Shown here: positions 1 through 64,000 of the stretch, in pieces
How the letters are laid out: each line of letters starts with the position of its first letter
Position numbering within the stretch: the stretch's first letter is position 1
NCBI GenBank assembly: GCA_027491915.1
Contig: JAOZGC010000002.1
Location: 310,001-374,000, forward strand
Direction: 5' to 3'
DNA from: Thermoproteota archaeon
GTDB lineage: Archaea > Korarchaeota > Korarchaeia > Korarchaeales > Korarchaeaceae
Length of the DNA stretch: 64,000 nt
Notes under the pieces: model-generated
What the model saw: the letters and a program-made list of their open reading frames with translations, nothing else
What the model was told of the DNA's origin: nothing
Databases searched by the model: none
Program-made: the position numbers and the translations under genes

Positions 1-948
1 TACACGGCGTGGATCGGCAGAGGCCGCCCGGCGGAGGCCGTCAGGGGGAGGGTGCTGGCCATCGGGAAGTCAGCCTGGGTGGTCGATCGGATACTCCAGG
101 ACGCCTCGGTGGACCGGGGCGGCAGCGACTACCTGGACGACTACGACCCCTCAGAGCTCTCAGGGTATGACCTGGTGGTGCTCTGCGGCTACGGGTACAG
201 GAACCCGGGGAGGGCCAGGGAGGTGCTGACCTCCTACCTGACGTCCGGGGGGAGGGTGGCCGTGAGCACCTTCGGCAGCCCGGATCAGGACTCCCCGAAC
301 GTGCTGGGACTGGGATTCAGGTCCAAGACCTTCTCCCTGAACGGGACTGTCGGCGTCTCCGGCACGCTGGCCGGGATCCTCTCCCCTTTCTCCTACGAGG
401 GCGGCCCTTGGATGGGGCCCCTCTACTCCGGACCGGGGGTAGAGCCGAACTCGTCGATCGGCGGGTGGACCCTGCTCGGCAGGGCGAGGTTCGGCCCCGG
501 GGAGGTCCTGCTGATAGGGGGGAACCTGCTCTACCACGCCGTCTACAGCGGGAACGGGGACGAGGCGGCGGCGCTGGCGAACTTCATGCTCCCGCCGCCC
601 CCCGAAGTCGAGGTCTCCGTCTCGCGGTGGGGGGACGGAGAGATCTCCCTCAGGGTCTCCTCACCCCGGGAGACCGCGATCCTGATATCCGAGGCCTGGT
701 ATCCCAGGTGGGAGGCCCAGGTCGACGGCTCCCCAGTCCCAACCTGGGAGGACGGCCGGACGGGGCTGACCTGCGTCAGGATCCCTCCCGGGGTCAGCGA
801 GGTGAACCTATCTTTCGCCGAGCCCTGGAGGCCCCTGTACCCGGCCAGCGCGGCCTCCGCGGCGGCCGCCCTCCTGGCGCCGCTCACCGCCGGAGGGAGA
901 GGAGGATCAGGAGGCGGGCGTAGGAGAGGACGGTCCGCCAGACCCTGA
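1..948 (+). CDS. C-terminal part of a large membrane protein, YfhO-like (partial)
   Basis: The reading frame is open from the first base, so the gene starts outside the window; an internal GTG at 52 is not a credible start. The visible 315 residues form a soluble domain. The segment AWYPRWEAQVDG near residue 235 resembles the C-terminal beta domain of YfhO-type and related archaeal multi-spanning proteins linked to cell-surface glycosylation. A last hydrophobic stretch (about residues 275-295) is followed by a Gly/Arg-rich tail. The 3' end overlaps the end of the convergent glycosyltransferase gene by 65 bases. Family assignment rests on that motif and the neighbours (GT2 enzyme and flippase-like protein), so it is tentative. 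Confidence 0.6.
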   Translation, partial: YTAWIGRGRPAEAVRGRVLAIGKSAWVVDRILQDASVDRGGSDYLDDYDPSELSGYDLVVLCGYGYRNPGRAREVLTSYLTSGGRVAVSTFGSPDQDSPNVLGLGFRSKTFSLNGTVGVSGTLAGILSPFSYEGGPWMGPLYSGPGVEPNSSIGGWTLLGRARFGPGEVLLIGGNLLYHAVYSGNGDEAAALANFMLPPPPEVEVSVSRWGDGEISLRVSSPRETAILISEAWYPRWEAQVDGSPVPTWEDGRTGLTCVRIPPGVSEVNLSFAEPWRPLYPASAASAAAALLAPLTAGGRGGSGGGRRRGRSARP

Positions 949-1597
949 GCTTGCTCTTTCCCCTCTTCCTCTCGTAGTGCACCACCGCGGGGACCTCAAT
1001 CACCCTGCACCCGGCCCTGGAGAGCCTCGCCAGGATCTCAAGCTGGATCTCAAAGCCGCGCGACTCCGGGAAGTCTTCCTGGGACATCAGCAGCCTGACG
1101 CACCCGGCCCTGTAGCACCTGTACCCGCTCGACACGTCCCTGACCTCCAGCCCTAGGATCGCCCTGGCCAGGTGGGAGAGGCCCCGGCTGAGCGCCCTCC
1201 TGAGCGCCGGGACCCCCACCTGCCCTCCCCCCCGAACGTACCTGGACGCGATCGCCACGTCGGCCCCTCCCAGGCAGGCCTCGGCCAGCCCGGGGATCAG
1301 TCCCGGGTCGTGGGTTCCGTCGGCGTCCATGGTCACCAGCAGGTCGTCTTCCGCCGAGTTGTCCGCGGCCCACCCGAATAGCGTCAGGAGGGCGTCCCTC
1401 AGCCCGAGGTTCCTCGGGTGCCTGAGGACCACTATCCCCCACCGACGGGCGGCCTCCTCCAGTATGCCCGGGGTCCCGTCCTCGCTCCCGTCGTCGACCG
1501 CCACGACCGACACCCCCGGGCCGAGGGACCTTATCGCCCTCAGGAGGTCGGGTAGATTCTCCTCCTCATTGTAGCAGGGCAGCAGGACGAATATCAT
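884..1597 (-). CDS. GT2 family glycosyltransferase (dolichyl-phosphate mannose synthase-like)
   Basis: A 237-residue GT-A fold enzyme expected to transfer a sugar from a nucleotide donor to a polyprenyl phosphate or glycan at the inner face of the membrane. Visible features are the N-terminal LLPCYNEEENLP, the VDDGSEDGT nucleotide-binding motif near residue 37, the DADGTHDP metal-binding DXD region, and SSGYRCYR. There is no C-terminal membrane segment, as in soluble DPM1-type enzymes. The ATG at 1597 overlaps the stop of the upstream flippase-like gene as ATGA, showing translational coupling. A longer frame upstream to 1972 is only an antisense extension through that gene. The acceptor is unknown. 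Confidence 0.9.
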   Translation of the reverse strand: MIFVLLPCYNEEENLPDLLRAIRSLGPGVSVVAVDDGSEDGTPGILEEAARRWGIVVLRHPRNLGLRDALLTLFGWAADNSAEDDLLVTMDADGTHDPGLIPGLAEACLGGADVAIASRYVRGGGQVGVPALRRALSRGLSHLARAILGLEVRDVSSGYRCYRAGCVRLLMSQEDFPESRGFEIQLEILARLSRAGCRVIEVPAVVHYERKRGKSKLRVWRTVLSYARLLILLSLRR

Positions 1598-2535
1598 CTC
1601 CGGCGAACCTCCCTCCCCCGGCCGAGCAGAGCCCCCACGCCCACGGAGGAGCCGGCCAGCTCCGCCGCCCTGTCCAGGAGCAGGCTGCCCAGGGCCGCGT
1701 CCGGCGGGACCCCCAGCTCGGTCAGCAGGCCGACCCCGGCCGCCTCCACCACCCCCAGCCCGGCAGCCGACACCGGCAGGAAGGCGAAGGTGTAGACCAG
1801 GGGGTGGAGGAGGAAGAACGCCTCCGGCGGGGCGGAGGCCCCGGCCGCCAGGGCGGCGAAGAACCACCTGGTCGAGGTCAGCACCCAGGAGGCGGCCGTC
1901 AGGGCCGCCGCTGGCGGGAGGGCCCCGGCCGTCTCCCCCATGGCCTCTCCCACCCCCTCCAGCCACGCCCACAGGGACCTCGGCCTGCCGGAGGTGATCC
2001 TCCTGAGGGTCGACCTGATCCTACCGGAGGCCGCGGAGGCCAGGCCCGCCGCCATGGCGAAGGAGATCAGGGCCCCCACCACCGCCGACGAGGATCCCCT
2101 CCCCGCGAGGCCGAGGTACGCCGAGGCCGCCGCCAGGACGGCCGACCTCAGGGCGAAGTCCACAGACTGGGCCGCGAACACCGCCCCGGCCACGGCATCC
2201 CTGTCCGCCCCGTCGGCCGCGAGCGGTATGACCACCAGGTACCCGGCCCTCGCCGGGGTGACCGCCCCGGCCAGGTACCCGGCCAGGTGGGGGAGGAGCA
2301 CCGACCTGAATGGGGCCCTCCCGCCGGTCAGGATCGCCAGCCTGAGCCCGGTGACCGACGCGGCCGCCAGGTGGCAGATCACGGCCGCCAGGAAGGGGAG
2401 GGGGTCGGCCCCCTCGATCCTCCCCACAACGCGGCCGGCCCCGGCCCACCAGACCACTGCGGCCAGGGCGGACAGGCCCACCGCCAGCGAGGCGACCCTC
2501 CCGACGACGTCCGACCTCCCCCACCTCGGGGACAT
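1594..2535 (-). CDS. Lysylphosphatidylglycerol synthase TM region/AglD-like membrane protein
   Basis: A 313-residue, very hydrophobic protein with about eight membrane segments, matching the UPF0104/LPG_synthase_TM superfamily, whose archaeal members (such as AglD-linked proteins) occur with polyprenyl-glycan assembly. The family fingerprint here is GYLAGAVTPARAGYL near residue 90 and VSAAGLGVVEAAGVGLL near the C-terminus. I chose the ATG at 2535, preceded by a GAGGCGGG Shine-Dalgarno-like stretch, rather than 2583, because the TATA box at 2559-2566 lies between the two and would exclude the longer form. It forms an operon with the downstream glycosyltransferase. A flippase or lipid-linked sugar role is inferred. 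Confidence 0.8.
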   Translation of the reverse strand: MSPRWGRSDVVGRVASLAVGLSALAAVVWWAGAGRVVGRIEGADPLPFLAAVICHLAAASVTGLRLAILTGGRAPFRSVLLPHLAGYLAGAVTPARAGYLVVIPLAADGADRDAVAGAVFAAQSVDFALRSAVLAAASAYLGLAGRGSSSAVVGALISFAMAAGLASAASGRIRSTLRRITSGRPRSLWAWLEGVGEAMGETAGALPPAAALTAASWVLTSTRWFFAALAAGASAPPEAFFLLHPLVYTFAFLPVSAAGLGVVEAAGVGLLTELGVPPDAALGSLLLDRAAELAGSSVGVGALLGRGREVRRR

Positions 2536-2558
2536 CCCGCCTCTCCCTCCCCCCACCC

Positions 2559-2566
2559 TTATTAAC
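2559..2566. promoter_or_regulatory. AT-rich TATA box shared by divergent genes
   Basis: TTATTAAC is the only AT-rich element between the divergent starts at 2535 (minus) and 2592 (plus). It lies 27-30 bases from each, the spacing expected for archaeal TBP-dependent initiation at or next to the start codon. Confidence 0.55.
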
Positions 2567-2591
2567 GTCCGCCGGGGATCCACATCAATTG

Positions 2592-3740
2592 ATGATATCC
2601 CACCAGCTGCTCCGGGTGGCCTTGCTGATATCCTCCAGGGACTTCAGGACCAGGAAGTTCAGGACAACCCTGACCCTGCTGGGGGTGGCCGTGGGCATAG
2701 GGACCATGGTGGCCCTGACCTCCGTGGCCATGGGGATAAGGGATCAGGCCGTCGGGATCCTGACCGAGACGACCGACTTCATGGTCACCCCAAAGGGGGC
2801 CTCGGAGTTCCAGGCCGAGATACCGGAGTCCCTGGCCACCCAGCTCAAGCTCTACCCCGAGGTGGAGGAGGTCGGCCCGGTCCTCTCCCAGATGGTCTTC
2901 ATAGAGGGCCAGCCCGGGTGGGCCATGGGGGTCACCGAGGAGACCGGCGGGGTGGTCGGGGTCACGCTGGAGGAGGGAAGGGACATAGAGAACCCGTCGG
3001 AGGAGGTCCTCGTCGGGCGCAGCATGGCCGACCAGCTGGGACTGAGCCTGGGGGACAACATAAGGATCAGCCCGTCGATGAACGAGCCCGGTAAGGTGTA
3101 CAGGGTCGTTGGGATCCTGCAGAACACGGGCAGCGTCGTCGACATGGGGTGCTACGTCGACTTGAGGGAGCTGCAGAGGATGATGGGAATGGAGGGGAGG
3201 CTATCCATGATATTCGTCAGGCTCACGGACCCCAGGCTCGGCGATAGGTTCAGGGAGCAGGTGGAATCCAGGTACCCGTGGCTGGAGGTCATAGAGCCCA
3301 AGCAGATAGCCAAGAACGTCGGCAGGGTGCTGGACATGATGAACAGCGTCCTGTTCTCGATAGGCTCTATATCCCTCCTGGTGGGAGCCCTGGGAGTCAT
3401 GAACACCACCATGGTCTCCGTCCTCGAGAAGACCAGGGAGATAGGGATCATGAAGGCCGTCGGCGCCAGGAGGTCCCACGTCCTCTTCATATTCCTGGTC
3501 GAGTCTGTCATGGTCGGGGCGGCCGGCGGCGCGGTGGGCGTGGTCCTTGGGGTCGGCCTGGCCAAGGCCGCCAGCGAGCTGATACCGAGGATGATAGGAA
3601 TACCGGCGCCGGTCAAGCTGACCCCCCTCCTGCTGGCCGGTCCCGTTGGCCTGGCGGCCCTCCTCGGCCTCGCGGCCGGCGCGTATCCCGCCTGGAAGGG
3701 GGCGAGCGTGAGGCCGCTGGAGGCGATAAGGTATGAGTGA
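2592..3740 (+). CDS. MacB/FtsX-type ABC transporter permease
   Basis: A 382-residue permease with the MacB architecture: an N-terminal membrane helix (about 28-50), a periplasmic-type core domain (about 50-240) and three C-terminal helices (about 265-375) forming the FtsX domain. The sequence EKTREIGIMKAVGA after the second helix is the coupling helix characteristic of FtsX-like permeases. The ATG at 2592 fits leaderless transcription from the TATA at 2559-2566; a TTG just before it is unlikely. Its last 8 bases overlap the ATPase gene. The three-gene operon continues with a large surface coiled-coil protein. Substrate unknown; such systems often act as mechanotransmitters rather than channels. 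Confidence 0.9.
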   Translation: MISHQLLRVALLISSRDFRTRKFRTTLTLLGVAVGIGTMVALTSVAMGIRDQAVGILTETTDFMVTPKGASEFQAEIPESLATQLKLYPEVEEVGPVLSQMVFIEGQPGWAMGVTEETGGVVGVTLEEGRDIENPSEEVLVGRSMADQLGLSLGDNIRISPSMNEPGKVYRVVGILQNTGSVVDMGCYVDLRELQRMMGMEGRLSMIFVRLTDPRLGDRFREQVESRYPWLEVIEPKQIAKNVGRVLDMMNSVLFSIGSISLLVGALGVMNTTMVSVLEKTREIGIMKAVGARRSHVLFIFLVESVMVGAAGGAVGVVLGVGLAKAASELIPRMIGIPAPVKLTPLLLAGPVGLAALLGLAAGAYPAWKGASVRPLEAIRYE

Positions 3741-4608
3741 TCCGCCGGCCATAGAGCTCAGGGACGTCCGCGTCGTCTACAGGATGGGCCAGACGGAGAT
3801 TCAAGCCCTGGGCGGCGTGTCGCTCGCGATTGACAGGGGGGAATTCGTATCCGTGGTCGGGCCCTCCGGCAGCGGGAAGAGCACCCTGCTGAGCGTCATG
3901 GGGTGCCTCATGAGGCCCACCTCGGGCAGGGTGATTATAGACGGGGAGGACGTGACCGACCTGCCGGAATCGAGGCTCGCCGTCGTCAGGGCCAGGAAGA
4001 TAGGGTTCATCTTCCAGTTCTTCAACCTGATCTCGACGTTGACCGCCCTGGAGAACGTAATGCTTCCGATGATATTCGCCGGGGAGACCGACGAGGTGGA
4101 GATGAGGCACCGCGCGCTGGAGCTGCTCGACCTGGTCGGGCTGGCTGACAGGGCCGATCACCGCCCGGCCGAGCTATCCGGCGGTCAGCAGCAGAGGGTG
4201 GCCATAGCCCGGGCCCTGGCCAACGACCCGGCCATAATCCTGGCGGACGAGCCCACGGGGAACCTCGACTCTAAGACGAGCGCCGAGGTCATGGACCTGG
4301 TGGAGGACCTCAACGAGAGGCTCGGAAAGACCTTCGTCATAGTGACCCACGATCCCAAGGTTGCCGAGAGGGCCAGGAGGAGGATCTACATGCTCGACGG
4401 CATGGTCTACGACAGCCCCCCGAATAGGCTATCCACGGCGAGGTCCAGCGGGAGCGGGGTGGATCTCCGCGCCATCCTGGCCGAGCTGGAGGAGACCAGG
4501 CTGGCCCTGGAATCAGTGAGCCCCGACGACCCGATCTCCGACCTCAGGGAAAAGGTAATTACGCTGAGGATGAGGCTCTCTAGGATAAGGAGGCGCCTAC
4601 ACAGTTGA
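3733..4608 (+). CDS. MacB/LolD-type ABC transporter ATPase
   Basis: This 291-residue ATPase powers the permease at 2592. It has Walker A GPSGSGKST (near residue 44), a Q-loop in FQFFNL, the signature LSGGQQQRVAIARAL, Walker B ILADEPTGNLDS and the switch His in VTHDPK. The segment TGNLDS is typical of LolD/MacB/FtsE ATPases. A C-terminal extension of about 60 residues (LAELEETRLALESV and after) is predicted to be helical and is absent in short LolD proteins. It overlaps the permease by 8 bases and the next gene by 4 (TTGA), so all three are likely co-translated. Confidence 0.95.
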   Translation: MSDPPAIELRDVRVVYRMGQTEIQALGGVSLAIDRGEFVSVVGPSGSGKSTLLSVMGCLMRPTSGRVIIDGEDVTDLPESRLAVVRARKIGFIFQFFNLISTLTALENVMLPMIFAGETDEVEMRHRALELLDLVGLADRADHRPAELSGGQQQRVAIARALANDPAIILADEPTGNLDSKTSAEVMDLVEDLNERLGKTFVIVTHDPKVAERARRRIYMLDGMVYDSPPNRLSTARSSGSGVDLRAILAELEETRLALESVSPDDPISDLREKVITLRMRLSRIRRRLHS

Positions 4609-6785
4609 CGCCCAGCAGGAGGGCGCTCGCCCTGGCCGCGGCCGTCCTGATCGTCGGGGTCCGGACCGCGGCGGCCCAGCCGACCGGGACCAAGGAGGAG
4701 ACCGTGTACTACGAGATCCTCTGGAACGGCTCGGTGTCCGGGGGAGACGCGGAGGTCTCCCTGAGGTTGAGCAACCCCGGGGAGTCGAACGAGACCGTCT
4801 CGGTGTGCGACCGGCTGTGGTTCGGAGACGCCCGGGACGTGAGGCCGCTGCTCGGCTCCCGACCTCCGGATCTGACATTCGAGATCCCCGGGGGGTACTC
4901 TCTGTGCTGGCGCTCGATCCCCGTGGGCGCCGGGGGCGAGGTGGAGATAAGGTACGGGGCGAGGACGAACCTCAGCCTGCCCGCCGAGGTGTCCATCTCC
5001 ATCCTGATCAACGGCGAGCCCGCCGACCCCGAGGTGGTCGAGGGCCGCCCCTACCTGCCCGTCAGCCCGGGGGACGAGATAGAGGTGAGCGTGACCCTCT
5101 TGAACACCCTGCCGCGGCGGACCACCGATCTGGGGGTCGGGCGCCCGCCCCTGGGGTACAACCTCCAGCTGTCCATAAAGAGGGACTCCTTCACCGAGCC
5201 GGACTCCGACCCGGCGCCGGCCATGGTCCTCCCGTCCGGAGACAGCTGGATACTGAGCTGGTTCGGGGTCCTATGGGACGATCCAGAGACGATCTCCATG
5301 AGGTTCAGACTGAGGCCCTCGGTTCCCCTCGGGGTGGAGGACTTCCCGGATCTGACGGTCCAGCTCTCCACGGACACGTCCTCCGTGGCCGACCAGCTCG
5401 AGGAGGCGGCGGAGAGGTACAACGAGTCCCTCCGACTCCTGCTGAACATGAGCGATAGGCTCCAAGAAATGAGGGATTCCCTCTTCTGGCTTGCCTCCGG
5501 TCTGGAAGGAGCCAGAAGGGCCTTGACGGACTCCCGAAGCGGGCTGAGGGAGCTGGCAGACGGGCTCAGGCGGGCCGCCGTCGGTGAGGAGAGGGCGGCC
5601 GACGAGGTGGGTCGGGTCCGGGGGTACCTGGCCGACGTGCTGGACAGGATGGACTCCCTGGGGTCGACGGTCGACAGGGTGATCGAGGCCAATCGAGACC
5701 TCCTCTCCAAGCTCAAGGACCTCCTCTCCCAGTTTAACCTGTCCATAACCCTGCCCGGCGGCGGGATATCCGACCTGATCTCGTCGATGCGCTCCCAGCT
5801 GTCCGCCGCCAGGGGGAGGGCTGCCGCCACCATCTCCACCCTGGCCCGGATGGAGTCAACTCTGAGGAACGCCTCCGTCTCCCTGTCCGAGGCCGCGGAG
5901 GCGGCGGAGGCCGCCTTAGACAATCTAACGATATTGGACTCATCCCTCGAGTCGGCGGCCTCCGCCGCGAGATACGGAGCCTCGATCTCGGACGAGGCGA
6001 TCTCCAACATGACCGAGAGGATGGAAGACCTGAACTCCACCCTGTCGGACCTGAGGCTCAGGTCAGAGCTGGCGAGGCTGGGCGTCCCGTTCCTCGGCCC
6101 GGCCGAGGTGGACCCCCCAGATCCCGGGGTGGTGGAGGTCGTCCCGCGGCTCTCCAGGGAGGGTGGGTCGTGGGTCGTGGCCGACCTGATTCTTCCCAAC
6201 TCCACCGTGCCCGGGGGGGTGCTCTCCTCCCTGTCCATCCTCTCCGGTGATGGTGGAGGGATGTACCTGCAGGCCAACTGCTCCGGCTCCTGGACCCTGG
6301 CCGAGTTCCCGCCGTGGTGGAGCTCCCCCGGCGAGCTGATAGTCATTCCCCTGTGGAACCTGAGCGGCGCGGGCGGGGGGCTGCTGGGGGCCAGGGGATA
6401 CAGGGTGCTGATCCCCTCTTCAACCAGACCCTCCGTCAGGATCGAGGCCGATCTCGTCCGAGGACGCCCCATGGAGGTCAGGACGAGGATGGTCGTGTCG
6501 GTGGATTCCCCGGACCTGGCGGTCGGCCTGAACCTGTCCGAGCCGAAGCCCCCCGCCGCGGCCGCGGCGGAGGGGGACCGCGATGGGGAGGTGGAGGGGG
6601 GCCCCTCGGCCCCGGTTCTCCTCCTGACCTCCCTGGCCGCGGCTGGGGTCGCCGCGCTGGGTTACCGGAGGATCAGGGCGGGCAGGGAGAGGGAGAGGAC
6701 GAGGCTCCTGTCGGAACTCGAGAGGCTCAGGGTGGAGGTTGACCTGTTGATTGAGGAGGTCAGGGAGAAGCTGGGCGAGGGGTGA
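4605..6785 (+). CDS. Large membrane-anchored surface protein with central coiled coil
   Basis: A 726-residue exported protein of unknown function. It starts with a Sec-type signal peptide (cleavage near AAAQP, residue 25), continues with beta-rich regions (about 30-260), a long helical coiled-coil stretch with many Leu/Ser/Arg heptads (about 265-480), another beta-rich region (about 500-650), one membrane helix (about 670-690), and a charged helical tail (SELERLRVEVDLLIEEVREK) in the cytoplasm. The TTG start overlaps the ATPase stop. Archaeal MacB-like loci often carry such S-layer-like extracytoplasmic partners, so I infer it extends the transporter across the pseudoperiplasm. Many NxS/T sequons suggest N-glycosylation. 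Confidence 0.75.
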   Translation: MTPSRRALALAAAVLIVGVRTAAAQPTGTKEETVYYEILWNGSVSGGDAEVSLRLSNPGESNETVSVCDRLWFGDARDVRPLLGSRPPDLTFEIPGGYSLCWRSIPVGAGGEVEIRYGARTNLSLPAEVSISILINGEPADPEVVEGRPYLPVSPGDEIEVSVTLLNTLPRRTTDLGVGRPPLGYNLQLSIKRDSFTEPDSDPAPAMVLPSGDSWILSWFGVLWDDPETISMRFRLRPSVPLGVEDFPDLTVQLSTDTSSVADQLEEAAERYNESLRLLLNMSDRLQEMRDSLFWLASGLEGARRALTDSRSGLRELADGLRRAAVGEERAADEVGRVRGYLADVLDRMDSLGSTVDRVIEANRDLLSKLKDLLSQFNLSITLPGGGISDLISSMRSQLSAARGRAAATISTLARMESTLRNASVSLSEAAEAAEAALDNLTILDSSLESAASAARYGASISDEAISNMTERMEDLNSTLSDLRLRSELARLGVPFLGPAEVDPPDPGVVEVVPRLSREGGSWVVADLILPNSTVPGGVLSSLSILSGDGGGMYLQANCSGSWTLAEFPPWWSSPGELIVIPLWNLSGAGGGLLGARGYRVLIPSSTRPSVRIEADLVRGRPMEVRTRMVVSVDSPDLAVGLNLSEPKPPAAAAAEGDRDGEVEGGPSAPVLLLTSLAAAGVAALGYRRIRAGRERERTRLLSELERLRVEVDLLIEEVREKLGEG

Positions 6786-6790
6786 GGGGA

Positions 6791-8053
6791 TCAGAGATAC
6801 CTCTCGAGCTCCCAGTCGGTTATCTTCCCTAGGGTCTCCTCCCACCCCCCGGCCGACTCCAGATAGGCCCTCCATTCGGCCTCCTGCCGCGCGGCCATCT
6901 CCTCCACCAGCCCCTCACCCAGTACCGACCTGGCCAGCTGGCTCGACCTGAGCTCCCGGGCGGCCTCCGCCAAGTTGGGCGGCAGGGTCTCCATTTCCCC
7001 GCCACCCTCGTACACGTTGAACCCGCTCTCCTCCGGCGGCTCCAGCCCGAGCTCTATCCCCTCGAGCCCGGCCGCCAGGGAGACTGCGGCGACCAGGTAA
7101 GGGTTGCAGGAAGCGTCTGGCGCCCTGAACTCGATTCTGCTGACCTTCCCCCCGTAGAAGGGCACCCTGACGAGGGCGGAGCGGTTCGACCTACCCCACG
7201 ACACGTAGACGGGGGCCTCGTGCCCGGGCACCAGCCTCTTGTAGGAGTTCACAGTAGGCGCGGCGACCGCCGTGATCTCCCTGGCCCTCCTCAGGAGCCC
7301 CGCCAGGAAGGCACTCCCGACCGGAGACAGTTCCCTGCCCCTCCCCATGACCGCCTCACCGCTAGAGGCGTCTCTCAGGCTCAGGTGCATGTGCATCCCA
7401 CTCCCGTTTATTCCCGAGAAGGGTTTGGGCATGAACGTGGCCCTCAACCCGAGGTCTGCCGCGGAGAGCCTCATCTCCTCCCTCATCAGGGAGACCAGAT
7501 CGCAGGTCCTCACCGGGTCGCCCCCCTCTATCACCAGCTCGTACTGTCCCGGGGCCACCTCGTGGTGGTACTTGACGGGCCTGCCCCCGGCCTCCTCAAT
7601 AGCGGCCGCGGCCCTCTCTATGACGGCCGAGGCCTCCCTGGGCGGGACCGAGAAGTACCCCCCGCGGTCAGCGGGCCTAATCCTCTTACCCTCACCGTCG
7701 TCCCTCACCAGGAAGAACTCCGGCTCCACCCCAAGTACAGGCTCAAACCCCATCTCCTTGGCTTTCTTGACGACCTTTCCCAGTATCAACCTGGGATCGC
7801 TCTCGAAGGGGCCTTCCGGCCCGGCCGAGTTGGCGAACACTATCCCCGGGGGGGATCTCAGGGTCTCGGGATCTGGGATCAGGGTCATGTCGCTCCTCTC
7901 TATCTTGGCGAACCAGGGTATCGAAGACCCGTCGAAGCCGGGGCTCGGGAGGTCGCCGCCGTCCCACCTGACCTGCAGTGATCTGAGGCGCCCCAAGTGG
8001 TCCGGGAAGAGCACCCTCAGGAAACTCGGACCGCTCTCCGCGCGCTCCGGCAT
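6791..8053 (-). CDS. glnA: Glutamine synthetase, type I
   Basis: Makes glutamine from glutamate, ammonia and ATP in the cytoplasm. The 420-residue protein has the beta-grasp start and the DGSSI motif, GVEPEFF, the ATP/metal region HHEVAPGQYELV, NGSGMHMHLS, NSYKRLVPG and the arginine-containing IEFRAPDASCNPYLV. I saw no adenylylation-loop tyrosine motif, as expected in archaea. The ATG at 8053 sits 26 bases from the TATA box at 8075-8083, fitting a leaderless mRNA; an alternative ATG at 8107 lies beyond that box. It is divergent from an Lrp-family regulator that may control it. Confidence 0.95.
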   Translation of the reverse strand: MPERAESGPSFLRVLFPDHLGRLRSLQVRWDGGDLPSPGFDGSSIPWFAKIERSDMTLIPDPETLRSPPGIVFANSAGPEGPFESDPRLILGKVVKKAKEMGFEPVLGVEPEFFLVRDDGEGKRIRPADRGGYFSVPPREASAVIERAAAAIEEAGGRPVKYHHEVAPGQYELVIEGGDPVRTCDLVSLMREEMRLSAADLGLRATFMPKPFSGINGSGMHMHLSLRDASSGEAVMGRGRELSPVGSAFLAGLLRRAREITAVAAPTVNSYKRLVPGHEAPVYVSWGRSNRSALVRVPFYGGKVSRIEFRAPDASCNPYLVAAVSLAAGLEGIELGLEPPEESGFNVYEGGGEMETLPPNLAEAARELRSSQLARSVLGEGLVEEMAARQEAEWRAYLESAGGWEETLGKITDWELERYL

Positions 8054-8074
8054 GTAGCCCCAGTTTTTGGGGTC

Positions 8075-8083
8075 AAATTTATC
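8075..8083. promoter_or_regulatory. Shared TATA box between glnA and the Lrp gene
   Basis: AAATTTATC stands alone in GC-rich sequence, 26 bases from the glnA ATG (8053) and 29 from the Lrp ATG (8108). The Lrp side also has an AGGTGA ribosome-binding site at 8095-8100. Binding of Lrp here would control both genes; this is inferred. Confidence 0.55.
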
Positions 8084-8107
8084 ATTTTCCCTCCAGGTGA
8101 AGAACAT

Positions 8108-8635
8108 ATGTCTAATTTTAAGGTGAGAAACGATACGATCGACCCAACGGAGGCGGCCGTCCTCAGGGCGCTGGCCAGATCCCCCAGGGCTTCCCTGAGG
8201 TCCCTGGCGGCCGCCGCGGGGGTCGCCGTGTCCACGGCGTCCAGGAAGATGGAGTCCCTCTCCTCACGCGGGATACTCAGGGGCTTCAGGGCGGTGATCG
8301 ACTGGGACATGCTCGGGTACGACCTCTTCGCCCTCATAGAGGTCACGGCCTCTCAGGGAAGGCTGACCGATTTGGAGAGGGAGATAGGGGAGGACCCGAG
8401 GGTCGTGGCCGTCTACGACGTGACCGGCGCCACTGACGTGATCGTGCTGGCCAGGTTCCCCTCCAGATCCGAGCTCAGCGATTTCGTAAAGGGGCTCCTA
8501 TCCGATCCGAGGGTGGAGAGGACGAACACCAGGATCATCCTCAACGTGGTGAAGGAGGACGACCGCGGGCTGGTGGATCTGATAGCCGGCGCCCCCCGCC
8601 GCGGTCGTTATATAGGCGCTAACAACAACGGCTAG
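8108..8635 (+). CDS. Lrp/AsnC family transcriptional regulator
   Basis: A 175-residue regulator with an N-terminal helix-turn-helix (DPTEAAVLRALARSPRASL through about residue 60) and a C-terminal RAM/ACT domain that normally binds amino acids; YDVTGATDVIVLARF is the family's ligand-domain hallmark. The ATG at 8108 has an AGGTGA ribosome-binding site and fits the TATA box at 8075-8083. The longer frame from 7997 runs back through the glutamine synthetase promoter and is rejected. Position next to glnA suggests control of nitrogen assimilation and autoregulation. Confidence 0.92.
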   Translation: MSNFKVRNDTIDPTEAAVLRALARSPRASLRSLAAAAGVAVSTASRKMESLSSRGILRGFRAVIDWDMLGYDLFALIEVTASQGRLTDLEREIGEDPRVVAVYDVTGATDVIVLARFPSRSELSDFVKGLLSDPRVERTNTRIILNVVKEDDRGLVDLIAGAPRRGRYIGANNNG

Positions 8636-8647
8636 CCGCGACCGGAC

Positions 8648-9103
8648 ATGCTGAGGTCGATCGTCGAGGAGGCCAACCTGACCAGGGGGGAGGCCCGGTA
8701 CCTGAGGGCCCTGGCCGGGGAGTGCGCCAAGTCAGGCCGCCCGGTCGGCCCCCGGAGGCTCTCCTCTGTAGTGACCGTCAGCCCACCAACCGCCCTAAAC
8801 ATGCTCAGGCGGCTCGAGGAGAAGGATCTAGTGGAGTACAGACCGGGAGAGGGGGCCGTGCTCACCGACAGGGGTTGGGAGGCAGTCATGGAGCTGGACT
8901 GGAGGCACGGCGTGCTCGAGACCCTCCTGTACAGGTTGGGCGTTTCTCTGGAGGAGGCGTGCGACGCCGCGAGCTCGGGGGAGCTCTGCATACCGGCCCG
9001 AGCCCTGGCCAAGGTGTGCGAGTACCTCGGCCACCCTCCCCGATGCCCCCACGGGGATCCCATACCGCACCCGCCCTGGGCGCCGGGGGGTGACTCAAGG
9101 TGA
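8648..9103 (+). CDS. DtxR/MntR-family metal-dependent regulator
   Basis: A 151-residue protein with an N-terminal winged helix (about 10-70; SPPTALNMLRRLEEKDLVEY is the recognition-helix region) followed by the metal-binding and dimerisation domain, seen in WRHGVLETLLY and LGHPPRCPHGDPIP, the classic DtxR/IdeR ending. No SH3 domain is present. It is the first gene of an operon with a Zn/Mn-type ABC importer (9100-11700); the GTG start of the binding protein overlaps its stop. Metal-dependent repression of its own operon is inferred. A TTATATA box at 8608-8614, inside the end of the Lrp gene, may drive it. Confidence 0.9.
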   Translation: MLRSIVEEANLTRGEARYLRALAGECAKSGRPVGPRRLSSVVTVSPPTALNMLRRLEEKDLVEYRPGEGAVLTDRGWEAVMELDWRHGVLETLLYRLGVSLEEACDAASSGELCIPARALAKVCEYLGHPPRCPHGDPIPHPPWAPGGDSR

Positions 9104-10104
9104 GGTCGAGGGAGACCGCGCTGCTCCTGGCCGCCCTCGCGCTCTCCTGTTTCCCGGCGGCTGGGTTGAGCGCCTCCCCGCAGAGGCCCCTGGTCCTGGT
9201 CAGCGTGGAGCCGCTGGCGGCCATAGTCAGGGACGTGGCCGGAGACTTGGTGGACGTGGAGGTGGCTGTGCCCCCGGGTCAGGAGCCCCACTCCTTCCAG
9301 GCCACCCCAGATCTCGTCGACCTGGCTGGCAGGGCGTCGCTCTTCGTCACCGTCGCCCACCTGCCCGTGGAGGAGCAGCTGGCCGAGGTGGCCGACTGCC
9401 CAGTGATCGGCCTGGAAGACTACCGGGCCGAGGGGTTGAGGCTCCTCCAGATGCCGGGCGGGGAAGGAGAGGATATACACGGGTTCTGGCTCCTGCCGGA
9501 TAACGCCGTCGCCGTGGCCGCCGCCGTCTCCCGCTCCCTCGCGGAGATAGACCCGGAACACGCCTCCGAGTACGCCGCCGGATTGGAGAGATTCGGGGCC
9601 GAGGTGGGTGAGCTGAAATCAGAGATGGCCGAGCTATCTGCCTCCCTGAACCTGAGGGGCCAGGGGGTCTTGGTGTCCACCCCGGCCGAGGTCTACCTGG
9701 CCGCGGCCCTGGGGATGGTCCCGGCGTCCTCCATAGTCAGGGGCCCCAACGCCCTGATAGGTCCGGCGGAGGCGGCGGAGATCGGGTCGGCGATGGACAG
9801 GGGGGAAATAAGGTTCGTGATGGTCTCGGACGCGGTCATGGGGACCAAGGCAGCCGACTACGCCCTCCAGCTCTCCTCCGAGCACGGCGCCGCCCTCCTC
9901 AGGTCCTCGATCTTGAACGTCCCGGCCGGCGGCTACCTGGGATACATGGAGAGAAATCTGGGGATGATCGAGGGAAGCCTACGCTCGGGCTCTCCCGCCG
10001 CCGGATCGCGCGGACCTGGACTCGGGTGGGAGTGCGCCGCCTGGGTGGTCGCGGCGTCCGCCCTGGCGGTGGCGGCCGCGGGGGTGGCGATATGGAGGGC
10101 CTGA
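9100..10104 (+). CDS. Zn/Mn ABC transporter substrate-binding protein, membrane-anchored
   Basis: A 334-residue cluster A-I (ZnuA/TroA) solute-binding protein. A signal peptide (about 1-26) precedes GQEPHSFQATPDL, the first metal-ligand motif (His64), then DIHGFWLLPDNA, matching the second. At the position of the usual third ligand motif (HxAFxY) the sequence reads STPAEVYLA, with no histidine. A C-terminal membrane helix (about 312-332) anchors it, in place of the lipobox common in bacteria. The GTG start overlaps the regulator stop (GTGA) and its end overlaps the ATPase gene by 13 bases. Zinc or manganese is the likely cargo; the changed ligand set leaves this open. Confidence 0.88.
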   Translation: MRSRETALLLAALALSCFPAAGLSASPQRPLVLVSVEPLAAIVRDVAGDLVDVEVAVPPGQEPHSFQATPDLVDLAGRASLFVTVAHLPVEEQLAEVADCPVIGLEDYRAEGLRLLQMPGGEGEDIHGFWLLPDNAVAVAAAVSRSLAEIDPEHASEYAAGLERFGAEVGELKSEMAELSASLNLRGQGVLVSTPAEVYLAAALGMVPASSIVRGPNALIGPAEAAEIGSAMDRGEIRFVMVSDAVMGTKAADYALQLSSEHGAALLRSSILNVPAGGYLGYMERNLGMIEGSLRSGSPAAGSRGPGLGWECAAWVVAASALAVAAAGVAIWRA

Positions 10105-10880
10105 GCGCGGTGGAGCTGGAGGGGGTGTCCGTCGGGTACGACTCGTTCCCCGTGCTCGAGGGGGTGAGCATGGCGGTGCCCCACCCGTCCGTGGCGGTCG
10201 TCATGGGGCCCAACGGCTCCGGGAAGACCACCCTGCTGAGGACCCTCCTGGGCCTGCTCAGGCCGATGGAGGGCAGAGTCAGGGTCCTGGGGTTGGATCC
10301 CTCGGAGGACAGGATCGAGGTCAGGAGGATGGTGGGGTACGTCCCCCAGAGGGAGTCCATATCCGCGGAGATCCCACTCAGGGTGATGGACGTGGTCCTC
10401 ATGGGGAGGCTGGCCAGGAGGCGCCCGCCCAGGAGGGTCACCCCCGAGGACGTGGAGGCCGCGGAGCGGGCTCTGGAGGAGGTGGGGCTCCCGGACCTCG
10501 GAGACGCCGTCTTCAACGAGCTGTCCGGGGGTCAGAGGCAGAGGGTGCTCCTGGCCAGGGCCCTGGCCTCGGACCCGAAGCTCCTCCTCCTGGACGAGCC
10601 CCTATCGGCTACGGACGCGGCCAGCAGGGACGTGATCGCCGGGACTATAGCTAGGAAGAGGGGGGAGGGGGTGTCCTCAATAATAGTGACCCACGACGTC
10701 AACCCCCTGGCCGAGGTCACGGACTACCTCGCCCTGCTGAGCGGAGGGAGGCTGGTGGCCTTCGGCAGGGTCGCCGAGGTGCTGACCCCTCCCAACCTCT
10801 CCACGGTCTACGGGGGGAGGGTCCGGATCTTCAGGGAGGGCGGGCTCTGCTTCGCCATCGTCGGCGACAGGCACGGGTGA
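10092..10880 (+). CDS. Zn/Mn ABC transporter ATPase
   Basis: A 262-residue ATPase with Walker A GPNGSGKTT (near residue 39), the Q-loop in VPQRESI, the signature ELSGGQRQRVLLARAL, Walker B LLLLDEPLSATD and switch VTHDVNPLAEVTD. This pattern is typical of ZnuC/MntB ATPases. The ATG at 10092 is inside the end of the binding-protein gene, which implies coupling; the longer frame from 10026 reads through that protein's membrane anchor out of frame and is rejected. It energises the permease at 10885. Confidence 0.93.
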   Translation: MEGLSAVELEGVSVGYDSFPVLEGVSMAVPHPSVAVVMGPNGSGKTTLLRTLLGLLRPMEGRVRVLGLDPSEDRIEVRRMVGYVPQRESISAEIPLRVMDVVLMGRLARRRPPRRVTPEDVEAAERALEEVGLPDLGDAVFNELSGGQRQRVLLARALASDPKLLLLDEPLSATDAASRDVIAGTIARKRGEGVSSIIVTHDVNPLAEVTDYLALLSGGRLVAFGRVAEVLTPPNLSTVYGGRVRIFREGGLCFAIVGDRHG

Positions 10881-10884
10881 GAGC

Positions 10885-11700
10885 ATGCTCGATCAGGTCG
10901 CGCGGGCGGCGCTGGCCGCCGCCATGGTGTCCGTCAGCTCCGCCTTCGTGGGGCCCGGGGTCGTCTACAGGGGCCTCAGCTTCATGGTCAGCGGGGTGGC
11001 CCACGCCGCCCTGGCCGGGGCCGCCCTGGCCATGCTCGCCTCAACCCTGACCCCTCTCAGCTTGGACCCGGCCGTCGGAGCCGTGGCCGCGGGGATCGCC
11101 GTGGCCGCCCTGGTGTCCTGGGCCGGGGGAGGGGAAGGCAGGGCCGAGGAGATGGAGACGGCGGTGGGCGTCACCTTCGCCGGGGCCATGAGCCTGGCCG
11201 TGCTCACCTTCTACGTGATACCGTCCGAGAGGATCCCCGAGGTCTGGGGATACCTCCTCGGAGACATACTCCTCCTCTCCCCTCTGGACCTGATCGTGCT
11301 CTCCCTCACGACCGCCGCCTGCGCCGTCGGGAGCGCGGCCTTCTACCGGGAGTTCCTCTACGTGACTTTCGATCCGGAGGGGGCGGAGGCCCACGGCATG
11401 AGGCCCAGGGTGTACCAGTGGGTCCATCTCTCCCTGACGGCGCTGGCGGTCGCCGGGATGACCAAGGCCGTCGGCGCCATAATGGTCTACGCCCTGGTGG
11501 TGGCCCCCGCGGCCGCCGCGGCCAGGCTGTCCCGGGGCGTGAAGGGGACCATCCTCCTGACTTTCGCCCTGGCCGCCCTCGCCTCGGCCGCCGGCATGTT
11601 GGTGGGGTTCTGGGCCGACGTCTCCCCCAGCGCGGCCGCCGGGCTTGCCGCCTCCCTAATGTACGTGGCCTCCGTCCGGGCGGCCGGGGGGAGGGGTTAA
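10885..11700 (+). CDS. Zn/Mn ABC transporter permease (ABC-3 family)
   Basis: A 271-residue ABC-3 (ZnuB/MntC) permease with seven to eight hydrophobic helices. The family signature spans SAFVGPGVVYRGLSFMVSG near the start, with FMVSGVAHAALAG matching the conserved loop after helix 2, and GDILLLS further on. Only four bases separate it from the ATPase stop. It is the last gene of the regulator-binding protein-ATPase-permease operon. Confidence 0.93.
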   Translation: MLDQVARAALAAAMVSVSSAFVGPGVVYRGLSFMVSGVAHAALAGAALAMLASTLTPLSLDPAVGAVAAGIAVAALVSWAGGGEGRAEEMETAVGVTFAGAMSLAVLTFYVIPSERIPEVWGYLLGDILLLSPLDLIVLSLTTAACAVGSAAFYREFLYVTFDPEGAEAHGMRPRVYQWVHLSLTALAVAGMTKAVGAIMVYALVVAPAAAAARLSRGVKGTILLTFALAALASAAGMLVGFWADVSPSAAAGLAASLMYVASVRAAGGRG

Positions 11701-11725
11701 TTTCGCGTCCGGCGGTCCCGACCCT

Positions 11726-12160
11726 ATGGACCTGCTGAGGATGAACTCCGCCTCCAGGATCATCAGGGAGTCCCGCAGGCTCCTCGTATACTCCTCCTGC
11801 CTGGATCTGGAGGCGCCCTGGGTAGCCGGGGAAGCGGCGCCCGGCGCGCCGGCGGCGTCGGTCTGCATGGAGGCCGAGCACCTGAACGTGGTGGCCCTGA
11901 AGATAGCCTCGATAATGGCCAGGGTGGACCTCGAGGAACTCTCCATCCTCACCGTCGACGGGAGCCCCCACTGCCTCCAGCTCCACCACGCGGCCGAGGA
12001 GGCCGCCAGGATCTCCGGGTTCTCGGGGAGGCTGAGGCACATGATCTTCAGGCGCGGCAAGGTGGAGGAGGTGTCTCGAGAGGCGGTCAAGGCGGCCAGG
12101 TACCTGTCCAAGGTGCAGAGGATGATGCCCACCGGGGGGACGGGGCCGCTCGACTTATAA
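11726..12160 (+). CDS. Conserved-looking protein of unknown function
   Basis: A 144-residue soluble protein that I do not recognise. The middle section (about 45-95) looks well structured, with a Cys (ASVCMEAEH), a helix, a short strand LSILTVDG and SPHCLQLHHAAEEA, where a Cys and three His cluster could bind a metal. The ATG at 11726 lies about 26 bases downstream of an AT-rich GGTTAATTTC element at 11695-11704, so it may have its own leaderless promoter. It sits between a metal importer and a secreted protein on the same strand. A metal-related role is speculation. Confidence 0.65.
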   Translation: MDLLRMNSASRIIRESRRLLVYSSCLDLEAPWVAGEAAPGAPAASVCMEAEHLNVVALKIASIMARVDLEELSILTVDGSPHCLQLHHAAEEAARISGFSGRLRHMIFRRGKVEEVSREAVKAARYLSKVQRMMPTGGTGPLDL

Positions 12161-12190
12161 CCCGGTCGGAGGCCGGGGCGAGGTGCGTCG

Positions 12191-13276
12191 ATGGAAATCG
12201 AGATCCGCAGGAAGATGGAGGCGCTGGCGGCCGCCGTCCTGCTGGCGGGCCCGGCGGCCGCGGCCGCGCAGCCCCTCCTTTTCAACCTGCCCCAGGGGGC
12301 CCACCTGACCTACTCCGTCGGCGCCGCCGGGACCTACGAGGTTAGGGCCGAGGGCCCCTCCAGCCACGCGGGCGGGGCGTGCAGATCCATGTGGTTCTCC
12401 TATGATCCCAACTCCTCAGTCTCCGGGGACGAGATAGAGGGGAGGGGGTGCTACAGGCAGGAAGACGGTCGCCCACTATACATAGAGCTCACGATACCGG
12501 GCGGCGTCCCGTACAACTCCCTCAGGGTCGAGTACTCCTGGAGCGGCGAGGAGCTGACCTCCATGATATTGATGGTCAACAGGACCGAGAACTCTTCCCA
12601 GATAGCGGTCGACGTGTCCTCGGGGGTGGCCGTCTACAAGTCCTTCTCCGGGGGATCGGTCGTCGATCAGGAGAACATGACTTTCGAGCCGGGGAGCCTC
12701 CCCGTGGGTATGTCAATACCTCCACTTCCCGGAGACCTGCCCTGGGTCCCGCCCGGACTCCACCTGGAGGAGATAGACCCCGGGGAGTCCGGAGACGTGT
12801 CCCTGGAGAATCCGGGCCTGCCGGGTAGGCTGATGCCCATCCACGTGGAGGCGGGCTCCGTCGAGGAGGTGACCGTCCCGGCCGGGGAATTCACCTGCTT
12901 TAGGGTGTCCCTCTCTCCCCAGGGGGTCAGCGCCGAGGAGCTGGGAACCCTGATGTGGGTCACCGAGCAGTCTCCCAGGATACCGGTGGCCCTGGAGCTC
13001 AGGATCTGGAACCAGAGCACCAGAATAGAACTGTTGAGCTGGGAGGGTCCTGGCAGGCCGTCAACCTCTCGCCCCCCGTCTTGGGCCGTTCCTGCGGCCG
13101 CCCTGGCCGCCGCGGCCGTCGCCGCGGCCGCCTACTTGTTGAGGAGGAGCCGGGGGACCGCGGAGGGACTTGAGACCCTCCCACCGGCAGAGCCCGGGTC
13201 CGAGGGGGAGCCCCGGACAGCCCCGGGCGAGTCGCCGCCTGACGGGTCAGAGGCCCCGGGATCGGAGGGAGGGTGA
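12191..13276 (+). CDS. Secreted/membrane-anchored protein of unknown function
   Basis: A 361-residue exported protein. A signal peptide (about 1-27, ending AAAAAQP) is followed by a beta-rich extracytoplasmic domain (about 30-285) that contains VTVPAGEFTCFRVSL and a strand-turn pattern resembling DUF3108-like or lipoprotein-carrier-type beta proteins, then one membrane helix (about 298-318) and a Pro/Glu/Gly-rich cytoplasmic tail. It has several N-glycosylation sequons (NRT, NSS, NMT, NQS). An AT-rich CTTATAACC at 12155-12163 is a likely TATA box. Function unknown. Confidence 0.7.
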   Translation: MEIEIRRKMEALAAAVLLAGPAAAAAQPLLFNLPQGAHLTYSVGAAGTYEVRAEGPSSHAGGACRSMWFSYDPNSSVSGDEIEGRGCYRQEDGRPLYIELTIPGGVPYNSLRVEYSWSGEELTSMILMVNRTENSSQIAVDVSSGVAVYKSFSGGSVVDQENMTFEPGSLPVGMSIPPLPGDLPWVPPGLHLEEIDPGESGDVSLENPGLPGRLMPIHVEAGSVEEVTVPAGEFTCFRVSLSPQGVSAEELGTLMWVTEQSPRIPVALELRIWNQSTRIELLSWEGPGRPSTSRPPSWAVPAAALAAAAVAAAAYLLRRSRGTAEGLETLPPAEPGSEGEPRTAPGESPPDGSEAPGSEGG

Positions 13277-13293
13277 ACCCGCGGGGACCGGGA

Positions 13294-14118
13294 TCACCCC
13301 CGCCCCCGGGATCCCCCCACCCGGTGAGGCGACAGGACGCCCCTGGCCTCCCTCAGAACCCCCTCCGGGTCCCCCACGCCCATCTCCCTGAGACCACCGA
13401 CCCCCAGGGACACCACATCCACCACCGTGACCGCCCCGGCCGCGGCCAGCTCCGCCGCCTCCCCCCTGTCCAGGGTCCTGAGGACCGTCACGGGATAGAG
13501 CCCCGTGCCCTCCACCATCTCCCTGAGGCTGGGTCCCCCGCGGGACCGGCCCCAGGACGTGAGCCTCATCCCGGTGCACCCCGCGTACCTCTCGGCGGCC
13601 GCGGTCACCTTCGTGTTGGTGGCGAGCCAGGGCTCGTCGAACCGCCCCTCCAGGTCCTCGAACCTGGCCCGCGTGTACATCGCCACCTTGAGGTCCGTCT
13701 TTATCCCCGGGCGCTCGTGGTGCTTGCACTCCACCATGTATCTGACCCCGCCCCTCTCGGCCGACACGTCGACCTCCTGATCGACGCACCTCCCGGGCAG
13801 GACCATCCCCACCCCGGATATCCTGTACCCCAGGGCCCCGAGGAGCCTGGCGAAGTACCTCTCGAAGGGATAGCCGGTCGGGCCCAGCCTCATCAGGGCG
13901 GACTTCAGGTCGTACCTGGCGGCCAGGCCCGGCCTCTCCCCCTCCAGCATCTCGAGGGCCATCTCCAGTATCTCCCTGGTCTCTATCCCTGGATGGGCCC
14001 TCCGCTCCACCTCTCCGGCTATCCTGAGCGCGGTCTCCCTGTCGGCGCCTGCCCTGATCAGGGTCCTGGCCAGCTTCCCCCGATCGAACCTCTCCACGCT
14101 GCCGTCAGATTTCCTCAC
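13294..14118 (-). CDS. ATP-cone plus Mrr/RecB-like restriction endonuclease domain protein
   Basis: A 274-residue two-domain protein. The N-terminal 85 residues are an ATP-cone (VRKSDGSVERFDRGKLARTL), a nucleotide-sensing module known from ribonucleotide reductases and NrdR. After this comes a PD-(D/E)XK nuclease core: GYRISG, then CVDQEVDVSAE and YMVECKHHERPG, giving the D...ExK pattern of the Mrr_cat family. The GTG at 14118 begins exactly at the ATP-cone; the frame upstream to 14388 is antisense to the ATPase gene. It is divergent from the HerA-like ATPase at 14191, with GTTTAAAC (14161-14168) between them. A DNA repair or defence nuclease is the most likely role. Confidence 0.82.
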   Translation of the reverse strand: MRKSDGSVERFDRGKLARTLIRAGADRETALRIAGEVERRAHPGIETREILEMALEMLEGERPGLAARYDLKSALMRLGPTGYPFERYFARLLGALGYRISGVGMVLPGRCVDQEVDVSAERGGVRYMVECKHHERPGIKTDLKVAMYTRARFEDLEGRFDEPWLATNTKVTAAAERYAGCTGMRLTSWGRSRGGPSLREMVEGTGLYPVTVLRTLDRGEAAELAAAGAVTVVDVVSLGVGGLREMGVGDPEGVLREARGVLSPHRVGGSRGRG

Positions 14119-14160
14119 AGTCAGCAGGGGAGACCACCATCGACCCGCCGGGGCGCGACG

Positions 14161-14168
14161 GTTTAAAC
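14161..14168. promoter_or_regulatory. Palindromic TATA element between nuclease and HerA-like genes
   Basis: GTTTAAAC is a perfect 8-base palindrome 27 bases upstream of the ATG at 14191 and 46 bases from the GTG at 14118. It suits leaderless transcription of the ATPase and a transcript with a short leader for the nuclease. Confidence 0.5.
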
Positions 14169-14190
14169 GATCCGCCGCCCCCCTAAGGGG

Positions 14191-15663
14191 ATGGATCTCT
14201 CCGTGGAGCTGGGCGCCTACGTGGACACGGGGGAGCCCTGCCTCCTCGAGGTCTCCGAGCTCGTGACCGGAAGGACGGCGGTGGTGGCCAAGACGGGGTA
14301 CGGGAAGTCGTGGACCATGAGGAGGGTGGCGGAGGGCCTCTTGGAGCTGGGCCTCCCGGTGGGCGTCATAGACCCCGAGGGGGAGCACGTGAGCCTGGCC
14401 GACTCCTACGACATGCTGGTCATATCGCCCGAGGGCGACCTGGACCTGGCGAGGGGGGGATCCCCGGAGAGGCTGGCGAGGGCCGCCCTGAGCGGGGTCA
14501 GCTTCGTCCTGGACCTGTCCGGGTACTCGGCCGATCCGAAGACCGCGGCAGAGGTGACCTCCAGCTTGCTCAGGTCCCTAATGGACCAGAGGGGAGAGGG
14601 GTTCCTGGTCATGATAGACGAGGCCAGGGAGCTGGCCCCCGAGAGGAACGCCAGGAGCATCCTCGGGAAGTACGCGTCCGAGACCGCGGTCTGGGTCAAC
14701 TCCCTGGCCACCAGGGGTAGGAAGAGGGGCATAGGCCTGCTGTTCACTACCCAGCGGCCGCAGCTGGTCTCGAAGACCCTACTGAGTCAGGCGGAGAACA
14801 AGATCCTACTCAGGGTGGAGTACAACGCGGACCTGAGCGTGATGGCCAGGTTCCTCGGGCTCGACAGGGAGCTGATGGGGAGGATCAGGAGACTCGAGAG
14901 GGGGGAGGCATACGTCGAGGGGCCCTTCGTCGGTAGGCCGGGCCTCGTCAAGGTCGGGGGCGTGAAGACGGCTCACCTCGGTACGACCCCGAGCGTCAAG
15001 CCCAGGCCGCCCCCGAGCCTGGCGGACGTGGTTGCCTACGTGACGGCCGGGCCGCCATCCCTCCCCTCAGAGTCGGAGGGGAGGGAGGTGGGGAAGGGCG
15101 GGGATGGTGGTAAAGGCGTAGGAGGGAGACGGTCGGGGAGGGTGATTCGGGACCGCGAGGCCGTCGGAACCCTTGATCTGAGGCTGGAGTCGGCCTGGAG
15201 CATGCCCAGCGAGAGGCTGACCTCGGGGGACCTGGAAGATCTGGTGAGGGCGAGGGACGAGGTGGAGAGGATGCTGGGGATGCTCGAGGAGTCCAAGGGG
15301 GAGATGCGGGCCGAGGTCTACGAGTTCCTCAGGGGCGAGTACGAGAGGTCCCTCGAGGAGCTGGAGAGGGCCATATCCCCGTACAGGAGGGAGGCCATCG
15401 TCTCGGAGCTCGTGCTGGAGGCCGCCCTGAAGGACAGGGAGATGAGGATCAGGTACCTGAGGGAGACCAGGTCGGGGATCATCGGGAGGATCAGGGCCTG
15501 GAGGGAGATCCGCAGGATGGAGGCCGAGATGGGGGATCTGTCCGACAGGCTGGCCAGGGTGAGGGAGATCCTGGCCCGCGTCGGCCGGCTCCCGCGGGGG
15601 GCGGCCGGGATGGATGGCGCCGGCGCCCGGGAGGGGACCGGCGCGGCCCGGGGGGGTCATTAG
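14191..15663 (+). CDS. HerA-like (DUF87) hexameric ATPase with C-terminal coiled coil
   Basis: A 490-residue P-loop ATPase of the HerA/FtsK superfamily, which pumps or tracks on DNA. Walker A is AKTGYGKS (residues 33-40), Walker B is LVMIDEAREL (around D143-E144), and TRGRKRGIGLLFTTQRP gives the arginine-finger and sensor region. It lacks the usual N-terminal HAS barrel found in classical HerA (about 120 residues), and instead carries a low-complexity linker (about 285-320) and a long charged coiled-coil C-terminus (about 330-480). The nearest nuclease is not NurA but the divergent ATP-cone/Mrr protein. The pair may act together; this is inferred from position. Confidence 0.85.
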   Translation: MDLSVELGAYVDTGEPCLLEVSELVTGRTAVVAKTGYGKSWTMRRVAEGLLELGLPVGVIDPEGEHVSLADSYDMLVISPEGDLDLARGGSPERLARAALSGVSFVLDLSGYSADPKTAAEVTSSLLRSLMDQRGEGFLVMIDEARELAPERNARSILGKYASETAVWVNSLATRGRKRGIGLLFTTQRPQLVSKTLLSQAENKILLRVEYNADLSVMARFLGLDRELMGRIRRLERGEAYVEGPFVGRPGLVKVGGVKTAHLGTTPSVKPRPPPSLADVVAYVTAGPPSLPSESEGREVGKGGDGGKGVGGRRSGRVIRDREAVGTLDLRLESAWSMPSERLTSGDLEDLVRARDEVERMLGMLEESKGEMRAEVYEFLRGEYERSLEELERAISPYRREAIVSELVLEAALKDREMRIRYLRETRSGIIGRIRAWREIRRMEAEMGDLSDRLARVREILARVGRLPRGAAGMDGAGAREGTGAARGGH

Positions 15664-15695
15664 GGTGGGGGGTAGGCCAGCCGCCCGGTCCCCCG

Positions 15696-16328
15696 TCAGA
15701 CGCCGGACACCCAACCGAGCACGGCCGACCTCAGCATCTCAGCCGCCATTCCGGCTATTATCAGGGCCATGAACCTGCCCAGGGCCCTCGTCCCGTTCCT
15801 GCCGAGCAGCACCACCATCCTCGTGGAGTACCTCAGCAGGACGTACGTGGCGGCCGCGGCCGCGGCGACGGCCGAGAGGAGGGCCGCCTCTCCCTGAACC
15901 CTCCCGCCGAGCTGGGTCTCCAGCGAGGTCGAGAGGACCACCACCGTGGTGATCGTCCCGGGGCCGACCAGCAGCGGGGTGGCCAGGGGAACCACGGCTA
16001 TGTCCTCCCTCTCCACCTCCCTGGTCCTGGCCACCCCCTTGAGCATGTCCAGGGCGAGCACCGTGAGGAGGATCCCCCCTCCGAACTCCAGGTCGGCCAC
16101 GCTCACCCCAACCAGGCCGAGGAACTCCTCGCCCACGAGGGCGAAGGCGCAGCTTATCGCCAGCACCGACGCGGCCGCCCTCCTGACCACCCTGACCCTC
16201 TCCCCCTCGGACATCCCTTCCGTCAGCTCCAGGAACGTCGGGACGACGCTGATCGGGTTCAATATGGCGAACAGCTGCACGGTCGAGGTGACCACGGCCC
16301 AGGCGAAGTCGGCAGGGGGTGTAGGCAT
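15696..16328 (-). CDS. MarC family integral membrane protein
   Basis: A 210-residue protein with six predicted membrane helices. LFAILNPISVVPTFLELT at the start and PLATPLLVGPGTITTVVVLS in the middle are the two NP-containing and PLLxGPG hallmarks of the MarC/UPF0056 family. Its transport substrate is not established for the family. A TTAAATAT element at 16352-16359, about 27 bases before the ATG on this strand, looks like its TATA box. Confidence 0.92.
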   Translation of the reverse strand: MPTPPADFAWAVVTSTVQLFAILNPISVVPTFLELTEGMSEGERVRVVRRAAASVLAISCAFALVGEEFLGLVGVSVADLEFGGGILLTVLALDMLKGVARTREVEREDIAVVPLATPLLVGPGTITTVVVLSTSLETQLGGRVQGEAALLSAVAAAAAATYVLLRYSTRMVVLLGRNGTRALGRFMALIIAGMAAEMLRSAVLGWVSGV

Positions 16329-16374
16329 GGGGCCGCCGGGTCGCGGACCCGATATTTAACGGAATCGCCGGGCG

Positions 16375-18288
16375 TCACATCCTCTCCAGCCTCGGTATCC
16401 CGATCAGGTCCATGGCCGAGCCCAGGGCCCCCCTGACCGCGTCTACCAGAGCGAGCCTGGCGGCCTCGACCCCGCCCCCGGAGCCGAGCACCCTGTGGGT
16501 CTCGTAGTACCTGTTGAAGGCGGCGGCCAGGTCGGACGCGTATTGGGCCAGCAGGTCGGGCCTCATCAGATCGGCGGACGACCTGACGACCGACGGGAAC
16601 TCGGCCACCCTCATCAGCAGGTCCTCCTCGGCCTCGGACTTCAGCTCTCCGGGGTCGAAGTCCCCGGGGACGCCGCCGGCCCTCCTCAGTATGCCGCCGG
16701 CCCTGGTGTAGGCGTACTGGATGAAGGGGCCCGAGTTGGCCTGGAGGTTGAGGACCCTGTCCCAGCTGAAAGTCACGTTCTTTGAGGGGTCCACGCTGAC
16801 GAGGGCGTACCTGACCGCCCCGACGGCGACGGCCTCGGCTATATCCTCGGCTTCGACCTCCCCCTTCCTCCCCCCGAGGATCTCCATGACCCTCTTCTTG
16901 GCCTCGTCAAGTATCTCGTCAACGGTCACGTATCTCCCGAGCCTGCCTGCCATCTTGGCCCCGACCAGCTCGACCATCTCGTAGCTGAAGTGGATGAGCC
17001 TGTCGGGATCGTGGCCGCAGAGGGCCAGCCCCGCCCTGACCTGCATCTGCTCCAGCCTCTGCTCGCTCCCTATCACGTTGTACACCACGTCGGCCCCGAC
17101 CGCCTCCAGCTTGTAGACCGAGTACCCCACGTCGGTCCCCGTGTAGAGCCACGTACCGTCGGACCTCTGGAGGTAGAACCTGGCCGGCACGACGTCGGCC
17201 AACTTCCCCTCCCTCTCCAGCCTCTCCAGGTCCCCCTCTCCAAGGTGGAACGCCCTCCTGACATCCTCCCTCTCCCTTATGGCCCTCCACATGTTCACGT
17301 ACGCGGCCTCCCCGTCCCTCTCCAGGTACCCGGCCTCTCCTATCCTCCTGGCCGCCTCCTCGACCCACCCGTTCCATATCAGGTCGCTCTCCCAGTCGTA
17401 GGCGTCGTGAGAGACGCCCAGCCTGGCCAGGGTCTCCACGAAACCCTCCATCACCGACTCGGAGACTTCGCGAAAGAGGGCTTTCGCGTCCGGGCGGCCC
17501 TCCTGGTACCCCCTCATGAGGGACGTCAGCTCCGACTCAGGGTCGTCGTCCCCCAGGATCGAGGAGTAGACCTCCTCCACGACCTCCCCTCCCCTCCTCC
17601 TCAGGTCCACGAGGGCCTCCTCCAGCTCCCTCCTCCTGTCCTCCGGGAGGTCTTCCCTCCTCATCTCGAAGGCTATGTTCGCGGCGGCGTAGATGAGGCC
17701 GTACCAGTGATCCGGCTTCCCCCTGGGACGAGCCCTCCTCACCTTGGATCTCCCGTACGCCAGCACGGCGGGCTGCCTCCCGGAGTCGTTCACCAGGTAC
17801 CTGGCGCTGACCTCGTGGCCGAGGAACCTCAGTATCCTCGCGTAGGAATCCCCGAGGATCGCGTTCCTGCCGCTGCCCACGTGGAGGGGGTGGACCGGGT
17901 TCACGCTGGTGTGCTCCACGACGACGGTCTTACCGGTCGGGTCCCCCCTCCCCAACTCCCCCGATCTGGCCGACCCTATCACCTCGGAGAAGAACTCCCT
18001 CAGGTCGAGCGTCAGGTTGACGAACCCGCCCGACGGGGTTACCTCGACGGCCATGGGTATCATGTCGACCTCGATCCTGGAGGCGAGGTCCGCCGCCACG
18101 GCGGGCGGGGGGGCGCCGACGGCCCCGGCCAGCTTGAACGGGAGCGGGCTCCCGAGGTGACCGGGTTTCCCCCTCGGGACCCTCTCAACTCTTATCCAAC
18201 CTGGGTCGACCTCGACCCCGGACGCCGAGGCCGCCGCGGCCAGCTGCTCGGAGAAGGCCCTCCTCACCTCCCCCAGCGGATCCCTCAT
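16375..18288 (-). CDS. argS: Arginyl-tRNA synthetase
   Basis: Charges tRNA-Arg with arginine. This 637-residue class I synthetase has the N-terminal additional domain (about 1-95), the HIGH-type motif in NPVHPLHVGSGRN, a KMSKS-equivalent region at AKMAGRLGRYVTVDE, and the C-terminal DALR anticodon-binding domain (NSGPFIQYAYTRAGGI onwards). As in many archaeal ArgRS, the KMSKS lysine motif is degenerate. The ATG at 18288 lies about 26 bases downstream of TTTTATCT (18311-18318), which overlaps the end of the GTPase gene, so it is probably transcribed separately. Confidence 0.96.
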   Translation of the reverse strand: MRDPLGEVRRAFSEQLAAAASASGVEVDPGWIRVERVPRGKPGHLGSPLPFKLAGAVGAPPPAVAADLASRIEVDMIPMAVEVTPSGGFVNLTLDLREFFSEVIGSARSGELGRGDPTGKTVVVEHTSVNPVHPLHVGSGRNAILGDSYARILRFLGHEVSARYLVNDSGRQPAVLAYGRSKVRRARPRGKPDHWYGLIYAAANIAFEMRREDLPEDRRRELEEALVDLRRRGGEVVEEVYSSILGDDDPESELTSLMRGYQEGRPDAKALFREVSESVMEGFVETLARLGVSHDAYDWESDLIWNGWVEEAARRIGEAGYLERDGEAAYVNMWRAIREREDVRRAFHLGEGDLERLEREGKLADVVPARFYLQRSDGTWLYTGTDVGYSVYKLEAVGADVVYNVIGSEQRLEQMQVRAGLALCGHDPDRLIHFSYEMVELVGAKMAGRLGRYVTVDEILDEAKKRVMEILGGRKGEVEAEDIAEAVAVGAVRYALVSVDPSKNVTFSWDRVLNLQANSGPFIQYAYTRAGGILRRAGGVPGDFDPGELKSEAEEDLLMRVAEFPSVVRSSADLMRPDLLAQYASDLAAAFNRYYETHRVLGSGGGVEAARLALVDAVRGALGSAMDLIGIPRLERM

Positions 18289-18309
18289 CTCGCGGCCCGA
18301 CCCCCTCCA

Positions 18310-18807
18310 TCAAGATAAAAGTCGGCGCCTCCCCCTTATCCCGTCGACCAGGACGGAGAAGGGGACGACGACGTTGATCCCCTCCTTGGCCGACGTCTCG
18401 ACGTAGCCCAGCATCCCCTCCCTCTCCGCGAATCCCTCGGCGGCCTCGCGATCCACCCTCCTCCCGAGGTCCACCTTGTTACCCACCAGGACCGCCGGAT
18501 GCCCGTCCCCAAGCTCCCTCCTGGCGATCCCCACCCAACCCTCGAGGGCGTCCAGGGTGGCTGGCCTGGTCAGATCGAACACGTACAGCACCCCGGACGC
18601 CCCCCTGAGGGCTATGGGGGCGAAGAACCTGAACCTCTCCTCTCCCCCCACGTCCCACACGATCACCCTCTCCCCTCCCAATTCCATCGCGTGGAAGTCG
18701 GCCCCGACGGTCATGCCAGCCCCTCCAGCCTTCCCGGCCGCAGCCCTGGCGAGGGCGGTCTTCCCCACCCCTCCCTCCCCGCAGAGGACCACCTTCAACC
18801 TGCCCAA
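18310..18807 (-). CDS. Rab/Ras-like small GTPase (cassette 1)
   Basis: A 165-residue single-domain GTPase with all five G motifs: GEGGVGKTA (G1), a switch I Thr in MTVGADF, DVGGEERF (G3), NKVDL (G4) and ETSAKEG (G5). The switch II DxGGxE matches Ras-superfamily archaeal GTPases. There is no C-terminal lipidation cysteine. The TTG start comes 3 bases after the stop of the V4R-like gene, so it is the last gene of an operon with lipid reductase, zinc-ribbon and V4R proteins. A second GTPase at 52713 has a similar neighbourhood. It probably acts as a molecular switch whose partners are its neighbours. Confidence 0.93.
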   Translation of the reverse strand: MGRLKVVLCGEGGVGKTALARAAAGKAGGAGMTVGADFHAMELGGERVIVWDVGGEERFRFFAPIALRGASGVLYVFDLTRPATLDALEGWVGIARRELGDGHPAVLVGNKVDLGRRVDREAAEGFAEREGMLGYVETSAKEGINVVVPFSVLVDGIRGRRRLLS

Positions 18808-18810
18808 CGC

Positions 18811-19470
18811 TCAGTCCCCGAAGTACTTCTCGTGCAGCTCCCTGGACGCGTCCATGCTCACGTCCGCGAACAGCTCAGGGAAGTCCTCCACCACCCTCTC
18901 CCTCGGAGTCTGCTTCGGCACGGCCACCAGCGTCAGCTCGCAGTACTCGTCCCCGGCGGCCAGGCAGGCCGTCTCCCTGACCACCGTGTAGTACCTGGTC
19001 TCTCCGGGGGCCAGGCTCATGTAGGTGTTCGAGGCCCCCTCGTAGGCCCCGGTGGGGTAGTAACAGATCTTGTCCCCGGTCTCTATCTCGGAGGCCCATG
19101 GGGATCTCCTGTCCCTGAACCTCACTATTATGTAGTTCCCGCCGACCGCCCTCCTCTCCTCAGACTCCGCCTCCGGGTCCCTGCCGGAGAACATGTACCA
19201 GGCCGCCCTACCTATCACCCGTATGACCTTCTGGCTCGGGGGATAGCGGGCTATGTCCCTCCCCCCGAGCTTCAGCAGGTAGGCGTGCCCCATGGCATAA
19301 CCCCACTCGAATATCCTCAGGTTGGCCTTCTCCCGCCCCAGAAAGTCCCTCATCTCCGTCACGGTCATGAGGTACAGCCTGTTCAGCGTGAACGTGTCTA
19401 CGGTGGTTGCGCCGAACCTCTTCCTCATCTTGAGGACGAACATGCTCAGGCTCTCCGGAGGAGCCGACAA
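18811..19470 (-). CDS. V4R (4-vinyl reductase-like) domain signalling protein
   Basis: A 219-residue soluble protein. The C-terminal half holds a V4R domain, recognisable from YYTVVRETACLAAGDEYCEL, where the two Cys follow the family's small-molecule or metal-binding pattern (compare ETSCVARGDPYCEF in the V4R protein at 40081). The N-terminal half (about 10-90) is a helical region with NRLYLMTVTEMRDFLG. I chose the TTG at 19470 because GGAGGTG lies just upstream; the earlier ATG at 19515 has no such site. V4R proteins commonly sense ligands; here the partner is probably the GTPase encoded 3 bases downstream. Confidence 0.8.
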   Translation of the reverse strand: MSAPPESLSMFVLKMRKRFGATTVDTFTLNRLYLMTVTEMRDFLGREKANLRIFEWGYAMGHAYLLKLGGRDIARYPPSQKVIRVIGRAAWYMFSGRDPEAESEERRAVGGNYIIVRFRDRRSPWASEIETGDKICYYPTGAYEGASNTYMSLAPGETRYYTVVRETACLAAGDEYCELTLVAVPKQTPRERVVEDFPELFADVSMDASRELHEKYFGD

Positions 19471-19539
19471 GACATGACCACCTCCCTCTCCTCGCCCACG
19501 CCGACACGCGGACATGTCCCGGAGTCGCCGGGACCTCCC

Positions 19540-19959
19540 TCAGACACCCACCCTCACCTCCTTCAGGTATCCCCCAGCCCTGAGCCTCTCGGCCATTATC
19601 CTGGCCCTCCCGACCGGAATCCCGAGCAGGGCTGCTATCTCCCTTATCGTCCTCTCTCCGTCGCACAGGGCCAGGAACCGCCACTCCTGCTCGCTCAGGG
19701 CCGATATGTCCGGGCGCCCCCCGCCGGGGACCGGCACCTCCCTTATCCTCGCCATCAGGTCTCCCCCGACCTCCGAAACGCGCGCCGACTCGACGGACCT
19801 GACCTTGCCGTCAGGATCTACGTAGGCTATCATGGCGTGGTCTCCGTGATTTATCACGACGGCCGTCACCCCGGACGGGGAGGAAGAAGCCCTCCTCACC
19901 GTCTCCTCGTCCGGCTTCAGGTCCTCCACCCTCCCGCAGACCGGGCACCTGACCCTCAA
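19540..19959 (-). CDS. Zinc-ribbon plus winged-helix protein, paralogue A
   Basis: A 139-residue protein. Its N-terminus has CPVCG and a following beta domain with NHGDHAMIAYVDPDGKVRSV (about residues 37-56); the C-terminus (about 85-135) looks like a winged helix-turn-helix (ERTIREIAALLGIPVGRARI). The N-terminal half is similar to the protein at 54203 (CPICG ... DHGVTVFVDGRGNVREV), also encoded with a small GTPase. The TTG start overlaps the stop of the lipid reductase (TTGA). I do not recognise the family; a regulatory adaptor for the GTPase is a hypothesis based on the repeated context. Confidence 0.75.
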   Translation of the reverse strand: MRVRCPVCGRVEDLKPDEETVRRASSSPSGVTAVVINHGDHAMIAYVDPDGKVRSVESARVSEVGGDLMARIREVPVPGGGRPDISALSEQEWRFLALCDGERTIREIAALLGIPVGRARIMAERLRAGGYLKEVRVGV

Positions 19960-21218
19960 GCTCTGAACCTCCCCCTGCTCGGATCGAAGTGGGGGTCCGA
20001 GATCCCGCCGACCAGCCGGATGGCCGGACCGGGGGCGACCCTGAGAGCCCTCAGGATCTTCCTCTTTGGGAGCACGCGGAACATCTCCCTGACCAACTCC
20101 GAGTAACCCCTCCTCGTGTATATCAGATCGAGCAGCAGCCTCCCCATGTCGTCATCCTCTGCGGCGAAACGGAGCAAGTCGTCCAGGAACCTCAGGTCGC
20201 TGAACAGGAGATCCCTCATCTCCCTGCCGACGGCGATGTTCACCCCGAGATCTTCCTCCCCCTCGCACCTCCTCTGGTACTCGGCCAGGCCCTCCTCGCT
20301 GGGCTCGCCCTCCTCCAGGACCTCCCTGAGGACGTCGGAGGCCAGCTCCGCCGATTTGATGGCCCCCCTCACCCCCTCCCCGGTCAGCGCGTTCACGAAC
20401 CCCCCGGCGTCCCCGACCAGTAGAGTCCTCTCGGAGTACAGCCTGCCCAGGATCCCGTTGTACGGAATGTACGATCCGAGGATCTCCCCGCCGCCGGTCC
20501 GCGCGGCCCGGGCGAGCAGGCCGGACCTCCCCTCCTCCAAGAACCTCCTGAGCTCCTCCGTCGGGAGCGAGCCGTAGTTCTCCACAAGCGCCCCTATCCC
20601 GACGTTCAGGTGGTCGGAGTGCCTGAACACCCAGGCGTACCCGGCCCCGGCCAGTCCCATGTGAAACTCGTGGGCGGCCGCGTCCCGGAGATCTCCCCCG
20701 AGGGGAACGTAGGCCACCGGGCAGAAGGCGTTGCCCCTGAACCACCCCCGCGGCCTCAGGCCCAGGGAGGCCGCCACCCTCGACCCGAATCCGTCGGCCC
20801 CCACCACGGCGCGGGCCTCGTACTCCCCCCTCCTGATGATCACCCTGGCCCTCCCCTCCCCCTCGATCACGGCCCTCACGAACTCCCCCTCCCTGAGCTC
20901 TGCCCCCGCCTCGACGGCCAACCTGGCGAGCCAAGAGTCGGTCTGCTCCCGGGGGAGATTGTAGGCCAGGACCGAGTCGGACTCGAGCTCCAGGGAGAAG
21001 CCGGAGGGGGAAACGAAGATGCTCTTCCTCACCTCAACCAGGTCGTCGCTCTCTATTCCGAGCCCCTCGACCACTGGAACGCTCAGCGCCCCCCCGCACA
21101 CCTTCCTTCTCGGGTGCCTCTTGGCCTCCAGGGCCAGGACGTCGAAGCCGTGTTCGCCCAAAATCCGGGCCGCCGTCGATCCAGCCGGTCCGGTGCCGAC
21201 CACAATGACGTCTCTCAT
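19956..21218 (-). CDS. Geranylgeranyl reductase family FAD protein (archaeal lipid reductase)
   Basis: Reduces double bonds of geranylgeranyl chains in archaeal membrane lipids, using FAD. The 420-residue protein has the N-terminal dinucleotide fold VVGTGPAGSTAARIL, the family motif KVCGGALS near residue 40, VVGADGFGSRVA, and LLVGDAGGFVNALTGEG for the FAD-binding C-terminal motif. All are typical of digeranylgeranylglycerophospholipid reductases. It heads an operon with the zinc-ribbon, V4R and GTPase genes, an unusual setting that links lipid saturation or a related reduction to GTPase signalling. Exact substrate among paralogues cannot be told here. Confidence 0.88.
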   Translation of the reverse strand: MRDVIVVGTGPAGSTAARILGEHGFDVLALEAKRHPRRKVCGGALSVPVVEGLGIESDDLVEVRKSIFVSPSGFSLELESDSVLAYNLPREQTDSWLARLAVEAGAELREGEFVRAVIEGEGRARVIIRRGEYEARAVVGADGFGSRVAASLGLRPRGWFRGNAFCPVAYVPLGGDLRDAAAHEFHMGLAGAGYAWVFRHSDHLNVGIGALVENYGSLPTEELRRFLEEGRSGLLARAARTGGGEILGSYIPYNGILGRLYSERTLLVGDAGGFVNALTGEGVRGAIKSAELASDVLREVLEEGEPSEEGLAEYQRRCEGEEDLGVNIAVGREMRDLLFSDLRFLDDLLRFAAEDDDMGRLLLDLIYTRRGYSELVREMFRVLPKRKILRALRVAPGPAIRLVGGISDPHFDPSRGRFRA

Positions 21219-21330
21219 GGTCGGGGATCCCCCTGAGGATCCCGCCTTCTAGAAAAAACTTTCCTCGTCCGCGCGGGCGGCGTCCCTCCGGGGCCCCGAT
21301 AGCCCACCTCCGGTCTGGAGGCCCGCCGAC

Positions 21331-22962
21331 TCATCCCTCCCCGACGACCGCCCTGAGGAATGAGAGATAGGTCGGGCTCGGATCCCAAGGCCTGGACTTG
21401 TACTCAGGGTGGAACTGGACCCCGACCATGTAGGGATGATCTTCGACCTCGAAGGCGTTCACTATCCTTCCGCTCCCGTCCACGGCCGCCACCCTGTAGC
21501 CGGCCCCCTCCATCCTCTCGGCGTACTCCCTCACTATGTGGTACCTGTGCCTGAACCTCTCCCTCACGATCCTCCTCCCGTAGGCCTCCCTGAGCTTGGT
21601 CCCCTCGAGGAGCACCACCTCGTGGGCCCCGAGCCTCATGGTTCCGCCCTTGTCCCTTACCGCCCTCTGCTCCGGCAGGAGGTCGACCACCGGGTAGGGG
21701 GTCCCGGGATCAACCTCTGTGGAGTTCGCCCCGGCCCACCCCATCCTGGCCCTGGCGAAGGCCGCGGTGGCCAGCTGGGCCCCGAAGCATATCCCCAGGG
21801 TAGGCCTATCTCCCTCCAGCGCCCTCTCCGCCGCCGCTATTATCCCCTCGGTCCCCCTCGATCCGAACCCGGGGGTCAGCAGTATCCCCCCCGCCCCGTC
21901 GACAGACTCCCACCCGCGGCCGCCCTCCAAACCCTCCGAGTCGACGGCCTCGACCCTCACCCTAACGCCGAGCGCGGCGCCGGCGTGCCTGAGGGCCTCC
22001 ACGATGCTTATGTGGACGTCCCTCATCTTCCAGTACTTGCCCACCATGGCCACCGAGACCTCCCGGTCTGCGGAGGTCATCCTCTCCACGACCTCCCTCC
22101 AACCGTCGAGATCCGGACGCCTCGGCTCCAGCTCGAGCCTCTCCTCTAGGAAGCGGCCCATACCCTGCTCCTCCAGTATCAGGGGAAGCCTGTACACGAC
22201 GTCCAGGTAGGGGTCCTCGAATACCCGGTCCTCCGGCACGTTCGAGTAGAGGGCTATCTTCCTCCTGGCCTCCGGCGTCAGCGGGACGTCCGACCTGGCC
22301 ACTATCCCGTCGGGCTGCAGGCCGAGTCCCTGGAGTATCCTGACGCTCGTCTGGGTGGGTTTGGTCTTCAGCTCCCCAACCTGCCGCAGATAGGGGACGT
22401 AGGTCACGTGGACCAGGGCCGACCTCACCGAGAGCCTCATCTGCCTAATCGTCTCGAGGAAGGCCGACGCCTCGTAGTCCCCCACGGTGCCGCCCTGCTC
22501 CACCACCACCACGTCGCTGCCTCCCCTCTCTCCGGCCTCCTCTATCCTGCGTCTGACCTCCATCACCAGGTGCGGTATGAGCCTCAGGGTCTGCCCCAGG
22601 TACTCCCCCCTCCTCTCCCCGAGTATGAGGCTCAGCATCACCTGCCCGCTGGTCACGTTGTTGGATGGGTGCATGTTCACCCCGAGGAACCTCTCGTATG
22701 TGCCGAAGTCCTGGTCTATCTCGGCGATCCTGAAGGAGACCCCCCTCCCGGGGCTGAACTCCCAGACCTCCTCCGTGACGAAGATCTCCCCGTGCTCCAC
22801 AGGGTTCATGGTCCCCGGGTCCGGGTTGAAGTACCCGTCCAGCTTCACCATCGAGACGCTCCATCCCCGGGCCTGCAGGAGCTTCCCTATGGAGGCGGCG
22901 ACGGCTCCCTTCCCCAGCCCGCTGACCACCCCTCCCGTGACGAACACGTACCTGGGGGGCAC
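21331..22962 (-). CDS. pyrG: CTP synthase with an insert in the synthetase domain
   Basis: Converts UTP to CTP using glutamine and ATP. The 543-residue protein has the synthetase domain (FVTGGVVSGLGKG, KLDGYFNPDPGTMNP, VVVVEQGGTVGD) and the C-terminal class I glutaminase (GICFGAQLA with the catalytic Cys, VQFHPEYKSRP with the His/Glu pair). Between GEIFVT and DFGTYERF there is a longer stretch (EEVWEFSPGRGVSFRIAEID) than the short acidic DDG-type segment seen in typical CTP synthases, an insertion of about ten residues next to the active site. The GTG start has GGGAGG upstream and an AT-rich CTTTTTAC at 22985-22992. Confidence 0.95.
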   Translation of the reverse strand: MPPRYVFVTGGVVSGLGKGAVAASIGKLLQARGWSVSMVKLDGYFNPDPGTMNPVEHGEIFVTEEVWEFSPGRGVSFRIAEIDQDFGTYERFLGVNMHPSNNVTSGQVMLSLILGERRGEYLGQTLRLIPHLVMEVRRRIEEAGERGGSDVVVVEQGGTVGDYEASAFLETIRQMRLSVRSALVHVTYVPYLRQVGELKTKPTQTSVRILQGLGLQPDGIVARSDVPLTPEARRKIALYSNVPEDRVFEDPYLDVVYRLPLILEEQGMGRFLEERLELEPRRPDLDGWREVVERMTSADREVSVAMVGKYWKMRDVHISIVEALRHAGAALGVRVRVEAVDSEGLEGGRGWESVDGAGGILLTPGFGSRGTEGIIAAAERALEGDRPTLGICFGAQLATAAFARARMGWAGANSTEVDPGTPYPVVDLLPEQRAVRDKGGTMRLGAHEVVLLEGTKLREAYGRRIVRERFRHRYHIVREYAERMEGAGYRVAAVDGSGRIVNAFEVEDHPYMVGVQFHPEYKSRPWDPSPTYLSFLRAVVGEG

Positions 22963-23006
22963 CGGCCTCCCCCAACCCGGGCCGTAAAAAGTTGACGAGG
23001 CCCGGT

Positions 23007-23789
23007 TCAGATCGGCAGTAGGGGCCCTCTCCTCCTTTTATCCCCCCTTTCTCCTCCGGAGAGCCCGTATCTGGGCTCCCTGGGGACGACCGCCAGCCTC
23101 ACCTCCCTCTCCCACTCTGACGTCACCACGGTCATGTAGGGGGTCGCCCCGAGGGATATCCCACCTCCGCTGGCCGAGAAGGTGTAGGGATAGAAGAAGA
23201 AGGTGTCTTTGGGCACGGTCGGATCGTAGGGCAGCTCCACCTCGACTACGACCCTGCCGGACTCCTCGAAGACCCTGCCGTCCCCTATCGGGTACCTGGT
23301 CGTCTTACGCCCGTCTCCGACGTCTATCCACTCCTCCACCCCAAGGCCGACCACCACGTCGCCCGCGTCGATCCCAGGATCCAGGATGTACCCCCTTATG
23401 ATCTCCCCGGGGCGCCAGGGACCGCCCTCCAGCCTTATCCACCCGCTCCTCTCCTGCCTCGGCGGCCTGGGGAGGACCTTGATCCTCACCCTTCCCTTGG
23501 GGGAGAACAGCCCCCTCAGGCCGCCGGCCGCCCTGAACGTCAGCGTCCACTTGACCTGACTCCCCCGGGTGTAGACCGTGGGCGGTAGGGTGTCGGGGTA
23601 GCCTATCTCGAAGGGGCCGGGGCCCACCCTCCCGCTCCACCTGTAGATGGATATGACCTTGGGGAGGGGGGCCGAGGGGTCCAGCAGCCTGGTGGCGAGC
23701 ATGACCGAGAGTGTGGCCTCCACCTCGCCGCCGGACACCTCGCCCCTTATGGGCTCCCCCACCCGGATGAGCCTCCTCTCCAAGGTCAC
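23007..23789 (-). CDS. Beta-sandwich protein, possibly arrestin-like; function unknown
   Basis: A 260-residue soluble protein with no signal peptide or membrane helix. The repeated phrases VGEPIRGEV (near residue 10) and WRPGEIIRGYI (near 125), each followed by alternating hydrophobic strands, suggest two arrestin-like or Spo0M-like beta-sandwich domains. The C-terminus is basic and ends in a short hydrophobic LLPI. It starts 7 bases after the stop of the membrane protein at 23797, so the two are co-transcribed and may interact. The fold assignment is from pattern only. Confidence 0.7.
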   Translation of the reverse strand: MTLERRLIRVGEPIRGEVSGGEVEATLSVMLATRLLDPSAPLPKVISIYRWSGRVGPGPFEIGYPDTLPPTVYTRGSQVKWTLTFRAAGGLRGLFSPKGRVRIKVLPRPPRQERSGWIRLEGGPWRPGEIIRGYILDPGIDAGDVVVGLGVEEWIDVGDGRKTTRYPIGDGRVFEESGRVVVEVELPYDPTVPKDTFFFYPYTFSASGGGISLGATPYMTVVTSEWEREVRLAVVPREPRYGLSGGERGDKRRRGPLLPI

Positions 23790-23796
23790 CGAGTAC

Positions 23797-24435
23797 CTAC
23801 CCGTGGACCACCACCTCCGCCAGGTAGGTCTCCCTGAGGATGCCGGGCCCCTTCAGTATCCTGACGCCCTCGTAGTCGTCCTTGAAGAGGTGCAGCCTGT
23901 ACCTCTTGGGGGGCGTCCCCTCCCTCTCCAGCTCCCCGGCGAGCAGCCTGACGAGGGACTCCACGGCCGCCTTGAGGGTCCTGTCCTTGCCCGGCTGCTC
24001 CCTCGCCTTCGAGGTGTAAAACTCCTCCAACTTGACCAGGCTGTACCACCTGGCCACGAGCACGAAGTACAGCAGCACCGTGGCCGCTATCAGCGTCGCC
24101 TGGGCCATCGGATGGCCCCAGACCGAGAGACCCAGCGCGACCACGAACAGCATTATGGTCACCCTCAAGGTGAGCCTGACCACGAGGAACACCTTCGACC
24201 ACCTGGTGGCCGACGGGTCCCTGGCCGGCAGGTTCACCATGAACTCCAGGACCCTCTCCAGCTTCTTCCTCCCGCCGCTGCCCCCGAGAGCCCCCTTCAC
24301 CAGGTCCCACCGCTCGTCCAGCATGGCCCTTATCCTCTTTGGATCGACGTTCCTCCCTATCCTGTAACCGTCTATGGCCTCTATGAGGGCGGCAACGTCC
24401 TCCAGATCGCGTCTCTTCTTCCCAAACAACCCCAA
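23797..24435 (-). CDS. Two-helix membrane protein of unknown function
   Basis: A 212-residue protein with a basic, helical cytoplasmic N-terminus, two membrane helices (about 83-103 and 112-130), and a C-terminal cytoplasmic region of about 80 residues including RYRLHLFKDDYEGVRILKG. I do not recognise the family. The TTG at 24435 is the only reasonable start in this frame. It is the first gene of a pair with the arrestin-like protein at 23007, which suggests a membrane partner and soluble adaptor. Confidence 0.7.
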   Translation of the reverse strand: MGLFGKKRRDLEDVAALIEAIDGYRIGRNVDPKRIRAMLDERWDLVKGALGGSGGRKKLERVLEFMVNLPARDPSATRWSKVFLVVRLTLRVTIMLFVVALGLSVWGHPMAQATLIAATVLLYFVLVARWYSLVKLEEFYTSKAREQPGKDRTLKAAVESLVRLLAGELEREGTPPKRYRLHLFKDDYEGVRILKGPGILRETYLAEVVVHG

Positions 24436-24511
24436 CCACGACGCCCCCCAGGCGGCGTCCGGCCGGCAAATAAGCTGCCCGGGCCTTCGACTTCGCGCTG
24501 ACAGAAAACTA

Positions 24512-24520
24512 TATTAATTT
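24512..24520 (+). promoter_or_regulatory. TATA box of the amino-acid permease gene
   Basis: The AT-rich run with core TATATTAAT is the best TATA-like element in the region and predicts a start of transcription near 24543, right at an inverted repeat. Confidence 0.55.
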
Positions 24521-24542
24521 ACCAGATGACGAAGTTGGGACC

Positions 24543-24562
24543 GTCCGACGTGACGGTCGGAC
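24543..24562. promoter_or_regulatory. Inverted repeat at the predicted transcription start of the permease
   Basis: GTCCGAC (24543-24549) and GTCGGAC (24556-24562) are exact inverted 7-base arms around a 6-base spacer, about 26 bases downstream of the TATA box. Such placement fits a repressor operator that blocks initiation, or a short leader hairpin. Confidence 0.4.
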
Positions 24563-24593
24563 CGAAAATATGTGAGTGTCGGGGGGAATATGG

Positions 24594-26294
24594 ATGGCCT
24601 CCGAAGGGGCACCGACGCTCTTCGTGAGGAGGGCGTCAGGTCTCGTCAGGACGGTCGGGCCGACGACTGCCTTCATGATCGTCTTCACGCACACGGTCGG
24701 AGGCGGGATACACAAGCTGGCGGTCATAGCGGCCTACTCCTATCCGGGAGCCTTCGTGCCCTGGTCCTTCCTCATAACCGGGATATTCGCGGCCCTGCCG
24801 ACCGCCGTCATATACACCCTCATGGGAGCCATGATGCCCAGGACCGGCGGCGACTACGTCTTCATAACCAGGGGACTGAGCCCGGTCTGGGGATTCCTGG
24901 CTTCCTGGGGATTCTGGTTCACTGAGGTTCTCAGCTACGGCATAATAGCCTGGTACAGCATAGACTTCTTCACCGGGGCGGTGACCGCGGCGGGAATAGC
25001 CCTCAACGACGAGGGCCTGCTGGCGACCGCCCAGTGGATGAACACCATGGACGGCCACCTGATCCTGGGAGTCTCATTCGTCATAATATTCGGCGCGATC
25101 GCGTTCTTCGGAATGAAGATATATGGATATATCATCAACCTCCTGGGAATAATAGCCATATTAGGATGCCTTAGCAACATATTCATCCTCTCCGCCTGGG
25201 GGCTCTCGCCCGGGGCGGCCGTGGCCGGCTTCAACTCCATGTACGGCTCCGGGGCCTACGAGAAGATAGTCGCCAAGGCGTTCGAGCTGGGCAGCCCGCC
25301 CGCGAAGCCGTTCAGCTGGGCGGCCACCATAGACGCGGGAGTGGGCGCCATATGGGCCTACATAGGGATAGTCTCCGCCGTCTTCGTGGGCGGCGAGCTC
25401 AAGCAGCCCTCCACCTCCCTCATAGTGGCCCAGGTCCTTGGGACCATAGTGATAATGCTCTACTACATCACCCTCCCGTACCTCTTCTACGCCGCCTGGC
25501 AGGTCCCGGCCAGCGTCCTCCAGTCGACCCCGGGAGCCATGGAGTGGCTCTCCGCCAACGGCGTGCCGGCCGACAGGGTCTACTTCACCGCGCTCTACAA
25601 CTACGTCTACGAAGAGCTCGGGGCTGACGGGCTGGGGGCCCTCATAGGGGTGCCCGGGTCCCACATGCTGCCTCCAGGCGCCATAACCTCCTTCACAATA
25701 CCGCTCGTCCCCAGGGGTATGGAGTGGCTCCAGATTACCACCGGAACCATAGTGGGCATAATCCTGCTGAAGGACATCCCGGCCTTCTTCGTCGTGGCCA
25801 GCAGGATGGTCTTCGCCTGGGCCTTCGACAGGTTCTTCCCGGAGGTCTTCGCCTCCGTCAACGAGAAGTTCCACAGCCCGCACTGGGCCATAATCCTCAC
25901 CATGATAGGAGGCCTGGTGGGAGTCCTGATCCTCTACACCGCCGGGTACGACTGGGTCGCGGCCGCCGACACCTCCAACCTGTACCAGTTCGCCGTCATG
26001 TCCGCCAGCATAGCGGCCGCCGTGCTCCCGTACGTCAGGGCTGACCTGTACGAGAGGTCCACCCTCAAGTGGGAGATAGCCGGGATACCGCTGATCACCT
26101 TGCTCGGGGCCTACTCCTTCGCGGTGAACTTCTTCTTCTACTTCGTCACCAGCGCCCAGCTCGGGCTCAACATCTGGCTCCAGCAGTCCGTCTGGATGGG
26201 TCTCGGCGCCTTCATCTTCGTGGGCTACCTGATCTACAACCAGAAGCGCGGCATAGACGTGAAGACCATATACGCGGAGATACCGCCCGCGTGA
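24594..26294 (+). CDS. APC-superfamily amino acid permease
   Basis: A 566-residue transporter with about twelve to fourteen hydrophobic helices. TVGGGIHKLAVIAA near the start replaces the consensus GIGSGIF-type loop of APC helix 1, and TGGDYVFITRGLSPVWGF is the conserved region after helix 2. The substrate is unknown; amino acids or amines are typical. The ATG at 24594 has GGGGGG about 8 bases upstream; GTG at 24576 in the same frame is an alternative. Unlike its neighbours it prefers ATA for isoleucine in helices. A hairpin and T-rich tract end the gene. Confidence 0.9.
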   Translation: MASEGAPTLFVRRASGLVRTVGPTTAFMIVFTHTVGGGIHKLAVIAAYSYPGAFVPWSFLITGIFAALPTAVIYTLMGAMMPRTGGDYVFITRGLSPVWGFLASWGFWFTEVLSYGIIAWYSIDFFTGAVTAAGIALNDEGLLATAQWMNTMDGHLILGVSFVIIFGAIAFFGMKIYGYIINLLGIIAILGCLSNIFILSAWGLSPGAAVAGFNSMYGSGAYEKIVAKAFELGSPPAKPFSWAATIDAGVGAIWAYIGIVSAVFVGGELKQPSTSLIVAQVLGTIVIMLYYITLPYLFYAAWQVPASVLQSTPGAMEWLSANGVPADRVYFTALYNYVYEELGADGLGALIGVPGSHMLPPGAITSFTIPLVPRGMEWLQITTGTIVGIILLKDIPAFFVVASRMVFAWAFDRFFPEVFASVNEKFHSPHWAIILTMIGGLVGVLILYTAGYDWVAAADTSNLYQFAVMSASIAAAVLPYVRADLYERSTLKWEIAGIPLITLLGAYSFAVNFFFYFVTSAQLGLNIWLQQSVWMGLGAFIFVGYLIYNQKRGIDVKTIYAEIPPA

Positions 26295-26325
26295 TCGGGC
26301 GGCTCTCCTCTCCTCTTTTTCTTTT
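26283..26325 (+). terminator. Hairpin plus T-rich tract after the permease gene
   Basis: CCGCCCG (26283-26289) and CGGGCGG (26296-26302) form a perfect 7-bp stem across the stop codon. A pyrimidine run with T5 and T4 tracts follows at 26316-26325. Archaeal termination mainly needs the T tract. Confidence 0.6.
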
Positions 26326-26351
26326 ATTCCACCTATCCGTCCGTCTCTCCT

Positions 26352-26375
26352 CGGTTGACCGTTCCGGTCGACCGG
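26352..26375. promoter_or_regulatory. Tandem near-palindromes upstream of the phosphoesterase operon
   Basis: CGGTTGACCG (26352-26361) and CGGTCGACCG (26365-26374) are two similar 10-base palindromic elements separated by 3 bases, so centre to centre they are 13 bases apart. They lie about 55 bases upstream of the TATA box at 26430. They could bind a dimeric activator or repressor, but no binding protein is indicated. Confidence 0.3.
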
Positions 26376-26429
26376 CTTGAACTTCCGGGCCGGGCCGCGC
26401 CTTCTCGGTAACCCCGGGGCTGGGGTACG

Positions 26430-26438
26430 CTTATATGA
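26430..26438 (+). promoter_or_regulatory. TATA box of the phosphoesterase operon
   Basis: CTTATATGA is an isolated AT-rich element in GC-rich surroundings and predicts transcription from about 26460, leaving a short leader with an AGGTGG ribosome-binding site (26471-26476). Confidence 0.5.
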
Positions 26439-26481
26439 TGCCCGCCCCGTCCGGCGCGGCGGAAGGCGAGAGGTGGTTCAT

Positions 26482-27441
26482 GTGGTCTTCAGGATGTTCT
26501 TCTCCGCCGACACCCACGGGAACACCGTGGTATGGAGGAAGTGGCTCAACGCGGTCAACGTGTACAAGGCGACCGTGATAATATTCGCCGGGGACCTGAC
26601 CGGGAAGGCCATAGTGCCCATATTCGACAAGGGCGGCAGGTACGAGGCGGAGGTCCTCGGGCAGAAGAGGGTGGCCAAGTCCGAGGAGGAGCTGAGGAAG
26701 CTCCAGGACTTCATAGAGGGGATAGGCTACTACTCCGTCGTCCTCACCCCAGAGGAGGTCCAGGAGATAGCCGCCAGCCCGAAGAAGCAGGAGGAGCTCT
26801 TCAGGGAGCTCATGACGGCCAGGATGAGGAAGTGGCTGGACCTGGTCCTGGAGAAGGTCAACGTCAAGGAGGTGATCCCCATAGTGATGCCCGGGAACGA
26901 CGACGAGCTCTACATAGACGACGTGATCAAGGAGTACGAGGACAGGGGCATAGTCTACCCCCTGGACAAGGTGGTGGAGATACCCTACGGCTATCAGATA
27001 GTCAGCCACGAGTACGTCAACCCCACCCCCTGGAACACCCCCAGGGAGGCCCCGGAGAAAAAGCTGGAGAAGATGCTGAGGGAGAGGATAGGGAGGCTGG
27101 AGACCTCCGACTTCAAGAAGGTGATATTCAACTTCCACCCGCCTCCCTACGACACGAAGCTGGACCTGGCCCCCAAGCTGGACAAGGACCTGAAGCCCGT
27201 CTACGTGGGGGGAAAGCCCCTGATGGTTCACGTCGGCTCAACCGCCGTCAGGAAGATGGAGGAGGAGTACCAGCCGCTGCTGGGCCTCCACGGCCACATA
27301 CACGAGAGCTACGCCAGCGACAGGATAGGGGAAACCGTGGTCCTGAATCCCGGGAGCGAGTACACCGAGGGGATCCTCAGGGGGTTCATAGTGGAGTTCA
27401 TGGAGGACGGGCTGAAGAACTGGTGGAAGATAGAGGGGTGA
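26482..27441 (+). CDS. Calcineurin-like metallophosphoesterase
   Basis: A 319-residue predicted phosphoesterase. The five metal-binding blocks are visible: SADTHGN near the start, FAGDLTGK, MPGNDDE, FNFHPPPYD and LHGHIHES. The third block has GNDD in place of GNHD/E, as in archaeal relatives that act on nucleotides or lipids. An insert of about 100 residues between blocks 2 and 3 is highly charged and helical. The GTG at 26482 has AGGTGG 5 bases upstream; the frame could also begin at ATG 26494. It leads an operon with a nucleotidyltransferase-like protein and a secreted protein. Confidence 0.88.
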   Translation: MVFRMFFSADTHGNTVVWRKWLNAVNVYKATVIIFAGDLTGKAIVPIFDKGGRYEAEVLGQKRVAKSEEELRKLQDFIEGIGYYSVVLTPEEVQEIAASPKKQEELFRELMTARMRKWLDLVLEKVNVKEVIPIVMPGNDDELYIDDVIKEYEDRGIVYPLDKVVEIPYGYQIVSHEYVNPTPWNTPREAPEKKLEKMLRERIGRLETSDFKKVIFNFHPPPYDTKLDLAPKLDKDLKPVYVGGKPLMVHVGSTAVRKMEEEYQPLLGLHGHIHESYASDRIGETVVLNPGSEYTEGILRGFIVEFMEDGLKNWWKIEG

Positions 27442-27442
27442 G

Positions 27443-28303
27443 GTGCGCTCCTTGACCGGAGGGGAGAGAGGAGGCGGGGACATACACTTCGTCGAGATGC
27501 GGCCGGAGGACTTCGTGGCCGAGTGCGTCGACATAGTGAGGAGGGCCCAGGACAAGGGGGTGGTGATAAGGATACTCGGGGCTATGGCCGTCTACCTGCA
27601 CACCGAAGGGTGCGAGAGGTGCAGGGAGATCCACAGGACCAGGTTCGGCGAGGGGACCCCCATGTTCACGGACCTGGACGTCATGGCCTACAAGAAGCAG
27701 AAGAAGAAGATAAAAGAGTTCTTCGAGAAGGATCTGAAATTCCTGCCCGACAGGATGGTCAACGTCCTGTTCGGGGACAAGAGGCTCATCTACTACCACC
27801 CCGAGGGGAAGTACCACGTGGACGTCTTCTTCGACAAGCTAGAGTTCAGCCACGACGTTCCCTTCGGGAGCAAGCCCGGCGAGGGGAGGCTGGACTTGTC
27901 TTTCCCCGCCATAACCCCGACCGACGTGGTGCTGGAGAAGCTCCAGATCCACGACATAAATCCGAAGGATCTGGTCGACCTGATAGTGCTCTTCATGAGC
28001 CACGATCTGGCCGAGGAGGACGGGGAGGGCAAGATAAACGCGGCCTACATAGCCGGACTCCTGGCGGACGACTGGGGCTTCTGGTACGACGCCACCCGCA
28101 ACCTGGAGCTGGTCAAGAGCTACGCCGACCAGATGGTGGGCGAGGGGAGGCTGAACCCTGAGGAGGCGGAGAGGGTGAAATCCCAGGTGGATCTCCTCCT
28201 CAGGAGGATAGAGGAGGAGCCGAAGACCAAGAGGTGGAGGAAGAGGGCCAAGACCGGGACCAAGAAGAAGTGGTACAGGGAGGTGGAGGAGGTAGTCAGA
28301 TGA
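27443..28303 (+). CDS. Nucleotidyltransferase-fold protein
   Basis: A 286-residue protein with the pol-beta/minimal nucleotidyltransferase pattern: GAMAVYLH (in place of the hG[GS] helix), TDLDVMAYKK (the DxD pair), and KYHVDVFFDKLEF (third Asp). The C-terminus is helical and very basic (KTKRWRKRAKTG). This arrangement resembles AbiEii- or toxin-type and archaeal uncharacterised nucleotidyltransferases. The GTG start follows the phosphoesterase stop by one base; TTG at 27452 is an alternative. Its substrate may be the product or target of the neighbouring phosphoesterase. Confidence 0.75.
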   Translation: MRSLTGGERGGGDIHFVEMRPEDFVAECVDIVRRAQDKGVVIRILGAMAVYLHTEGCERCREIHRTRFGEGTPMFTDLDVMAYKKQKKKIKEFFEKDLKFLPDRMVNVLFGDKRLIYYHPEGKYHVDVFFDKLEFSHDVPFGSKPGEGRLDLSFPAITPTDVVLEKLQIHDINPKDLVDLIVLFMSHDLAEEDGEGKINAAYIAGLLADDWGFWYDATRNLELVKSYADQMVGEGRLNPEEAERVKSQVDLLLRRIEEEPKTKRWRKRAKTGTKKKWYREVEEVVR

Positions 28304-28851
28304 CGAAGAGGGGCGCCGCCGCGGCCCTCGCCCTCCTCCTGCCGACCTCCGCCCCGGCGGGGGCGGCGGCCCAGCCCACCCCGCAGTCTCTATCTCTCGT
28401 CGCGCCCTCGGAGGTCGACCTGGAGATGAACTCCGACCTCGCCCCCCAGTTCGCGTCGGTCCTGTCCCACCCTCAGCCGGGGATGGACCAGGTCATACTC
28501 GGCGGCCCGGCCGTGAACCCCGGTCCCCAGTGGGAGGGGGCCGGCCTGGTCTCCTTCTACTCCAGGGGAGGGTACTACGTCGGGCTGACCTTCAGGTTCA
28601 CCACCTACTTCGTCGTCTTCGGGGACTCGGACTACGCGGCCGTGTTCGCCGTCAGGATGCCGGACGGCTCCGTCAGGGTCTACGTGGGTGGGATATCCAG
28701 GTTCGGCACCAGGGCCGGCCTCGTCTGGCTCCTGTCAGGCTCCAACCTCCGGCGGGTCCTGTCGGGGGGGACATACATAGTTCACTGGTTTGACTCTGAC
28801 GCCGACGACGAGGTGGACCTCGGGGAGATCTCGCTGGTCGCGTCGGGCTGA
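28300..28851 (+). CDS. Small secreted protein with a dockerin-like calcium motif
   Basis: A 183-residue exported protein. A signal peptide (about 1-24, ending AAAQP) precedes a beta-rich domain with YYVGLTFRFTTYFVVFGD. Near the C-terminus is DSDADDEVDLGEISL, which follows the DxDxDxxxDxxE spacing of EF-hand and dockerin calcium loops. The ATG overlaps the stop of the nucleotidyltransferase-like gene (ATGA). Function unknown; co-translation with two cytoplasmic enzymes is notable. Confidence 0.7.
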   Translation: MTKRGAAAALALLLPTSAPAGAAAQPTPQSLSLVAPSEVDLEMNSDLAPQFASVLSHPQPGMDQVILGGPAVNPGPQWEGAGLVSFYSRGGYYVGLTFRFTTYFVVFGDSDYAAVFAVRMPDGSVRVYVGGISRFGTRAGLVWLLSGSNLRRVLSGGTYIVHWFDSDADDEVDLGEISLVASG

Positions 28852-28859
28852 TTTTTATC
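28852..28859 (+). promoter_or_regulatory. TATA box of the RuBisCO gene
   Basis: TTTTTATC directly follows the stop of the secreted-protein gene, and predicts transcription from about 28880, just before the first RuBisCO-like codons. Confidence 0.5.
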
Positions 28860-28889
28860 GTCCCCGGGAACGCCTCCCCGGGGATCTCT

Positions 28890-30176
28890 CTGTCATACCT
28901 GGACTTCGTCGACAGGAACTACGTCCCGGGAGGGGACGATCTGGTTGCCCTGTTCTACGTAGAGCCGGCTGAGGGTATAAGCCTAGAGGAGGCCGCCGGG
29001 AGGGTGGCCAGCGAGAGCTCCAACGGGACCTGGACCGAGGTCGTCACCATGAGCGACAGGATTAGGGCGCTGAGCGCCAGGGCCTATCGGTTCGAGGGCG
29101 GGTGGGTGAGGGTGGCCTACCCGAGGGACCTCTTCGAGCCGGGGAGCCTGCCGCAGGTGTGGAGCTCCATAGCCGGGAACGTGTTCGGCATGAAGGCCCT
29201 CAGGGGGCTCAGGCTGGAGGACGTCTACTGGCCCAGGTGGCTGGTGGACAGCTTCCCCGGCCCGGGGCGCGGGATCTCCGGTCTGAGGGAGATCATGAAG
29301 GTCGAGGGGAGGCCCCTCCTCGCCACGGTGCCGAAGCCGAAGGTCGGCATGACCACGGAGGAGCACGTCAGGGCCGCCGTGGAGGTCTGGTCCGGGGGGG
29401 TTGACCTCCTGAAGGACGACGAGAACCTGACGGATCAACCATTCAACAGGTTCGAGGAGAGGGTCAGGGAGACCCTGAGGGCACGCGACGCTGTCGAGGC
29501 GGAGACCGGCGAGAGGAAGTCCTACCTGGTGAACATCACAGCCCCCTACAGGGAGATGGAGAGGAGGGCCAGGTTGGTCTCTGACCTGGGCGGGGAGTTC
29601 GTCATGGTGGACATACTGACCTCGGGGTGGTCGGCGCTCCAGTCCATAAGAGAGCTCTGCGCGGATCTGGGACTGGCTATACACGCCCACAGGGCCTTCC
29701 ACGCGGCCTTCACCAGGAACCCGAGGCACGGGGTGTCCATGAAGGTCGTAGCCGAGTCGGCCAGGCTGGCCGGGGTCGACACCCTGCACGTTGGGACGGT
29801 GGTCGGGAAGCTGGTGTCCCCCGTCGAGGAGGTCAGGGCGCTGGCGAGGATCCTCAGGGACCCCAAGTCGGACGAGGATCCGGATCTAAGACTGCTGAGG
29901 AAGGACTGGGGCTCCCTGAAGCCGGCCCTCCCGGTCAGCTCCGGGGGGCTTCACCCGGGGCTGATGCCGGACGTTATAAGGATACTCGGCCGCGACATAA
30001 TGATACAGGCAGGCGGCGGGGTCATGGGGCACCCGGACGGGCCCAGGGCCGGGGCGGCCGCGGTCAGGAGGGCCGTCGAGGCTGTCGTCGCCGGGGAAAC
30101 CTTGGAGGACGCGGCCAGGGACAGCCCGGAGCTGAGGAGGGCCCTGGAGCACTGGGGCAGGCTCAGGCCGGTCTGA
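28890..30176 (+). CDS. rbcL: Form III RuBisCO large subunit, non-canonical start codon
   Basis: Carboxylates ribulose 1,5-bisphosphate; in archaea form III acts in AMP/nucleoside salvage. Active-site residues are present: KPKVGM (catalytic Lys), GGVDLLKDDEN (carbamylated Lys and metal Asp/Glu), HAHRAFHAAFTRNPRHG, loop 6 HVGTVVGK, and PVSSGGLHPG with QAGGGVMGHP. The first GTG (29004) would cut off the conserved N-terminal domain. Homologous sequence (YLDFVDRNYVPGGDDLVALF) continues in frame upstream without any ATG, GTG or TTG before the stop of the previous frame, so translation must begin at CTG 28890 or ATC 28884. From 28890 the protein has 428 residues, a normal form III length. The end overlaps thioredoxin reductase by 14 bases. 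Confidence 0.9.
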   Translation: MSYLDFVDRNYVPGGDDLVALFYVEPAEGISLEEAAGRVASESSNGTWTEVVTMSDRIRALSARAYRFEGGWVRVAYPRDLFEPGSLPQVWSSIAGNVFGMKALRGLRLEDVYWPRWLVDSFPGPGRGISGLREIMKVEGRPLLATVPKPKVGMTTEEHVRAAVEVWSGGVDLLKDDENLTDQPFNRFEERVRETLRARDAVEAETGERKSYLVNITAPYREMERRARLVSDLGGEFVMVDILTSGWSALQSIRELCADLGLAIHAHRAFHAAFTRNPRHGVSMKVVAESARLAGVDTLHVGTVVGKLVSPVEEVRALARILRDPKSDEDPDLRLLRKDWGSLKPALPVSSGGLHPGLMPDVIRILGRDIMIQAGGGVMGHPDGPRAGAAAVRRAVEAVVAGETLEDAARDSPELRRALEHWGRLRPV

Positions 30177-31194
30177 TCCCGGGGCCAGCCAGGAAGAGGC
30201 CCCCGCCGGGTCCCCTCTCCCCCTTGCCGGCTCCCACATGCTTCCAGTCAGAGGTCACGGCGACCTCCTTCCCCCTCTTCCTCAGCAGGAAGTTGTACGC
30301 CGAGAGGGCCGCCGTGGCCCCCATGCCGGCCGATATTACCGCCTGCTTGTAGGGCAGATCTGTCACGTCCCCCGCGGCGAACACCCCCGGTCTGGAGGTG
30401 GCGCACAGCTTGTCGACCACCACCTCTCCCCTCTCGGTCAGGTCCACGAAGCCCCTCAGGAACTCCGTCCTGGCGGTGTAGCCCATCTCGACGAACAGAC
30501 CGTCGGTCTCTATCTCCCTCCTCCCCCCGGGGCCCTCAACCACGACGGATCCTATCCTCTCTCCCCCCCTTATCTCCAGGACCTTGGAGTTCGGGAGGAC
30601 CTCGACGTTAGGCCTCCCGGCCAGGGACCTGTAGACCTCCGGGTCGCCGCCGGGCGTCCTCCCCGGGAACACCCAGATCACGGAGGCCGCCACGTCCGCC
30701 AGCAGCCCCGCCGCCTCGACCGCGTGCTCCCCGACCCCGACCAGGATGGTCCTCTTCCCCCTGTACAGGGGCCCGTCGCATATCGTGCAGTAGGAGACCC
30801 CTTTACCCTTGAACTCCTCCTCTCCGGGGACTCCCAACTCCCTCGGGGTCTTGCCGAACGCCAGCACCAGGACCTCGGCCGAGAACTCCCTTCCGGAGGC
30901 GGTCCTCACCTCGAAGGATCCACCCTCCCCCTCCCCCACGTCGACCACCTGGTCGTAGAGTATGGAGGCCCCGAACTCCCTGGCCTGGGACTCGACCCTC
31001 CTTATCAGGCTCATGCCGTCCGTCGATGGGATTCCAGGGTAGTTCTCTATCTCGGTGGCCAGCAGGAGCTGGCCGCCCAGGTCCATGCCTATCACCAGGG
31101 TGTCGACCCCCTGCCTCGCCAGGTAGATGGCGGCCGAGAGGCCGGCTATGCCGGCGCCTATGACTATGGCCTCCCTCTCCTCCAAGGCGATCAC
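30163..31194 (-). CDS. trxB: Thioredoxin reductase (FAD/NADPH)
   Basis: A 343-residue flavoprotein that passes electrons to thioredoxin or a glutaredoxin-like protein. It shows the FAD-binding GAGIAGLSAAIYLAR, GGQLLLATEIENYPG, the redox pair in VSYCTICDGPLYRGK (CTIC in place of CATC), a second dinucleotide site LVGVGEHAVEAA with one Gly changed, and GVFAAGDVTD. The weak second glycine motif raises doubt about NADPH as donor. The GTG at 31194 lies about 26 bases downstream of GATTATAGG (31217-31225 on this strand), fitting a leaderless mRNA. Confidence 0.9.
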   Translation of the reverse strand: MIALEEREAIVIGAGIAGLSAAIYLARQGVDTLVIGMDLGGQLLLATEIENYPGIPSTDGMSLIRRVESQAREFGASILYDQVVDVGEGEGGSFEVRTASGREFSAEVLVLAFGKTPRELGVPGEEEFKGKGVSYCTICDGPLYRGKRTILVGVGEHAVEAAGLLADVAASVIWVFPGRTPGGDPEVYRSLAGRPNVEVLPNSKVLEIRGGERIGSVVVEGPGGRREIETDGLFVEMGYTARTEFLRGFVDLTERGEVVVDKLCATSRPGVFAAGDVTDLPYKQAVISAGMGATAALSAYNFLLRKRGKEVAVTSDWKHVGAGKGERGPGGGLFLAGPGIRPA

Positions 31195-31224
31195 CGGGGG
31201 CCCCGCCGATCCCCCCCTATAATC

Positions 31225-32103
31225 TCAACCCCTGACGCGCCTCCTGAGCCAGGGCCTCTCGTCCGACTTCTCGAACCCGGCCGCCTGGAAGGCGAAGTCG
31301 AACCTCTCCCAGTGCTGGGAGGAAACGGACTCGAAACCAGCCTCGCTGGCCAGTCTGAGGGCTATCTCCAGGGCGTCGAACACCTGGCCCGGGCTGGCCT
31401 CGGGCTCCCCCCACAGGACGAGGTTGGCCTGGGATCTCCTCCTCCTGTAGAGTAGGACGGCGAAGTTCCAGGATCCCACCCTTATGGCGAAGGCCTTGGG
31501 GGGATCCAGCCCGAGTTCGGCCGACTCTGGCCCCCACAGGAGCCTCCAGCTCAGCCTACCCGGCCTGAAGTCGCCGGATATCAGGGCCAGCCTGCTCGGA
31601 TAGTCCGAGGGCCCCATCCTCACGAGGCCGGCCAGCTCCGGGGCGGGCCTCGCCGGGGCGACGGACAGCAGGTGCCTGTCCAGCAGCATGAACCCCCTCC
31701 TCTCGAAGTACCCCTCGGCGCCGGGGATGGGTACCGTGTCTACAGACCTGAACCCCCAGGACTCGGCCTCCTCCTCACACCTCTCCACCAGGGACCTCCC
31801 TATCCCCATCCCCCTCGCCCTCGGGTGAACCCACAGCGACGCCAGGAAGGCGTGGGGACCCACCAGGGAGGGCCCCTCGTCCGGGATCACCTCGGCCTCC
31901 CCCAGGATCCTCCCCCCCTCCTCAGCCACGAAGGCGACCCCGCCCACCTCCCTCAGCGCCCTGAGGTACGCAGAGAACGCCGCCGGATCCCCCCACCACC
32001 CGAACCTCTCAATCCTGGCCTCCCTGCTGGCAGGCCCGGACCCGGCCACGTAGACCTCCACCACGCCGGGGGCGTCCTCCTCCCCGGCCTCCCGCACCCT
32101 CAT
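31225..32103 (-). CDS. GNAT family N-acetyltransferase, two-domain
   Basis: A 292-residue protein with an N-terminal GNAT domain (about 1-150): LWVHPRARGMGIGRSLVERC is the acetyl-CoA pyrophosphate loop, and EGYFERRGF the end of the fold. The C-terminal half (about 165-290) is a second alpha/beta domain, perhaps a degenerate GNAT copy. The protein at 37362 has the same layout. The ATG at 32103 is about 27 bases from the AT-rich element at 32123-32137; a 512-residue frame extending to 32763 reads antisense through CofE and is rejected. Substrate unknown. Confidence 0.85.
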   Translation of the reverse strand: MRVREAGEEDAPGVVEVYVAGSGPASREARIERFGWWGDPAAFSAYLRALREVGGVAFVAEEGGRILGEAEVIPDEGPSLVGPHAFLASLWVHPRARGMGIGRSLVERCEEEAESWGFRSVDTVPIPGAEGYFERRGFMLLDRHLLSVAPARPAPELAGLVRMGPSDYPSRLALISGDFRPGRLSWRLLWGPESAELGLDPPKAFAIRVGSWNFAVLLYRRRRSQANLVLWGEPEASPGQVFDALEIALRLASEAGFESVSSQHWERFDFAFQAAGFEKSDERPWLRRRVRG

Positions 32104-32122
32104 CGGGCGCCGCCTCGGGGGG

Positions 32123-32137
32123 AAATACAATAAATTT
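32123..32137. promoter_or_regulatory. AT-rich promoter element between GNAT and cofE
   Basis: An AT-rich stretch with core AATAAATTT is the only TATA candidate between the divergent genes. It is about 27 bases from the GNAT ATG at 32103 and predicts a transcript start near 32157 on the plus strand. Confidence 0.5.
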
Positions 32138-32196
32138 CCCGTGGCTCCCCCTATATGCCAGGATCGACTCCCGGACCCGGACCCGGGAGGGTCACC

Positions 32197-33063
32197 ATGA
32201 TCCCCCTGAGGCTCCCCCTGGTGTCGCCCGGGGACGACCTGGTCTCCCTCCTCCTCTCCTCCCTGGCCGAGGCGGGGGAAGACCTGGAGGACGGTGACAT
32301 ACTGGTGGTGACCTCGAAGGTCGTCTCCAAGGCCAAGGGATACGTCACCAGGCTCAAGGACGTGAGGCCGGGTCTGAGGTCCAGGATAGCCTCCCTGCTC
32401 ATAGGGAGGGACGCCCGGGAGATAGAGCTGGTCAGGAGGAACTCCGCCAGGATACTCTTCTACGCCAGGATAGACAAGTTTGCGGGACAGCCCTTCCTGG
32501 CGGAGAGGTCGGTCGACCCTAGGGCCGCGGCGGAGATGTTCAGGGCGGCCAGGTCCCTGATCGCGGCGGAGCATCCGAGCCTGGGGATCCTCTCGGACGC
32601 CGGCGCCGACTGGTCCAACTGCCCGGACGACCTGATATGCCTCCTCCCCCCGGATCCAGACGCGGAGGCCGAGGAGATCAGGGAGAGAATAGGGAGGGAG
32701 ACCGGCAGGTCGGTGGGGGTCGTCCTGACCGACACGGAGTGGAAGTTCATGGGGAGGGGGCACGTGGACGTGGCGGTCGGGGTGAGCGGGGTTCCGGCCG
32801 TCTCCTCCGGGTTCGCCGCCCCGGACCTGTACGGGAGGCCGAAGTTCGGCGGAATGGAGGCGTGGGGAGACGAGCTCGCCTCCGCGGCCGCCCTCCTCAT
32901 GGGCCAGGCCGGGGAGGGGGTTGCCGCCGTTCTGATCAGGGGGCTGAGGCTGGAGGGGCCAGCCGTCGGGGCCCGGGAGGCCTACCTCTCCAGGGAGATC
33001 AGGCGGAGACTCCTATCGGTCGCCGCCAGGAGGTTCATCCTCCTGAGGATCTTGGGGCTATGA
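32197..33063 (+). CDS. cofE: Coenzyme F420-0:L-glutamate ligase family protein
   Basis: Adds glutamates to F420-0 with GTP in coenzyme F420 synthesis. The protein shows the CofE start PLVSPGDDL, DILVVTSKVVSKAKG, the SDAGADWSNC-like loop, and GRGHVDVAVGVSGVPA. The GTP-site region reads VLTDTEWKFMG where many CofE proteins have SDTFGRPWR, so it may be a divergent member. I prefer ATG 32197 (288 residues), which has GGGAGG 6 bases upstream, over ATG 32155, which would add a Pro/Gly-rich tail before the conserved start. Other F420 genes are not in the window. Confidence 0.82.
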   Translation: MIPLRLPLVSPGDDLVSLLLSSLAEAGEDLEDGDILVVTSKVVSKAKGYVTRLKDVRPGLRSRIASLLIGRDAREIELVRRNSARILFYARIDKFAGQPFLAERSVDPRAAAEMFRAARSLIAAEHPSLGILSDAGADWSNCPDDLICLLPPDPDAEAEEIRERIGRETGRSVGVVLTDTEWKFMGRGHVDVAVGVSGVPAVSSGFAAPDLYGRPKFGGMEAWGDELASAAALLMGQAGEGVAAVLIRGLRLEGPAVGAREAYLSREIRRRLLSVAARRFILLRILGL

Positions 33064-33071
33064 CCCGTCCC

Positions 33072-34472
33072 TCATAGGGACGTCCTCTCCACCTCGGTCG
33101 CCAGGGTTCTCAGGACGTTGTTGTCCCTCTCCTCCAGGGCCTCCGGGAAGTTGAGTATCAGGACGAAGTCCCCGTGGGCCGCCGCGTCGTCCACCACGGT
33201 CCTGATGAGCGTGTAGGCATTCCTTATCCCCACGAGCATTATCAGGTCCGGCGCGCTGTCCATCACGATGAGCATCCTGGGACCCAGGTGGGCCTTCCTC
33301 AGCCTGTCTATCAGGTTCAGGATGGACTCGGTGTCCGGGTTGAGCTCGAACTCCCTCTCGCTCTCCCCAACCAGCCTCGGGTATGGGATGTGCTTGGTGG
33401 ACAGATAACCGACGAAGAGGTTCGGCAGTTCCAGGGCCGCGGGGGGGAGCCTGGAGCCGGGCCTCGACAGCAGGAGTATTAGGTCGGCCGGGTGGGACCT
33501 GAGCAGGGACAGCACGAATTCCTCGTAGCCCGACACCGGGAGCTCCAGCAGGGTGGCCCTCCCCTCTATCCCCGGCGGCCCGCGGCTCGGGGCCTCCTCC
33601 GCCGGGAAGATCTTGGGGGAGTATCTGGGCGACGCCCACCTCCTGGTCGCCAGCACCCCCATGGCCCTGCCCACCACCGTGAGGATCACTCCGGGGAGGA
33701 TGAAGAGATCCCTGCAGCAGGGCGTCAGGTGTCCCACCCCCATCTGGACGTAGCCCGCCGCTATCAGCATCGTCATGGCCGAGATAGCCGTCCAGTTGTC
33801 CCCGGTGAACATGGGGGTCTTCCCCCTGACCGAGATCGACCATCCCATGGTCGGGAGGGTTACCACCGCCGAGGCCAAGAAGCCGGCCGCCCAGATCCTG
33901 TCACCAGCGCCGGGAGGCCCCGCCGATCCGCCGGATCCGCCTAGGACCAGTCCCACGATCGAGACCGCCGCGGCCAGGGCCACGGCGACGAAGCCGGCCC
34001 CCATGGGATCCAGGGGCCAATCCACCCTCTGTATCTTCCCAGCGAACCTCCTCCCCATGTCCCCCACGACGGCTATCATGAAGATGGTGAGGTTGAGGTA
34101 GCTGAGGACGAGCGTCGCGGCCGCGGCGGCCGAGACCCACTCAGGCACGGAGTATAGGGCGGAGGCGGCATAGACCCCCAGGGCGATCGCCCTCCCCAGG
34201 GATCCGTAGGTGACCCTCTCATACTTCAGGTATCTCCTCAGCCTGAGGAGCTGCCTCCTCCTGAGGACGGCCGCCACCGAGGTGTATATCCCCCCGGCGG
34301 CCAGAAGCCCAACGCTGGCGGCGAGGATCGGATCCGGGGACTCCAGGGGGGGCCAGGTCCAGGGACCGGCGACCAGCACCGCCGCCAGGAGGGCGGCGGT
34401 CGCGCCCTCGGATACCAGGGTCCAGACCCTGACCGCTAGCCCCGCGCCCTCCGCCCTCCCTCCCTCGGCCAT
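33072..34472 (-). CDS. Seven-helix membrane protein with C-terminal DUF835-like domain
   Basis: A 466-residue protein: about seven membrane helices (about 15-285) resembling a membrane-embedded sensor module, then a cytoplasmic alpha/beta domain (about 310-466) with LLELPVSGYEEFVLSLL, MLIVMDSAPDLIMLVG and YTLIRTVVDDAAAHGDFVLILNFPEAL. This C-terminal pattern matches DUF835, a domain of unknown function common in archaea. The protein at 55696 has the same design. The ATG at 34472 sits about 23 bases from the shared element at 34490-34500. A membrane receptor role is inferred. Confidence 0.75.
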   Translation of the reverse strand: MAEGGRAEGAGLAVRVWTLVSEGATAALLAAVLVAGPWTWPPLESPDPILAASVGLLAAGGIYTSVAAVLRRRQLLRLRRYLKYERVTYGSLGRAIALGVYAASALYSVPEWVSAAAAATLVLSYLNLTIFMIAVVGDMGRRFAGKIQRVDWPLDPMGAGFVAVALAAAVSIVGLVLGGSGGSAGPPGAGDRIWAAGFLASAVVTLPTMGWSISVRGKTPMFTGDNWTAISAMTMLIAAGYVQMGVGHLTPCCRDLFILPGVILTVVGRAMGVLATRRWASPRYSPKIFPAEEAPSRGPPGIEGRATLLELPVSGYEEFVLSLLRSHPADLILLLSRPGSRLPPAALELPNLFVGYLSTKHIPYPRLVGESEREFELNPDTESILNLIDRLRKAHLGPRMLIVMDSAPDLIMLVGIRNAYTLIRTVVDDAAAHGDFVLILNFPEALEERDNNVLRTLATEVERTSL

Positions 34473-34489
34473 CCACACACGCCTGCCTC

Positions 34490-34500
34490 ATATATTAATA
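34490..34500. promoter_or_regulatory. Shared TATA element between DUF835-type and EamA genes
   Basis: ATATATTAATA lies between starts at 34472 (minus) and 34520 (plus), 23 and 25 bases from its centre. Confidence 0.55.
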
Positions 34501-34519
34501 AGCGCTCTGTTTGACCGAG

Positions 34520-35398
34520 GTGCCGCGCCGGGTCGATCCCAGGATGGCCCTCCTCGCCGGGGTCTCGGCCGTCTCTTCGGCGAGCGTGCTGATCAGGCTG
34601 AGTTCCGCCGGACCCCTGGCGATCGCCGCCTGGAGGATGCTGCTATCCGGTGCGATGATGGCCGCCGCATCCTTCAGATCCGTCGGGGCGATCTTGGGCC
34701 TCTCCGGGAGGGAGAGGCTGATCCTACTCATCTCTGGCGTCTCGCTGGCCGCCCACTTCTCCGCCTGGGTTACCTCCCTCTTCCTGACGACCGTGGCCGC
34801 CAGCGTCGTCCTGGTGGACTCCTCCCCGGTGTTCTCGGCCCTCATATCGTGGGCCCTCCTGGGGGAGAGACCCTCCCGGAGGGACTGGGTCGGGGTGTGC
34901 CTGGCGCTGATGGGCGCCGCGGCCATGGGGTGGGGTGAGTCCCCCGGGAACCTGGTCGGGGACCTGCTCGCCCTGGCGGGGGCGATCTTCCTGGCCTCCT
35001 ACCTGGTGGCCGGGCGTAGGCTCAGGCCCGTCCTGCCGACCGGGGCCTACTCGGCGGCCGTGTACTCGATCTCGGGGGTCCTCATGACCCCGCTCGCGGC
35101 GGCCGCGGGACAGCCGATGCTGGGCCTGCCCCCCAGGGACTACGTGATATTCCTGGCCCTGGCGGCCGGCCCCTCCTGCCTCGGGCACACCAGCTACAAC
35201 TACGCCCTCAGGTACCTGCCGGCCCACGCCGTTGGTGTCGCCATCCTGGGAGAGCCCATAGGGGCGTCGCTGCTGGCCTGGGCCGTCTTGGGCGAGGTTC
35301 CCCCAGCGGGGGTCCTTCTGGGATCTCCCCTGATAGCCGCGGGCGTCCTGACGGTCACCCTCGATCGCTTCCCTCCCCCAGGCCGTAGGCCTTCCTGA
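34520..35398 (+). CDS. EamA/DMT-superfamily transporter
   Basis: A 292-residue protein with ten membrane helices in two EamA repeats: WRMLLSGAMMAAAS and VVLVDSSPVFSALISWALLGERPSRRDWVG close repeat 1, and AVGVAILGEPIGASLLAWAVLGEVP closes repeat 2. Drug/metabolite transporters of this type export amino acids or other metabolites; substrate unknown. GTG 34520 suits the TATA element at 34490-34500; TTG 34511 is an alternative. The 3' end overlaps the convergent DUF59 gene by 44 bases. Confidence 0.9.
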   Translation: MPRRVDPRMALLAGVSAVSSASVLIRLSSAGPLAIAAWRMLLSGAMMAAASFRSVGAILGLSGRERLILLISGVSLAAHFSAWVTSLFLTTVAASVVLVDSSPVFSALISWALLGERPSRRDWVGVCLALMGAAAMGWGESPGNLVGDLLALAGAIFLASYLVAGRRLRPVLPTGAYSAAVYSISGVLMTPLAAAAGQPMLGLPPRDYVIFLALAAGPSCLGHTSYNYALRYLPAHAVGVAILGEPIGASLLAWAVLGEVPPAGVLLGSPLIAAGVLTVTLDRFPPPGRRPS

Positions 35399-35789
35399 CG
35401 GCCTCAACGTAGGCCTCCACGCTCCCGTACCTCTTGACGAAGGCCTCAAGCAGGTCGTAGCCGAACCTCTCCCTGAACTGCTTTCTCCCCTCCTCCGTCA
35501 TCTCGACGGGGGTCCACGGCGGGAAGGTCTCCAGCTCGGCCTCCACCTCGTACCCCAGCCCGGCGGCCTCCCTGGCCGCGCCCACTATCATGGCGGAGAT
35601 CGCGGCCGCCAGCGGGCAGCCCGGGGCGGTGAGGGTGTACCTTATCCTGAGCCTCCTCCTGCCATCCTCCCCCTCCTCCAACTTTATCTCCCTTATCAGA
35701 CCGAGGTCAACCACGTTTATCGGTATCTCCGGGTCGTAGATCTTCTTGAGGGACTCCCTGACCCTCCTCTCCACCTCATCCGACTCCAA
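35355..35789 (-). CDS. DUF59/MIP18 family protein (Fe-S assembly)
   Basis: A 144-residue protein of the MIP18/SufT family that helps deliver Fe-S clusters. The core shows KIYDPEIPINVVDLGLI and TLTAPGCPLAAAISAMI, with the conserved Cys. A C-terminal extension (about 95-144) with KRYGSVEAYVEAVRKAYG is not part of the basic domain. I chose TTG 35789, six bases after GGAGGTG; GTG 35798 overlaps that site. It is the last of four genes (E1-like, glutaredoxin-like, FTR beta, DUF59) read from 37312 leftwards. Confidence 0.9.
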   Translation of the reverse strand: MESDEVERRVRESLKKIYDPEIPINVVDLGLIREIKLEEGEDGRRRLRIRYTLTAPGCPLAAAISAMIVGAAREAAGLGYEVEAELETFPPWTPVEMTEEGRKQFRERFGYDLLEAFVKRYGSVEAYVEAVRKAYGLGEGSDRG

Positions 35790-36090
35790 ACCGCGCACCT
35801 CCTTCTCCCTCCCCCCGGGGCGATTTATCCCTTTCCCCCGGGGGGGAGAGGAACAGGCCGCAGTGGCACGACCCGGTGGCCCTTATCTCCTCGTGCCTCT
35901 GGGGGCACGGGCAGATCCTGGCCCCGTCCCTGCCGGGGAGGTCGCACGGGCAGTAGGGCGCGCCGTACTCCTCGATGTTCCTGGCCAGGATCTCCACTAT
36001 CGAGGCCAGCTCCTCGCGATCCCGGTTGAGCTCGTAGCCGTCACCCCTGGCCACGACCTCCAGCCACCTCAGGACCTCCTCCCTGTTCAA
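35776..36090 (-). CDS. Ferredoxin-thioredoxin reductase catalytic subunit-like protein
   Basis: A 104-residue FTR beta-family protein that uses a [4Fe-4S] cluster and an active-site disulfide to pass ferredoxin electrons to a small thiol protein. GYELNRDREE is the family start and the three Cys pairs PYCPC, RICPC and CHCGLF supply cluster and disulfide ligands. The TTG start lies inside the upstream glutaredoxin-like gene (50-base overlap), which is its likely redox partner; its end overlaps the DUF59 gene by 14 bases. No FTR alpha chain is seen, as in other archaeal ferredoxin-disulfide reductases. Confidence 0.93.
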   Translation of the reverse strand: MNREEVLRWLEVVARGDGYELNRDREELASIVEILARNIEEYGAPYCPCDLPGRDGARICPCPQRHEEIRATGSCHCGLFLSPPGERDKSPRGEGEGGARFGVG

Positions 36091-36325
36091 CGAGCTCCCT
36101 CAGCCTACCCTCGTCCAGCCCCACTATAACCTCATCGCCGGCCACGACCACGGGGAAGGCGGCCGCCCCGGCGACCCTCTCAACGTAGTCCAGGGCCGCC
36201 AGGGCCTCTTCCCTGGGGGCCTTGTCGACGTCCAGCCACTCGTACTCGATCCCCAGATCGTTCAAGACCCCCCTGAGCCTCCTGCACACCGGACACGTGC
36301 TGACGGCGTAGACCCTAACCTTCAT
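36041..36325 (-). CDS. Glutaredoxin-like thiol protein
   Basis: A 94-residue thioredoxin-fold protein with the CPVC active site at residues 11-14 (VSTCPVCRRL) and the cis-Pro region AAAFPVVVAGDEVIVG. It resembles NrdH and archaeal small glutaredoxins. Its C-terminal 16 codons overlap the FTR-like gene, so the two are tightly coupled. It probably receives electrons from the FTR-like enzyme and reduces protein disulfides. Confidence 0.92.
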   Translation of the reverse strand: MKVRVYAVSTCPVCRRLRGVLNDLGIEYEWLDVDKAPREEALAALDYVERVAGAAAFPVVVAGDEVIVGLDEGRLRELVEQGGGPEVAGGRGQG

Positions 36326-36343
36326 TTCTATCGTTATTGCCGG

Positions 36344-37312
36344 TCACAGCTCACTGATATGAGTTACTGTTGAAACGACCTCGCCGGTCCCGCAGCCCGG
36401 ACACGAGACCAGCGCGCCCCCGTCGTCGTAGACGTAGACCCTCGCCCTCCCCTTGGAGAGCAGGGCGTACCTGCCCTCCTCTCCCCCCACCTCCTCCCAC
36501 CCGTCCCGGACGAGATCTCCGACCCCGACCTCCAGGAAGAGGTACGCCCTGTCTCCCCTGACGAACGCCCTCTCCGGCCCAGCGCCCAGCCTCTCGAACT
36601 CCCCCCTCCCGCAGACTGGGCAGTTCGGATTCCTCGCTATGGATATCTCGTCGAACTCCATGCCGGAGAGGTCGAAGGAGATCAACCTCCCCCTCGAGGT
36701 CGAGCCGATACCGGTCAGGTGCTTGATCGCCTCGGCGGCTGACAGCGTCCCGGCGACCCCGGGGGTCGGCCCCAGGACCGGGGGGCCCGACTCCTCCGGC
36801 GGAGGTTCTGGGAAGATGCACCTCAGGCAGGGCGTCTCACCCGGGATCACGAAGGTGTAGAGCCCGTAGGTCCCTCTCACGGCGGAGAAGGTGTGGGGCA
36901 GGCCGAGCCTCACGCACGCCTCCCCCAGGACGTACCTGGCCTGGAAGTTGTCCGTGGCGTCCACCACCAGGTCTGCCCCGGAGAGGACCCTCAGGGCGTT
37001 CCACCCGACCAGGGGCTCGTGGACCACCTCCAACTCTATCTCCCCGTTCAAACCGGACAGCCTGTCCGCGGCGGCCAGGGCCTTGGGCCTCCCGAGGTCG
37101 CCCTCCCCGTACAGTATCTGCCTGTTCAGGTTTCCCTCCTCCACGACGTCCCAGTCTATCAACCTCAGGTTCGCCCCCGCGGCTGCCAGGTAGATCGAGG
37201 CGGCGGATCCGGTTCCCCCGAGACCGACCACGGCCACCAGGGATCCGGAGAGCCTCGACTGCCCCTCCTCACCTATGACGGGGACCTGCCTCTCGTACCT
37301 GGCGTCGGCCAT
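36344..37312 (-). CDS. E1-like ThiF/MoeB/HesA adenylyltransferase with C-terminal extension
   Basis: A 322-residue ubiquitin-activating-type enzyme, expected to adenylate the C-terminus of a MoaD/ThiS/SAMP-like protein. It has RYERQVPVIGEEGQSRL, the ATP site GLGGTGSAASIYLA, DWDVVEEGNLNRQ, and DATDNFQARY. Zinc pairs are CLRC and CPVC. After the second pair there is an additional domain of about 80 residues ending in CPGC, which ordinary MoeB lacks (rhodanese is absent too). The ATG at 37312 is 26 bases from the TATA element at 37334-37342. It leads the glutaredoxin-FTR-DUF59 operon, suggesting sulfur or Fe-S metabolism. Confidence 0.9.
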   Translation of the reverse strand: MADARYERQVPVIGEEGQSRLSGSLVAVVGLGGTGSAASIYLAAAGANLRLIDWDVVEEGNLNRQILYGEGDLGRPKALAAADRLSGLNGEIELEVVHEPLVGWNALRVLSGADLVVDATDNFQARYVLGEACVRLGLPHTFSAVRGTYGLYTFVIPGETPCLRCIFPEPPPEESGPPVLGPTPGVAGTLSAAEAIKHLTGIGSTSRGRLISFDLSGMEFDEISIARNPNCPVCGRGEFERLGAGPERAFVRGDRAYLFLEVGVGDLVRDGWEEVGGEEGRYALLSKGRARVYVYDDGGALVSCPGCGTGEVVSTVTHISEL

Positions 37313-37333
37313 CCGGCCAAAACCAGCCAACCG

Positions 37334-37342
37334 TTAATTATA
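37334..37342. promoter_or_regulatory. Shared TATA element between E1-like and GNAT genes
   Basis: TTAATTATA lies 26 bases from the ATG at 37312 and 24 from the ATG at 37362. The two start codons are only 50 bases apart, leaving room for nothing but one promoter centre. Confidence 0.6.
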
Positions 37343-37361
37343 CCTCCGGTTCCGGGCCGCG

Positions 37362-38207
37362 ATGCCGGAGATCAAGGTCAGGCCCGCCCGGAACTCCGAC
37401 AGGAGGCCTGTGGCCGAGTTCACCGCCAGGACCTGGGTGTGGGGGGACTACATCTCCTCGGTCTGGAGGAGGTGGATGGACGCCGGAGGGCTGTTCGTCG
37501 CCGAGATCGGCGGGAAGGTGGTGGGGGTCGTCAGGGTCTCCCTTAGGGCCGGCGGCGAGGCGTACATCCAGGGGGCCCGCGTCGCGCCGGGATTCAGGGG
37601 GGCGGGAGTCGGGAGGGCCATGACCTCGGAGGCCCTCAGGTGGGCTTCCTCCATGGGGGCTGGCTTCGCCACCCTCGCCACCTCCGAGGACAACCTGCCG
37701 GCCAGGAGGGTGGCCGAGGCCCTGGGGTTCAGGGTGGAGCAGCGGGTGGTCAGGGTCTCCGCCCCGAGGAAGAGGTGCCGGGCCCCGGGAGTCCGTCCCC
37801 TCTCCCCGGGGGAGGCCGCCTCCCTCATCTCCTCCCCGTCAGGAGTCAGGCCGGTGAAGTTCGACGAGTACTCCTGGTCCACCATGACCCCCGAGGACGC
37901 CGCCCGCTACGCGGAGGAGGGTTTCGCCGCCGGGGTTGGGGACCCACCCCGGGCGGCCGCCTTCTACCAGCCCTGGGAGGGACCCACCGTGATGGTCGAC
38001 TTCGTCTCGGGGGACCGGGCCGACTCCGAGGTCCTGGGCCTGCACCTGAGATCGGAGGCGATCTCCCTGTCCGCCGGCAGGGTCTGGGGGTACCTGAGGG
38101 ACGACGATGGGGTGATCTCCGGGCTGAGGCGGGCGGGATTCAGGGTCAGGAGCAGGGGGTACCTCATCTACAGGAGGGACCTCCGGACCGTGGCATCACC
38201 CGCCTAG
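37362..38207 (+). CDS. GNAT family N-acetyltransferase, two-domain
   Basis: A 281-residue protein with a GNAT domain in the first 140 residues: VRPARNSDRRPVAEF, GARVAPGFRGAGVGRAMTSE (acetyl-CoA loop), and ARRVAEALGFRVE. The second half (about 150-280) is an additional alpha/beta domain as in the protein at 31225, which suggests a shared subfamily. The ATG at 37362 has the TATA element at 37334-37342. The end overlaps the convergent ArsR gene by 12 bases. Substrate unknown. Confidence 0.85.
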   Translation: MPEIKVRPARNSDRRPVAEFTARTWVWGDYISSVWRRWMDAGGLFVAEIGGKVVGVVRVSLRAGGEAYIQGARVAPGFRGAGVGRAMTSEALRWASSMGAGFATLATSEDNLPARRVAEALGFRVEQRVVRVSAPRKRCRAPGVRPLSPGEAASLISSPSGVRPVKFDEYSWSTMTPEDAARYAEEGFAAGVGDPPRAAAFYQPWEGPTVMVDFVSGDRADSEVLGLHLRSEAISLSAGRVWGYLRDDDGVISGLRRAGFRVRSRGYLIYRRDLRTVASPA

Positions 38208-38582
38208 GGTGCCGAGCAGCCGGTTGACCTGCTCGCATATGGCCTCCAGCTCCTCCCCGACCACGGAGTAGAACTTGAACCTGCCGGACTGCCTCTCCCT
38301 GACCAGCCCGAGCGCCCTGAGGTCCGACAGGTGGTGAGATATGAGGGACTGGCCCTTACCAAGCAGCCTGGAGAGCATGCACACCGGCATCTCCCCCTGC
38401 CTCAGAAGGGACAGTATCTGCAGCTTCGTGAGGGAAGAGATGTTCCTCATCCTCTCGACCAGCCGCCTGACGTCCGGGTCGTCCGGGATCTCTATCACAT
38501 CCGGCAGGTTAGCCGCCGCGCCGGCGGCCTCCGGGCACTCCTCAGCCGCCGCGGCCGCTACCTCCTCCCGCTTCACCTTCAT
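38196..38582 (-). CDS. ArsR family winged-helix regulator
   Basis: A 128-residue regulator with an ArsR winged helix (about 40-125): SSLTKLQILSLLRQGEMPVCMLSRLLGKGQSLISHHLSDLR contains the Cys in PVCML, where ArsR/SmtB sensors often place metal ligands. An additional Cys is in the N-terminal arm (EECPEAA). The second ArsR protein at 42474 shares PVCxL and the SxHLxxLRxxGLVRER pattern. The ATG has CATTTAGTA (38604-38612 on the minus strand) as a TATA box. Metal or redox sensing is inferred. Confidence 0.9.
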   Translation of the reverse strand: MKVKREEVAAAAAEECPEAAGAAANLPDVIEIPDDPDVRRLVERMRNISSLTKLQILSLLRQGEMPVCMLSRLLGKGQSLISHHLSDLRALGLVRERQSGRFKFYSVVGEELEAICEQVNRLLGTLGG

Positions 38583-38631
38583 ATGTGTTCAAGCCTTTCT
38601 TACCTACTAAATGAACTTTCCCACAGTCGGG

Positions 38632-38862
38632 TCACAGCTCTCCCACGTATACGGGACCGGGGAAGATCCCCCTAGACCAGAGCCTGGCCATCAGGACGTG
38701 GTAGTCCGTGTCGTGATCTACGACCCTCCGGTTGGCGATCGCCACGTACCCCGACCCAAAGATCTCCCTCAACCTGTCCCTGTTCCTCAAGAACCACCAG
38801 TGAGAGTCGTCTATAGATTTGATCTCTTTGGTCAGATCGGAGATCTGGTAGACGGCGCCCAT
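38632..38862 (-). CDS. Small DUF5678-like protein
   Basis: A 76-residue protein. The stretch LREIFGSGYVAIANRRVVDHDTDYHVLMARL resembles the DUF5678 pattern (a short WVAIVDGKVVAHG-type strand pair plus helix) often seen next to toxin-antitoxin-like or regulatory genes in archaea. Only the ATG at 38862, with GGAGGG just upstream, starts this domain; the 343-residue frame is antisense to the B3/4 gene. TTATATCC at 38896-38903 may be its TATA box. Confidence 0.65.
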   Translation of the reverse strand: MGAVYQISDLTKEIKSIDDSHWWFLRNRDRLREIFGSGYVAIANRRVVDHDTDYHVLMARLWSRGIFPGPVYVGEL

Positions 38863-38952
38863 CTTCCCTCCTCCCCCAGGAGCGCCGATCCTCTCCGGAT
38901 ATAACGGGATCCGGTCGCACTTAATACCCGGTGAATACTCGGTGGCGGCGGG

Positions 38953-39639
38953 ATGGGGAGTTTGGGAGTCCCGATCAGGGTGGATGAGCCGGTCAGGCGA
39001 CTCGGCGCCTTCTTGGCGGTGGGCGAGGTGAGGGGGGTCGAGGTTGGTCCCTCCGGATCGGAGTTTGACGCCCGGGAGAGGGAGGTGGTCGAGAGGGTCT
39101 CCTCGACCTTCGCCTTGGAGACGGTGAGGGAGAACCCGAAGATAGCGGCCCTGAGGTCCTTCTACTGGAGGATCGGCGTGGATCCCACGAAGACCAGGCC
39201 GAGCTCGGAGGCCCTCCTCAGGAGGGTCCTCAGGGGAGGGAGGCTCCCGAGGATAAACAACGTGGTCGACGCCGGGAACCTGGCCAGCCTTTCGACCCTG
39301 ATCCCCATAGGGCTCTACGACGAGTCCAGGTTGGAGCCGCCTCTCGAGCTGAGGCTCGCGTCTCCCGGCGAGGAGTTCTTCCCCATAGGGGGGAGGCGCT
39401 CCGGGCTCAGGGGAGGGGAGGTAGTCCTGGCGGACGCCGAGAAAGTAATTCACCTCTTCCCCCACAGGGACTCGGCCCTGACCTCCATGGGTCAAGACAC
39501 GAGGGACGTGCTGGTCGTGGCCTGCGGGGTCCCAGGGATCGACCCGGTGGAGGTATCTCGGGCGGCCGACCTGGCCGCTGGCCTCATATCCGACCTGGCC
39601 GGCGGGTCCCCGGGTTCCGGGGTTAGGGTGATCGGGTGA
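38953..39639 (+). CDS. B3/4 domain protein (PheRS beta-like)
   Basis: A 228-residue stand-alone B3/B4 domain, the module that in the phenylalanyl-tRNA synthetase beta chain edits mischarged tRNA. The core (about 60-210) includes PKIAALRSFYWRIGVDPTK, NNVVDAGNLASLSTLIPIGLYD and RDSALTSMGQDTRDVLVVACG. Free-standing versions are widespread and their substrates are uncertain. A TTAATACC element (38921-38928) about 26 bases upstream fits leaderless transcription from ATG 38953. Roadblock and V4R genes follow on the same strand after 65 bases. Confidence 0.9.
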   Translation: MGSLGVPIRVDEPVRRLGAFLAVGEVRGVEVGPSGSEFDAREREVVERVSSTFALETVRENPKIAALRSFYWRIGVDPTKTRPSSEALLRRVLRGGRLPRINNVVDAGNLASLSTLIPIGLYDESRLEPPLELRLASPGEEFFPIGGRRSGLRGGEVVLADAEKVIHLFPHRDSALTSMGQDTRDVLVVACGVPGIDPVEVSRAADLAAGLISDLAGGSPGSGVRVIG

Positions 39640-39704
39640 CCCACCGGTCCCGGGGCCGGTCAAGGTTAAATTGTTCCCCCCCTCCCCCGCCGCCGGGGGG
39701 AACT

Positions 39705-40070
39705 TTGGCGGTCTACGAACAGTTGACCTCGCTGGTCAAGGAGGCCAGGAGGAGGCTGCCAGAGCTGACCGCCGCGGCCGTGGTCAGCTCAGACGGCTTG
39801 ATAATGGCCGCCGACCTGCCGGCTGACACCGACGAGGATCTCTTCGCCGCCACGCACGCCGCCCTCCTCAGCGTGGGGGAGAGGGTGAGCGTGGAGAGCG
39901 GCGTCGGCCCTCTAGAGGAGATAGTGGTCTCCGGGAAGGACGGCAAGGTCGTCCTTATGAGCGCCGGGCCCAACGCGATACTGGTCGGCGTCGTCCCCAA
40001 CACGGTGAAGCTGGGGCTCCTCCTGGTCGAGCTCAGGAGGACCGCCAGCCAGATAGCGAGGGTGGTGTAG
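39705..40070 (+). CDS. Roadblock/LC7 domain protein
   Basis: A 121-residue single-domain protein. AAAVVSSDGLIMAADLP near residue 25 and VVLMSAGPNAILVGVVPNTVKLGLLLVELRR near the end are the classic Roadblock/LC7 strands and helix. Such proteins dimerise and act as GTPase-activating or scaffold partners of Ras-like GTPases (for example MglB with MglA). The TTG start has GGGGGG upstream. A V4R protein follows after 10 bases. The window holds two Rab-like GTPases that could be its partners, though none is adjacent. Confidence 0.92.
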   Translation: MAVYEQLTSLVKEARRRLPELTAAAVVSSDGLIMAADLPADTDEDLFAATHAALLSVGERVSVESGVGPLEEIVVSGKDGKVVLMSAGPNAILVGVVPNTVKLGLLLVELRRTASQIARVV

Positions 40071-40080
40071 GGGAGGATCC

Positions 40081-40593
40081 TTGGCAGGGGAGCCCCGAGA
40101 AGAATTCCCCCCCGGGGCGCTCGCCTACGACTCCGAGGGCAGGTTGAACCTCTTCGGCAGGACTGTCATCCTCCTATCCAGGTCGGCCCTGGCCACTCTC
40201 CAGGCTGATCTGGAGCAGGTCTTGGGGGAGAGGAGCGTCCGCCTGGCGATGGCCAGGGGCGGCCGGGAGATGGGGAGGCAGGCGGCCGAGAGGTACTCCG
40301 ACATAGGGGACGACAGGGCAGCCCTCTCCGAGCTCCTGGCCATGGCCTCGATGGCCGGGTGGATGTCGGGGGTTGAGATCCTGGAGTTCTCCGGGGACTC
40401 CTTCAGGGTCAGGGCGGCCCACACCTACGGGGAGGAGTTCCCCGGCAGGTCGGGGTCCCCGGTGTGCCACCTGATATCCGGCCTACTCTCGGGCTTCATG
40501 TCCGCCCGCCTCGGGAGGAGGGTCGTCGTCCTGGAGACCTCCTGCGTGGCCCGAGGTGATCCCTACTGCGAGTTCTCCGGGAGGGTCACGTGA
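40081..40593 (+). CDS. V4R domain protein
   Basis: A 170-residue protein of the V4R (4-vinyl reductase) superfamily: GRTVILLSRSALATLQADLEQ, SVRLAMARGGREMGRQAAERY, and the C-terminal ligand site ETSCVARGDPYCEFSGR with two Cys. The first 35 residues are the usual FxGxRxxxL-type lead-in. The TTG has GGGGAGGAT upstream and follows the Roadblock stop by 10 bases, so both are made together. A ligand-sensing input for GTPase control is a reasonable inference. Confidence 0.9.
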   Translation: MAGEPREEFPPGALAYDSEGRLNLFGRTVILLSRSALATLQADLEQVLGERSVRLAMARGGREMGRQAAERYSDIGDDRAALSELLAMASMAGWMSGVEILEFSGDSFRVRAAHTYGEEFPGRSGSPVCHLISGLLSGFMSARLGRRVVVLETSCVARGDPYCEFSGRVT

Positions 40594-40609
40594 GCGGTTG
40601 GGTGGGAGA

Positions 40610-41956
40610 TTACCCGTAGATCCTCCCACCCGGCGGCCGGGCTATGACCCCCGAGTCGAGGAGCGCCCTCATCTGCTCCCTGGCCCTCCTTATTATCCGG
40701 TCGGCCCTCTCCAGGAGCTGAGACCTTGTCAGGTTCTCCCTGGCCACGCCCTGCTCCACGGCCTTGCTGCCCGTGGCCGCCGCCACCCTCGGGTAGACCT
40801 CCCACTCCTCCATGGTGGGGATTATGTTGTCCTCGCTTATCCCCCTCTCCTCGGCGAACCTGGCCAGCTCCTCCGCCGCCGCCGCGGCCATCTCGTCCGT
40901 TATGGTCCTGGCCTTGACGTCCAGTGCCCCCCTGAACACCGCCGGGAAGACCAGGCTGTTGTTCACCTGATTCGGGAAGTCGCTCCTCCCGGTGGCCACT
41001 ATCCTGGCGCCGGCCTCCTTGGCCTCCCACGGCCAGATCTCCGGGACGGGATTGGCCTCGGCGAAGACTATGGGATCGTCGGCCATCCTCCCAATCCACT
41101 CCTTCTTTATCACCCCGGGCCCCGGCCTTGAGGCCGCTATCACCACGTCCGCTCCCTCCAAGGCCTCCGGGATCCCGCCCTCTCTCCCCTCCGGGTTGGT
41201 CTTCATCGCCCACTCGTACTTCCAGGGGTTCTTCTCCCTGATCTCCTCCATGTCGGGTCTGTCCGACCTGAGTATCCCCCTGGAGTCCACCATTATCCAG
41301 TTCTCCGGCCTCCCGCCGGCCACCTCTATGACCCTCGCGCTGGCTATGTTGGCGGCCCCGCAGCCCACGAAGGCGATCCTGACGTCCTCCAGCCTCTTGC
41401 CGACCACTTTGAGTGCGTTTATCAGTCCGGCCAGGGTCGCGCCGGCCGTTCCCTGCTGGTCGTCGTGCCAGACGCATATCTCCGTCTCCCTGCGCAGCCT
41501 CTCCAGCACGTGGAAGCACTTCGGCGAGGATATGTCCTCAAGGTTGACGCCGCCCACGGCCGGCTCCATGGCCTTGACGACCTCCACCAACCTGTCGGGG
41601 TCCCTCTCCCTCACCGGGAGGGGGAAGGCGTCCACTCCCCCCAGGAACTTGAATATGAGCGCCTTCCCCTCCATGACGGGCAGAGACGCCTCCGGGCCTA
41701 TGTCTCCCAGCCCCAAGACCCTGGTCCCGTCGGAGACCACCACTATGGTGTTCCACCGGTTGGTGTACCTGAAGCTGAGCTCCGGGTCGTTGGATATGGC
41801 CCTGCTGACCTCGGCGACCCCCGGGGTGTACCAGACGGCGAAGTCCCTCAGGTTGTACACTGGGACCCTGGGCGCCACCTCCACCTTTCCCCCGTAGAAG
41901 TCGGCGAACTTCAAGGCGAGCTCGTACGGCACGCTCGCCTCCTCCTCCCTGCCCAT
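40610..41956 (-). CDS. Malic enzyme (NAD(P)-dependent, decarboxylating)
   Basis: Converts malate to pyruvate and carbon dioxide. The 448-residue protein has VYNLRDFAVWYTPGVAEVS, the metal/substrate region GGVNLEDISSPKCF, the HDDQQGTA block (here VWHDDQQGTAGATLAG), and the dinucleotide site FVGCGAANIASARVIEVAG, where the usual GAGAA-type glycine is a Cys. No phosphotransacetylase domain is fused, as in small archaeal forms. ATG 41956 has GGAGGTC upstream; the longer frame to 42040 crosses the CTTTTTACAG promoter region. It is divergent from NikR. Confidence 0.93.
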   Translation of the reverse strand: MGREEEASVPYELALKFADFYGGKVEVAPRVPVYNLRDFAVWYTPGVAEVSRAISNDPELSFRYTNRWNTIVVVSDGTRVLGLGDIGPEASLPVMEGKALIFKFLGGVDAFPLPVRERDPDRLVEVVKAMEPAVGGVNLEDISSPKCFHVLERLRRETEICVWHDDQQGTAGATLAGLINALKVVGKRLEDVRIAFVGCGAANIASARVIEVAGGRPENWIMVDSRGILRSDRPDMEEIREKNPWKYEWAMKTNPEGREGGIPEALEGADVVIAASRPGPGVIKKEWIGRMADDPIVFAEANPVPEIWPWEAKEAGARIVATGRSDFPNQVNNSLVFPAVFRGALDVKARTITDEMAAAAAEELARFAEERGISEDNIIPTMEEWEVYPRVAAATGSKAVEQGVARENLTRSQLLERADRIIRRAREQMRALLDSGVIARPPGGRIYG

Positions 41957-42069
41957 CCGACCGGACCTCCGGGCGACCCCCCGGACCGTCTGTAAAAAGG
42001 TTTTCCGATACCTGGGGCGGCGCCGGCCGGTAAAGGTCAATAAGCTGGGCCCCCCAGCCTCCCGGGATC

Positions 42070-42477
42070 ATGTCCACGGTCAGGCGCAGCATCTCATTTC
42101 CCGTCGACCTGCTGCGGGAGTTCGACAGGTTCTCGGAGGAGAAGGGGTATCGCAGCAGGTCGAGGGCCGTGTGCGACGCCGTGAGGTACTTCATGTCCGA
42201 GGCCGGGTGGCCCGGGGGGGACGAGGAGGTGGTCGGGGTCATATCCCTGGTCTACGACCACACCGTCCCCGGCACGACCCGGGCCATGCTGGACCTGGAG
42301 CACGATCACGAGGATCTGATAGTGTCGACGGTGCACGTGCACCTGACCCACGAGGACTGCCTGGAGGTGATAATAGTCAGGGGGAGGGCCGAGAGGGTGA
42401 GGGAGCTGGCAGACTCGCTCCAGACCATCAGGGGGGTGAAGGAGCTCAGGCTGATGAGGACCAGGGTCACGCCCTAA
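42070..42477 (+). CDS. nikR: NikR-type nickel-responsive regulator
   Basis: A 135-residue ribbon-helix-helix regulator. The N-terminus (RRSISFPVDLLREFDRF and RSRAVCDAVRYF) is the DNA-binding part; the ACT domain carries the high-affinity nickel site, read here as STVHVHLTHEDCLEVIIV with two His and the Cys, plus the His upstream in LEHDHEDL. It likely represses nickel uptake or tunes hydrogenase genes; the hyp locus at 58708-63875 is in the same window. It ends in a 4-base overlap with the convergent ArsR gene. Confidence 0.95.
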   Translation: MSTVRRSISFPVDLLREFDRFSEEKGYRSRSRAVCDAVRYFMSEAGWPGGDEEVVGVISLVYDHTVPGTTRAMLDLEHDHEDLIVSTVHVHLTHEDCLEVIIVRGRAERVRELADSLQTIRGVKELRLMRTRVTP

Positions 42478-42872
42478 GCGCCGCCGCCGTGGAACAGCTC
42501 GGAGAGCGCCTCCATGATCTCGTCAACCCGCTCCCTCTCGAGGCTGTACACCACGTACTTTCCCCTCCTCCTCTCCCTGACGAGTCCCGCCATCCTGAGG
42601 TTCGCCAGGTGGTTCGACACCAGGGACTGGTCCCTGCCTATGAGCGCCGCCAGGGTGCAGACCGGCAGGCTCGTCTGGGAGAGCATGAACAGTATCTCTA
42701 GCCTGACGTCGGCGGTGAGGGACTTAAGCCTGAGAGCGAGATCCCTAACGACCTCCCTGTCCGGGAGTTTGATCTCATTTGGGATTCCGGTGGTCGATTT
42801 CAGGGCATTTAGGCATTTCTTATCGAGAATATCGGCGAGATCTCTCCCCTCAAGGGACTTTTTAGCGATCAT
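42474..42872 (-). CDS. ArsR family winged-helix regulator
   Basis: A 132-residue regulator with the ArsR fold: SLTADVRLEILFMLSQTSLPVCTLA, then DQSLVSNHLANLRMAGLVRERRRGKYVVYSL. The Cys in PVCTL sits at a frequent metal-ligand position. Its N-terminal 35 residues carry a second Cys (DKKCLNAL), as in the paralogue at 38196. CTAAATATTAGG (42892-42903) upstream on the minus strand is a strong TATA candidate. Next to NikR, it may also sense a metal. Confidence 0.9.
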   Translation of the reverse strand: MIAKKSLEGRDLADILDKKCLNALKSTTGIPNEIKLPDREVVRDLALRLKSLTADVRLEILFMLSQTSLPVCTLAALIGRDQSLVSNHLANLRMAGLVRERRRGKYVVYSLERERVDEIMEALSELFHGGGA

Positions 42873-42938
42873 ATCCCATCGCGCCCGTTCTTCCTAATAT
42901 TTAGAAATAAACTTTCCTTTTATCGTCGATCTCTCGTC

Positions 42939-44294
42939 TCACAGTCTTTTCGCCGTTAATTCATCCCCCTGAATTGGGGAAGATGGAGGGTAGGGCTTGA
43001 CCTCCGCCTCCAGGGGGCACCCCCCACCGCACGCCGGGAACAGGGGGCAGTCCCGGCACGCCTCCCCGGCGTACCTCCTCTCCCTCAGCTCGGCGCACTT
43101 CGGGTGGTCCCATATGTCCTCCCACCGATCCCTCAGCAGGTTGCCCAGCGGGTGGAAGTAGCTCTGGCACGGTATCGCGGTCCCGTCCGGCTCCACCGCC
43201 AGGGTTATGCTGCAGGCCGAGCAGAACTTGAGTCCTGCGTCCGCGGCCAGGGGGTTGAACTCGCAGTACCTGGTGACCCCGTACCACCTGAACTCCAGGT
43301 CGAGATCCGCCGCCTCGACCATCATCTCCTCCACCGCCTCGGCCGTCCGCCCCGGATCCGGCTCGAACCACCCCCTGACCTCGATCCCCCTCCCGCTGTA
43401 TATCAACCGGTTCAGGGAGACGGCGTCCGCACCCAGGTCGGCGGCCAGCCTGGCCAGTCCCCCCACGTCCCCAACGTTCAGCGTGCTCAGGGTGGCGTTG
43501 ACGTCCACGTATATCCCCAACTCGGCCAGGTTCCTTATCCCCTGGACCGTCTCCTCCCAGCTCCCCGGGACGCCTGTTATCCTCTCGTGGACCTCCCTCC
43601 TGTGGGACTCCAGGGTGACCTGGGCGTAGTCCAGCCCGGCGTCCACCAGCTCCTCGGCCAGCCTCCTGTCGGCCAGCCTCCTCCCGTTGGTGACCAGGCC
43701 CGTTACCAGGCCGAGGGACTCCCCCCTTCTGACGAGGTCCGGGAGGTCCGGCCTGAGCGTCGGCTCACCGCCGGTGAATACCACGTTGGGCGTCCCGATC
43801 TCGGCCACCCTGTCCAGCACCCCGAACCACCCCCTAGTCCCCATCTCGCGCCCGTCGGCCGGGGACGAGCTGTAGCAGTGCACGCACCTGTTGTTGCAGG
43901 CGTACGTCAGGGCGAGGTCGAACCTGAACGGGGCCGAGGTCCGGAGGCTCCCCGGATCTACTCTCTCGAAGCCGAGGTCGGTTATGGGGCAGACTTCCTC
44001 CCCCTCCAGGAAGGCCTTCAACCTCTCCGACGTCCTCAGGAAGTCCTCCCTGGCCTTTTCCTGATCTACCCCCCTGAACCTCTTCGTCGCGAGCCTGGCC
44101 GCCTCGTCGGGGGACATTCCCCTGAGGAAGGCCTCCGCGTAGAAGGCGGCGGTCCTGTTCAGGTAGGCGGACCTCTTCGCCCCGACCACGAGCACCCCTA
44201 TCCCCGAGGGCTCCATCCTGAGGTGCACCTTCATCCCGCCGTACCTGAAGGCCTTGTACCCGGGCCCGCGGCCCCTCCGCATCCCGAACCTCAT
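42939..44294 (-). CDS. Radical SAM/SPASM peptide maturase with PqqD-like N-terminus
   Basis: A 451-residue enzyme. Residues about 40-110 (SAYLNRTAAFYAEAFLRG onward) look like a PqqD/RRE-type peptide-recognition domain. The radical SAM cluster motif is CNNRCVHC (C133, C137, C140), followed by VVFTGGEPTLRPDL. The C-terminus is a SPASM domain with CSAC, IPCQSYFHPLGNLL, and a closing set CRDCPLFPACGGGC, enough Cys for two auxiliary clusters. The ATG overlaps the stop of the upstream gene by one base (TGATG) with GGAGGTG inside its last codons. That gene ends in a cysteine-repeat tail, the obvious candidate substrate. Confidence 0.92.
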   Translation of the reverse strand: MRFGMRRGRGPGYKAFRYGGMKVHLRMEPSGIGVLVVGAKRSAYLNRTAAFYAEAFLRGMSPDEAARLATKRFRGVDQEKAREDFLRTSERLKAFLEGEEVCPITDLGFERVDPGSLRTSAPFRFDLALTYACNNRCVHCYSSSPADGREMGTRGWFGVLDRVAEIGTPNVVFTGGEPTLRPDLPDLVRRGESLGLVTGLVTNGRRLADRRLAEELVDAGLDYAQVTLESHRREVHERITGVPGSWEETVQGIRNLAELGIYVDVNATLSTLNVGDVGGLARLAADLGADAVSLNRLIYSGRGIEVRGWFEPDPGRTAEAVEEMMVEAADLDLEFRWYGVTRYCEFNPLAADAGLKFCSACSITLAVEPDGTAIPCQSYFHPLGNLLRDRWEDIWDHPKCAELRERRYAGEACRDCPLFPACGGGCPLEAEVKPYPPSSPIQGDELTAKRL

Positions 44295-46045
44295 CACCCG
44301 GCACCTCCCCCGGCGCACGCGCACGCGCAGCTGACGCAGGCGCACGCGCACGCGCAGCTGACGCAGGCGCAGACGCACGAGCTGGCGGACGCCCTGGCCC
44401 TCCTGGTTGATCGGATCCTGCTCCTAGGGATTATCAGGGAGGCCACCCTGTCGGCCACTCCCTCGACGGCCTGGGAGACCGAGGAGGAGAACCTCTCTAT
44501 GGAGGTGGCTATCCCGTCGGCCGCCCTCTCTATCCCCACGACGACCTGCCCTGCCCCCCTCTCGACCGACCCGACCGGCTCGGGGGTCCCCGGTCCGGCG
44601 GTCTCCCCTCCCGTTCCCCCCTCGCGCCCCGCCCCGGACGCCCCGACCGTCCGGACCGACGGCCCCTGGATCGGCGCGGAGGGGGGAGGAGGCGGGACGT
44701 CGAACCACCACCAGCTCCCCCGAGGGACGAGTACGTACCCTCCCTCCTCCGACTCAGGCCTCATGGCCCGGCGCAGGTGGGCCCTGAATCTCTTGTCCAC
44801 CACGAGCCAGTCTATGTTCTGCTCGACGAGCCTCGCCCTTTCCTCCTGGGGAGACTCCCCTATCTCCCTCCAAATCTTCGCTATCTTCTCCCTGTAGAAC
44901 CTGAGGGTCTCCCCCCTCGAGAACCCGGCCATCTTGTCCTCGACCCTCCTGTGTATGGCCTTGACCACCCTGGCCGCGCAGGGGACGTCCAGGCCGTCCC
45001 CGGGCCTGACGCACTTCAGTAGGAGCTTCTCGTAGTAGCGCCTCGGCCTCTCCTCCCCCTTCTCCAACCTCAGGGGGTCGATCCCCAGGACCCTCAGCTC
45101 GCCCCTCATCGCCATGGGCACTATGATCGCGGAGAAGAGCCTCCCGTAGTCCGGTCGGCCCGGCCTCTCCAGCTCCGACAGGTAGACCACCTCGGCCGGG
45201 AGGAGCCTCTTCTGGGCTCCCAGGGCCTCGATCCCGAACCAGGGCTCCTCGTACTCCCCCCACCCGGCCGACTTGATCGCCTTATATCCCGAGTACGCGA
45301 GAGCCCCGACGGCCAGCAGGACGACGGCGAGGAACGCGAGGCCGAGCGCCACCTCGGCCGGCTCGAGTTCTCCTCCCGGCGGCCGAGCGTACCTCTGCAT
45401 GTACTCGGCCGGGAAGCTCACCCCGACCGTGATGTTCTCCCCGGGGTTCAGGTCCTCCCTCTCCCAGTATAGGTACAGCCTCCCATCCGTAGTCCCCGCG
45501 CCGTCGTAGTCCGGCTGGTTGAGGACCTCGTCCCTCCCGACCCCGGCCGGGAGGACGATCGAGAGCCTCAGGTCCCTGATCGGGGCGTCCTCGAACCAGG
45601 ACGGGGTGAACTTCAGGCCGACGTTGCCCGGGTTGGTCTCGTCCTCGTAGACGAAGTCCGGCACGGCGGCCTCTATCAGAAACGTCCTAGATTGGCCGGC
45701 CTCTATGGGCTCCGAGGGGTGTATTTCCACCGCGTAGTATCCTCCCTCCTCTATCTCGGAGAAGTCCACCTCCCTCAACCCTTCGGGCCAGGCCTCGTAG
45801 GCGTACAGGACCTCGAACCCGCCTTTCGGCATCCCCACCCTGACGAACCTGGATATGCTCCCGCTGTCCACCCGGACGGTCAGGTTGTAGAACAGGAAGA
45901 CGGTCGCGTTGGGTTGGACGTCCAGCCTGACGTACTCCCTCAGGATCTCGTACGAGAGACGGCGCGCGCCGGGCGAGCCCAGGACCGGGCCGGCCGCCAG
46001 TGCGGCGACCAGCGCGACGGAAGCCACCCTCCGGAAGTCGCCCAT
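44294..46045 (-). CDS. DUF2207-like membrane protein with a C-terminal cysteine-repeat tail
   Basis: A 583-residue protein. A signal peptide (about 1-23) leads to an extracytoplasmic beta domain (about 30-230), one membrane helix (about 237-258), and a cytoplasmic region with a winged-helix-like part (about 265-430). A Pro/Gly-rich linker and an amphipathic helix (about 500-545) follow. The last 29 residues hold ten Cys: two copies of CVSCACACA after a shorter CVCA unit, then GGGAG. Bacterial DUF2207/TPM-type proteins often end in Gly-rich tails; this one is cysteine-rich instead. Topology puts the tail in the cytoplasm, where the co-translated radical SAM enzyme can reach it. Family assignment is moderate. 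Confidence 0.82.
   Translation of the reverse strand: MGDFRRVASVALVAALAAGPVLGSPGARRLSYEILREYVRLDVQPNATVFLFYNLTVRVDSGSISRFVRVGMPKGGFEVLYAYEAWPEGLREVDFSEIEEGGYYAVEIHPSEPIEAGQSRTFLIEAAVPDFVYEDETNPGNVGLKFTPSWFEDAPIRDLRLSIVLPAGVGRDEVLNQPDYDGAGTTDGRLYLYWEREDLNPGENITVGVSFPAEYMQRYARPPGGELEPAEVALGLAFLAVVLLAVGALAYSGYKAIKSAGWGEYEEPWFGIEALGAQKRLLPAEVVYLSELERPGRPDYGRLFSAIIVPMAMRGELRVLGIDPLRLEKGEERPRRYYEKLLLKCVRPGDGLDVPCAARVVKAIHRRVEDKMAGFSRGETLRFYREKIAKIWREIGESPQEERARLVEQNIDWLVVDKRFRAHLRRAMRPESEEGGYVLVPRGSWWWFDVPPPPPSAPIQGPSVRTVGASGAGREGGTGGETAGPGTPEPVGSVERGAGQVVVGIERAADGIATSIERFSSSVSQAVEGVADRVASLIIPRSRIRSTRRARASASSCVCACVSCACACACVSCACACAGGGAG
44313..44366. repeat. Two exact tandem copies of a 27-base unit encoding the Cys tail
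   Basis: Bases 44313-44339 are repeated exactly at 44340-44366. The period is nine codons and keeps the frame. Much of the unit alternates purine and pyrimidine (GCGCACGCGCACGCGCA), which can favour Z-DNA and slippage. Confidence 0.95.
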
Positions 46046-46068
46046 TCCCCGTCCGCCCCGGACCGGTC

Positions 46069-46077
46069 GAATTTAAC
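46069..46077 (-). promoter_or_regulatory. TATA box of the Cys-tail operon
   Basis: On the minus strand the sequence reads GGTTAAATT about 27 bases upstream of ATG 46045, matching the archaeal TATA-box position for a leaderless transcript. Confidence 0.5.
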
Positions 46078-46477
46078 CTTCCCCGGGGCCGACTACCCCC
46101 AGTCCCCTGGCCCTGGCCTTGTTCGCCATGTCCCCGTCGAAGGTCGCAACCGGCAGGAACAGCCTCTCGGCGGCCGCGAGGATCGCCTCGTCCTCCACCT
46201 CTCCCGGATCTTCCGAGCGGATCACCGCGTCCATCAGGTCCTCCGCGGTCGTGGGAACCACCTCGACCTCGTCCCTAGACAAGAGCCCGAGCAACAACCT
46301 CCTCGCCTCCTTCCACCTGACTCCCGCCCCCCTTAGGAACCAGAGGAATTCCAAGATCGCGATCGTCGGGATGTACCACCCTTTCAGTCCGCCGAGCAGG
46401 GAGATGGCCTCTTCGTGCTCGGCCTGGTCCGAGAAAGCGGCGTAGACCAGGACGTTGGTGTCTATCACCGCTTCCAC
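46073..46477 (-). CDS. PIN domain ribonuclease (VapC-like toxin)
   Basis: A 134-residue PIN domain protein. The acidic metal-binding residues are in VIDTNVLVYAA (Asp), the Glu in AILEFLWFLR, EDEAILAAA and ATFDGDMANKA. VapC toxins cleave RNA. The GTG start comes 4 bases after the stop of a small AbrB-like gene, the standard antitoxin-toxin order. The pair lies directly downstream of the pyruvate oxidoreductase genes on the same strand. Confidence 0.9.
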   Translation of the reverse strand: MEAVIDTNVLVYAAFSDQAEHEEAISLLGGLKGWYIPTIAILEFLWFLRGAGVRWKEARRLLLGLLSRDEVEVVPTTAEDLMDAVIRSEDPGEVEDEAILAAAERLFLPVATFDGDMANKARARGLGVVGPGEG

Positions 46478-46481
46478 GGCC

Positions 46482-46691
46482 TCACCATCCCCTGGCCCCG
46501 GAGGCGGATATGAGATCTATGTCCCCCACCTCCACCTTCCTGCCAAGCTCCGCCGGCGAGAAGTCGCACTCCACCGGCCTCAGGATCACCTCCCCTCCCC
46601 GGAGCAGGTCCACCTCCACCAGAGGCCGGGAAGAGAGGAGGGCGCGGGCCCCCGGGGGTAGGGCCGCGACCGCCGACCGCGATCTCCTCAC
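46482..46691 (-). CDS. AbrB-like antitoxin (VapB-type)
   Basis: A 69-residue protein beginning at GTG 46691, with GAGGAGGTGG upstream. RSAVAALPPGARALLS and PLVEVDLLRGGEVILRPVE follow the swapped-hairpin AbrB pattern (strand, PxxxR, then LVEVxxxxGxVxLRPV), and the C-terminal 25 residues would wrap the toxin. It starts 8 bases after porB ends and stops 4 bases before the PIN gene. It is short and divergent, so the assignment relies partly on context. Confidence 0.7.
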   Translation of the reverse strand: MRRSRSAVAALPPGARALLSSRPLVEVDLLRGGEVILRPVECDFSPAELGRKVEVGDIDLISASGARGW

Positions 46692-46699
46692 CCACCTCC

Positions 46700-47698
46700 T
46701 CAGAACCCGGCCCTCCTCAGCAGGAGTTCCCACTCCCTGTCCACCCACTCCTGGAACCTTTCCACCATCCACTCGCTGCCGGGCCTGAGCATGTGGGCGA
46801 ACCTCCTCTGGGTCTTGAGGTACTCGACGGCGGGCTTCTTCTTGGAGGGATCCCTCGCTATGGCCAGGCTCGGACCGGTAAGCCTCCACTCGACCCCGTC
46901 TATCACCTCGAACAGCGGGAAGACGCACGTCTCGACCGCCAACCTGGCTATCTCTATGGACTTCTCTGGCGGGGAGTACCAACCCCTGTTGCAGGTGGCG
47001 AAAGCCCTTATGAAGGCCGGCCCGTCGGCCTCCAGCCCCCTCCTCACCTTGACCACAGTGTCGTTCCAGTAGGCCGGGGAGACCGTGGCCACGTACGGTA
47101 TCCTGTGGGCCGCGACTATGTCCACCAGGGGCTTCTTGTCCAGGGTCTTCCCCGGGACCACCCTGCCGGCCGGCGTGGTGGTGGTCCAGGCGCCGAAGGG
47201 GGTGCTCCCCGACCTCTGTATCCCCGTGTTCATGTAAGCCTCGTTGTCGTACAGCACGTAGAGGAACTTGTGTCCCCTCTCCATGGCCCCCGAGAGGGCC
47301 TGGAGTCCTATGTCGTAGGTGCCTCCGTCGCCGCCGAACACCACCACGTCGTAGTCGATCTCGACGTCCGGATCCGAGTCGAACCTACCGTCCTTTGCGA
47401 GCTTCCTCCTGGCGGTCTCAATCCCCGAGGCCACGGCGGCCGCGTTCTCGAACGCGTTGTGGGCCCACGGGACGGCCCAGGCCGTGTACGGGAATATGGT
47501 CGTCGCGACCTCCAGGCACCCGGTGGCGTTCACCACGACCACCGGCTTCCTGGCCGCCATGAAGACCTGCCTGACCAGGGTCCCGGCGACGCACCCGGCG
47601 CAGAGCCTGTGGCCCGGGGTTATACCGGGGGTCTCCGCGGCCCTCTTGGCCAGCTCCCTTATGTTCGGGACCCAGGGCTTCCCCTCACCGCCGGCCAT
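46700..47698 (-). CDS. porB: Pyruvate:ferredoxin oxidoreductase beta subunit
   Basis: The 332-residue TPP-binding subunit. GHRLCAGCVAG and VNATGCLEVATTIFP give the conserved Cys for the proximal [4Fe-4S] cluster, with a further Cys in FATCNRGW. FGGDGGTYDIGLQALSGA is the TPP/Mg motif and NEAYMNTGIQRSGSTP the following loop. The ATG overlaps the porA stop as TGATG. The apparent 652-residue frame is an artefact of antisense reading through porA. With PorG, PorD and PorA it oxidises pyruvate to acetyl-CoA. Confidence 0.96.
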   Translation of the reverse strand: MAGGEGKPWVPNIRELAKRAAETPGITPGHRLCAGCVAGTLVRQVFMAARKPVVVVNATGCLEVATTIFPYTAWAVPWAHNAFENAAAVASGIETARRKLAKDGRFDSDPDVEIDYDVVVFGGDGGTYDIGLQALSGAMERGHKFLYVLYDNEAYMNTGIQRSGSTPFGAWTTTTPAGRVVPGKTLDKKPLVDIVAAHRIPYVATVSPAYWNDTVVKVRRGLEADGPAFIRAFATCNRGWYSPPEKSIEIARLAVETCVFPLFEVIDGVEWRLTGPSLAIARDPSKKKPAVEYLKTQRRFAHMLRPGSEWMVERFQEWVDREWELLLRRAGF

Positions 47699-48954
47699 CA
47701 CTCCCTCACCCCCGCCAGATCGACCCGCGGCCTCTCGGTCTCCTCCCTCGTCTCCAGGACCTCCAGGAAGATCTTCTTGAGGAGCCTCGGGGGCATGTCT
47801 CTCCCGCCGAGCCCGTACACGTACCCCCTCACCGGGGGTCTGTCTCCCAGCCCGTAGAGGGCCGACCTGACCTCCGAGAAGAGGGGGCCTCCCTCGGCCC
47901 CGAAGCTGGCGCTCCTGTCGAGCACCCCCACCGAGGCCGCCCCTGACAGGGCCCGGCGCACCCTGTCCCCCGGGAACGGCCTGAACACCCTCAGCCTTAT
48001 GGAGCCGACCCTCTTTCCCTCCTCCCTGAGCTCGTCGACAACGGCCTTGGCCGTCCCCATGGTCGACCCGAGCCCCACCACCACGGCGTCGGCGTCCTCC
48101 GTCCTGTACGGATCCAGGAATCCGTCTCCGTAGCTCCTGCCGCTGATCTCCGCGTACTCCCTGTGGACCGACTCTATCACGTCGAACGCCCTCCCCATGG
48201 CCTCCAGCTGCTGGGCCTTGTGCTCGAAGTAGTAGTCGTAGAGGTCCAGCGGGCCGAATGAGATCGGGTACTTGGGATTCAGCATCATGGGGACGGCCTT
48301 GTCGCCGTATATGTCCGGTATCCTTATCCTGGCGATCTTCCTGTATCCGACGAACTCCCCCACGACCTCGTCCGGGAGCATCCACACGTTCTGGAGGGTG
48401 TGGGATATGAGGAACCCGTCCAACATGACCATGACCGGGAGCAGGACGTCCTCGTGCTCTGATATCCTGAACGCCTGTATGACGTTGTCGTATGCCTCCT
48501 GGGCGTCCTCGCTGTATACCTGTATCCACCCGGAGTCCCTGGCTCCCATGGAATCGCTGTGATCGCAGTGGATGTTTATCGGCGCGCTGAGGGCCCGGTT
48601 GGCCACCGCCATGACCATGGGGGTCCTGTTTGAGGCCACTATGTAGAGTATCTCCCACATCAGGGCCAGACCGTTGGCGGCGGTCGCCGTGAACGCCCTG
48701 GCCCCTGCTATGGCCGCCCCCCAGGCCGCGCTCAGGGCGCTGTGCTCGCTCTCGACCCTTATCATCTCAGCGTCCATCTCCCCGTTGTTGATGAACTCGG
48801 CGATCCTCTCGACTATTATGGTCTGAGGGGTTATGGGGAAGGCGGAGACCACGTCCACCCTGCTCTGCCTGGCGGCCCAGGCGACGGCCTCGTCTCCGTT
48901 GACCGCCCTGACCACCTGGCCAGCTCCCCGCTCGACCACCACCATCTCAATCAC
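47698..48954 (-). CDS. porA: Pyruvate:ferredoxin oxidoreductase alpha subunit
   Basis: The 418-residue alpha subunit carries the pyrimidine-binding domain (SAFPITPQTIIVERI, VESEHSALSAAWGAA, FTATAANGLALMWE) and the transketolase C-terminal-like domain (VVVGLGSTMGTAKAVVDEL). THR-like loop residues around NRALSAPINIHCDHSD bind pyruvate and CoA. The GTG start is 13 bases after porD. Alternative ATG 48945 is nearby. Substrate could be another 2-oxoacid, but IHCDHSD is typical of pyruvate enzymes. Confidence 0.95.
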   Translation of the reverse strand: MIEMVVVERGAGQVVRAVNGDEAVAWAARQSRVDVVSAFPITPQTIIVERIAEFINNGEMDAEMIRVESEHSALSAAWGAAIAGARAFTATAANGLALMWEILYIVASNRTPMVMAVANRALSAPINIHCDHSDSMGARDSGWIQVYSEDAQEAYDNVIQAFRISEHEDVLLPVMVMLDGFLISHTLQNVWMLPDEVVGEFVGYRKIARIRIPDIYGDKAVPMMLNPKYPISFGPLDLYDYYFEHKAQQLEAMGRAFDVIESVHREYAEISGRSYGDGFLDPYRTEDADAVVVGLGSTMGTAKAVVDELREEGKRVGSIRLRVFRPFPGDRVRRALSGAASVGVLDRSASFGAEGGPLFSEVRSALYGLGDRPPVRGYVYGLGGRDMPPRLLKKIFLEVLETREETERPRVDLAGVRE

Positions 48955-48967
48955 CCCGTCTCACTCC

Positions 48968-49246
48968 TCACTCCCTCACCATCTCTATCGCCTTGGTGGG
49001 GCACTCGTTGGCGCATATCCCGCAGCCCTTGCAGTGCTCGTAGTCCACCGTGGGGAACCCCTCCCCGTCCCAGATTATAGACGAGTCCGGGCAGTAGACC
49101 CAACACAGCCCGCACTTTATGCATTTCCCGTTCTCTATGACGGGCTTGAACACCCTCCAGTCCCCGGTCCTGTACTCCAGGGCCCGGAGGAACGGAATTC
49201 CTCCGATCGGTATCTCCCGATATCCCCTCAGCTCCACTCCGGACAC
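48968..49246 (-). CDS. porD: Pyruvate:ferredoxin oxidoreductase delta subunit (2x[4Fe-4S] ferredoxin)
   Basis: A 92-residue ferredoxin-like subunit with two cluster motifs, CIKCGLCWVYCP and CKGCGICANECP. It carries electrons from the TPP site to ferredoxin. The leading segment GIPFLRALEYRTGDWRVFKPVI is the normal delta-chain start. It lies between porG and porA with 6- and 13-base gaps. Confidence 0.96.
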   Translation of the reverse strand: MSGVELRGYREIPIGGIPFLRALEYRTGDWRVFKPVIENGKCIKCGLCWVYCPDSSIIWDGEGFPTVDYEHCKGCGICANECPTKAIEMVRE

Positions 49247-49252
49247 TCCACC

Positions 49253-49810
49253 TCACCCCGACCTGGCCTCGTCGTGGGCCCTCCTGAGCGCGGCCACGTT
49301 CTTCTCCCCCACCTCCCCGGGCCACCTAGCCCTGACGGCCTCCTCGACGGCCTCCAGCGGGACGGCCCCGGTGGCCCTCACCAGGACCCCCAGCATGGGG
49401 GTGTTGGTGACGGCCCTGCCCACCTCCTCCAGGGCTATGGTCGTGGCGTCCACCGACCATACCTCGACCCCGTCGGGTACCCCGAGCCTGGACCTCACCT
49501 CGGAGGGCGAGGACTTGGAGTTGACCACCACGTGCCCCCCCTCCTTGACCCCCGACAGTATCTGCCCGGCGTACTGCAGGAGGGTCGGGTCTATCACCAC
49601 GACGGCGTCGGGCTCGTAGACGTGGGAGTGGACCACTATGGGCCTGTCGTCTATCCTGTTGAAGGCCCGCACCGGGGCGCCGGTCCTCTCCGGACCGAAC
49701 TCCGGGAAGGATTGGGCATACTTGCCGACCCTTATGGCCGCGGAGGCCAGAACCTGGGACGCGCTCCACACGCCCTGGCCCCCTCGCCCGTGCCACCTTA
49801 TCTCCAGCAT
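49253..49810 (-). CDS. porG: Pyruvate:ferredoxin oxidoreductase gamma subunit
   Basis: The 185-residue gamma subunit, first gene of porGDAB. HGRGGQGVWSASQVLA and FPEFGPERTGAPVRAFNRI are the family signatures; this subunit binds CoA. ATG 49810 has GGTGGTG upstream, and an AT-rich tract around 49845-49863 supplies the promoter, placed between this operon and the divergent acetyl-CoA synthetase gene. Confidence 0.96.
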   Translation of the reverse strand: MLEIRWHGRGGQGVWSASQVLASAAIRVGKYAQSFPEFGPERTGAPVRAFNRIDDRPIVVHSHVYEPDAVVVIDPTLLQYAGQILSGVKEGGHVVVNSKSSPSEVRSRLGVPDGVEVWSVDATTIALEEVGRAVTNTPMLGVLVRATGAVPLEAVEEAVRARWPGEVGEKNVAALRRAHDEARSG

Positions 49811-49844
49811 CGGAGAGGCACCACCGTCTACTCCGGGGGCCTGG

Positions 49845-49863
49845 CACTAAAAACATTTTACCT
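49845..49863. promoter_or_regulatory. Divergent promoter region of porGDAB and acetyl-CoA synthetase
   Basis: The tract CACTAAAAACATTTTACC holds two AT-rich cores 35-50 bases from the starts at 49810 and 49900, longer than in the leaderless pairs, matching the fact that both genes here have ribosome-binding sites. Confidence 0.45.
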
Positions 49864-49899
49864 ACCCAACCGGCAACCACCGCAGGGGGTGCGGCCCGC

Positions 49900-51291
49900 T
49901 TGGACGAGACTTCTCGGAGGGGGGATCTCGACGCCCTCTTCAGGCCGAGATCGATAGCGGTCATCGGGGCGTCTTCTAACCCGGGGAAGATAGGACACGA
50001 GATCCTGAGGAACATAATCGAGTACGGATACGGGGGGGAGATCTACCCCGTCAACCCGAAGCACGACAGCGTTCTGGGGCTGAAGTGCTACCCGACCGTC
50101 TTGGACGTGCCGGGAGACGTGGACATGGGGGTGGTGGCCATACCGGCGGCCTACGTCCCCCAGGTCGTGGACCAGCTCGGCGCCAAGGGTGCCAAGGTGG
50201 CCGTGGTCATATCCAGCGGGTTCTCCGAGGTGGGCGAGGTCGAGCTGGAGGAGAGACTGCTCCGGGCGGCCGGGAAGTGGGGGATGAGGGTCCTCGGGCC
50301 CAACATATTCGGGGTGGCCTACACGCCCGGGAGGCTCAACGCCACCTTCGGCCCGAGGGACGTGCTCCCCGGGTCCATAGCCTTCATAACCCAGTCCGGT
50401 GCCCTGGGGATAGCCCTCATGGGCTGGACCATAACCGAGGGCATAGGGCTCTCCGCCCTGGTCAGCGTGGGGAACAAGTCCGACGTGGACGACGACGACC
50501 TCCTCGGGTGGCTCTCCCGGGATCCTGAGACCAGGGTGATCCTGATATACATGGAGGGGGTCAAGGAGGGCCGCGAGTTCCTCGAGGCCGCGTCGGCCGC
50601 CTCCCGGGAGAAGCCCATCGTAGTGATAAAGGCCGGGAGGAGCGAGAGGGGTGTGAAGGCCGCCTCCTCACACACCGGTTCTCTGGCTGGGTCTGACAGG
50701 GTGTACGACGCGGTCTTCCGGCAGTCGGGGGTCCTGAGGGCCTACAGCGTGGAGCAGGCCTTCGACTGGGCCATGGCCTTCGCCTCGGGCAGGGTCCCCC
50801 GGGGCGACAGGACTGTGATAGTGACCAACGGCGGCGGCGCGGGGGTGCTGGCGACGGACGCGGCCGAGATGTGCGGGCTCAGGCTGATCGACCCGCCCCC
50901 GGACCTAGCCGCCGAGTTCCGCAGGTACATGCCCCCCTTCGGGAGCGCCAAGAATCCCGTGGACCTCACCGGTCAGGCCTCCGCCCGGGAGTTCGAGGGG
51001 GCGGTGGCCGCAGCCCTCTCGCACGACTCGGTGGACAACGTCCTGGTCCTCTACTGCGAGACGGCCGTGACCGACCCCGAGGAGATAGCGGCAGCGGTTG
51101 CCCGGGCGGCCGGGGAGAGCGACAAGCCGGTCGCCGCCATGATGATGGGGGGGGAAAGATCCGTGAGGGCCATGAGACTACTCAGGTCCAGGGGCGTGCC
51201 GGCCTACCCGACCCCGGAGAGAACCGCCGAGTCCCTGTGCGCCCTGGTCCGGTACCGGGAGCTCAGGGACAGGGGATCGGCGGGAGTGTGA
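49900..51291 (+). CDS. ADP-forming acetate-CoA ligase alpha subunit
   Basis: Makes acetate and ATP from acetyl-CoA, ADP and phosphate, the energy-yielding step after pyruvate oxidation. The 463-residue alpha chain has the CoA-binding domain (PRSIAVIGASSNPGKIGHEI), succinyl-CoA-synthetase-like domain (ITQSGALGIALM, GNKSDVDDDDLL) and the phospho-His in SSHTGSLAGSD. The beta (ATP-grasp) chain is not in the window, so it must be encoded elsewhere. TTG 49900 has GGGGGTGCGG upstream. It is divergent from porGDAB, its metabolic partner. Confidence 0.93.
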   Translation: MDETSRRGDLDALFRPRSIAVIGASSNPGKIGHEILRNIIEYGYGGEIYPVNPKHDSVLGLKCYPTVLDVPGDVDMGVVAIPAAYVPQVVDQLGAKGAKVAVVISSGFSEVGEVELEERLLRAAGKWGMRVLGPNIFGVAYTPGRLNATFGPRDVLPGSIAFITQSGALGIALMGWTITEGIGLSALVSVGNKSDVDDDDLLGWLSRDPETRVILIYMEGVKEGREFLEAASAASREKPIVVIKAGRSERGVKAASSHTGSLAGSDRVYDAVFRQSGVLRAYSVEQAFDWAMAFASGRVPRGDRTVIVTNGGGAGVLATDAAEMCGLRLIDPPPDLAAEFRRYMPPFGSAKNPVDLTGQASAREFEGAVAAALSHDSVDNVLVLYCETAVTDPEEIAAAVARAAGESDKPVAAMMMGGERSVRAMRLLRSRGVPAYPTPERTAESLCALVRYRELRDRGSAGV

Positions 51292-51309
51292 CCCGATCCC
51301 GGGCGGCGC

Positions 51310-52671
51310 TCACTCCAACATCTCCCTCTCGTACCTCTTGAGGTGCTCCACCGCCCCCTTCAGGTCGCTGAACTTCTCGGCCACCACCCTGACGTCCTCC
51401 TCAGTCACGGCCTCCCTCCCCCCGGCCCTGGCCCTGACCCCGGCGATGCTCAGTATCTGGGTCGCGTACCTGAGGGACCGCTCGGCGCCCAGCTCCCTGA
51501 GGGCCCTCACCGCGCCGTCCTCCAGCTTCACGTCCTCCTCCCTGGCCCTTATCCTGATTATCTGATCTATCTCTTCTGGAGAGTATTTCTCCGTCGTGAT
51601 GACCACGAGCCTGTCCAGGAGGTCCAGGGGCATCCCGAAGGGCGCGGTGAGGTCAGTCCCCCTGATCTTCGTCACCCCCCTGTTGGTGGCCATGACTATT
51701 ATCGGGACGAGCTCACCCTCCATCGCCCTGCTGAGGAAGGAGAGGGCCTCTATGTCCATCAGGTGCACGTCGTCTATGAAGAGGACCCCAGGTATTATCT
51801 CCCCCCTCTTCTCCTCGACCCACTCCTTCACCTGCTTGTCGACGGCCGCCCTGACCTCTGGGTCGATCTCCCTCTCCGGGGGTGCGCCGAAGAAGAGCGA
51901 GAAGAGGGCTCCCCCCCTCCTGGAGGCCACCATCTGATCCAGGTCGTCCAGCGTCATGGTGTAGACGAACTCTCTGTCCTTCAGGACGGCCCCGGTCGGC
52001 CTGGGGACCACCTTCGATCCGGACACGTCGAACCCGGCCGCCCCCTCCGCCCGGCCCATCCTGGAGACCCTCCCTGTCTCGGCGTCTATCATTATGACGT
52101 CGCCCTCGGCCACCCCCTGGTCGGCCAACTGCTGGGCCACCCTGGGGCCGACCCTCAGCTTCTTGCTCTCCTCCTCGGTCTTCAGCTCTATCTCGGCGCT
52201 CTGGGGGGTTCTGACGAACGGATTCAGGGGGCTGCTCCCCATCTTTATGTCCAGCTTGGTCACCTCCCCCTCGTAGACCTTCTTGACCTCCCTGAGCCGG
52301 ACCCCTATGGCCTTCCTCATGGCCTCCGTCAGGACCTCCGTCTTCTTCCTCTCCGCGCTGTACACCTCGGCCCCGCTGATCTGTATGAACGGGACGTCCT
52401 CCCCCAGCTCCCTGGCTATCCCGACGGCCACGGCCGTCTTCCCGGTTCCGGGAGGGCCGGCGAGGAGCACCGCCTTCCCGCTGAGCCTCCCCTCCCTGGC
52501 CATCTGCACCACGAGGCCCGCGGCCTCCCTCGCCCTCTTCTGTCCCACCAGCCCGTCTCCGACGTCCTTAGCCGTCATGTCCGGATTGAGGCCGAGCCCC
52601 CTGATGTGGCTGTGGGCCCCTATCCTCTCAAGCCTGCTCAGGCCGCCGCCTATCTCCTCTATCTCCGGCAA
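51310..52671 (-). CDS. TIP49/RuvBL-family AAA+ ATPase
   Basis: A 453-residue homologue of eukaryotic Pontin/Reptin, part of chromatin-remodelling and assembly complexes there. It has RIGAHSHIRGLGL, Walker A GPPGTGKTA, the OB-fold insertion (about 120-285), and AAA sensor regions (MATNRGVTKIRGTD and SLRYATQIL). Walker B reads GVLFIDDVHLMD, with Asp where most TIP49 proteins have the catalytic Glu (DEVH). I chose TTG 52671, which matches the usual length before RIGAHSH; TTG 52707 overlaps the TATA-like element. The neighbouring GTPase operon runs in the same direction. Confidence 0.93.
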   Translation of the reverse strand: MPEIEEIGGGLSRLERIGAHSHIRGLGLNPDMTAKDVGDGLVGQKRAREAAGLVVQMAREGRLSGKAVLLAGPPGTGKTAVAVGIARELGEDVPFIQISGAEVYSAERKKTEVLTEAMRKAIGVRLREVKKVYEGEVTKLDIKMGSSPLNPFVRTPQSAEIELKTEEESKKLRVGPRVAQQLADQGVAEGDVIMIDAETGRVSRMGRAEGAAGFDVSGSKVVPRPTGAVLKDREFVYTMTLDDLDQMVASRRGGALFSLFFGAPPEREIDPEVRAAVDKQVKEWVEEKRGEIIPGVLFIDDVHLMDIEALSFLSRAMEGELVPIIVMATNRGVTKIRGTDLTAPFGMPLDLLDRLVVITTEKYSPEEIDQIIRIRAREEDVKLEDGAVRALRELGAERSLRYATQILSIAGVRARAGGREAVTEEDVRVVAEKFSDLKGAVEHLKRYEREMLE

Positions 52672-52712
52672 CCTCCCACCACTCGGCGGGGGCCCGGTCG
52701 CCGTCAAAAAGA

Positions 52713-53228
52713 TTACCCGTCGGACCCGGAGACGACCTCCTCCAGCGCCCTCCTGAGCTCCTCTATCCCCCTGCCGTCCAGGGCGGAGGTGAATATCACC
52801 CTCTTGGCCCCGAGCTCCGCCGCCTCCGCCTCGGCTTCCTCCCTGCTCACCCTGGTCGGCAGGTCAAGCTTGTTGCCCACGAGTATGATCTCCTTCACCC
52901 CGGCCTCCCGCATGACCTCCGCCCACCTGCCCAGCGAGTACAGGGTGCTCGGGCGGCTCAGGTCGAACACCAGCATCCCGACGGTGGCCCCGCTCACCAG
53001 GCCCCGGTGCAGGTGGAAGAACCTCCTCTGCCCCGCCAGATCGTACACTATGAGCTCCTTTCCCTCCCCCTCCAGCACGAAGAAGTCGACTCCTATGGTC
53101 ATCGACGAGCCGCCGACGCTGAACCGGTCGGTCAGCCTCCTGCATATGGTTGTCTTGCCGACCCCGCCCTCCCCCCCGACGGCCACCTTCCTCCTGACCC
53201 TCGCCAACCTCCCCCCGGTGGACTTCAT
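52713..53228 (-). CDS. Rab/Ras-like small GTPase (cassette 2)
   Basis: A 171-residue GTPase with GEGGVGKTT (G1), MTIGVDFF (switch I Thr), DLAGQRRFF (G3, with Gln at the catalytic position), NKLDL (G4) and TSALDGRG (G5). It resembles the GTPase at 18310; here switch II is DLAGQ rather than DVGGE, so hydrolysis properties may differ. The ATG at 53228 overlaps the stop of the methyltransferase-like gene (ATGA). The order zinc-ribbon protein, effector, GTPase repeats that of cassette 1. Confidence 0.93.
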   Translation of the reverse strand: MKSTGGRLARVRRKVAVGGEGGVGKTTICRRLTDRFSVGGSSMTIGVDFFVLEGEGKELIVYDLAGQRRFFHLHRGLVSGATVGMLVFDLSRPSTLYSLGRWAEVMREAGVKEIILVGNKLDLPTRVSREEAEAEAAELGAKRVIFTSALDGRGIEELRRALEEVVSGSDG

Positions 53229-54199
53229 CTCCAAGCCCTCGCCATGAACATGGGCCCCCTACCCTCTACCTTGTACCTGAGGCCGGACGCCCTCAGCCAC
53301 TTGTCCACGTCGGACCTCCTCGGCGAGATGTCTGACCCCATGAGGTAGGTGGCCAGGGAGTAGCCCCTCATTATCGGGTCGTCCCAGACGCTCTGGAGTA
53401 TTCCTATGTATCCCCTCTCCCTCCCCCTTCCCCCCGGGGCCAGCACGGAGGCCGCGTTCTTCAGCAGGAGTATGGGGTCCCTGATCCAGTTCAACTTCTC
53501 TGCCACGACCGCCAGGTGGATCACCGAGTGGCCGGCTGAGCTCACGGCCTGCCTGACCCTCTCCGGGGCGGACCTGATGAAGGATATGTTGTCCCTCAGC
53601 AGCCCCTGGGCGTTGAGCCTCTCCCTGGCCAGGTCCAGCATGTCCTGGGACGGGTCGACGGCCACGACGGCCGCCTCGGTCTCCATGGCTATGATCCCGG
53701 TCACCACGCCCATGTGGAATGAGAGGTCCGCCACCACCGCCCCCCTCGGGATGCTGGAGAGCCCCAGCCTCCTGAGCCCCTCGAGGAGCATCATCTTCAG
53801 GAACCTGCTGTCCATGAACCTGTAGAAGAGGGCCCTGTTCTCCGGGGAAGAGACGTGAAAGGGCCTCTTGCCATCCTTGACCGCCTCGTAGAGCCTGGAG
53901 AACACCTTGGAGGGGACCACCATGAAGTCCTCCACGTCGTCCCCAACGACCGGCGGGACCTCGGGCCTCTTGGCCGTCCTGTAGACCTTCGTCCCGGCCA
54001 GGTATATGTAGCCCCAGTCGTGGAGGGCCTCCAGGAGGTAGTTCAGGAGCTTTCTGTCCCCGAACTCCTGGGAGAGGGCGGACAGCTCCCTGCCCTCTAT
54101 CTCCTCGAAGAATCCGGCCTCCTCCAGGGGCCCTACGATCGCCCCCTGGAGCCTGAGCTCCAGGTGCTGGAGGGCCTCCCTAGGGATAACCGACGACAA
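53225..54199 (-). CDS. Methyltransferase-like protein with N-terminal helical domain
   Basis: A 324-residue protein. Residues about 1-100 look like a winged-helix or dimerisation domain (LQGAIVGPLEEAGFF, LLNYLLEALHDWGYIYLAG), as in O-methyltransferase-type enzymes. Residues about 150-320 form a Rossmann-like methyltransferase fold: VVADLSFHMGVVTGIIA stands where motif I (GxGxG) is expected but lacks the glycines, then AAVVAVDPSQDMLDLARERL (motif II) is good. Binding of S-adenosylmethionine is therefore uncertain. It sits between the zinc-ribbon protein and the GTPase, taking the place of the V4R protein of cassette 1. Confidence 0.75.
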   Translation of the reverse strand: MSSVIPREALQHLELRLQGAIVGPLEEAGFFEEIEGRELSALSQEFGDRKLLNYLLEALHDWGYIYLAGTKVYRTAKRPEVPPVVGDDVEDFMVVPSKVFSRLYEAVKDGKRPFHVSSPENRALFYRFMDSRFLKMMLLEGLRRLGLSSIPRGAVVADLSFHMGVVTGIIAMETEAAVVAVDPSQDMLDLARERLNAQGLLRDNISFIRSAPERVRQAVSSAGHSVIHLAVVAEKLNWIRDPILLLKNAASVLAPGGRGRERGYIGILQSVWDDPIMRGYSLATYLMGSDISPRRSDVDKWLRASGLRYKVEGRGPMFMARAWR

Positions 54200-54202
54200 G
54201 AC

Positions 54203-54529
54203 TCACTCCACCTCCTCATACCTGACTATCCCCAATCTCAGGAGAACCCGGACCGCCGCCTCGTCCTCCTCGCTCGGCGGGATCGTCCCGTCGAGCACCA
54301 GGCGTATCCTGTCGACGTCTATCCAGGTTGGGGCCAGATCATCCATCCCGGGAACGAACCTCAGCCTCGCACCCCTCTCGGCGAGCTTGGTCCCGTGCAC
54401 CTCCCTCACGTTCCCCCGCCCGTCGACGAACACGGTCACCCCGTGATCCACGTCGCATAGTACGAAATTCCACCCTGGGGAGGGTGATACGTCGTGCCTC
54501 TTGCCGCATATAGGGCAGGTTACCAGCAC
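54203..54529 (-). CDS. Zinc-ribbon domain protein, paralogue B
   Basis: A protein of about 108 residues sharing its N-terminal half with the protein at 19540: CPICGKRHDV, then DHGVTVFVDGRGNVREV. The C-terminal part differs: TWIDVDRIRLVLDG and a short helical end (EEDEAAVRVLLRLGIVRYEE). The ATG at 54565 lies almost on the TATA-like TTAAAATAG (54566-54574), so a start at GTG 54529 or TTG 54532, with GAGGT upstream, is more likely and matches paralogue A. It leads the cassette of methyltransferase-like protein and GTPase. Confidence 0.75.
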   Translation of the reverse strand: MLVTCPICGKRHDVSPSPGWNFVLCDVDHGVTVFVDGRGNVREVHGTKLAERGARLRFVPGMDDLAPTWIDVDRIRLVLDGTIPPSEEDEAAVRVLLRLGIVRYEEVE

Positions 54530-54622
54530 CAAACCCCCGGACCTCTGGCGATTGGCTCTCCCCATCTATTTTAACCTCAACGGGGGGATCTTTTTTAGGG
54601 GGAGGCGGGCCCCTCACCGAAG

Positions 54623-55711
54623 ATGGCGAGGAGTTGTCCGGGCGGGCCGCCCTCGTCGGTCGAGGCCGGGCTGTCCGAGGACCTCGGGGGCGGCAGGGTC
54701 AGGTGCCTCGCCTGCCCCAGGAGGTGCGTCCTCCCCCCGGGGGGCAGGGGGTTCTGCGGGACCAAGGTCAACGTCGGCGGCAGGCTCTGCGAGCTCAACT
54801 ACTCTAAGGTCAGCTCGGTGGCCATGGATCCCATAGAGAAGAAACCCCTCTTCCACTTCATGCCCGGATCCTGGGCCTACAGCGTCGGAACCGTCGGGTG
54901 CAACCTGGCCTGCAGGCACTGCCAGAACTGGGAGATAAGTCAGCCGGGGGTGCCGCCCGAGAGGTTCCCCTGGCTGCGCGACCTGACCCCAGAGGAGGCC
55001 GTCGAGCAGGCCGTCGAGCTGGGCGCCTCCAGCGTGGCCTACACCTACAACGAGCCCACCGTGGTCAGCATGGAGTGGGTGGTGGACACGGCCAGGCTCG
55101 CCAGGGAGGCCGGCCTCAAGAACGTCAGCGTCACCAACGGTTACTGGAGCCCCGAGGCGGTCGACAGGTTGGCCCCCCTCCTGGACGCCGCCAACGTGGA
55201 CGTGAAGGCCTTCTCAGACGAATTCTACGGGAAGGTGGCGGCGGCCCCTTCCATGAGGCCGGTCCTGGACACGGTCGTCTCCCTGGTCGACCGGGGGGTC
55301 CACGTCGAGCTGACCTACCTGGTCATACCCGGGCTGAACGACGGGGAGGAGGAGATCAGGGCCTTCAGCAGGTGGGTGGCGGATGAGGTGGGGGATGACA
55401 CCCCCGTGCACTTCTCCAGGTTCCACCCGGAGTTCAAGATGAGGGGGGTGCCGCCGACCCCCGCCGAGACCCTAGAGATGGCCCACGAGGTGGCCAGGTC
55501 CGAGGGACTCAACTTCGTCTACCTGGGGAACGTCCCCGGGGACCCGAGGGAGTCCACTTACTGCCCGTCCTGCGGAACCCCGCTGATAAGGAGGTTCGGC
55601 TTCGACGTGCTGGACTGCCGACTCTCGGGCGGCAGGTGCCCCTCCTGCGGCAGGGAGATCCCCATCGTGGGCCCGTGCAGGTCAAGGACCGGGTTCTACG
55701 ACCTCATGTAG
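54623..55711 (+). CDS. AmmeMemoRadiSam system radical SAM enzyme
   Basis: A 362-residue radical SAM protein of the PflA-like family found in the AMMECR1-MEMO1-radical SAM trio. The N-terminal zinc-ribbon-like part (CLACPRRCVLPPGGRGFCG) precedes SVGTVGCNLACRHCQNWEIS (cluster motif CNLACRHC), VAYTYNEPTV, and the C-terminal CPSCG and CPSCG pairs. AMMECR1 and MEMO partners are not in the window. TTTTTT at 54592-54597 lies about 26 bases before ATG 54623. The 3' end overlaps the convergent membrane protein by 16 bases. Biochemical target is not established. Confidence 0.93.
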   Translation: MARSCPGGPPSSVEAGLSEDLGGGRVRCLACPRRCVLPPGGRGFCGTKVNVGGRLCELNYSKVSSVAMDPIEKKPLFHFMPGSWAYSVGTVGCNLACRHCQNWEISQPGVPPERFPWLRDLTPEEAVEQAVELGASSVAYTYNEPTVVSMEWVVDTARLAREAGLKNVSVTNGYWSPEAVDRLAPLLDAANVDVKAFSDEFYGKVAAAPSMRPVLDTVVSLVDRGVHVELTYLVIPGLNDGEEEIRAFSRWVADEVGDDTPVHFSRFHPEFKMRGVPPTPAETLEMAHEVARSEGLNFVYLGNVPGDPRESTYCPSCGTPLIRRFGFDVLDCRLSGGRCPSCGREIPIVGPCRSRTGFYDLM

Positions 55712-57021
55712 CCGGGACATTCCACCAGGATGCTCGCTATGATCTTGGAGAACCTCTTGTCGAGCGTGGATCGGTCGGCCAGGAACACCGCCGTCTCCTC
55801 GGGACCGAGCTCCTCCAGGAGCCTCCTCACGAACCTGTACGCTCCGGCCTCACCAAGCCCGGCGACCAGGTCGTTCAGGCTCCAAACCAGGAGGAAGATC
55901 CTGGAGCCGGTCGACCTCCTGAACCTGCCCATGAGCCCGGCCACCAGGCCGGCGTCCAGCTCGACCGCGAGGCGCCTGCCGGTAGACCTCCTGCCCCCCA
56001 CCAGTCCGACTCCCGTCTCCACCAGTAGGTCCACCTCTCTCTCGAGCATTTCGGCCACCGGACCGGGCGGGGCCAGGGCCAGCACTGCAAGGCCGAGCAT
56101 CCTGGCATCCTCGACGAATCTCCTGATCACCTTCCACGGATCCTTGGACAGGTCGGTCGCCAGGACGCACGGGAGGTGGATCCCGCGTCCCATCGAAAGG
56201 TACGTCTCTCTTCTGGGCAGCCTCGTCATCACCACGAGGGTCAGGGCGTAGGACAGACCCCCGATCCACGCCGGGGCTATGACCACTAGGACGTACGGCA
56301 CTGGCGGCAGGGGGTACATGTCCCCCACGCACGACCCCACCAGTGCGAACCCGAGCAGGCTGACGCCGGGCACCATGAGCCTGACGGCCGGATTTTCGGC
56401 TGCTATCTCAGGTCCCCGGTCGAGCAAGACCGCCCACGCGTGCACCCCTATCGACAGGGCCAGGAAGTGGGACCCCACCTCCGCGGCCAGCCATGGAGAG
56501 ACCGGCTGCGGGGCGGGATCCCATCCGGACGCCCAGGCCAGGGCGAACCCCCCGACCACGAGCCCCGCGGCCGCGATCATGGAGATCGCGGCCAGCCTCG
56601 ACAGCGAGATCCTCCTCAGCCTGGTCGGCTCCTGCGACGCGGCCGGCACCGTGATCTCCCATAAGGCGGCGGCCATCCCGACGTTGATGGAACCGGTGTC
56701 GGAGACGGCCACGACGGGGTCGGCCATGATCAGGGCCTCCTCCAACACGAAGAGCATCAGCCCGAAGATCCCCAGAGCGATCGCCAGGCCGAACCTCCAG
56801 ACTGAGAGGCCGAAGTACTCCAGCCGACTCGTCCACCCCACCGTGGCCAGGGCCAGGATGATCAGGAAAGTGGCGGCGAAGGCCGCCTTCCCCGCCAGGA
56901 TCGCCCAGTTGACCTCCGCCCTCGCGGCGGGCGGGTAGAGCAGGAGGAGGACCACCCCGAGGATCAGCCAGGCCGAGACCAGGACGGTGAGGATACTGTA
57001 GGCGAGCTCAACGGGCTTCAT
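55696..57021 (-). CDS. Membrane protein with C-terminal DUF835-like domain
   Basis: A 441-residue protein with about seven membrane helices (about 8-280) and a cytoplasmic C-terminal domain (about 290-441) with CVLATDLSKDPWKVIRRFVED, FLLVWSLNDLVAGLGEAGAYRFVRRLL and LEELGPEETAVFLADRSTLD. The same design is seen at 33072, with DSAPDLIMLVG matching WSLNDLVAGLG. The gene begins directly after the stop of the saccharopine-dehydrogenase-like gene. A membrane sensor role is inferred from topology only. Confidence 0.75.
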   Translation of the reverse strand: MKPVELAYSILTVLVSAWLILGVVLLLLYPPAARAEVNWAILAGKAAFAATFLIILALATVGWTSRLEYFGLSVWRFGLAIALGIFGLMLFVLEEALIMADPVVAVSDTGSINVGMAAALWEITVPAASQEPTRLRRISLSRLAAISMIAAAGLVVGGFALAWASGWDPAPQPVSPWLAAEVGSHFLALSIGVHAWAVLLDRGPEIAAENPAVRLMVPGVSLLGFALVGSCVGDMYPLPPVPYVLVVIAPAWIGGLSYALTLVVMTRLPRRETYLSMGRGIHLPCVLATDLSKDPWKVIRRFVEDARMLGLAVLALAPPGPVAEMLEREVDLLVETGVGLVGGRRSTGRRLAVELDAGLVAGLMGRFRRSTGSRIFLLVWSLNDLVAGLGEAGAYRFVRRLLEELGPEETAVFLADRSTLDKRFSKIIASILVECPGYMRS

Positions 57022-58155
57022 TCAATCCTCCTCCAGAATCTCCTCGGCCAGCCTGATCCCCCTCTCGGCCAGCCACCCCCTCACCGACTCGTAGGCCTCC
57101 TCCGAGGCGCCGAAGGCCTCTGGCGGGACGACCCCCCTGCTGGGGGACAGGCCGTCGGAGACGGCCCTAAGGAATCCTGTCGCCGCGAAGGCGGTCGTCC
57201 TGGCCATGGCAGTCATTCCGGTGGACTCGTCGTACCTGTCGATCAACCTGAACTCCATCCTGCCCCCGTCTCTGCCGACCGCGGAGACCAGCATGACGAC
57301 CAGGTCCCTGGGGTCCCGCGGGAGCCTCGCCTCGAGCAGCCTGACGGTGACCTCCGCCGGGATCACCTCCTTACCGTCCACGACCACCGGTTCCCTGCTG
57401 AGGAGGCCCAGATCCCGGAGGAACCTGATGGCCCTGGCGTGGCCCGGGTACCTCAGGGTCCTCTCCTCCATCCTGTCCACCCCCCTAATGGTCTTGAGGA
57501 GGGTGCGGAGCCCGTCCGTGAGGAAGGCCTCCATCCTCCCGACGCCGGGGACGTCCACCTCCACCGGGTCGGAGAGGGCCGGCACCTCCACCACCTCGCC
57601 CCCCCTGACGATCCTGGCCGGCCTGGTGTACTCCTCTATCAGGTCCTCCGGGCTCCAGGTTATGGCGTACCCCAGCGGGGGCCTCGGTTCCTGGGGAACC
57701 CCTCCGACCATTATCACAAGCTCCCTGAGCTCCCCGAGCTCGGCCAGGGCCCTGCCCGCCGCCAGGTTGCTGAGCCCCGGGGCCATCCCCGCGTCAGGTA
57801 CGATCGTGATCCCCTCGGCCCTGGCCCTTGAGTTGAGCCCCAGTGGGCTCTCCTCCGAGTAGGAGACGTCCACGAGATCTATCCCCTCGTCCACGGCGGA
57901 AGACCAGACCGCCGGGACGAGCCTGCCCGGCAGGGCGACTATCGCGGCGTCTACCTCCCTGAACAGGGAGGATATGGAGACGGGATCGCGGGCGTCCACG
58001 ACCCTGGTCTCCACCCCCCTGAGCCTTGAGGCCGCCTCCCTCAGGGCCTCGATACGGGCGTCCGCCAGGACGAGGTCGGCCTCGCCCCACCTGTCCCAGA
58101 TGTCCCAGGCGGCCGCCGACCCTATTCTCCCAAGGCCTAGAACGGCTGTCCTCAA
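57022..58155 (-). CDS. Saccharopine dehydrogenase-like oxidoreductase
   Basis: A 377-residue NAD(P)-dependent protein. VLGLGRIGSAAAWDI is the Rossmann motif, DAAIVALPGRLVPAVWSSAVDEGIDLVDVSYSEE follows the saccharopine dehydrogenase pattern, and PDAGMAPGLSNLAAGRAL continues the conserved core. The C-terminal domain is the typical substrate lid. In archaea such enzymes are often annotated as saccharopine dehydrogenase or carboxynorspermidine-type reductases; substrate unknown. TTG 58155 follows a GAGGGGGAT ribosome-binding site. Confidence 0.85.
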   Translation of the reverse strand: MRTAVLGLGRIGSAAAWDIWDRWGEADLVLADARIEALREAASRLRGVETRVVDARDPVSISSLFREVDAAIVALPGRLVPAVWSSAVDEGIDLVDVSYSEESPLGLNSRARAEGITIVPDAGMAPGLSNLAAGRALAELGELRELVIMVGGVPQEPRPPLGYAITWSPEDLIEEYTRPARIVRGGEVVEVPALSDPVEVDVPGVGRMEAFLTDGLRTLLKTIRGVDRMEERTLRYPGHARAIRFLRDLGLLSREPVVVDGKEVIPAEVTVRLLEARLPRDPRDLVVMLVSAVGRDGGRMEFRLIDRYDESTGMTAMARTTAFAATGFLRAVSDGLSPSRGVVPPEAFGASEEAYESVRGWLAERGIRLAEEILEED

Positions 58156-58352
58156 ATCACATCCCCCTCGGGCCGACCCCTCGCGGGATCCCTCCCCCGG
58201 GACCCCCCGGAGACTGGGACGGATCGGCGGTGTCCGCGCGGGGTGGGGTCACCCCGTCCTCCATCGACCCCCAACCTCAACCCTACTCCGAAAGAGCGGG
58301 GAGACATCCGAAGTCCTCACCGTCCAGGGGGTTTGGACCTCGGAGGGAGATC

Positions 58353-58361
58353 ACTTTATTT
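58353..58361 (+). promoter_or_regulatory. TATA box of the PRC-barrel gene
   Basis: TTATTTATC (about 26 bases before GTG 58383) fits a leaderless promoter. The 200 bases upstream, back to 58156, are GC-rich and hold a possible GGGGT/ACCCC hairpin but no gene I can support. Confidence 0.5.
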
Positions 58362-58382
58362 ATCTTGCGGTGCATTGGACCC

Positions 58383-58649
58383 GTGCTCGCCAAGGAGGTC
58401 ATAGGGAAGGAGGTCGTGACCCGAGACGGCGGCCTGGTGGGCCGAGTCCTGGACCTGGAGCTGACGGAGGACTGGAGGGTGTCGAGGCTCATCCTCTCCC
58501 TCAGGAGGGAGGCCGCCAGGTCGGCGGGGGCGAGGTTCCCCCTGAGGCCCAAGTCGGCCGTGGAGATCTCGGCCGTCGCCGGGGTCGGCGACCTCGTTAC
58601 CCTGATCTGCGGGTGGGCCGACCTCCCCTCGGTCCTGGAGAAGATCTGA
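58383..58649 (+). CDS. PRC-barrel domain protein
   Basis: An 88-residue single PRC barrel: LAKEVIGKEVVTRDGGLVGRVLDLEL and KSAVEISAVAGVGDLVTLI are the family pattern. Small PRC-barrel proteins in archaea are linked to RNA processing and, as CdpB-type proteins, to cell division. GTG 58383 fits the TATA element at 58353. The longer frame back to 58026 crosses that promoter and is antisense to the upstream gene. Confidence 0.88.
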   Translation: MLAKEVIGKEVVTRDGGLVGRVLDLELTEDWRVSRLILSLRREAARSAGARFPLRPKSAVEISAVAGVGDLVTLICGWADLPSVLEKI

Positions 58650-58707
58650 CCGGCCAGTTTTCGGCTAGAGGGACCGGACGCCGCGCCTTCGGGCCGGTGA
58701 GGGCGGG

Positions 58708-59898
58708 TCAGATGAGGCCCAGCTCCCGCGCCACCTCCTCCGCCCTCCCCCCTCCCCCGTACCTGGCCCAGACCGAGCAGGCCCCCTCCTGAGACACCAT
58801 GCACGGCCCGTATGGGGTTCCGGGGGTGCACACCTTCATGAACATGGGGCAGTCGGTCGGCTTGGCCGCCCCCAGGGTCACCTCGGCGCACCTGCATCCG
58901 GGGGGGAGGTCCCTGCTCCAGTCCTCCGGCGAGGGCTCCCTCAGCCCGTACCTCTCCGCCGCGTCCACCCGGGAGAACTCCCGCCTGAACGCCAGGCCGC
59001 TCTCCTCAACGAAGCCTATCCCCCTCCACGCCGAGTCGACCACCTCGCAGCACCTCTCTATCGCCCTCTTGGCGGCCAGGTTTCCCTCCCAGCTGACGAC
59101 CCTGGAGTACTCGTTGACCAGCCTGGGTCTCCCCTCCCTCAGCTGCCTGAGCATCTCGAGGACGGCCAGGACCACGTCCAGGGGCTCGAACCCGGTGACC
59201 ACGGCCGGTATGCCGTAGTCCCTCGGCACGAACTCCCACGCGGCCGCCCCCGTTATCGCCGACACGTGACCCGGGGCTATCACCCCGAGGATGGGCGCCC
59301 CCGGGACCCTCTCGAAGACGTACCTGGTTATCGGCGGGGTGAGCCTGTGGACGTTGATGAAGGTGAGGTTCTCCGGCACCGCACCCCTGGTCACCGGGGA
59401 AGCGGTGGCCGGGGCCGTGGTCTCGAACCCCACGGCCAGGAAGACCGACTCGACGCCGTCTCCCCTCGCCCGCCTCACCGCGTCCATCACGCTGTAGACC
59501 ACCTCGACAGGGGCCCCCTCCGACCTGGCCCTGGCCAGGCTGTCGGTCTCGGTCCCCCTTGGGGTTCCCTGCAGCCTGTAGGCGTCCCCGTAGGTGAGCA
59601 CCCTCACCCCGTCCCTGGCCAGGGAGGCCGCGGCGTCCACGTAGTACCCGGGGGTGATGCAGACCGGGCACCCGGGGCCGGCCACCAGCTCCACCTGCGG
59701 CGGCATCAGGGATCTGAGCCCGAAGTGGGTTATCGTCCACTCGTGGGTCCCGCAGAAGTCCATTATCTTGACCCTGTCGACCCCGGCGGCCTCGGCCGCC
59801 TGGGGGGCCACCTTCCATATCGCCCCCACGACCGACCTGACCTCCTCGGACGACCTGTAGAGCCTCTCGACCCTCTTGATGGGAGACTCCTCCCCCAT
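58708..59898 (-). CDS. hypD: Hydrogenase maturation protein HypD
   Basis: A 396-residue Fe-S protein that, with HypC, scaffolds assembly of the Fe(CN)2CO group of [NiFe]-hydrogenase. Landmarks are IMDFCGTHEWTITHFG, VAGPGCPVCITP (the Cys pair), GFETTAPATAS, and the C-terminal cluster Cys in GCRCAEVTLG, TDCPMF, VCTPGTPYGPCMVSQEGAC. It is read divergently from the rest of the maturation genes; the shared element is at 59926-59933. Confidence 0.96.
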   Translation of the reverse strand: MGEESPIKRVERLYRSSEEVRSVVGAIWKVAPQAAEAAGVDRVKIMDFCGTHEWTITHFGLRSLMPPQVELVAGPGCPVCITPGYYVDAAASLARDGVRVLTYGDAYRLQGTPRGTETDSLARARSEGAPVEVVYSVMDAVRRARGDGVESVFLAVGFETTAPATASPVTRGAVPENLTFINVHRLTPPITRYVFERVPGAPILGVIAPGHVSAITGAAAWEFVPRDYGIPAVVTGFEPLDVVLAVLEMLRQLREGRPRLVNEYSRVVSWEGNLAAKRAIERCCEVVDSAWRGIGFVEESGLAFRREFSRVDAAERYGLREPSPEDWSRDLPPGCRCAEVTLGAAKPTDCPMFMKVCTPGTPYGPCMVSQEGACSVWARYGGGGRAEEVARELGLI

Positions 59899-59925
59899 GG
59901 AGATCCCGGGTCCGCGGGGTCAAGG

Positions 59926-59933
59926 CTTTTAAG
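59926..59933. promoter_or_regulatory. Shared TATA element of hypD and the hyp operon
   Basis: CTTTTAAG is about 31 bases from the hypD ATG (59898) and 28 from the TTG at 59957. The two start codons are 59 bases apart, so expression of both arms of the hyp locus may be set here. Confidence 0.55.
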
Positions 59934-59956
59934 GGGTTCCCAGGCCGCCCTCCCCG

Positions 59957-60274
59957 TTGAGCGGGGACGAGGAGGGAGATCCTGTCAGGATCTTGGTGGA
60001 GCTGCTGCGGTCGCTCCAGGACCTATCCAACGAGGTGCGGGATTCCCTGATAAGGGGATTGGAGCTGGACAGGCTGCTGATATACGACTTCCCGGAGCCG
60101 GCCCCCGTGGACGGCAGGGAGGTGGCGTCCGCCGTGCTCCGTTCCCTGGGGGTAGAGCCGAGAGATCTGTCCGATCCACTCTCCGAGCTTCAGGATGCCA
60201 TAGAGGGCGTCCTGAATAGGAAGACCGGCACCCGCCGGGCGGAGGAGGGAGGGGAAGGGAGGGGCGAGGATTGA
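59957..60274 (+). CDS. Small protein of unknown function in the hyp operon
   Basis: A 105-residue, mostly helical, acidic protein (VRILVELLRSLQDLSNEVRDSL; DPLSELQDAIEGVLNR) with no Cys and no membrane segment. I do not recognise the family. The TTG start has a TATA element 28 bases upstream and the end overlaps the next gene by 4 bases (TTGA). Placement before two hydrogenase-maturation-protease-like genes suggests an accessory role in hydrogenase assembly. Confidence 0.65.
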   Translation: MSGDEEGDPVRILVELLRSLQDLSNEVRDSLIRGLELDRLLIYDFPEPAPVDGREVASAVLRSLGVEPRDLSDPLSELQDAIEGVLNRKTGTRRAEEGGEGRGED

Positions 60275-60771
60275 GGATCTTCGTGGGATTCGTGGGCCAA
60301 CCCCTGGCCTCGGACATGGGGGTGCCCCAGAGGGTAATGGAGATCCTGACCCGGAGGTGGGCGGAGGGAGGGGCCCCGGCGGACCTGGACTACGAGGACC
60401 TGAGCACCAACCTGGCGGCCGCCTCCCAGATAGTCGAGGAGTCCGAGCCCGACGCCCTCGTGCTGGTCGCCGCCAAGAGGAGGGGCGGCAGGCCGGGAGA
60501 GATCAGGATCTACGAGCCCGAGGTGGAGATCCCGGACGACCCCTTCGCGGCGAACGACGCCATGAGGGCCTCCCTGGAGGGGAGGGTTGACGTGGACGAC
60601 ATACTGTACGGCCTGAAGGTGCTCGGGGCGTCCCCTCCCAAGATCGTGGTGGTGGAGTGCGAGCCACCGGAGGCGGGACCGGGGATAGGCCTCTCCCGGG
60701 CGGGCGAGGAGTGCGCCTCCAGGATGGCCGAGGCCGTGGCGGGGGTGCTGGAGGGATGGGCCGGGTCCTGA
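60271..60771 (+). CDS. Degenerate hydrogenase-maturation-protease-like protein
   Basis: A 166-residue protein with the length and layout of an M52 endopeptidase. FVGFVGQPLASDMGV stands where GVGNRLIGDEGFG is found in the active-looking paralogue at 60756, and PDALVLVAAKRRGGRPGEIRIYEPE where that has DLVVIVDAVSERYGPPGSVVRL. The metal-binding Glu (GDEG) and Asp (VDAV) of the family are thus not present. The C-terminus IGLSRAGEECASRMAEAV also follows the family. It may be an inactive chaperone-like partner. TTG start overlaps the upstream stop. Confidence 0.65.
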   Translation: MRIFVGFVGQPLASDMGVPQRVMEILTRRWAEGGAPADLDYEDLSTNLAAASQIVEESEPDALVLVAAKRRGGRPGEIRIYEPEVEIPDDPFAANDAMRASLEGRVDVDDILYGLKVLGASPPKIVVVECEPPEAGPGIGLSRAGEECASRMAEAVAGVLEGWAGS

Positions 60772-61313
60772 TACTGGGGGTGGGCAACAGGTTGATAGGG
60801 GACGAGGGATTCGGGTCCTACTTCGCGGACGCCCTCTCCAGGTTCGACCTGCCCCCGGGGGTGAGGGCCTTCGACGGGGGGACCGGGGGGATGGCGCTGC
60901 TCCACGAGGCCGAGGGGGAGGACCTGGTGGTCATAGTGGACGCGGTGTCGGAGAGGTACGGCCCGCCCGGGTCGGTGGTCAGGCTCTCCGTGGACAAGGC
61001 GGCGTTCTCCCCGGAGGAGGTGGCCGAGGTTATGGGGGAGATAGACCTGCACCAGTTCGGCCCCGAGATGCTGGTGGCCCTGGGCTCCGTCATGGGGGTG
61101 TTCTCTGGGGACGTCTGCGTGATAGGCGTCGTCCCCAGCCGCCTGGACCTGGGGATGGGGCTGTCCCCCGAGGTTGAGAGGGCGGCCCTCGGGGTCCTGG
61201 AGAAGCTGAGGGAGGTTCTCAGGGAGAGGGGGATAGAGTTGGGGGTAGATCCGGACGACTTCCTGGCGGCCCTCAGGGAGAGCTACGGGATACCCAAGTT
61301 TGGGGGGACGTGA
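60756..61313 (+). CDS. Hydrogenase maturation endopeptidase (M52 family)
   Basis: A 185-residue protease that cuts the C-terminal extension of a [NiFe]-hydrogenase large subunit after nickel insertion. Metal ligands are in ILGVGNRLIGDEGFG (Glu), IVDAVSERYGPPG (Asp) and DLHQFGPEML (His). ATG 60756 lies in the last 16 bases of the degenerate paralogue. The large subunit it acts on is not in the window. Confidence 0.92.
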   Translation: MGRVLILGVGNRLIGDEGFGSYFADALSRFDLPPGVRAFDGGTGGMALLHEAEGEDLVVIVDAVSERYGPPGSVVRLSVDKAAFSPEEVAEVMGEIDLHQFGPEMLVALGSVMGVFSGDVCVIGVVPSRLDLGMGLSPEVERAALGVLEKLREVLRERGIELGVDPDDFLAALRESYGIPKFGGT

Positions 61314-61315
61314 CC

Positions 61316-61762
61316 TTGCACGAGTGGTCTCTCGCCCAGGGTCTCGTGGCCTCGCTCCACTCCTTCGCCGAGAGGGAGGGGCTCAGGAGGATAACGCTGG
61401 TCGAGGTGTCGGTCGGGGAGCTCATGGAGCTCGACGTCCCCGTCTTCAGGGACGCCTTCGAGACCCTGACCAGGGGAGGGCCGGCCGACTCCGCCGAGCT
61501 CAGGATAGTGGAGGAGCCCGCCAGGTTCAGGTGCAGGAGGTGCGGGGCCGAGTGGACCTTCGCCGAGGTTGAGGAGCAGATCCACCGGGGTGTGCCGGAG
61601 GACCTAATGGTGAGGGAGCCCGGGGGGGAGCTGGAGTCTCCCCTCCACATATTCCCGGACCTGGTTCCGGCGTTCGTCAGGTGCCCGAGGTGCGGCGGCA
61701 GGGACTTCGAGGTGCTGGCGGGCAGGGACATGAGGGTCTCCAGGTTGGAGGGGGAGAGGTGA
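61316..61762 (+). CDS. hypA: Hydrogenase nickel-insertion protein HypA
   Basis: A 148-residue nickel chaperone. Met1-His2 is the nickel site in the family, so TTG 61316, which gives MHEWSLAQ, is the correct start; GTG 61310 would add two residues. Zinc is held by CRRC and CPRC. The distance between the Cys pairs (about 55 residues) is larger than in bacterial HypA, as in archaeal proteins with an acidic insert. Its stop overlaps the next ATG as TGATG. Confidence 0.95.
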   Translation: MHEWSLAQGLVASLHSFAEREGLRRITLVEVSVGELMELDVPVFRDAFETLTRGGPADSAELRIVEEPARFRCRRCGAEWTFAEVEEQIHRGVPEDLMVREPGGELESPLHIFPDLVPAFVRCPRCGGRDFEVLAGRDMRVSRLEGER

Positions 61763-62550
61763 TGGACTCCGCTCCCGAGGGACTGGATCCCCTGGTCTCC
61801 CTGCTCGGGGAGAGGCTGGGGAGGATCGGGGAGGTCATACTGGTCGGCAGCGGGAAGGGGGGAGTCGGGAAGAGCCTCGTCTCCAGCTCCCTCGCCCTCG
61901 CCCTCTCGGACGGCGGCTCTCGGGTCGGCCTCCTGGACCTGGACCTGCACGGCCCGGCGGCGGCCAGGCTCATGGGCGTCTCCGGCCCGCTCGAGAGCTG
62001 GAGGGGCGGCGTGAGGCCCGTCGAGTCCATGGGGGTCGAGGTCATGTCCCTCGCCCTCGCCGTGGGGGACCTCCCCGTGCCCGTGTCCGGGGAGGGGAAG
62101 GGCAGGCTCACCCTGGCCCTGATGGCGCTCACCGACTGGGGGGACCTGGACTACCTGGTCGTGGACCTCCCGCCCGGGACCGGGGACGAGGTGATGATCC
62201 CGGTCAGGCACGTCGAATCGGCCAGGGCCCTGGCGGTGACCACCCCCTCCTCCCTGGCCAGGGACGCCGTGAGGAGGCTCCTCGTCCTCTTCAGGGATCA
62301 GGGGGTGGACATCCTCGGCATAGTGGAGAATCAGGCCTACGTGGATTGCGGCGGAGAGGTCGTGAGCCCGCTCGGCAGGTCGTTCGCCGAAGAGCTGGCG
62401 GCCGAGTTCGGGACCAGGGTCCTGGCGCGCATCCCGCTGGACCCCGCCATAGGCCGCGCCGTGGACGAGGGGATCCACCCGCTGAGGCGGTCCGGGGCCC
62501 TGGCCGACGCGGTGGGCGCCGTCGCGGGGGAGGTACTGGGGAGGCGGTGA
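61762..62550 (+). CDS. Mrp/MinD-type P-loop ATPase, probable HypB equivalent
   Basis: A 262-residue deviant-Walker ATPase: VGSGKGGVGKSLVSSSLALAL, then LLDLDLHGPAAARLMG and VVDLPPGTGDE. This is Mrp/NBP35-like rather than the GTPase HypB, which is absent. In Thermococcus kodakarensis an Mrp/MinD-type ATPase serves as HypB, delivering nickel with HypA; position between HypA and HypC supports the same job here. No C-terminal CxxC of the Fe-S carrier Mrp type is visible; single Cys in YVDCGGEV. Confidence 0.88.
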   Translation: MDSAPEGLDPLVSLLGERLGRIGEVILVGSGKGGVGKSLVSSSLALALSDGGSRVGLLDLDLHGPAAARLMGVSGPLESWRGGVRPVESMGVEVMSLALAVGDLPVPVSGEGKGRLTLALMALTDWGDLDYLVVDLPPGTGDEVMIPVRHVESARALAVTTPSSLARDAVRRLLVLFRDQGVDILGIVENQAYVDCGGEVVSPLGRSFAEELAAEFGTRVLARIPLDPAIGRAVDEGIHPLRRSGALADAVGAVAGEVLGRR

Positions 62551-62552
62551 AT

Positions 62553-62801
62553 GTGTGCCTCGGGATACCGGGTAGGGTCATAGAGCTGAGCGGCGACGTG
62601 GCGCTGGTGGATTTCCTGGGGATAAGGAGGGAGGTGGACGCCAGCATGGCCGAGGGGATCGGCCCGGGAGACTACGTGGTGGTGCACGCCGGCGTCATAA
62701 TCTCAAAACTCGATCCCGAGGAGGCCGAGAGGACCCTGGACGCCTGGAGGGAGATGGTGGAGTTCCTCTCCTCCGAGGGCGGGGACGGGGGGGATGGGTA
62801 G
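62553..62801 (+). CDS. hypC: Hydrogenase maturation chaperone HypC
   Basis: An 82-residue chaperone that binds the large subunit and HypD. The essential N-terminal MCLGIPG defines the start as GTG 62553; Cys2 is the ligand for the iron intermediate. DVALVDFLGIRREVD and PGDYVVVHAGVIISKLD complete the OB-like family pattern. GGGGAGGCGGTGA upstream serves as ribosome-binding site. Confidence 0.96.
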   Translation: MCLGIPGRVIELSGDVALVDFLGIRREVDASMAEGIGPGDYVVVHAGVIISKLDPEEAERTLDAWREMVEFLSSEGGDGGDG

Positions 62802-62831
62802 GGCGGGAGGAGAAGAGGGGGGGAGATCGCC

Positions 62832-63875
62832 TTGAGCCTCGGGACCGGACGGGTCACCCTAGCCCACGGGGCCGGGGGAAGGGAAACCTGGGAGCTCCTC
62901 GACAGGCTGATCCTGTCCAAGCTGGATCCCGGTATGAAGACCGCCCTGGGGGGGATAGGGACCGACGAGCTGGACGACGGGGCCACCCTGGCGTCCGTCG
63001 GGGGACACCTGGTGCTGACCGTCGACGCCTTCACGGTGAGCCCGCCCTTCTTCCCCGGCGGGGACATAGGATCCCTGGCGGCCGCAGGGGCCATAAACGA
63101 CGTGCTGATGATGGGAGGGAGGCCCGTCGCCGTCTTGGACTCGGTAGTGGCCGAGGAGGGCCTCCCCCTGGAAGACCTGGACAGGGTGGTCTCCTCCTTC
63201 CTGCGGGTCCTCAGGTCCGAGGGGGTCAGCCTGATAGGCGGGGACCTGAAGGTCATGCCCCGGGGCCAGGTGGACGGGGTGCTGATAACCGCCGTCGGGG
63301 TCGGGGTCGCCGACCGCCCGATAGTGGACTCTTCCCTCAGGGAGGGGGACGTCCTCATCGTGAGCGGGCCCGTGGGAGAGCACGGCGCCGCCATACTGGC
63401 CGCCCAGAGGGGGATAGGGGTTGAGAGCGAGGAGCTGAGGAGCGACTCCAGGCCCCTGACCGGGCTCATGCTGCCCCTGCTCAGGGAGCACGGAGACGCC
63501 GTCAGGGCCGCCGTGGACCCGACCAGGGGCGGGCTGGCCGGGGTCTTGAACGAGTGGGCCTCCAAGACCGGCCTGACCCTCGTGGTCGACGAGGCCAGGA
63601 TACCGGTCAGGGAGCCCGTCAGGTCCTACGCCGACATGCTGGGGGTCGACCCGCTGACCCTCGCCTGCGAGGGCGTGGCCCTGCTGGGGGTGGATCCGGG
63701 GTCTGCCGACGAGGTGCTGGAGTTCGTCAGGGATCTCGGGTTCCCGCAGGCCTCCGAGATAGGGGAGGTCCGGAGGTCCGAGAGGGGCAGGGGCATGGTG
63801 CTGCTGAGGAGCGAGGCCGGCGGCCTCAGGATACTGGAGGCCCCGTCGGGGGAGATTGTCCCCAGGATCTGCTGA
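62832..63875 (+). CDS. hypE: Hydrogenase maturation protein HypE
   Basis: A 347-residue protein of the PurM/AIR-synthase fold that dehydrates the thiocarbamoyl group on its C-terminal Cys to make cyanide ligands. LAHGAGGRETWELLDRLI, DELDDGATL, TVDAFTVSPPFFPGGDIG and CEGVALLGV are typical, and the protein ends in PRIC with the required Cys. Its partner HypF is not seen; it may lie beyond the right edge. Confidence 0.97.
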   Translation: MSLGTGRVTLAHGAGGRETWELLDRLILSKLDPGMKTALGGIGTDELDDGATLASVGGHLVLTVDAFTVSPPFFPGGDIGSLAAAGAINDVLMMGGRPVAVLDSVVAEEGLPLEDLDRVVSSFLRVLRSEGVSLIGGDLKVMPRGQVDGVLITAVGVGVADRPIVDSSLREGDVLIVSGPVGEHGAAILAAQRGIGVESEELRSDSRPLTGLMLPLLREHGDAVRAAVDPTRGGLAGVLNEWASKTGLTLVVDEARIPVREPVRSYADMLGVDPLTLACEGVALLGVDPGSADEVLEFVRDLGFPQASEIGEVRRSERGRGMVLLRSEAGGLRILEAPSGEIVPRIC

Positions 63876-63903
63876 GTCGGGAGCGTCCGGCGGGAACGGC
63901 CGG

Positions 63904-64000
63904 TCACGATCCGGGATCCTGGGCCGGTCGGCCGCCAGTCCCAGAGTAGAGCTCCCTCCTCCTGGCCTCGAGGAGCTCCTCCGGGACCCCCATGAAGGAG
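63904..64000 (-). CDS. C-terminal end of a gene running in from the right (partial)
   Basis: On the minus strand the frame from the window edge reads SFMGVPEELLEARRRELYS and ends at TGA 63904. It is convergent with hypE. It is too short to name, and codon use alone supports it as real. Confidence 0.45.
   Translation of the reverse strand, partial: SFMGVPEELLEARRRELYSGTGGRPAQDPGS

Follow-up and report, generated by a model that had tools for sequence, protein, structure and literature searches.

The window, the whole stretch of 64,000 nucleotides analysed here, carries on its minus strand two overlapping genes, which encode a membrane protein with a cysteine-repeat tail and, directly downstream, a PqqD-radical SAM-SPASM enzyme. 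The ATG start codon of the enzyme gene overlaps the TGA stop codon of the membrane protein gene (TGATG), exactly where the first-pass annotation of this DNA had placed the overlap. The features of the locus, each with the evidence on which it rests, are the following:

44294–46045, minus strand: membrane protein, 583 aa, proposed substrate, distantly DUF2207-like (open reading frame; kept in three phyla; predicted model)
45974–46045, minus strand: N-terminal hydrophobic signal, residues 1–24 (model helix 2–22; hydropathy of relatives)
45410–45955, minus strand: extracytoplasmic β domain, residues 31–212 (model; fold resembling ribophorin I and the domain at the N terminus of M1 aminopeptidase)
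45263–45361, minus strand: transmembrane helix, residues 229–261 (model; hydropathy)
45059–45199, minus strand: small helix-strand domain, winged-helix-like and presumed cytosolic, residues 283–329 (model)
44297–44377, minus strand: Cys-repeat tail CVCACVSCACACACVSCACACAGGGAG, residues 557–583, proposed modification site (conservation; pattern searches)
44312–44365, minus strand: two exact copies of the nine-residue unit CVSCACACA, a 27-bp DNA repeat (DNA repeat and translation)
42939–44294, minus strand: PqqD-radical SAM-SPASM enzyme, 451 aa, proposed maturase of the tail (domains, alignment, model, fold and sequence relatives)
44007–44261, minus strand: PqqD-like RRE domain of the enzyme, residues 12–96 (Pfam in the family; model)
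43875–43898, minus strand: radical SAM cluster motif CNNRCVHC, residues 133–140 (three Cys invariant in 27 homologues)
43017–43223, minus strand: SPASM domain with invariant Cys 358, 376, 413, 416, 422 and 426 (Pfam and alignment of 27)

Architecture of the two proteins

The structure predicted for the membrane protein, with a mean pLDDT of 64 and low values in linker and tail, comprises, in order, (i) an N-terminal helix, (ii) the β domain, (iii) one transmembrane helix, (iv) the small mixed domain, (v) further helices, (vi) a disordered linker, and (vii) the tail. According to hydropathy, the relatives mostly display one internal transmembrane helix with the positive side after it, extra hydrophobic segments being present in a few members. 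The helix-strand domain is placed on the cytosolic side because of the single transmembrane helix and the mostly positive flank that follows it in the relatives; the same single-helix topology makes a cytosolic location of the Cys tail most likely, in the compartment where the enzyme is found.

The C terminus of the membrane protein reads ASSCVCACVSCACACACVSCACACAGGGAG up to the stop codon and includes ten Cys at residues 557–577. The ten Cys had been counted in the first-pass annotation within the last 29 residues; the number stands, whereas the span is that of the last 27 residues. The two exact CVSCACACA units reported there are also an exact repeat of 27 bp at the DNA level. The tail is the most conserved segment of the membrane protein, accommodating 13 of the 19 invariant columns in the alignment of 22 homologues, and its core is invariant although the homologous membrane proteins are only 20–43% identical to the window protein overall. 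Across the pattern matches, the CACACAGGG core occurs in 73 different DNA spellings; the search pattern fixes the residues of this core, so that the spellings disclose free use of silent codons only, and selection on the tail residues is read from the protein alignment, independently of the DNA pattern search.

The window enzyme matches the Pfam families Radical_SAM (6e-25) and SPASM (1.5e-10), both of which are recognised in 27/27 family members. The PqqD match is below threshold in the window copy (E 0.015), as against 19/27 members with a match (best 6.6e-11), and the enzyme model (pLDDT 78) displays N-terminal strands followed by helices, the element order of an RRE; the domain assignment first proposed thus holds for CNNRCVHC, the radical SAM core, and SPASM in the window protein itself, and for PqqD in the family and the model. 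The six SPASM Cys are invariant; of the seven Cys in the textbook set, the last is missing from the window enzyme. An additional residue, Cys344, located just before the SPASM domain, is invariant in 27/27 enzymes. Sequence profiles place SkfB and PqqE nearest to the enzyme, and in fold the model lies closest to two RiPP maturases, SkfB and the precursor-bound form of SuiB, anSME being also matched. The NCBIfam scores of the enzyme family are far below the curated cut-offs.

Pairing of tail and enzyme across phyla

A scan of the genome collection with the enzyme alone discloses nine loci, titled Thermoproteota, Heimdallarchaeota, and Anaerolineae, and in 9/9 the upstream gene encodes a membrane protein that carries a signal and finishes in CA repeats and GGG. 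The DNA pattern of the tail was searched independently of the enzyme, together with a control pattern. Of 29 genomes in the phylum of the window, its own among them, 22 carry the tail pattern, once each, and in 19 of those 22 the enzyme gene directly follows; the pattern is absent from the other 121 archaea sampled, and the control pattern gave no match. In Chloroflexota, an in-frame tail is found in 20 of 301 genomes and is adjoined by the enzyme in all 20. The enzyme-only search of the same phylum recovers these 20 genomes at E < 1e-180, with only two others at E < 1e-70, and the search with the membrane protein alone recovers them once more, together with one genome (G292) containing a type B system, described below, all of them enzyme-bearing. 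Asgard genomes display the tail in 32 of 196 cases, 31 of the 32 carrying the enzyme and about 28 with the two genes adjacent by coordinates. The co-occurrence of tail and enzyme corresponds to Fisher p values of ~3e-29 in Chloroflexota, ~6e-29 in Asgard, and ~1e-4 in the window's phylum, values that treat related genomes as independent and so overstate the strength of the association; the pattern is replicated in the three phyla. The archaea-only scope of the first-pass annotation is therefore too narrow, since the system also occurs in Anaerolineae and other Chloroflexota.

Constant adjacency of the enzyme to the tail, also raised there, does not hold: 3 of the 22 tails in the window's phylum and about 4 of the 32 in Asgard are without an adjacent enzyme, which is mostly encoded elsewhere in the genome, ~30 kb from the tail in G026, under 5 kb in G027, and on other contigs in G482, G502, and G615. 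An intact tail in a genome without the radical SAM gene, an observation that would speak against a dedicated pair, is encountered in at most two drafts, G025 (91% complete) and G474, in which the tail is present, the neighbouring gene is not the enzyme, and no enzyme was detected. The opposite arrangement, an enzyme consistently paired with a small precursor instead, is not seen in the loci examined.

A few further loci deserve mention. One tail-pattern match (L104, in G329) lies outside any matching protein, with no enzyme beside it, and is counted as chance. The weak radical SAM matches of other archaea (E 1e-50 to 1e-62) fall outside the family, and three such loci examined (L149–L151) display no adjoining tail protein. 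At L219:432–5156 (G607), two tandem radical SAM genes of the enzyme family follow one tail protein. A weak relative of the membrane protein at L279 (G025:C183) ends in an Ala/Gly repeat tail without Cys repeats and may represent tail loss, the enzyme not having been found in G025.

More distant enzymes (E ~1e-97 to 1e-115) pair in Asgard with DUF2207-like proteins ending in repeated CHSA, here called type B, and similar tails recur in two Chloroflexota as well as within one genus of the family to which the window belongs. Both tail types place a small residue, in most cases Ala, ahead of each Cys, which makes the Ala carbons of the tail candidate acceptors. In a tree of 75 proteins, the enzymes separate into a (CA)n clade and a (CHSA)n clade (supports 99/97 and 97/99), each spanning the three phyla, the finer branching order being unsure as the tree program warned of long branches. 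The A and B labels of the tree derive from the enzyme scores, and the tails, read separately, agree with them wherever a full-length tail protein is present. Since the two tail types map to two enzyme clades, each across three phyla, the tail type, judged from the sequences, follows the enzyme clade and not the host. Beside one type B enzyme, L063:3854–4786 encodes a Cys-rich repeat protein with 34 Cys in 310 aa, comprising units like CPTGAKCPS and ending in a likely transmembrane segment.

Related systems and gene neighbourhood

The enzyme resembles the sactipeptide and ranthipeptide maturases SkfB, CteB, PapB, and AlbA in the combination of (i) an RRE/PqqD domain, (ii) a radical SAM core, (iii) SPASM-type clusters, and (iv) a Cys-rich substrate. 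These maturases act on small peptides and are usually encoded with protease or transporter genes. The tail proteins linked to the enzyme are membrane proteins of ~500–735 aa, as opposed to the small leader-core precursor of a classical RiPP. The layout of an RRE with a radical SAM-SPASM enzyme is shared with PqqE/PqqD as a family resemblance; PqqE acts on PqqA, a small peptide, in which it forms a C-C bond, and no PQQ genes are seen next to the pair. Modification of residues such as Cys on real proteins is performed by other radical SAM-SPASM enzymes, QhpD and the anaerobic sulfatase maturases (anSME), but their substrates are enzymes or enzyme subunits and not the repeat tails of membrane proteins.

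On the side of the proposed substrate, the membrane protein shares with DUF2207 (YciQ-like) proteins the signal, the external β domain, the transmembrane helix, the cytosolic part, and a low-complexity tail. The DUF2207-like label given in the first-pass annotation is backed by weak matches in relatives: the window protein itself gave no significant Pfam match, and no protein of its genome matches DUF2207 over the cut-off; type A includes 5 members out of 22 with a weak match to DUF2207_C (best 0.0028), and type B matches DUF2207 at 1.8e-5. The tails of ordinary DUF2207 proteins are rich in Gly and Ser and are not known to be linked to an enzyme.

The closest published idea concerns MNIO (DUF692-type) enzymes, predicted to modify the Cys-rich C-terminal tails of TIGR04222 membrane proteins (PMC12452194). 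Both systems comprise an unstructured, Cys-rich C-terminal tail of a membrane protein and a genetically linked RiPP-type enzyme, with a modification predicted to be carried on the protein. However, the MNIO is an iron enzyme of a different, unrelated superfamily and not a radical SAM enzyme, the TIGR04222 system is mostly found in Actinomycetota, and its tails are Ser/Gly-rich with scattered Cys and predicted to be periplasmic (PMC12452194), whereas the tail described here is predicted to be cytosolic. The TIGR04222 profile gave no match in the type A proteins tested; one type B protein reaches 20.8 bits against a cut-off of 43, and because of this sub-threshold match the two substrate families may be distantly related. 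No MNIO gene adjoins the window pair. The pair is not covered by any curated family of NCBIfam or Pfam, and no paper on DUF2207 with radical SAM or on the pair was found in a literature search that covered work outside paywalls and preprints; the tail sequence, searched in papers, matched unrelated texts, most of them nucleotide strings.

The gene neighbourhood differs among the phyla. A class I methyltransferase gene is located near the enzyme at 20 loci of Asgard and 13 of Chloroflexota, as a rule downstream (for example L004:7285–8043, L008:7254–8009, and L003:8402–9178), which suggests that more than one step takes place there; it does not adjoin the pair in the window's phylum. In Chloroflexota, a paralogue of the enzyme of ~380–395 aa is found in addition at most loci of the Anaerolineae type (L006:7286–8458, L139:6054–7220, L141:5635–6798, and others); this paralogue retains the PqqD domain together with the GGE motif and has lost all radical SAM and SPASM Cys, so that its role is probably binding only.

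No protease or exporter family is recognised among the recurrent close neighbours of the pair, and the direct neighbours in the window, an ArsR-type HTH regulator and a PIN protein, bear out the first-pass observation that neither function is encoded beside it. Just downstream of the pair, the window encodes a NikR-type nickel regulator and an ArsR-family regulator (42070–42477 and 42474–42872), kinds that are often metal-responsive; they are not recurrent neighbours of the pair elsewhere. In the window's phylum, genes for a Sir2-type deacylase and a GNAT acetyltransferase are frequently found after the enzyme gene (L001:7301–8956, L069:4582–6200), and the GNAT of the window, at 37362–38207, displays weak similarity only (~31% over 110 aa).

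Proposed modification of the tail

Conserved in this form, the pair points to an undescribed chemical modification of the tail of a full-size membrane protein. The co-occurrence in three phyla, the tracking of enzyme clade by tail type, and the predicted cytosolic tail lend strong support to the proposal of the first-pass annotation that the Cys tail of a full-length membrane protein has an enzyme of its own, and the enzyme is likely to be a dedicated maturase of that tail. Counted against the maturase are the unlinked tails and enzymes and the two drafts with no detected enzyme, as well as the weak PqqD match of the window protein and the position of the methyltransferase away from the pair in the window's phylum.

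We infer the following course of events. Insertion of the membrane protein would place the β domain outside the cell and leave the Cys-repeat tail at the C terminus facing the cytosol; there the enzyme would bind the protein, at the tail or near it, through its PqqD-like domain, which would guide the modification. The radical SAM centre and the SPASM clusters would then oxidatively modify the repeated (small residue)-Cys units, the most likely bond linking the Cys sulfur to a carbon of a neighbouring residue in a thioether, as SkfB does on a small peptide. Thioether formation, suggested by analogy from the relationship to SkfB and the Cys content of the tail, is put forward tentatively, at slightly short of an even chance. 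After modification the tail would probably remain attached to the protein, forming a rigid or metal-binding appendage in the cytosol, and the linked class I methyltransferase would probably act in the same pathway in Asgard and Chloroflexota.

Other radical chemistry on the tail, such as epimerisation of Ala or of the residues flanking Cys, which would bring all thiols to one face, is unlikely. SPASM-type enzymes include peptide epimerases, the alternation of (AC)n or (HSAC)n would suit an alternating configuration, and the invariant Cys344, outside the usual SPASM set, could serve as hydrogen donor; however, the nearest solved relative by both sequence and fold is the sactisynthase SkfB, and the tail is built around Cys, like thioether substrates. 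The most likely ranking of the chemistries accordingly places thioether formation first and epimerisation after it. It is rather improbable that the tail remains unmodified as an array of Cys ligands for metal or Fe-S clusters, the enzyme modifying something else or using the cluster: CxC and CxxxC/His repeats, as found in the tail, could bind soft metals, but the change of tail type with enzyme clade fits direct recognition, and the enzyme carries a peptide-binding RRE domain.

The architecture also resembles a leader followed by a C-terminal core, as if the membrane protein were an oversized RiPP precursor from which the tail, once modified, is cleaved and set free as a small product. This is improbable to a marked degree, given that no protease or exporter is recognised among the recurrent close neighbours or directly beside the window pair, and given a body with a transmembrane helix and two folded domains that extends far beyond a leader. 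Finally, the exact 27-bp repeat of the window could have marked the tail as a low-complexity DNA artefact or a product of drift, with a coincidental neighbour; this explanation is refuted by the same tail residues in three phyla, in proteins of only 20–25% identity with freely varying silent codons, by the co-occurrence statistics, and by a tail pattern that is present once in a whole genome and has no control matches.

Taken as a dedicated maturase, the radical SAM enzyme might convert the cytosolic Cys-repeat tail into a poly-crosslinked or radically rebuilt, permanent appendage, representing a new class of protein modification that has a (CA)n and a (CHSA)n dialect and spans two archaeal phyla and Chloroflexota, with the methyltransferase and, in Anaerolineae, the dead RRE-bearing copy as helpers; this full proposal is held provisionally, with doubt and belief nearly in balance. 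The two dialects, with their matched enzyme clades, provide a natural experiment on specificity, and the named strain Anaerolinea thermolimosa IMO-1 (L006) carries the pair, so that its native tail is directly examinable. If the proposal is true, RiPP-type radical chemistry would produce a permanent component of a membrane protein and not a secreted peptide, would have persisted in deep lineages of archaea as well as in Chloroflexota, and would provide a function-linked handle on an uncharacterised family of membrane proteins.
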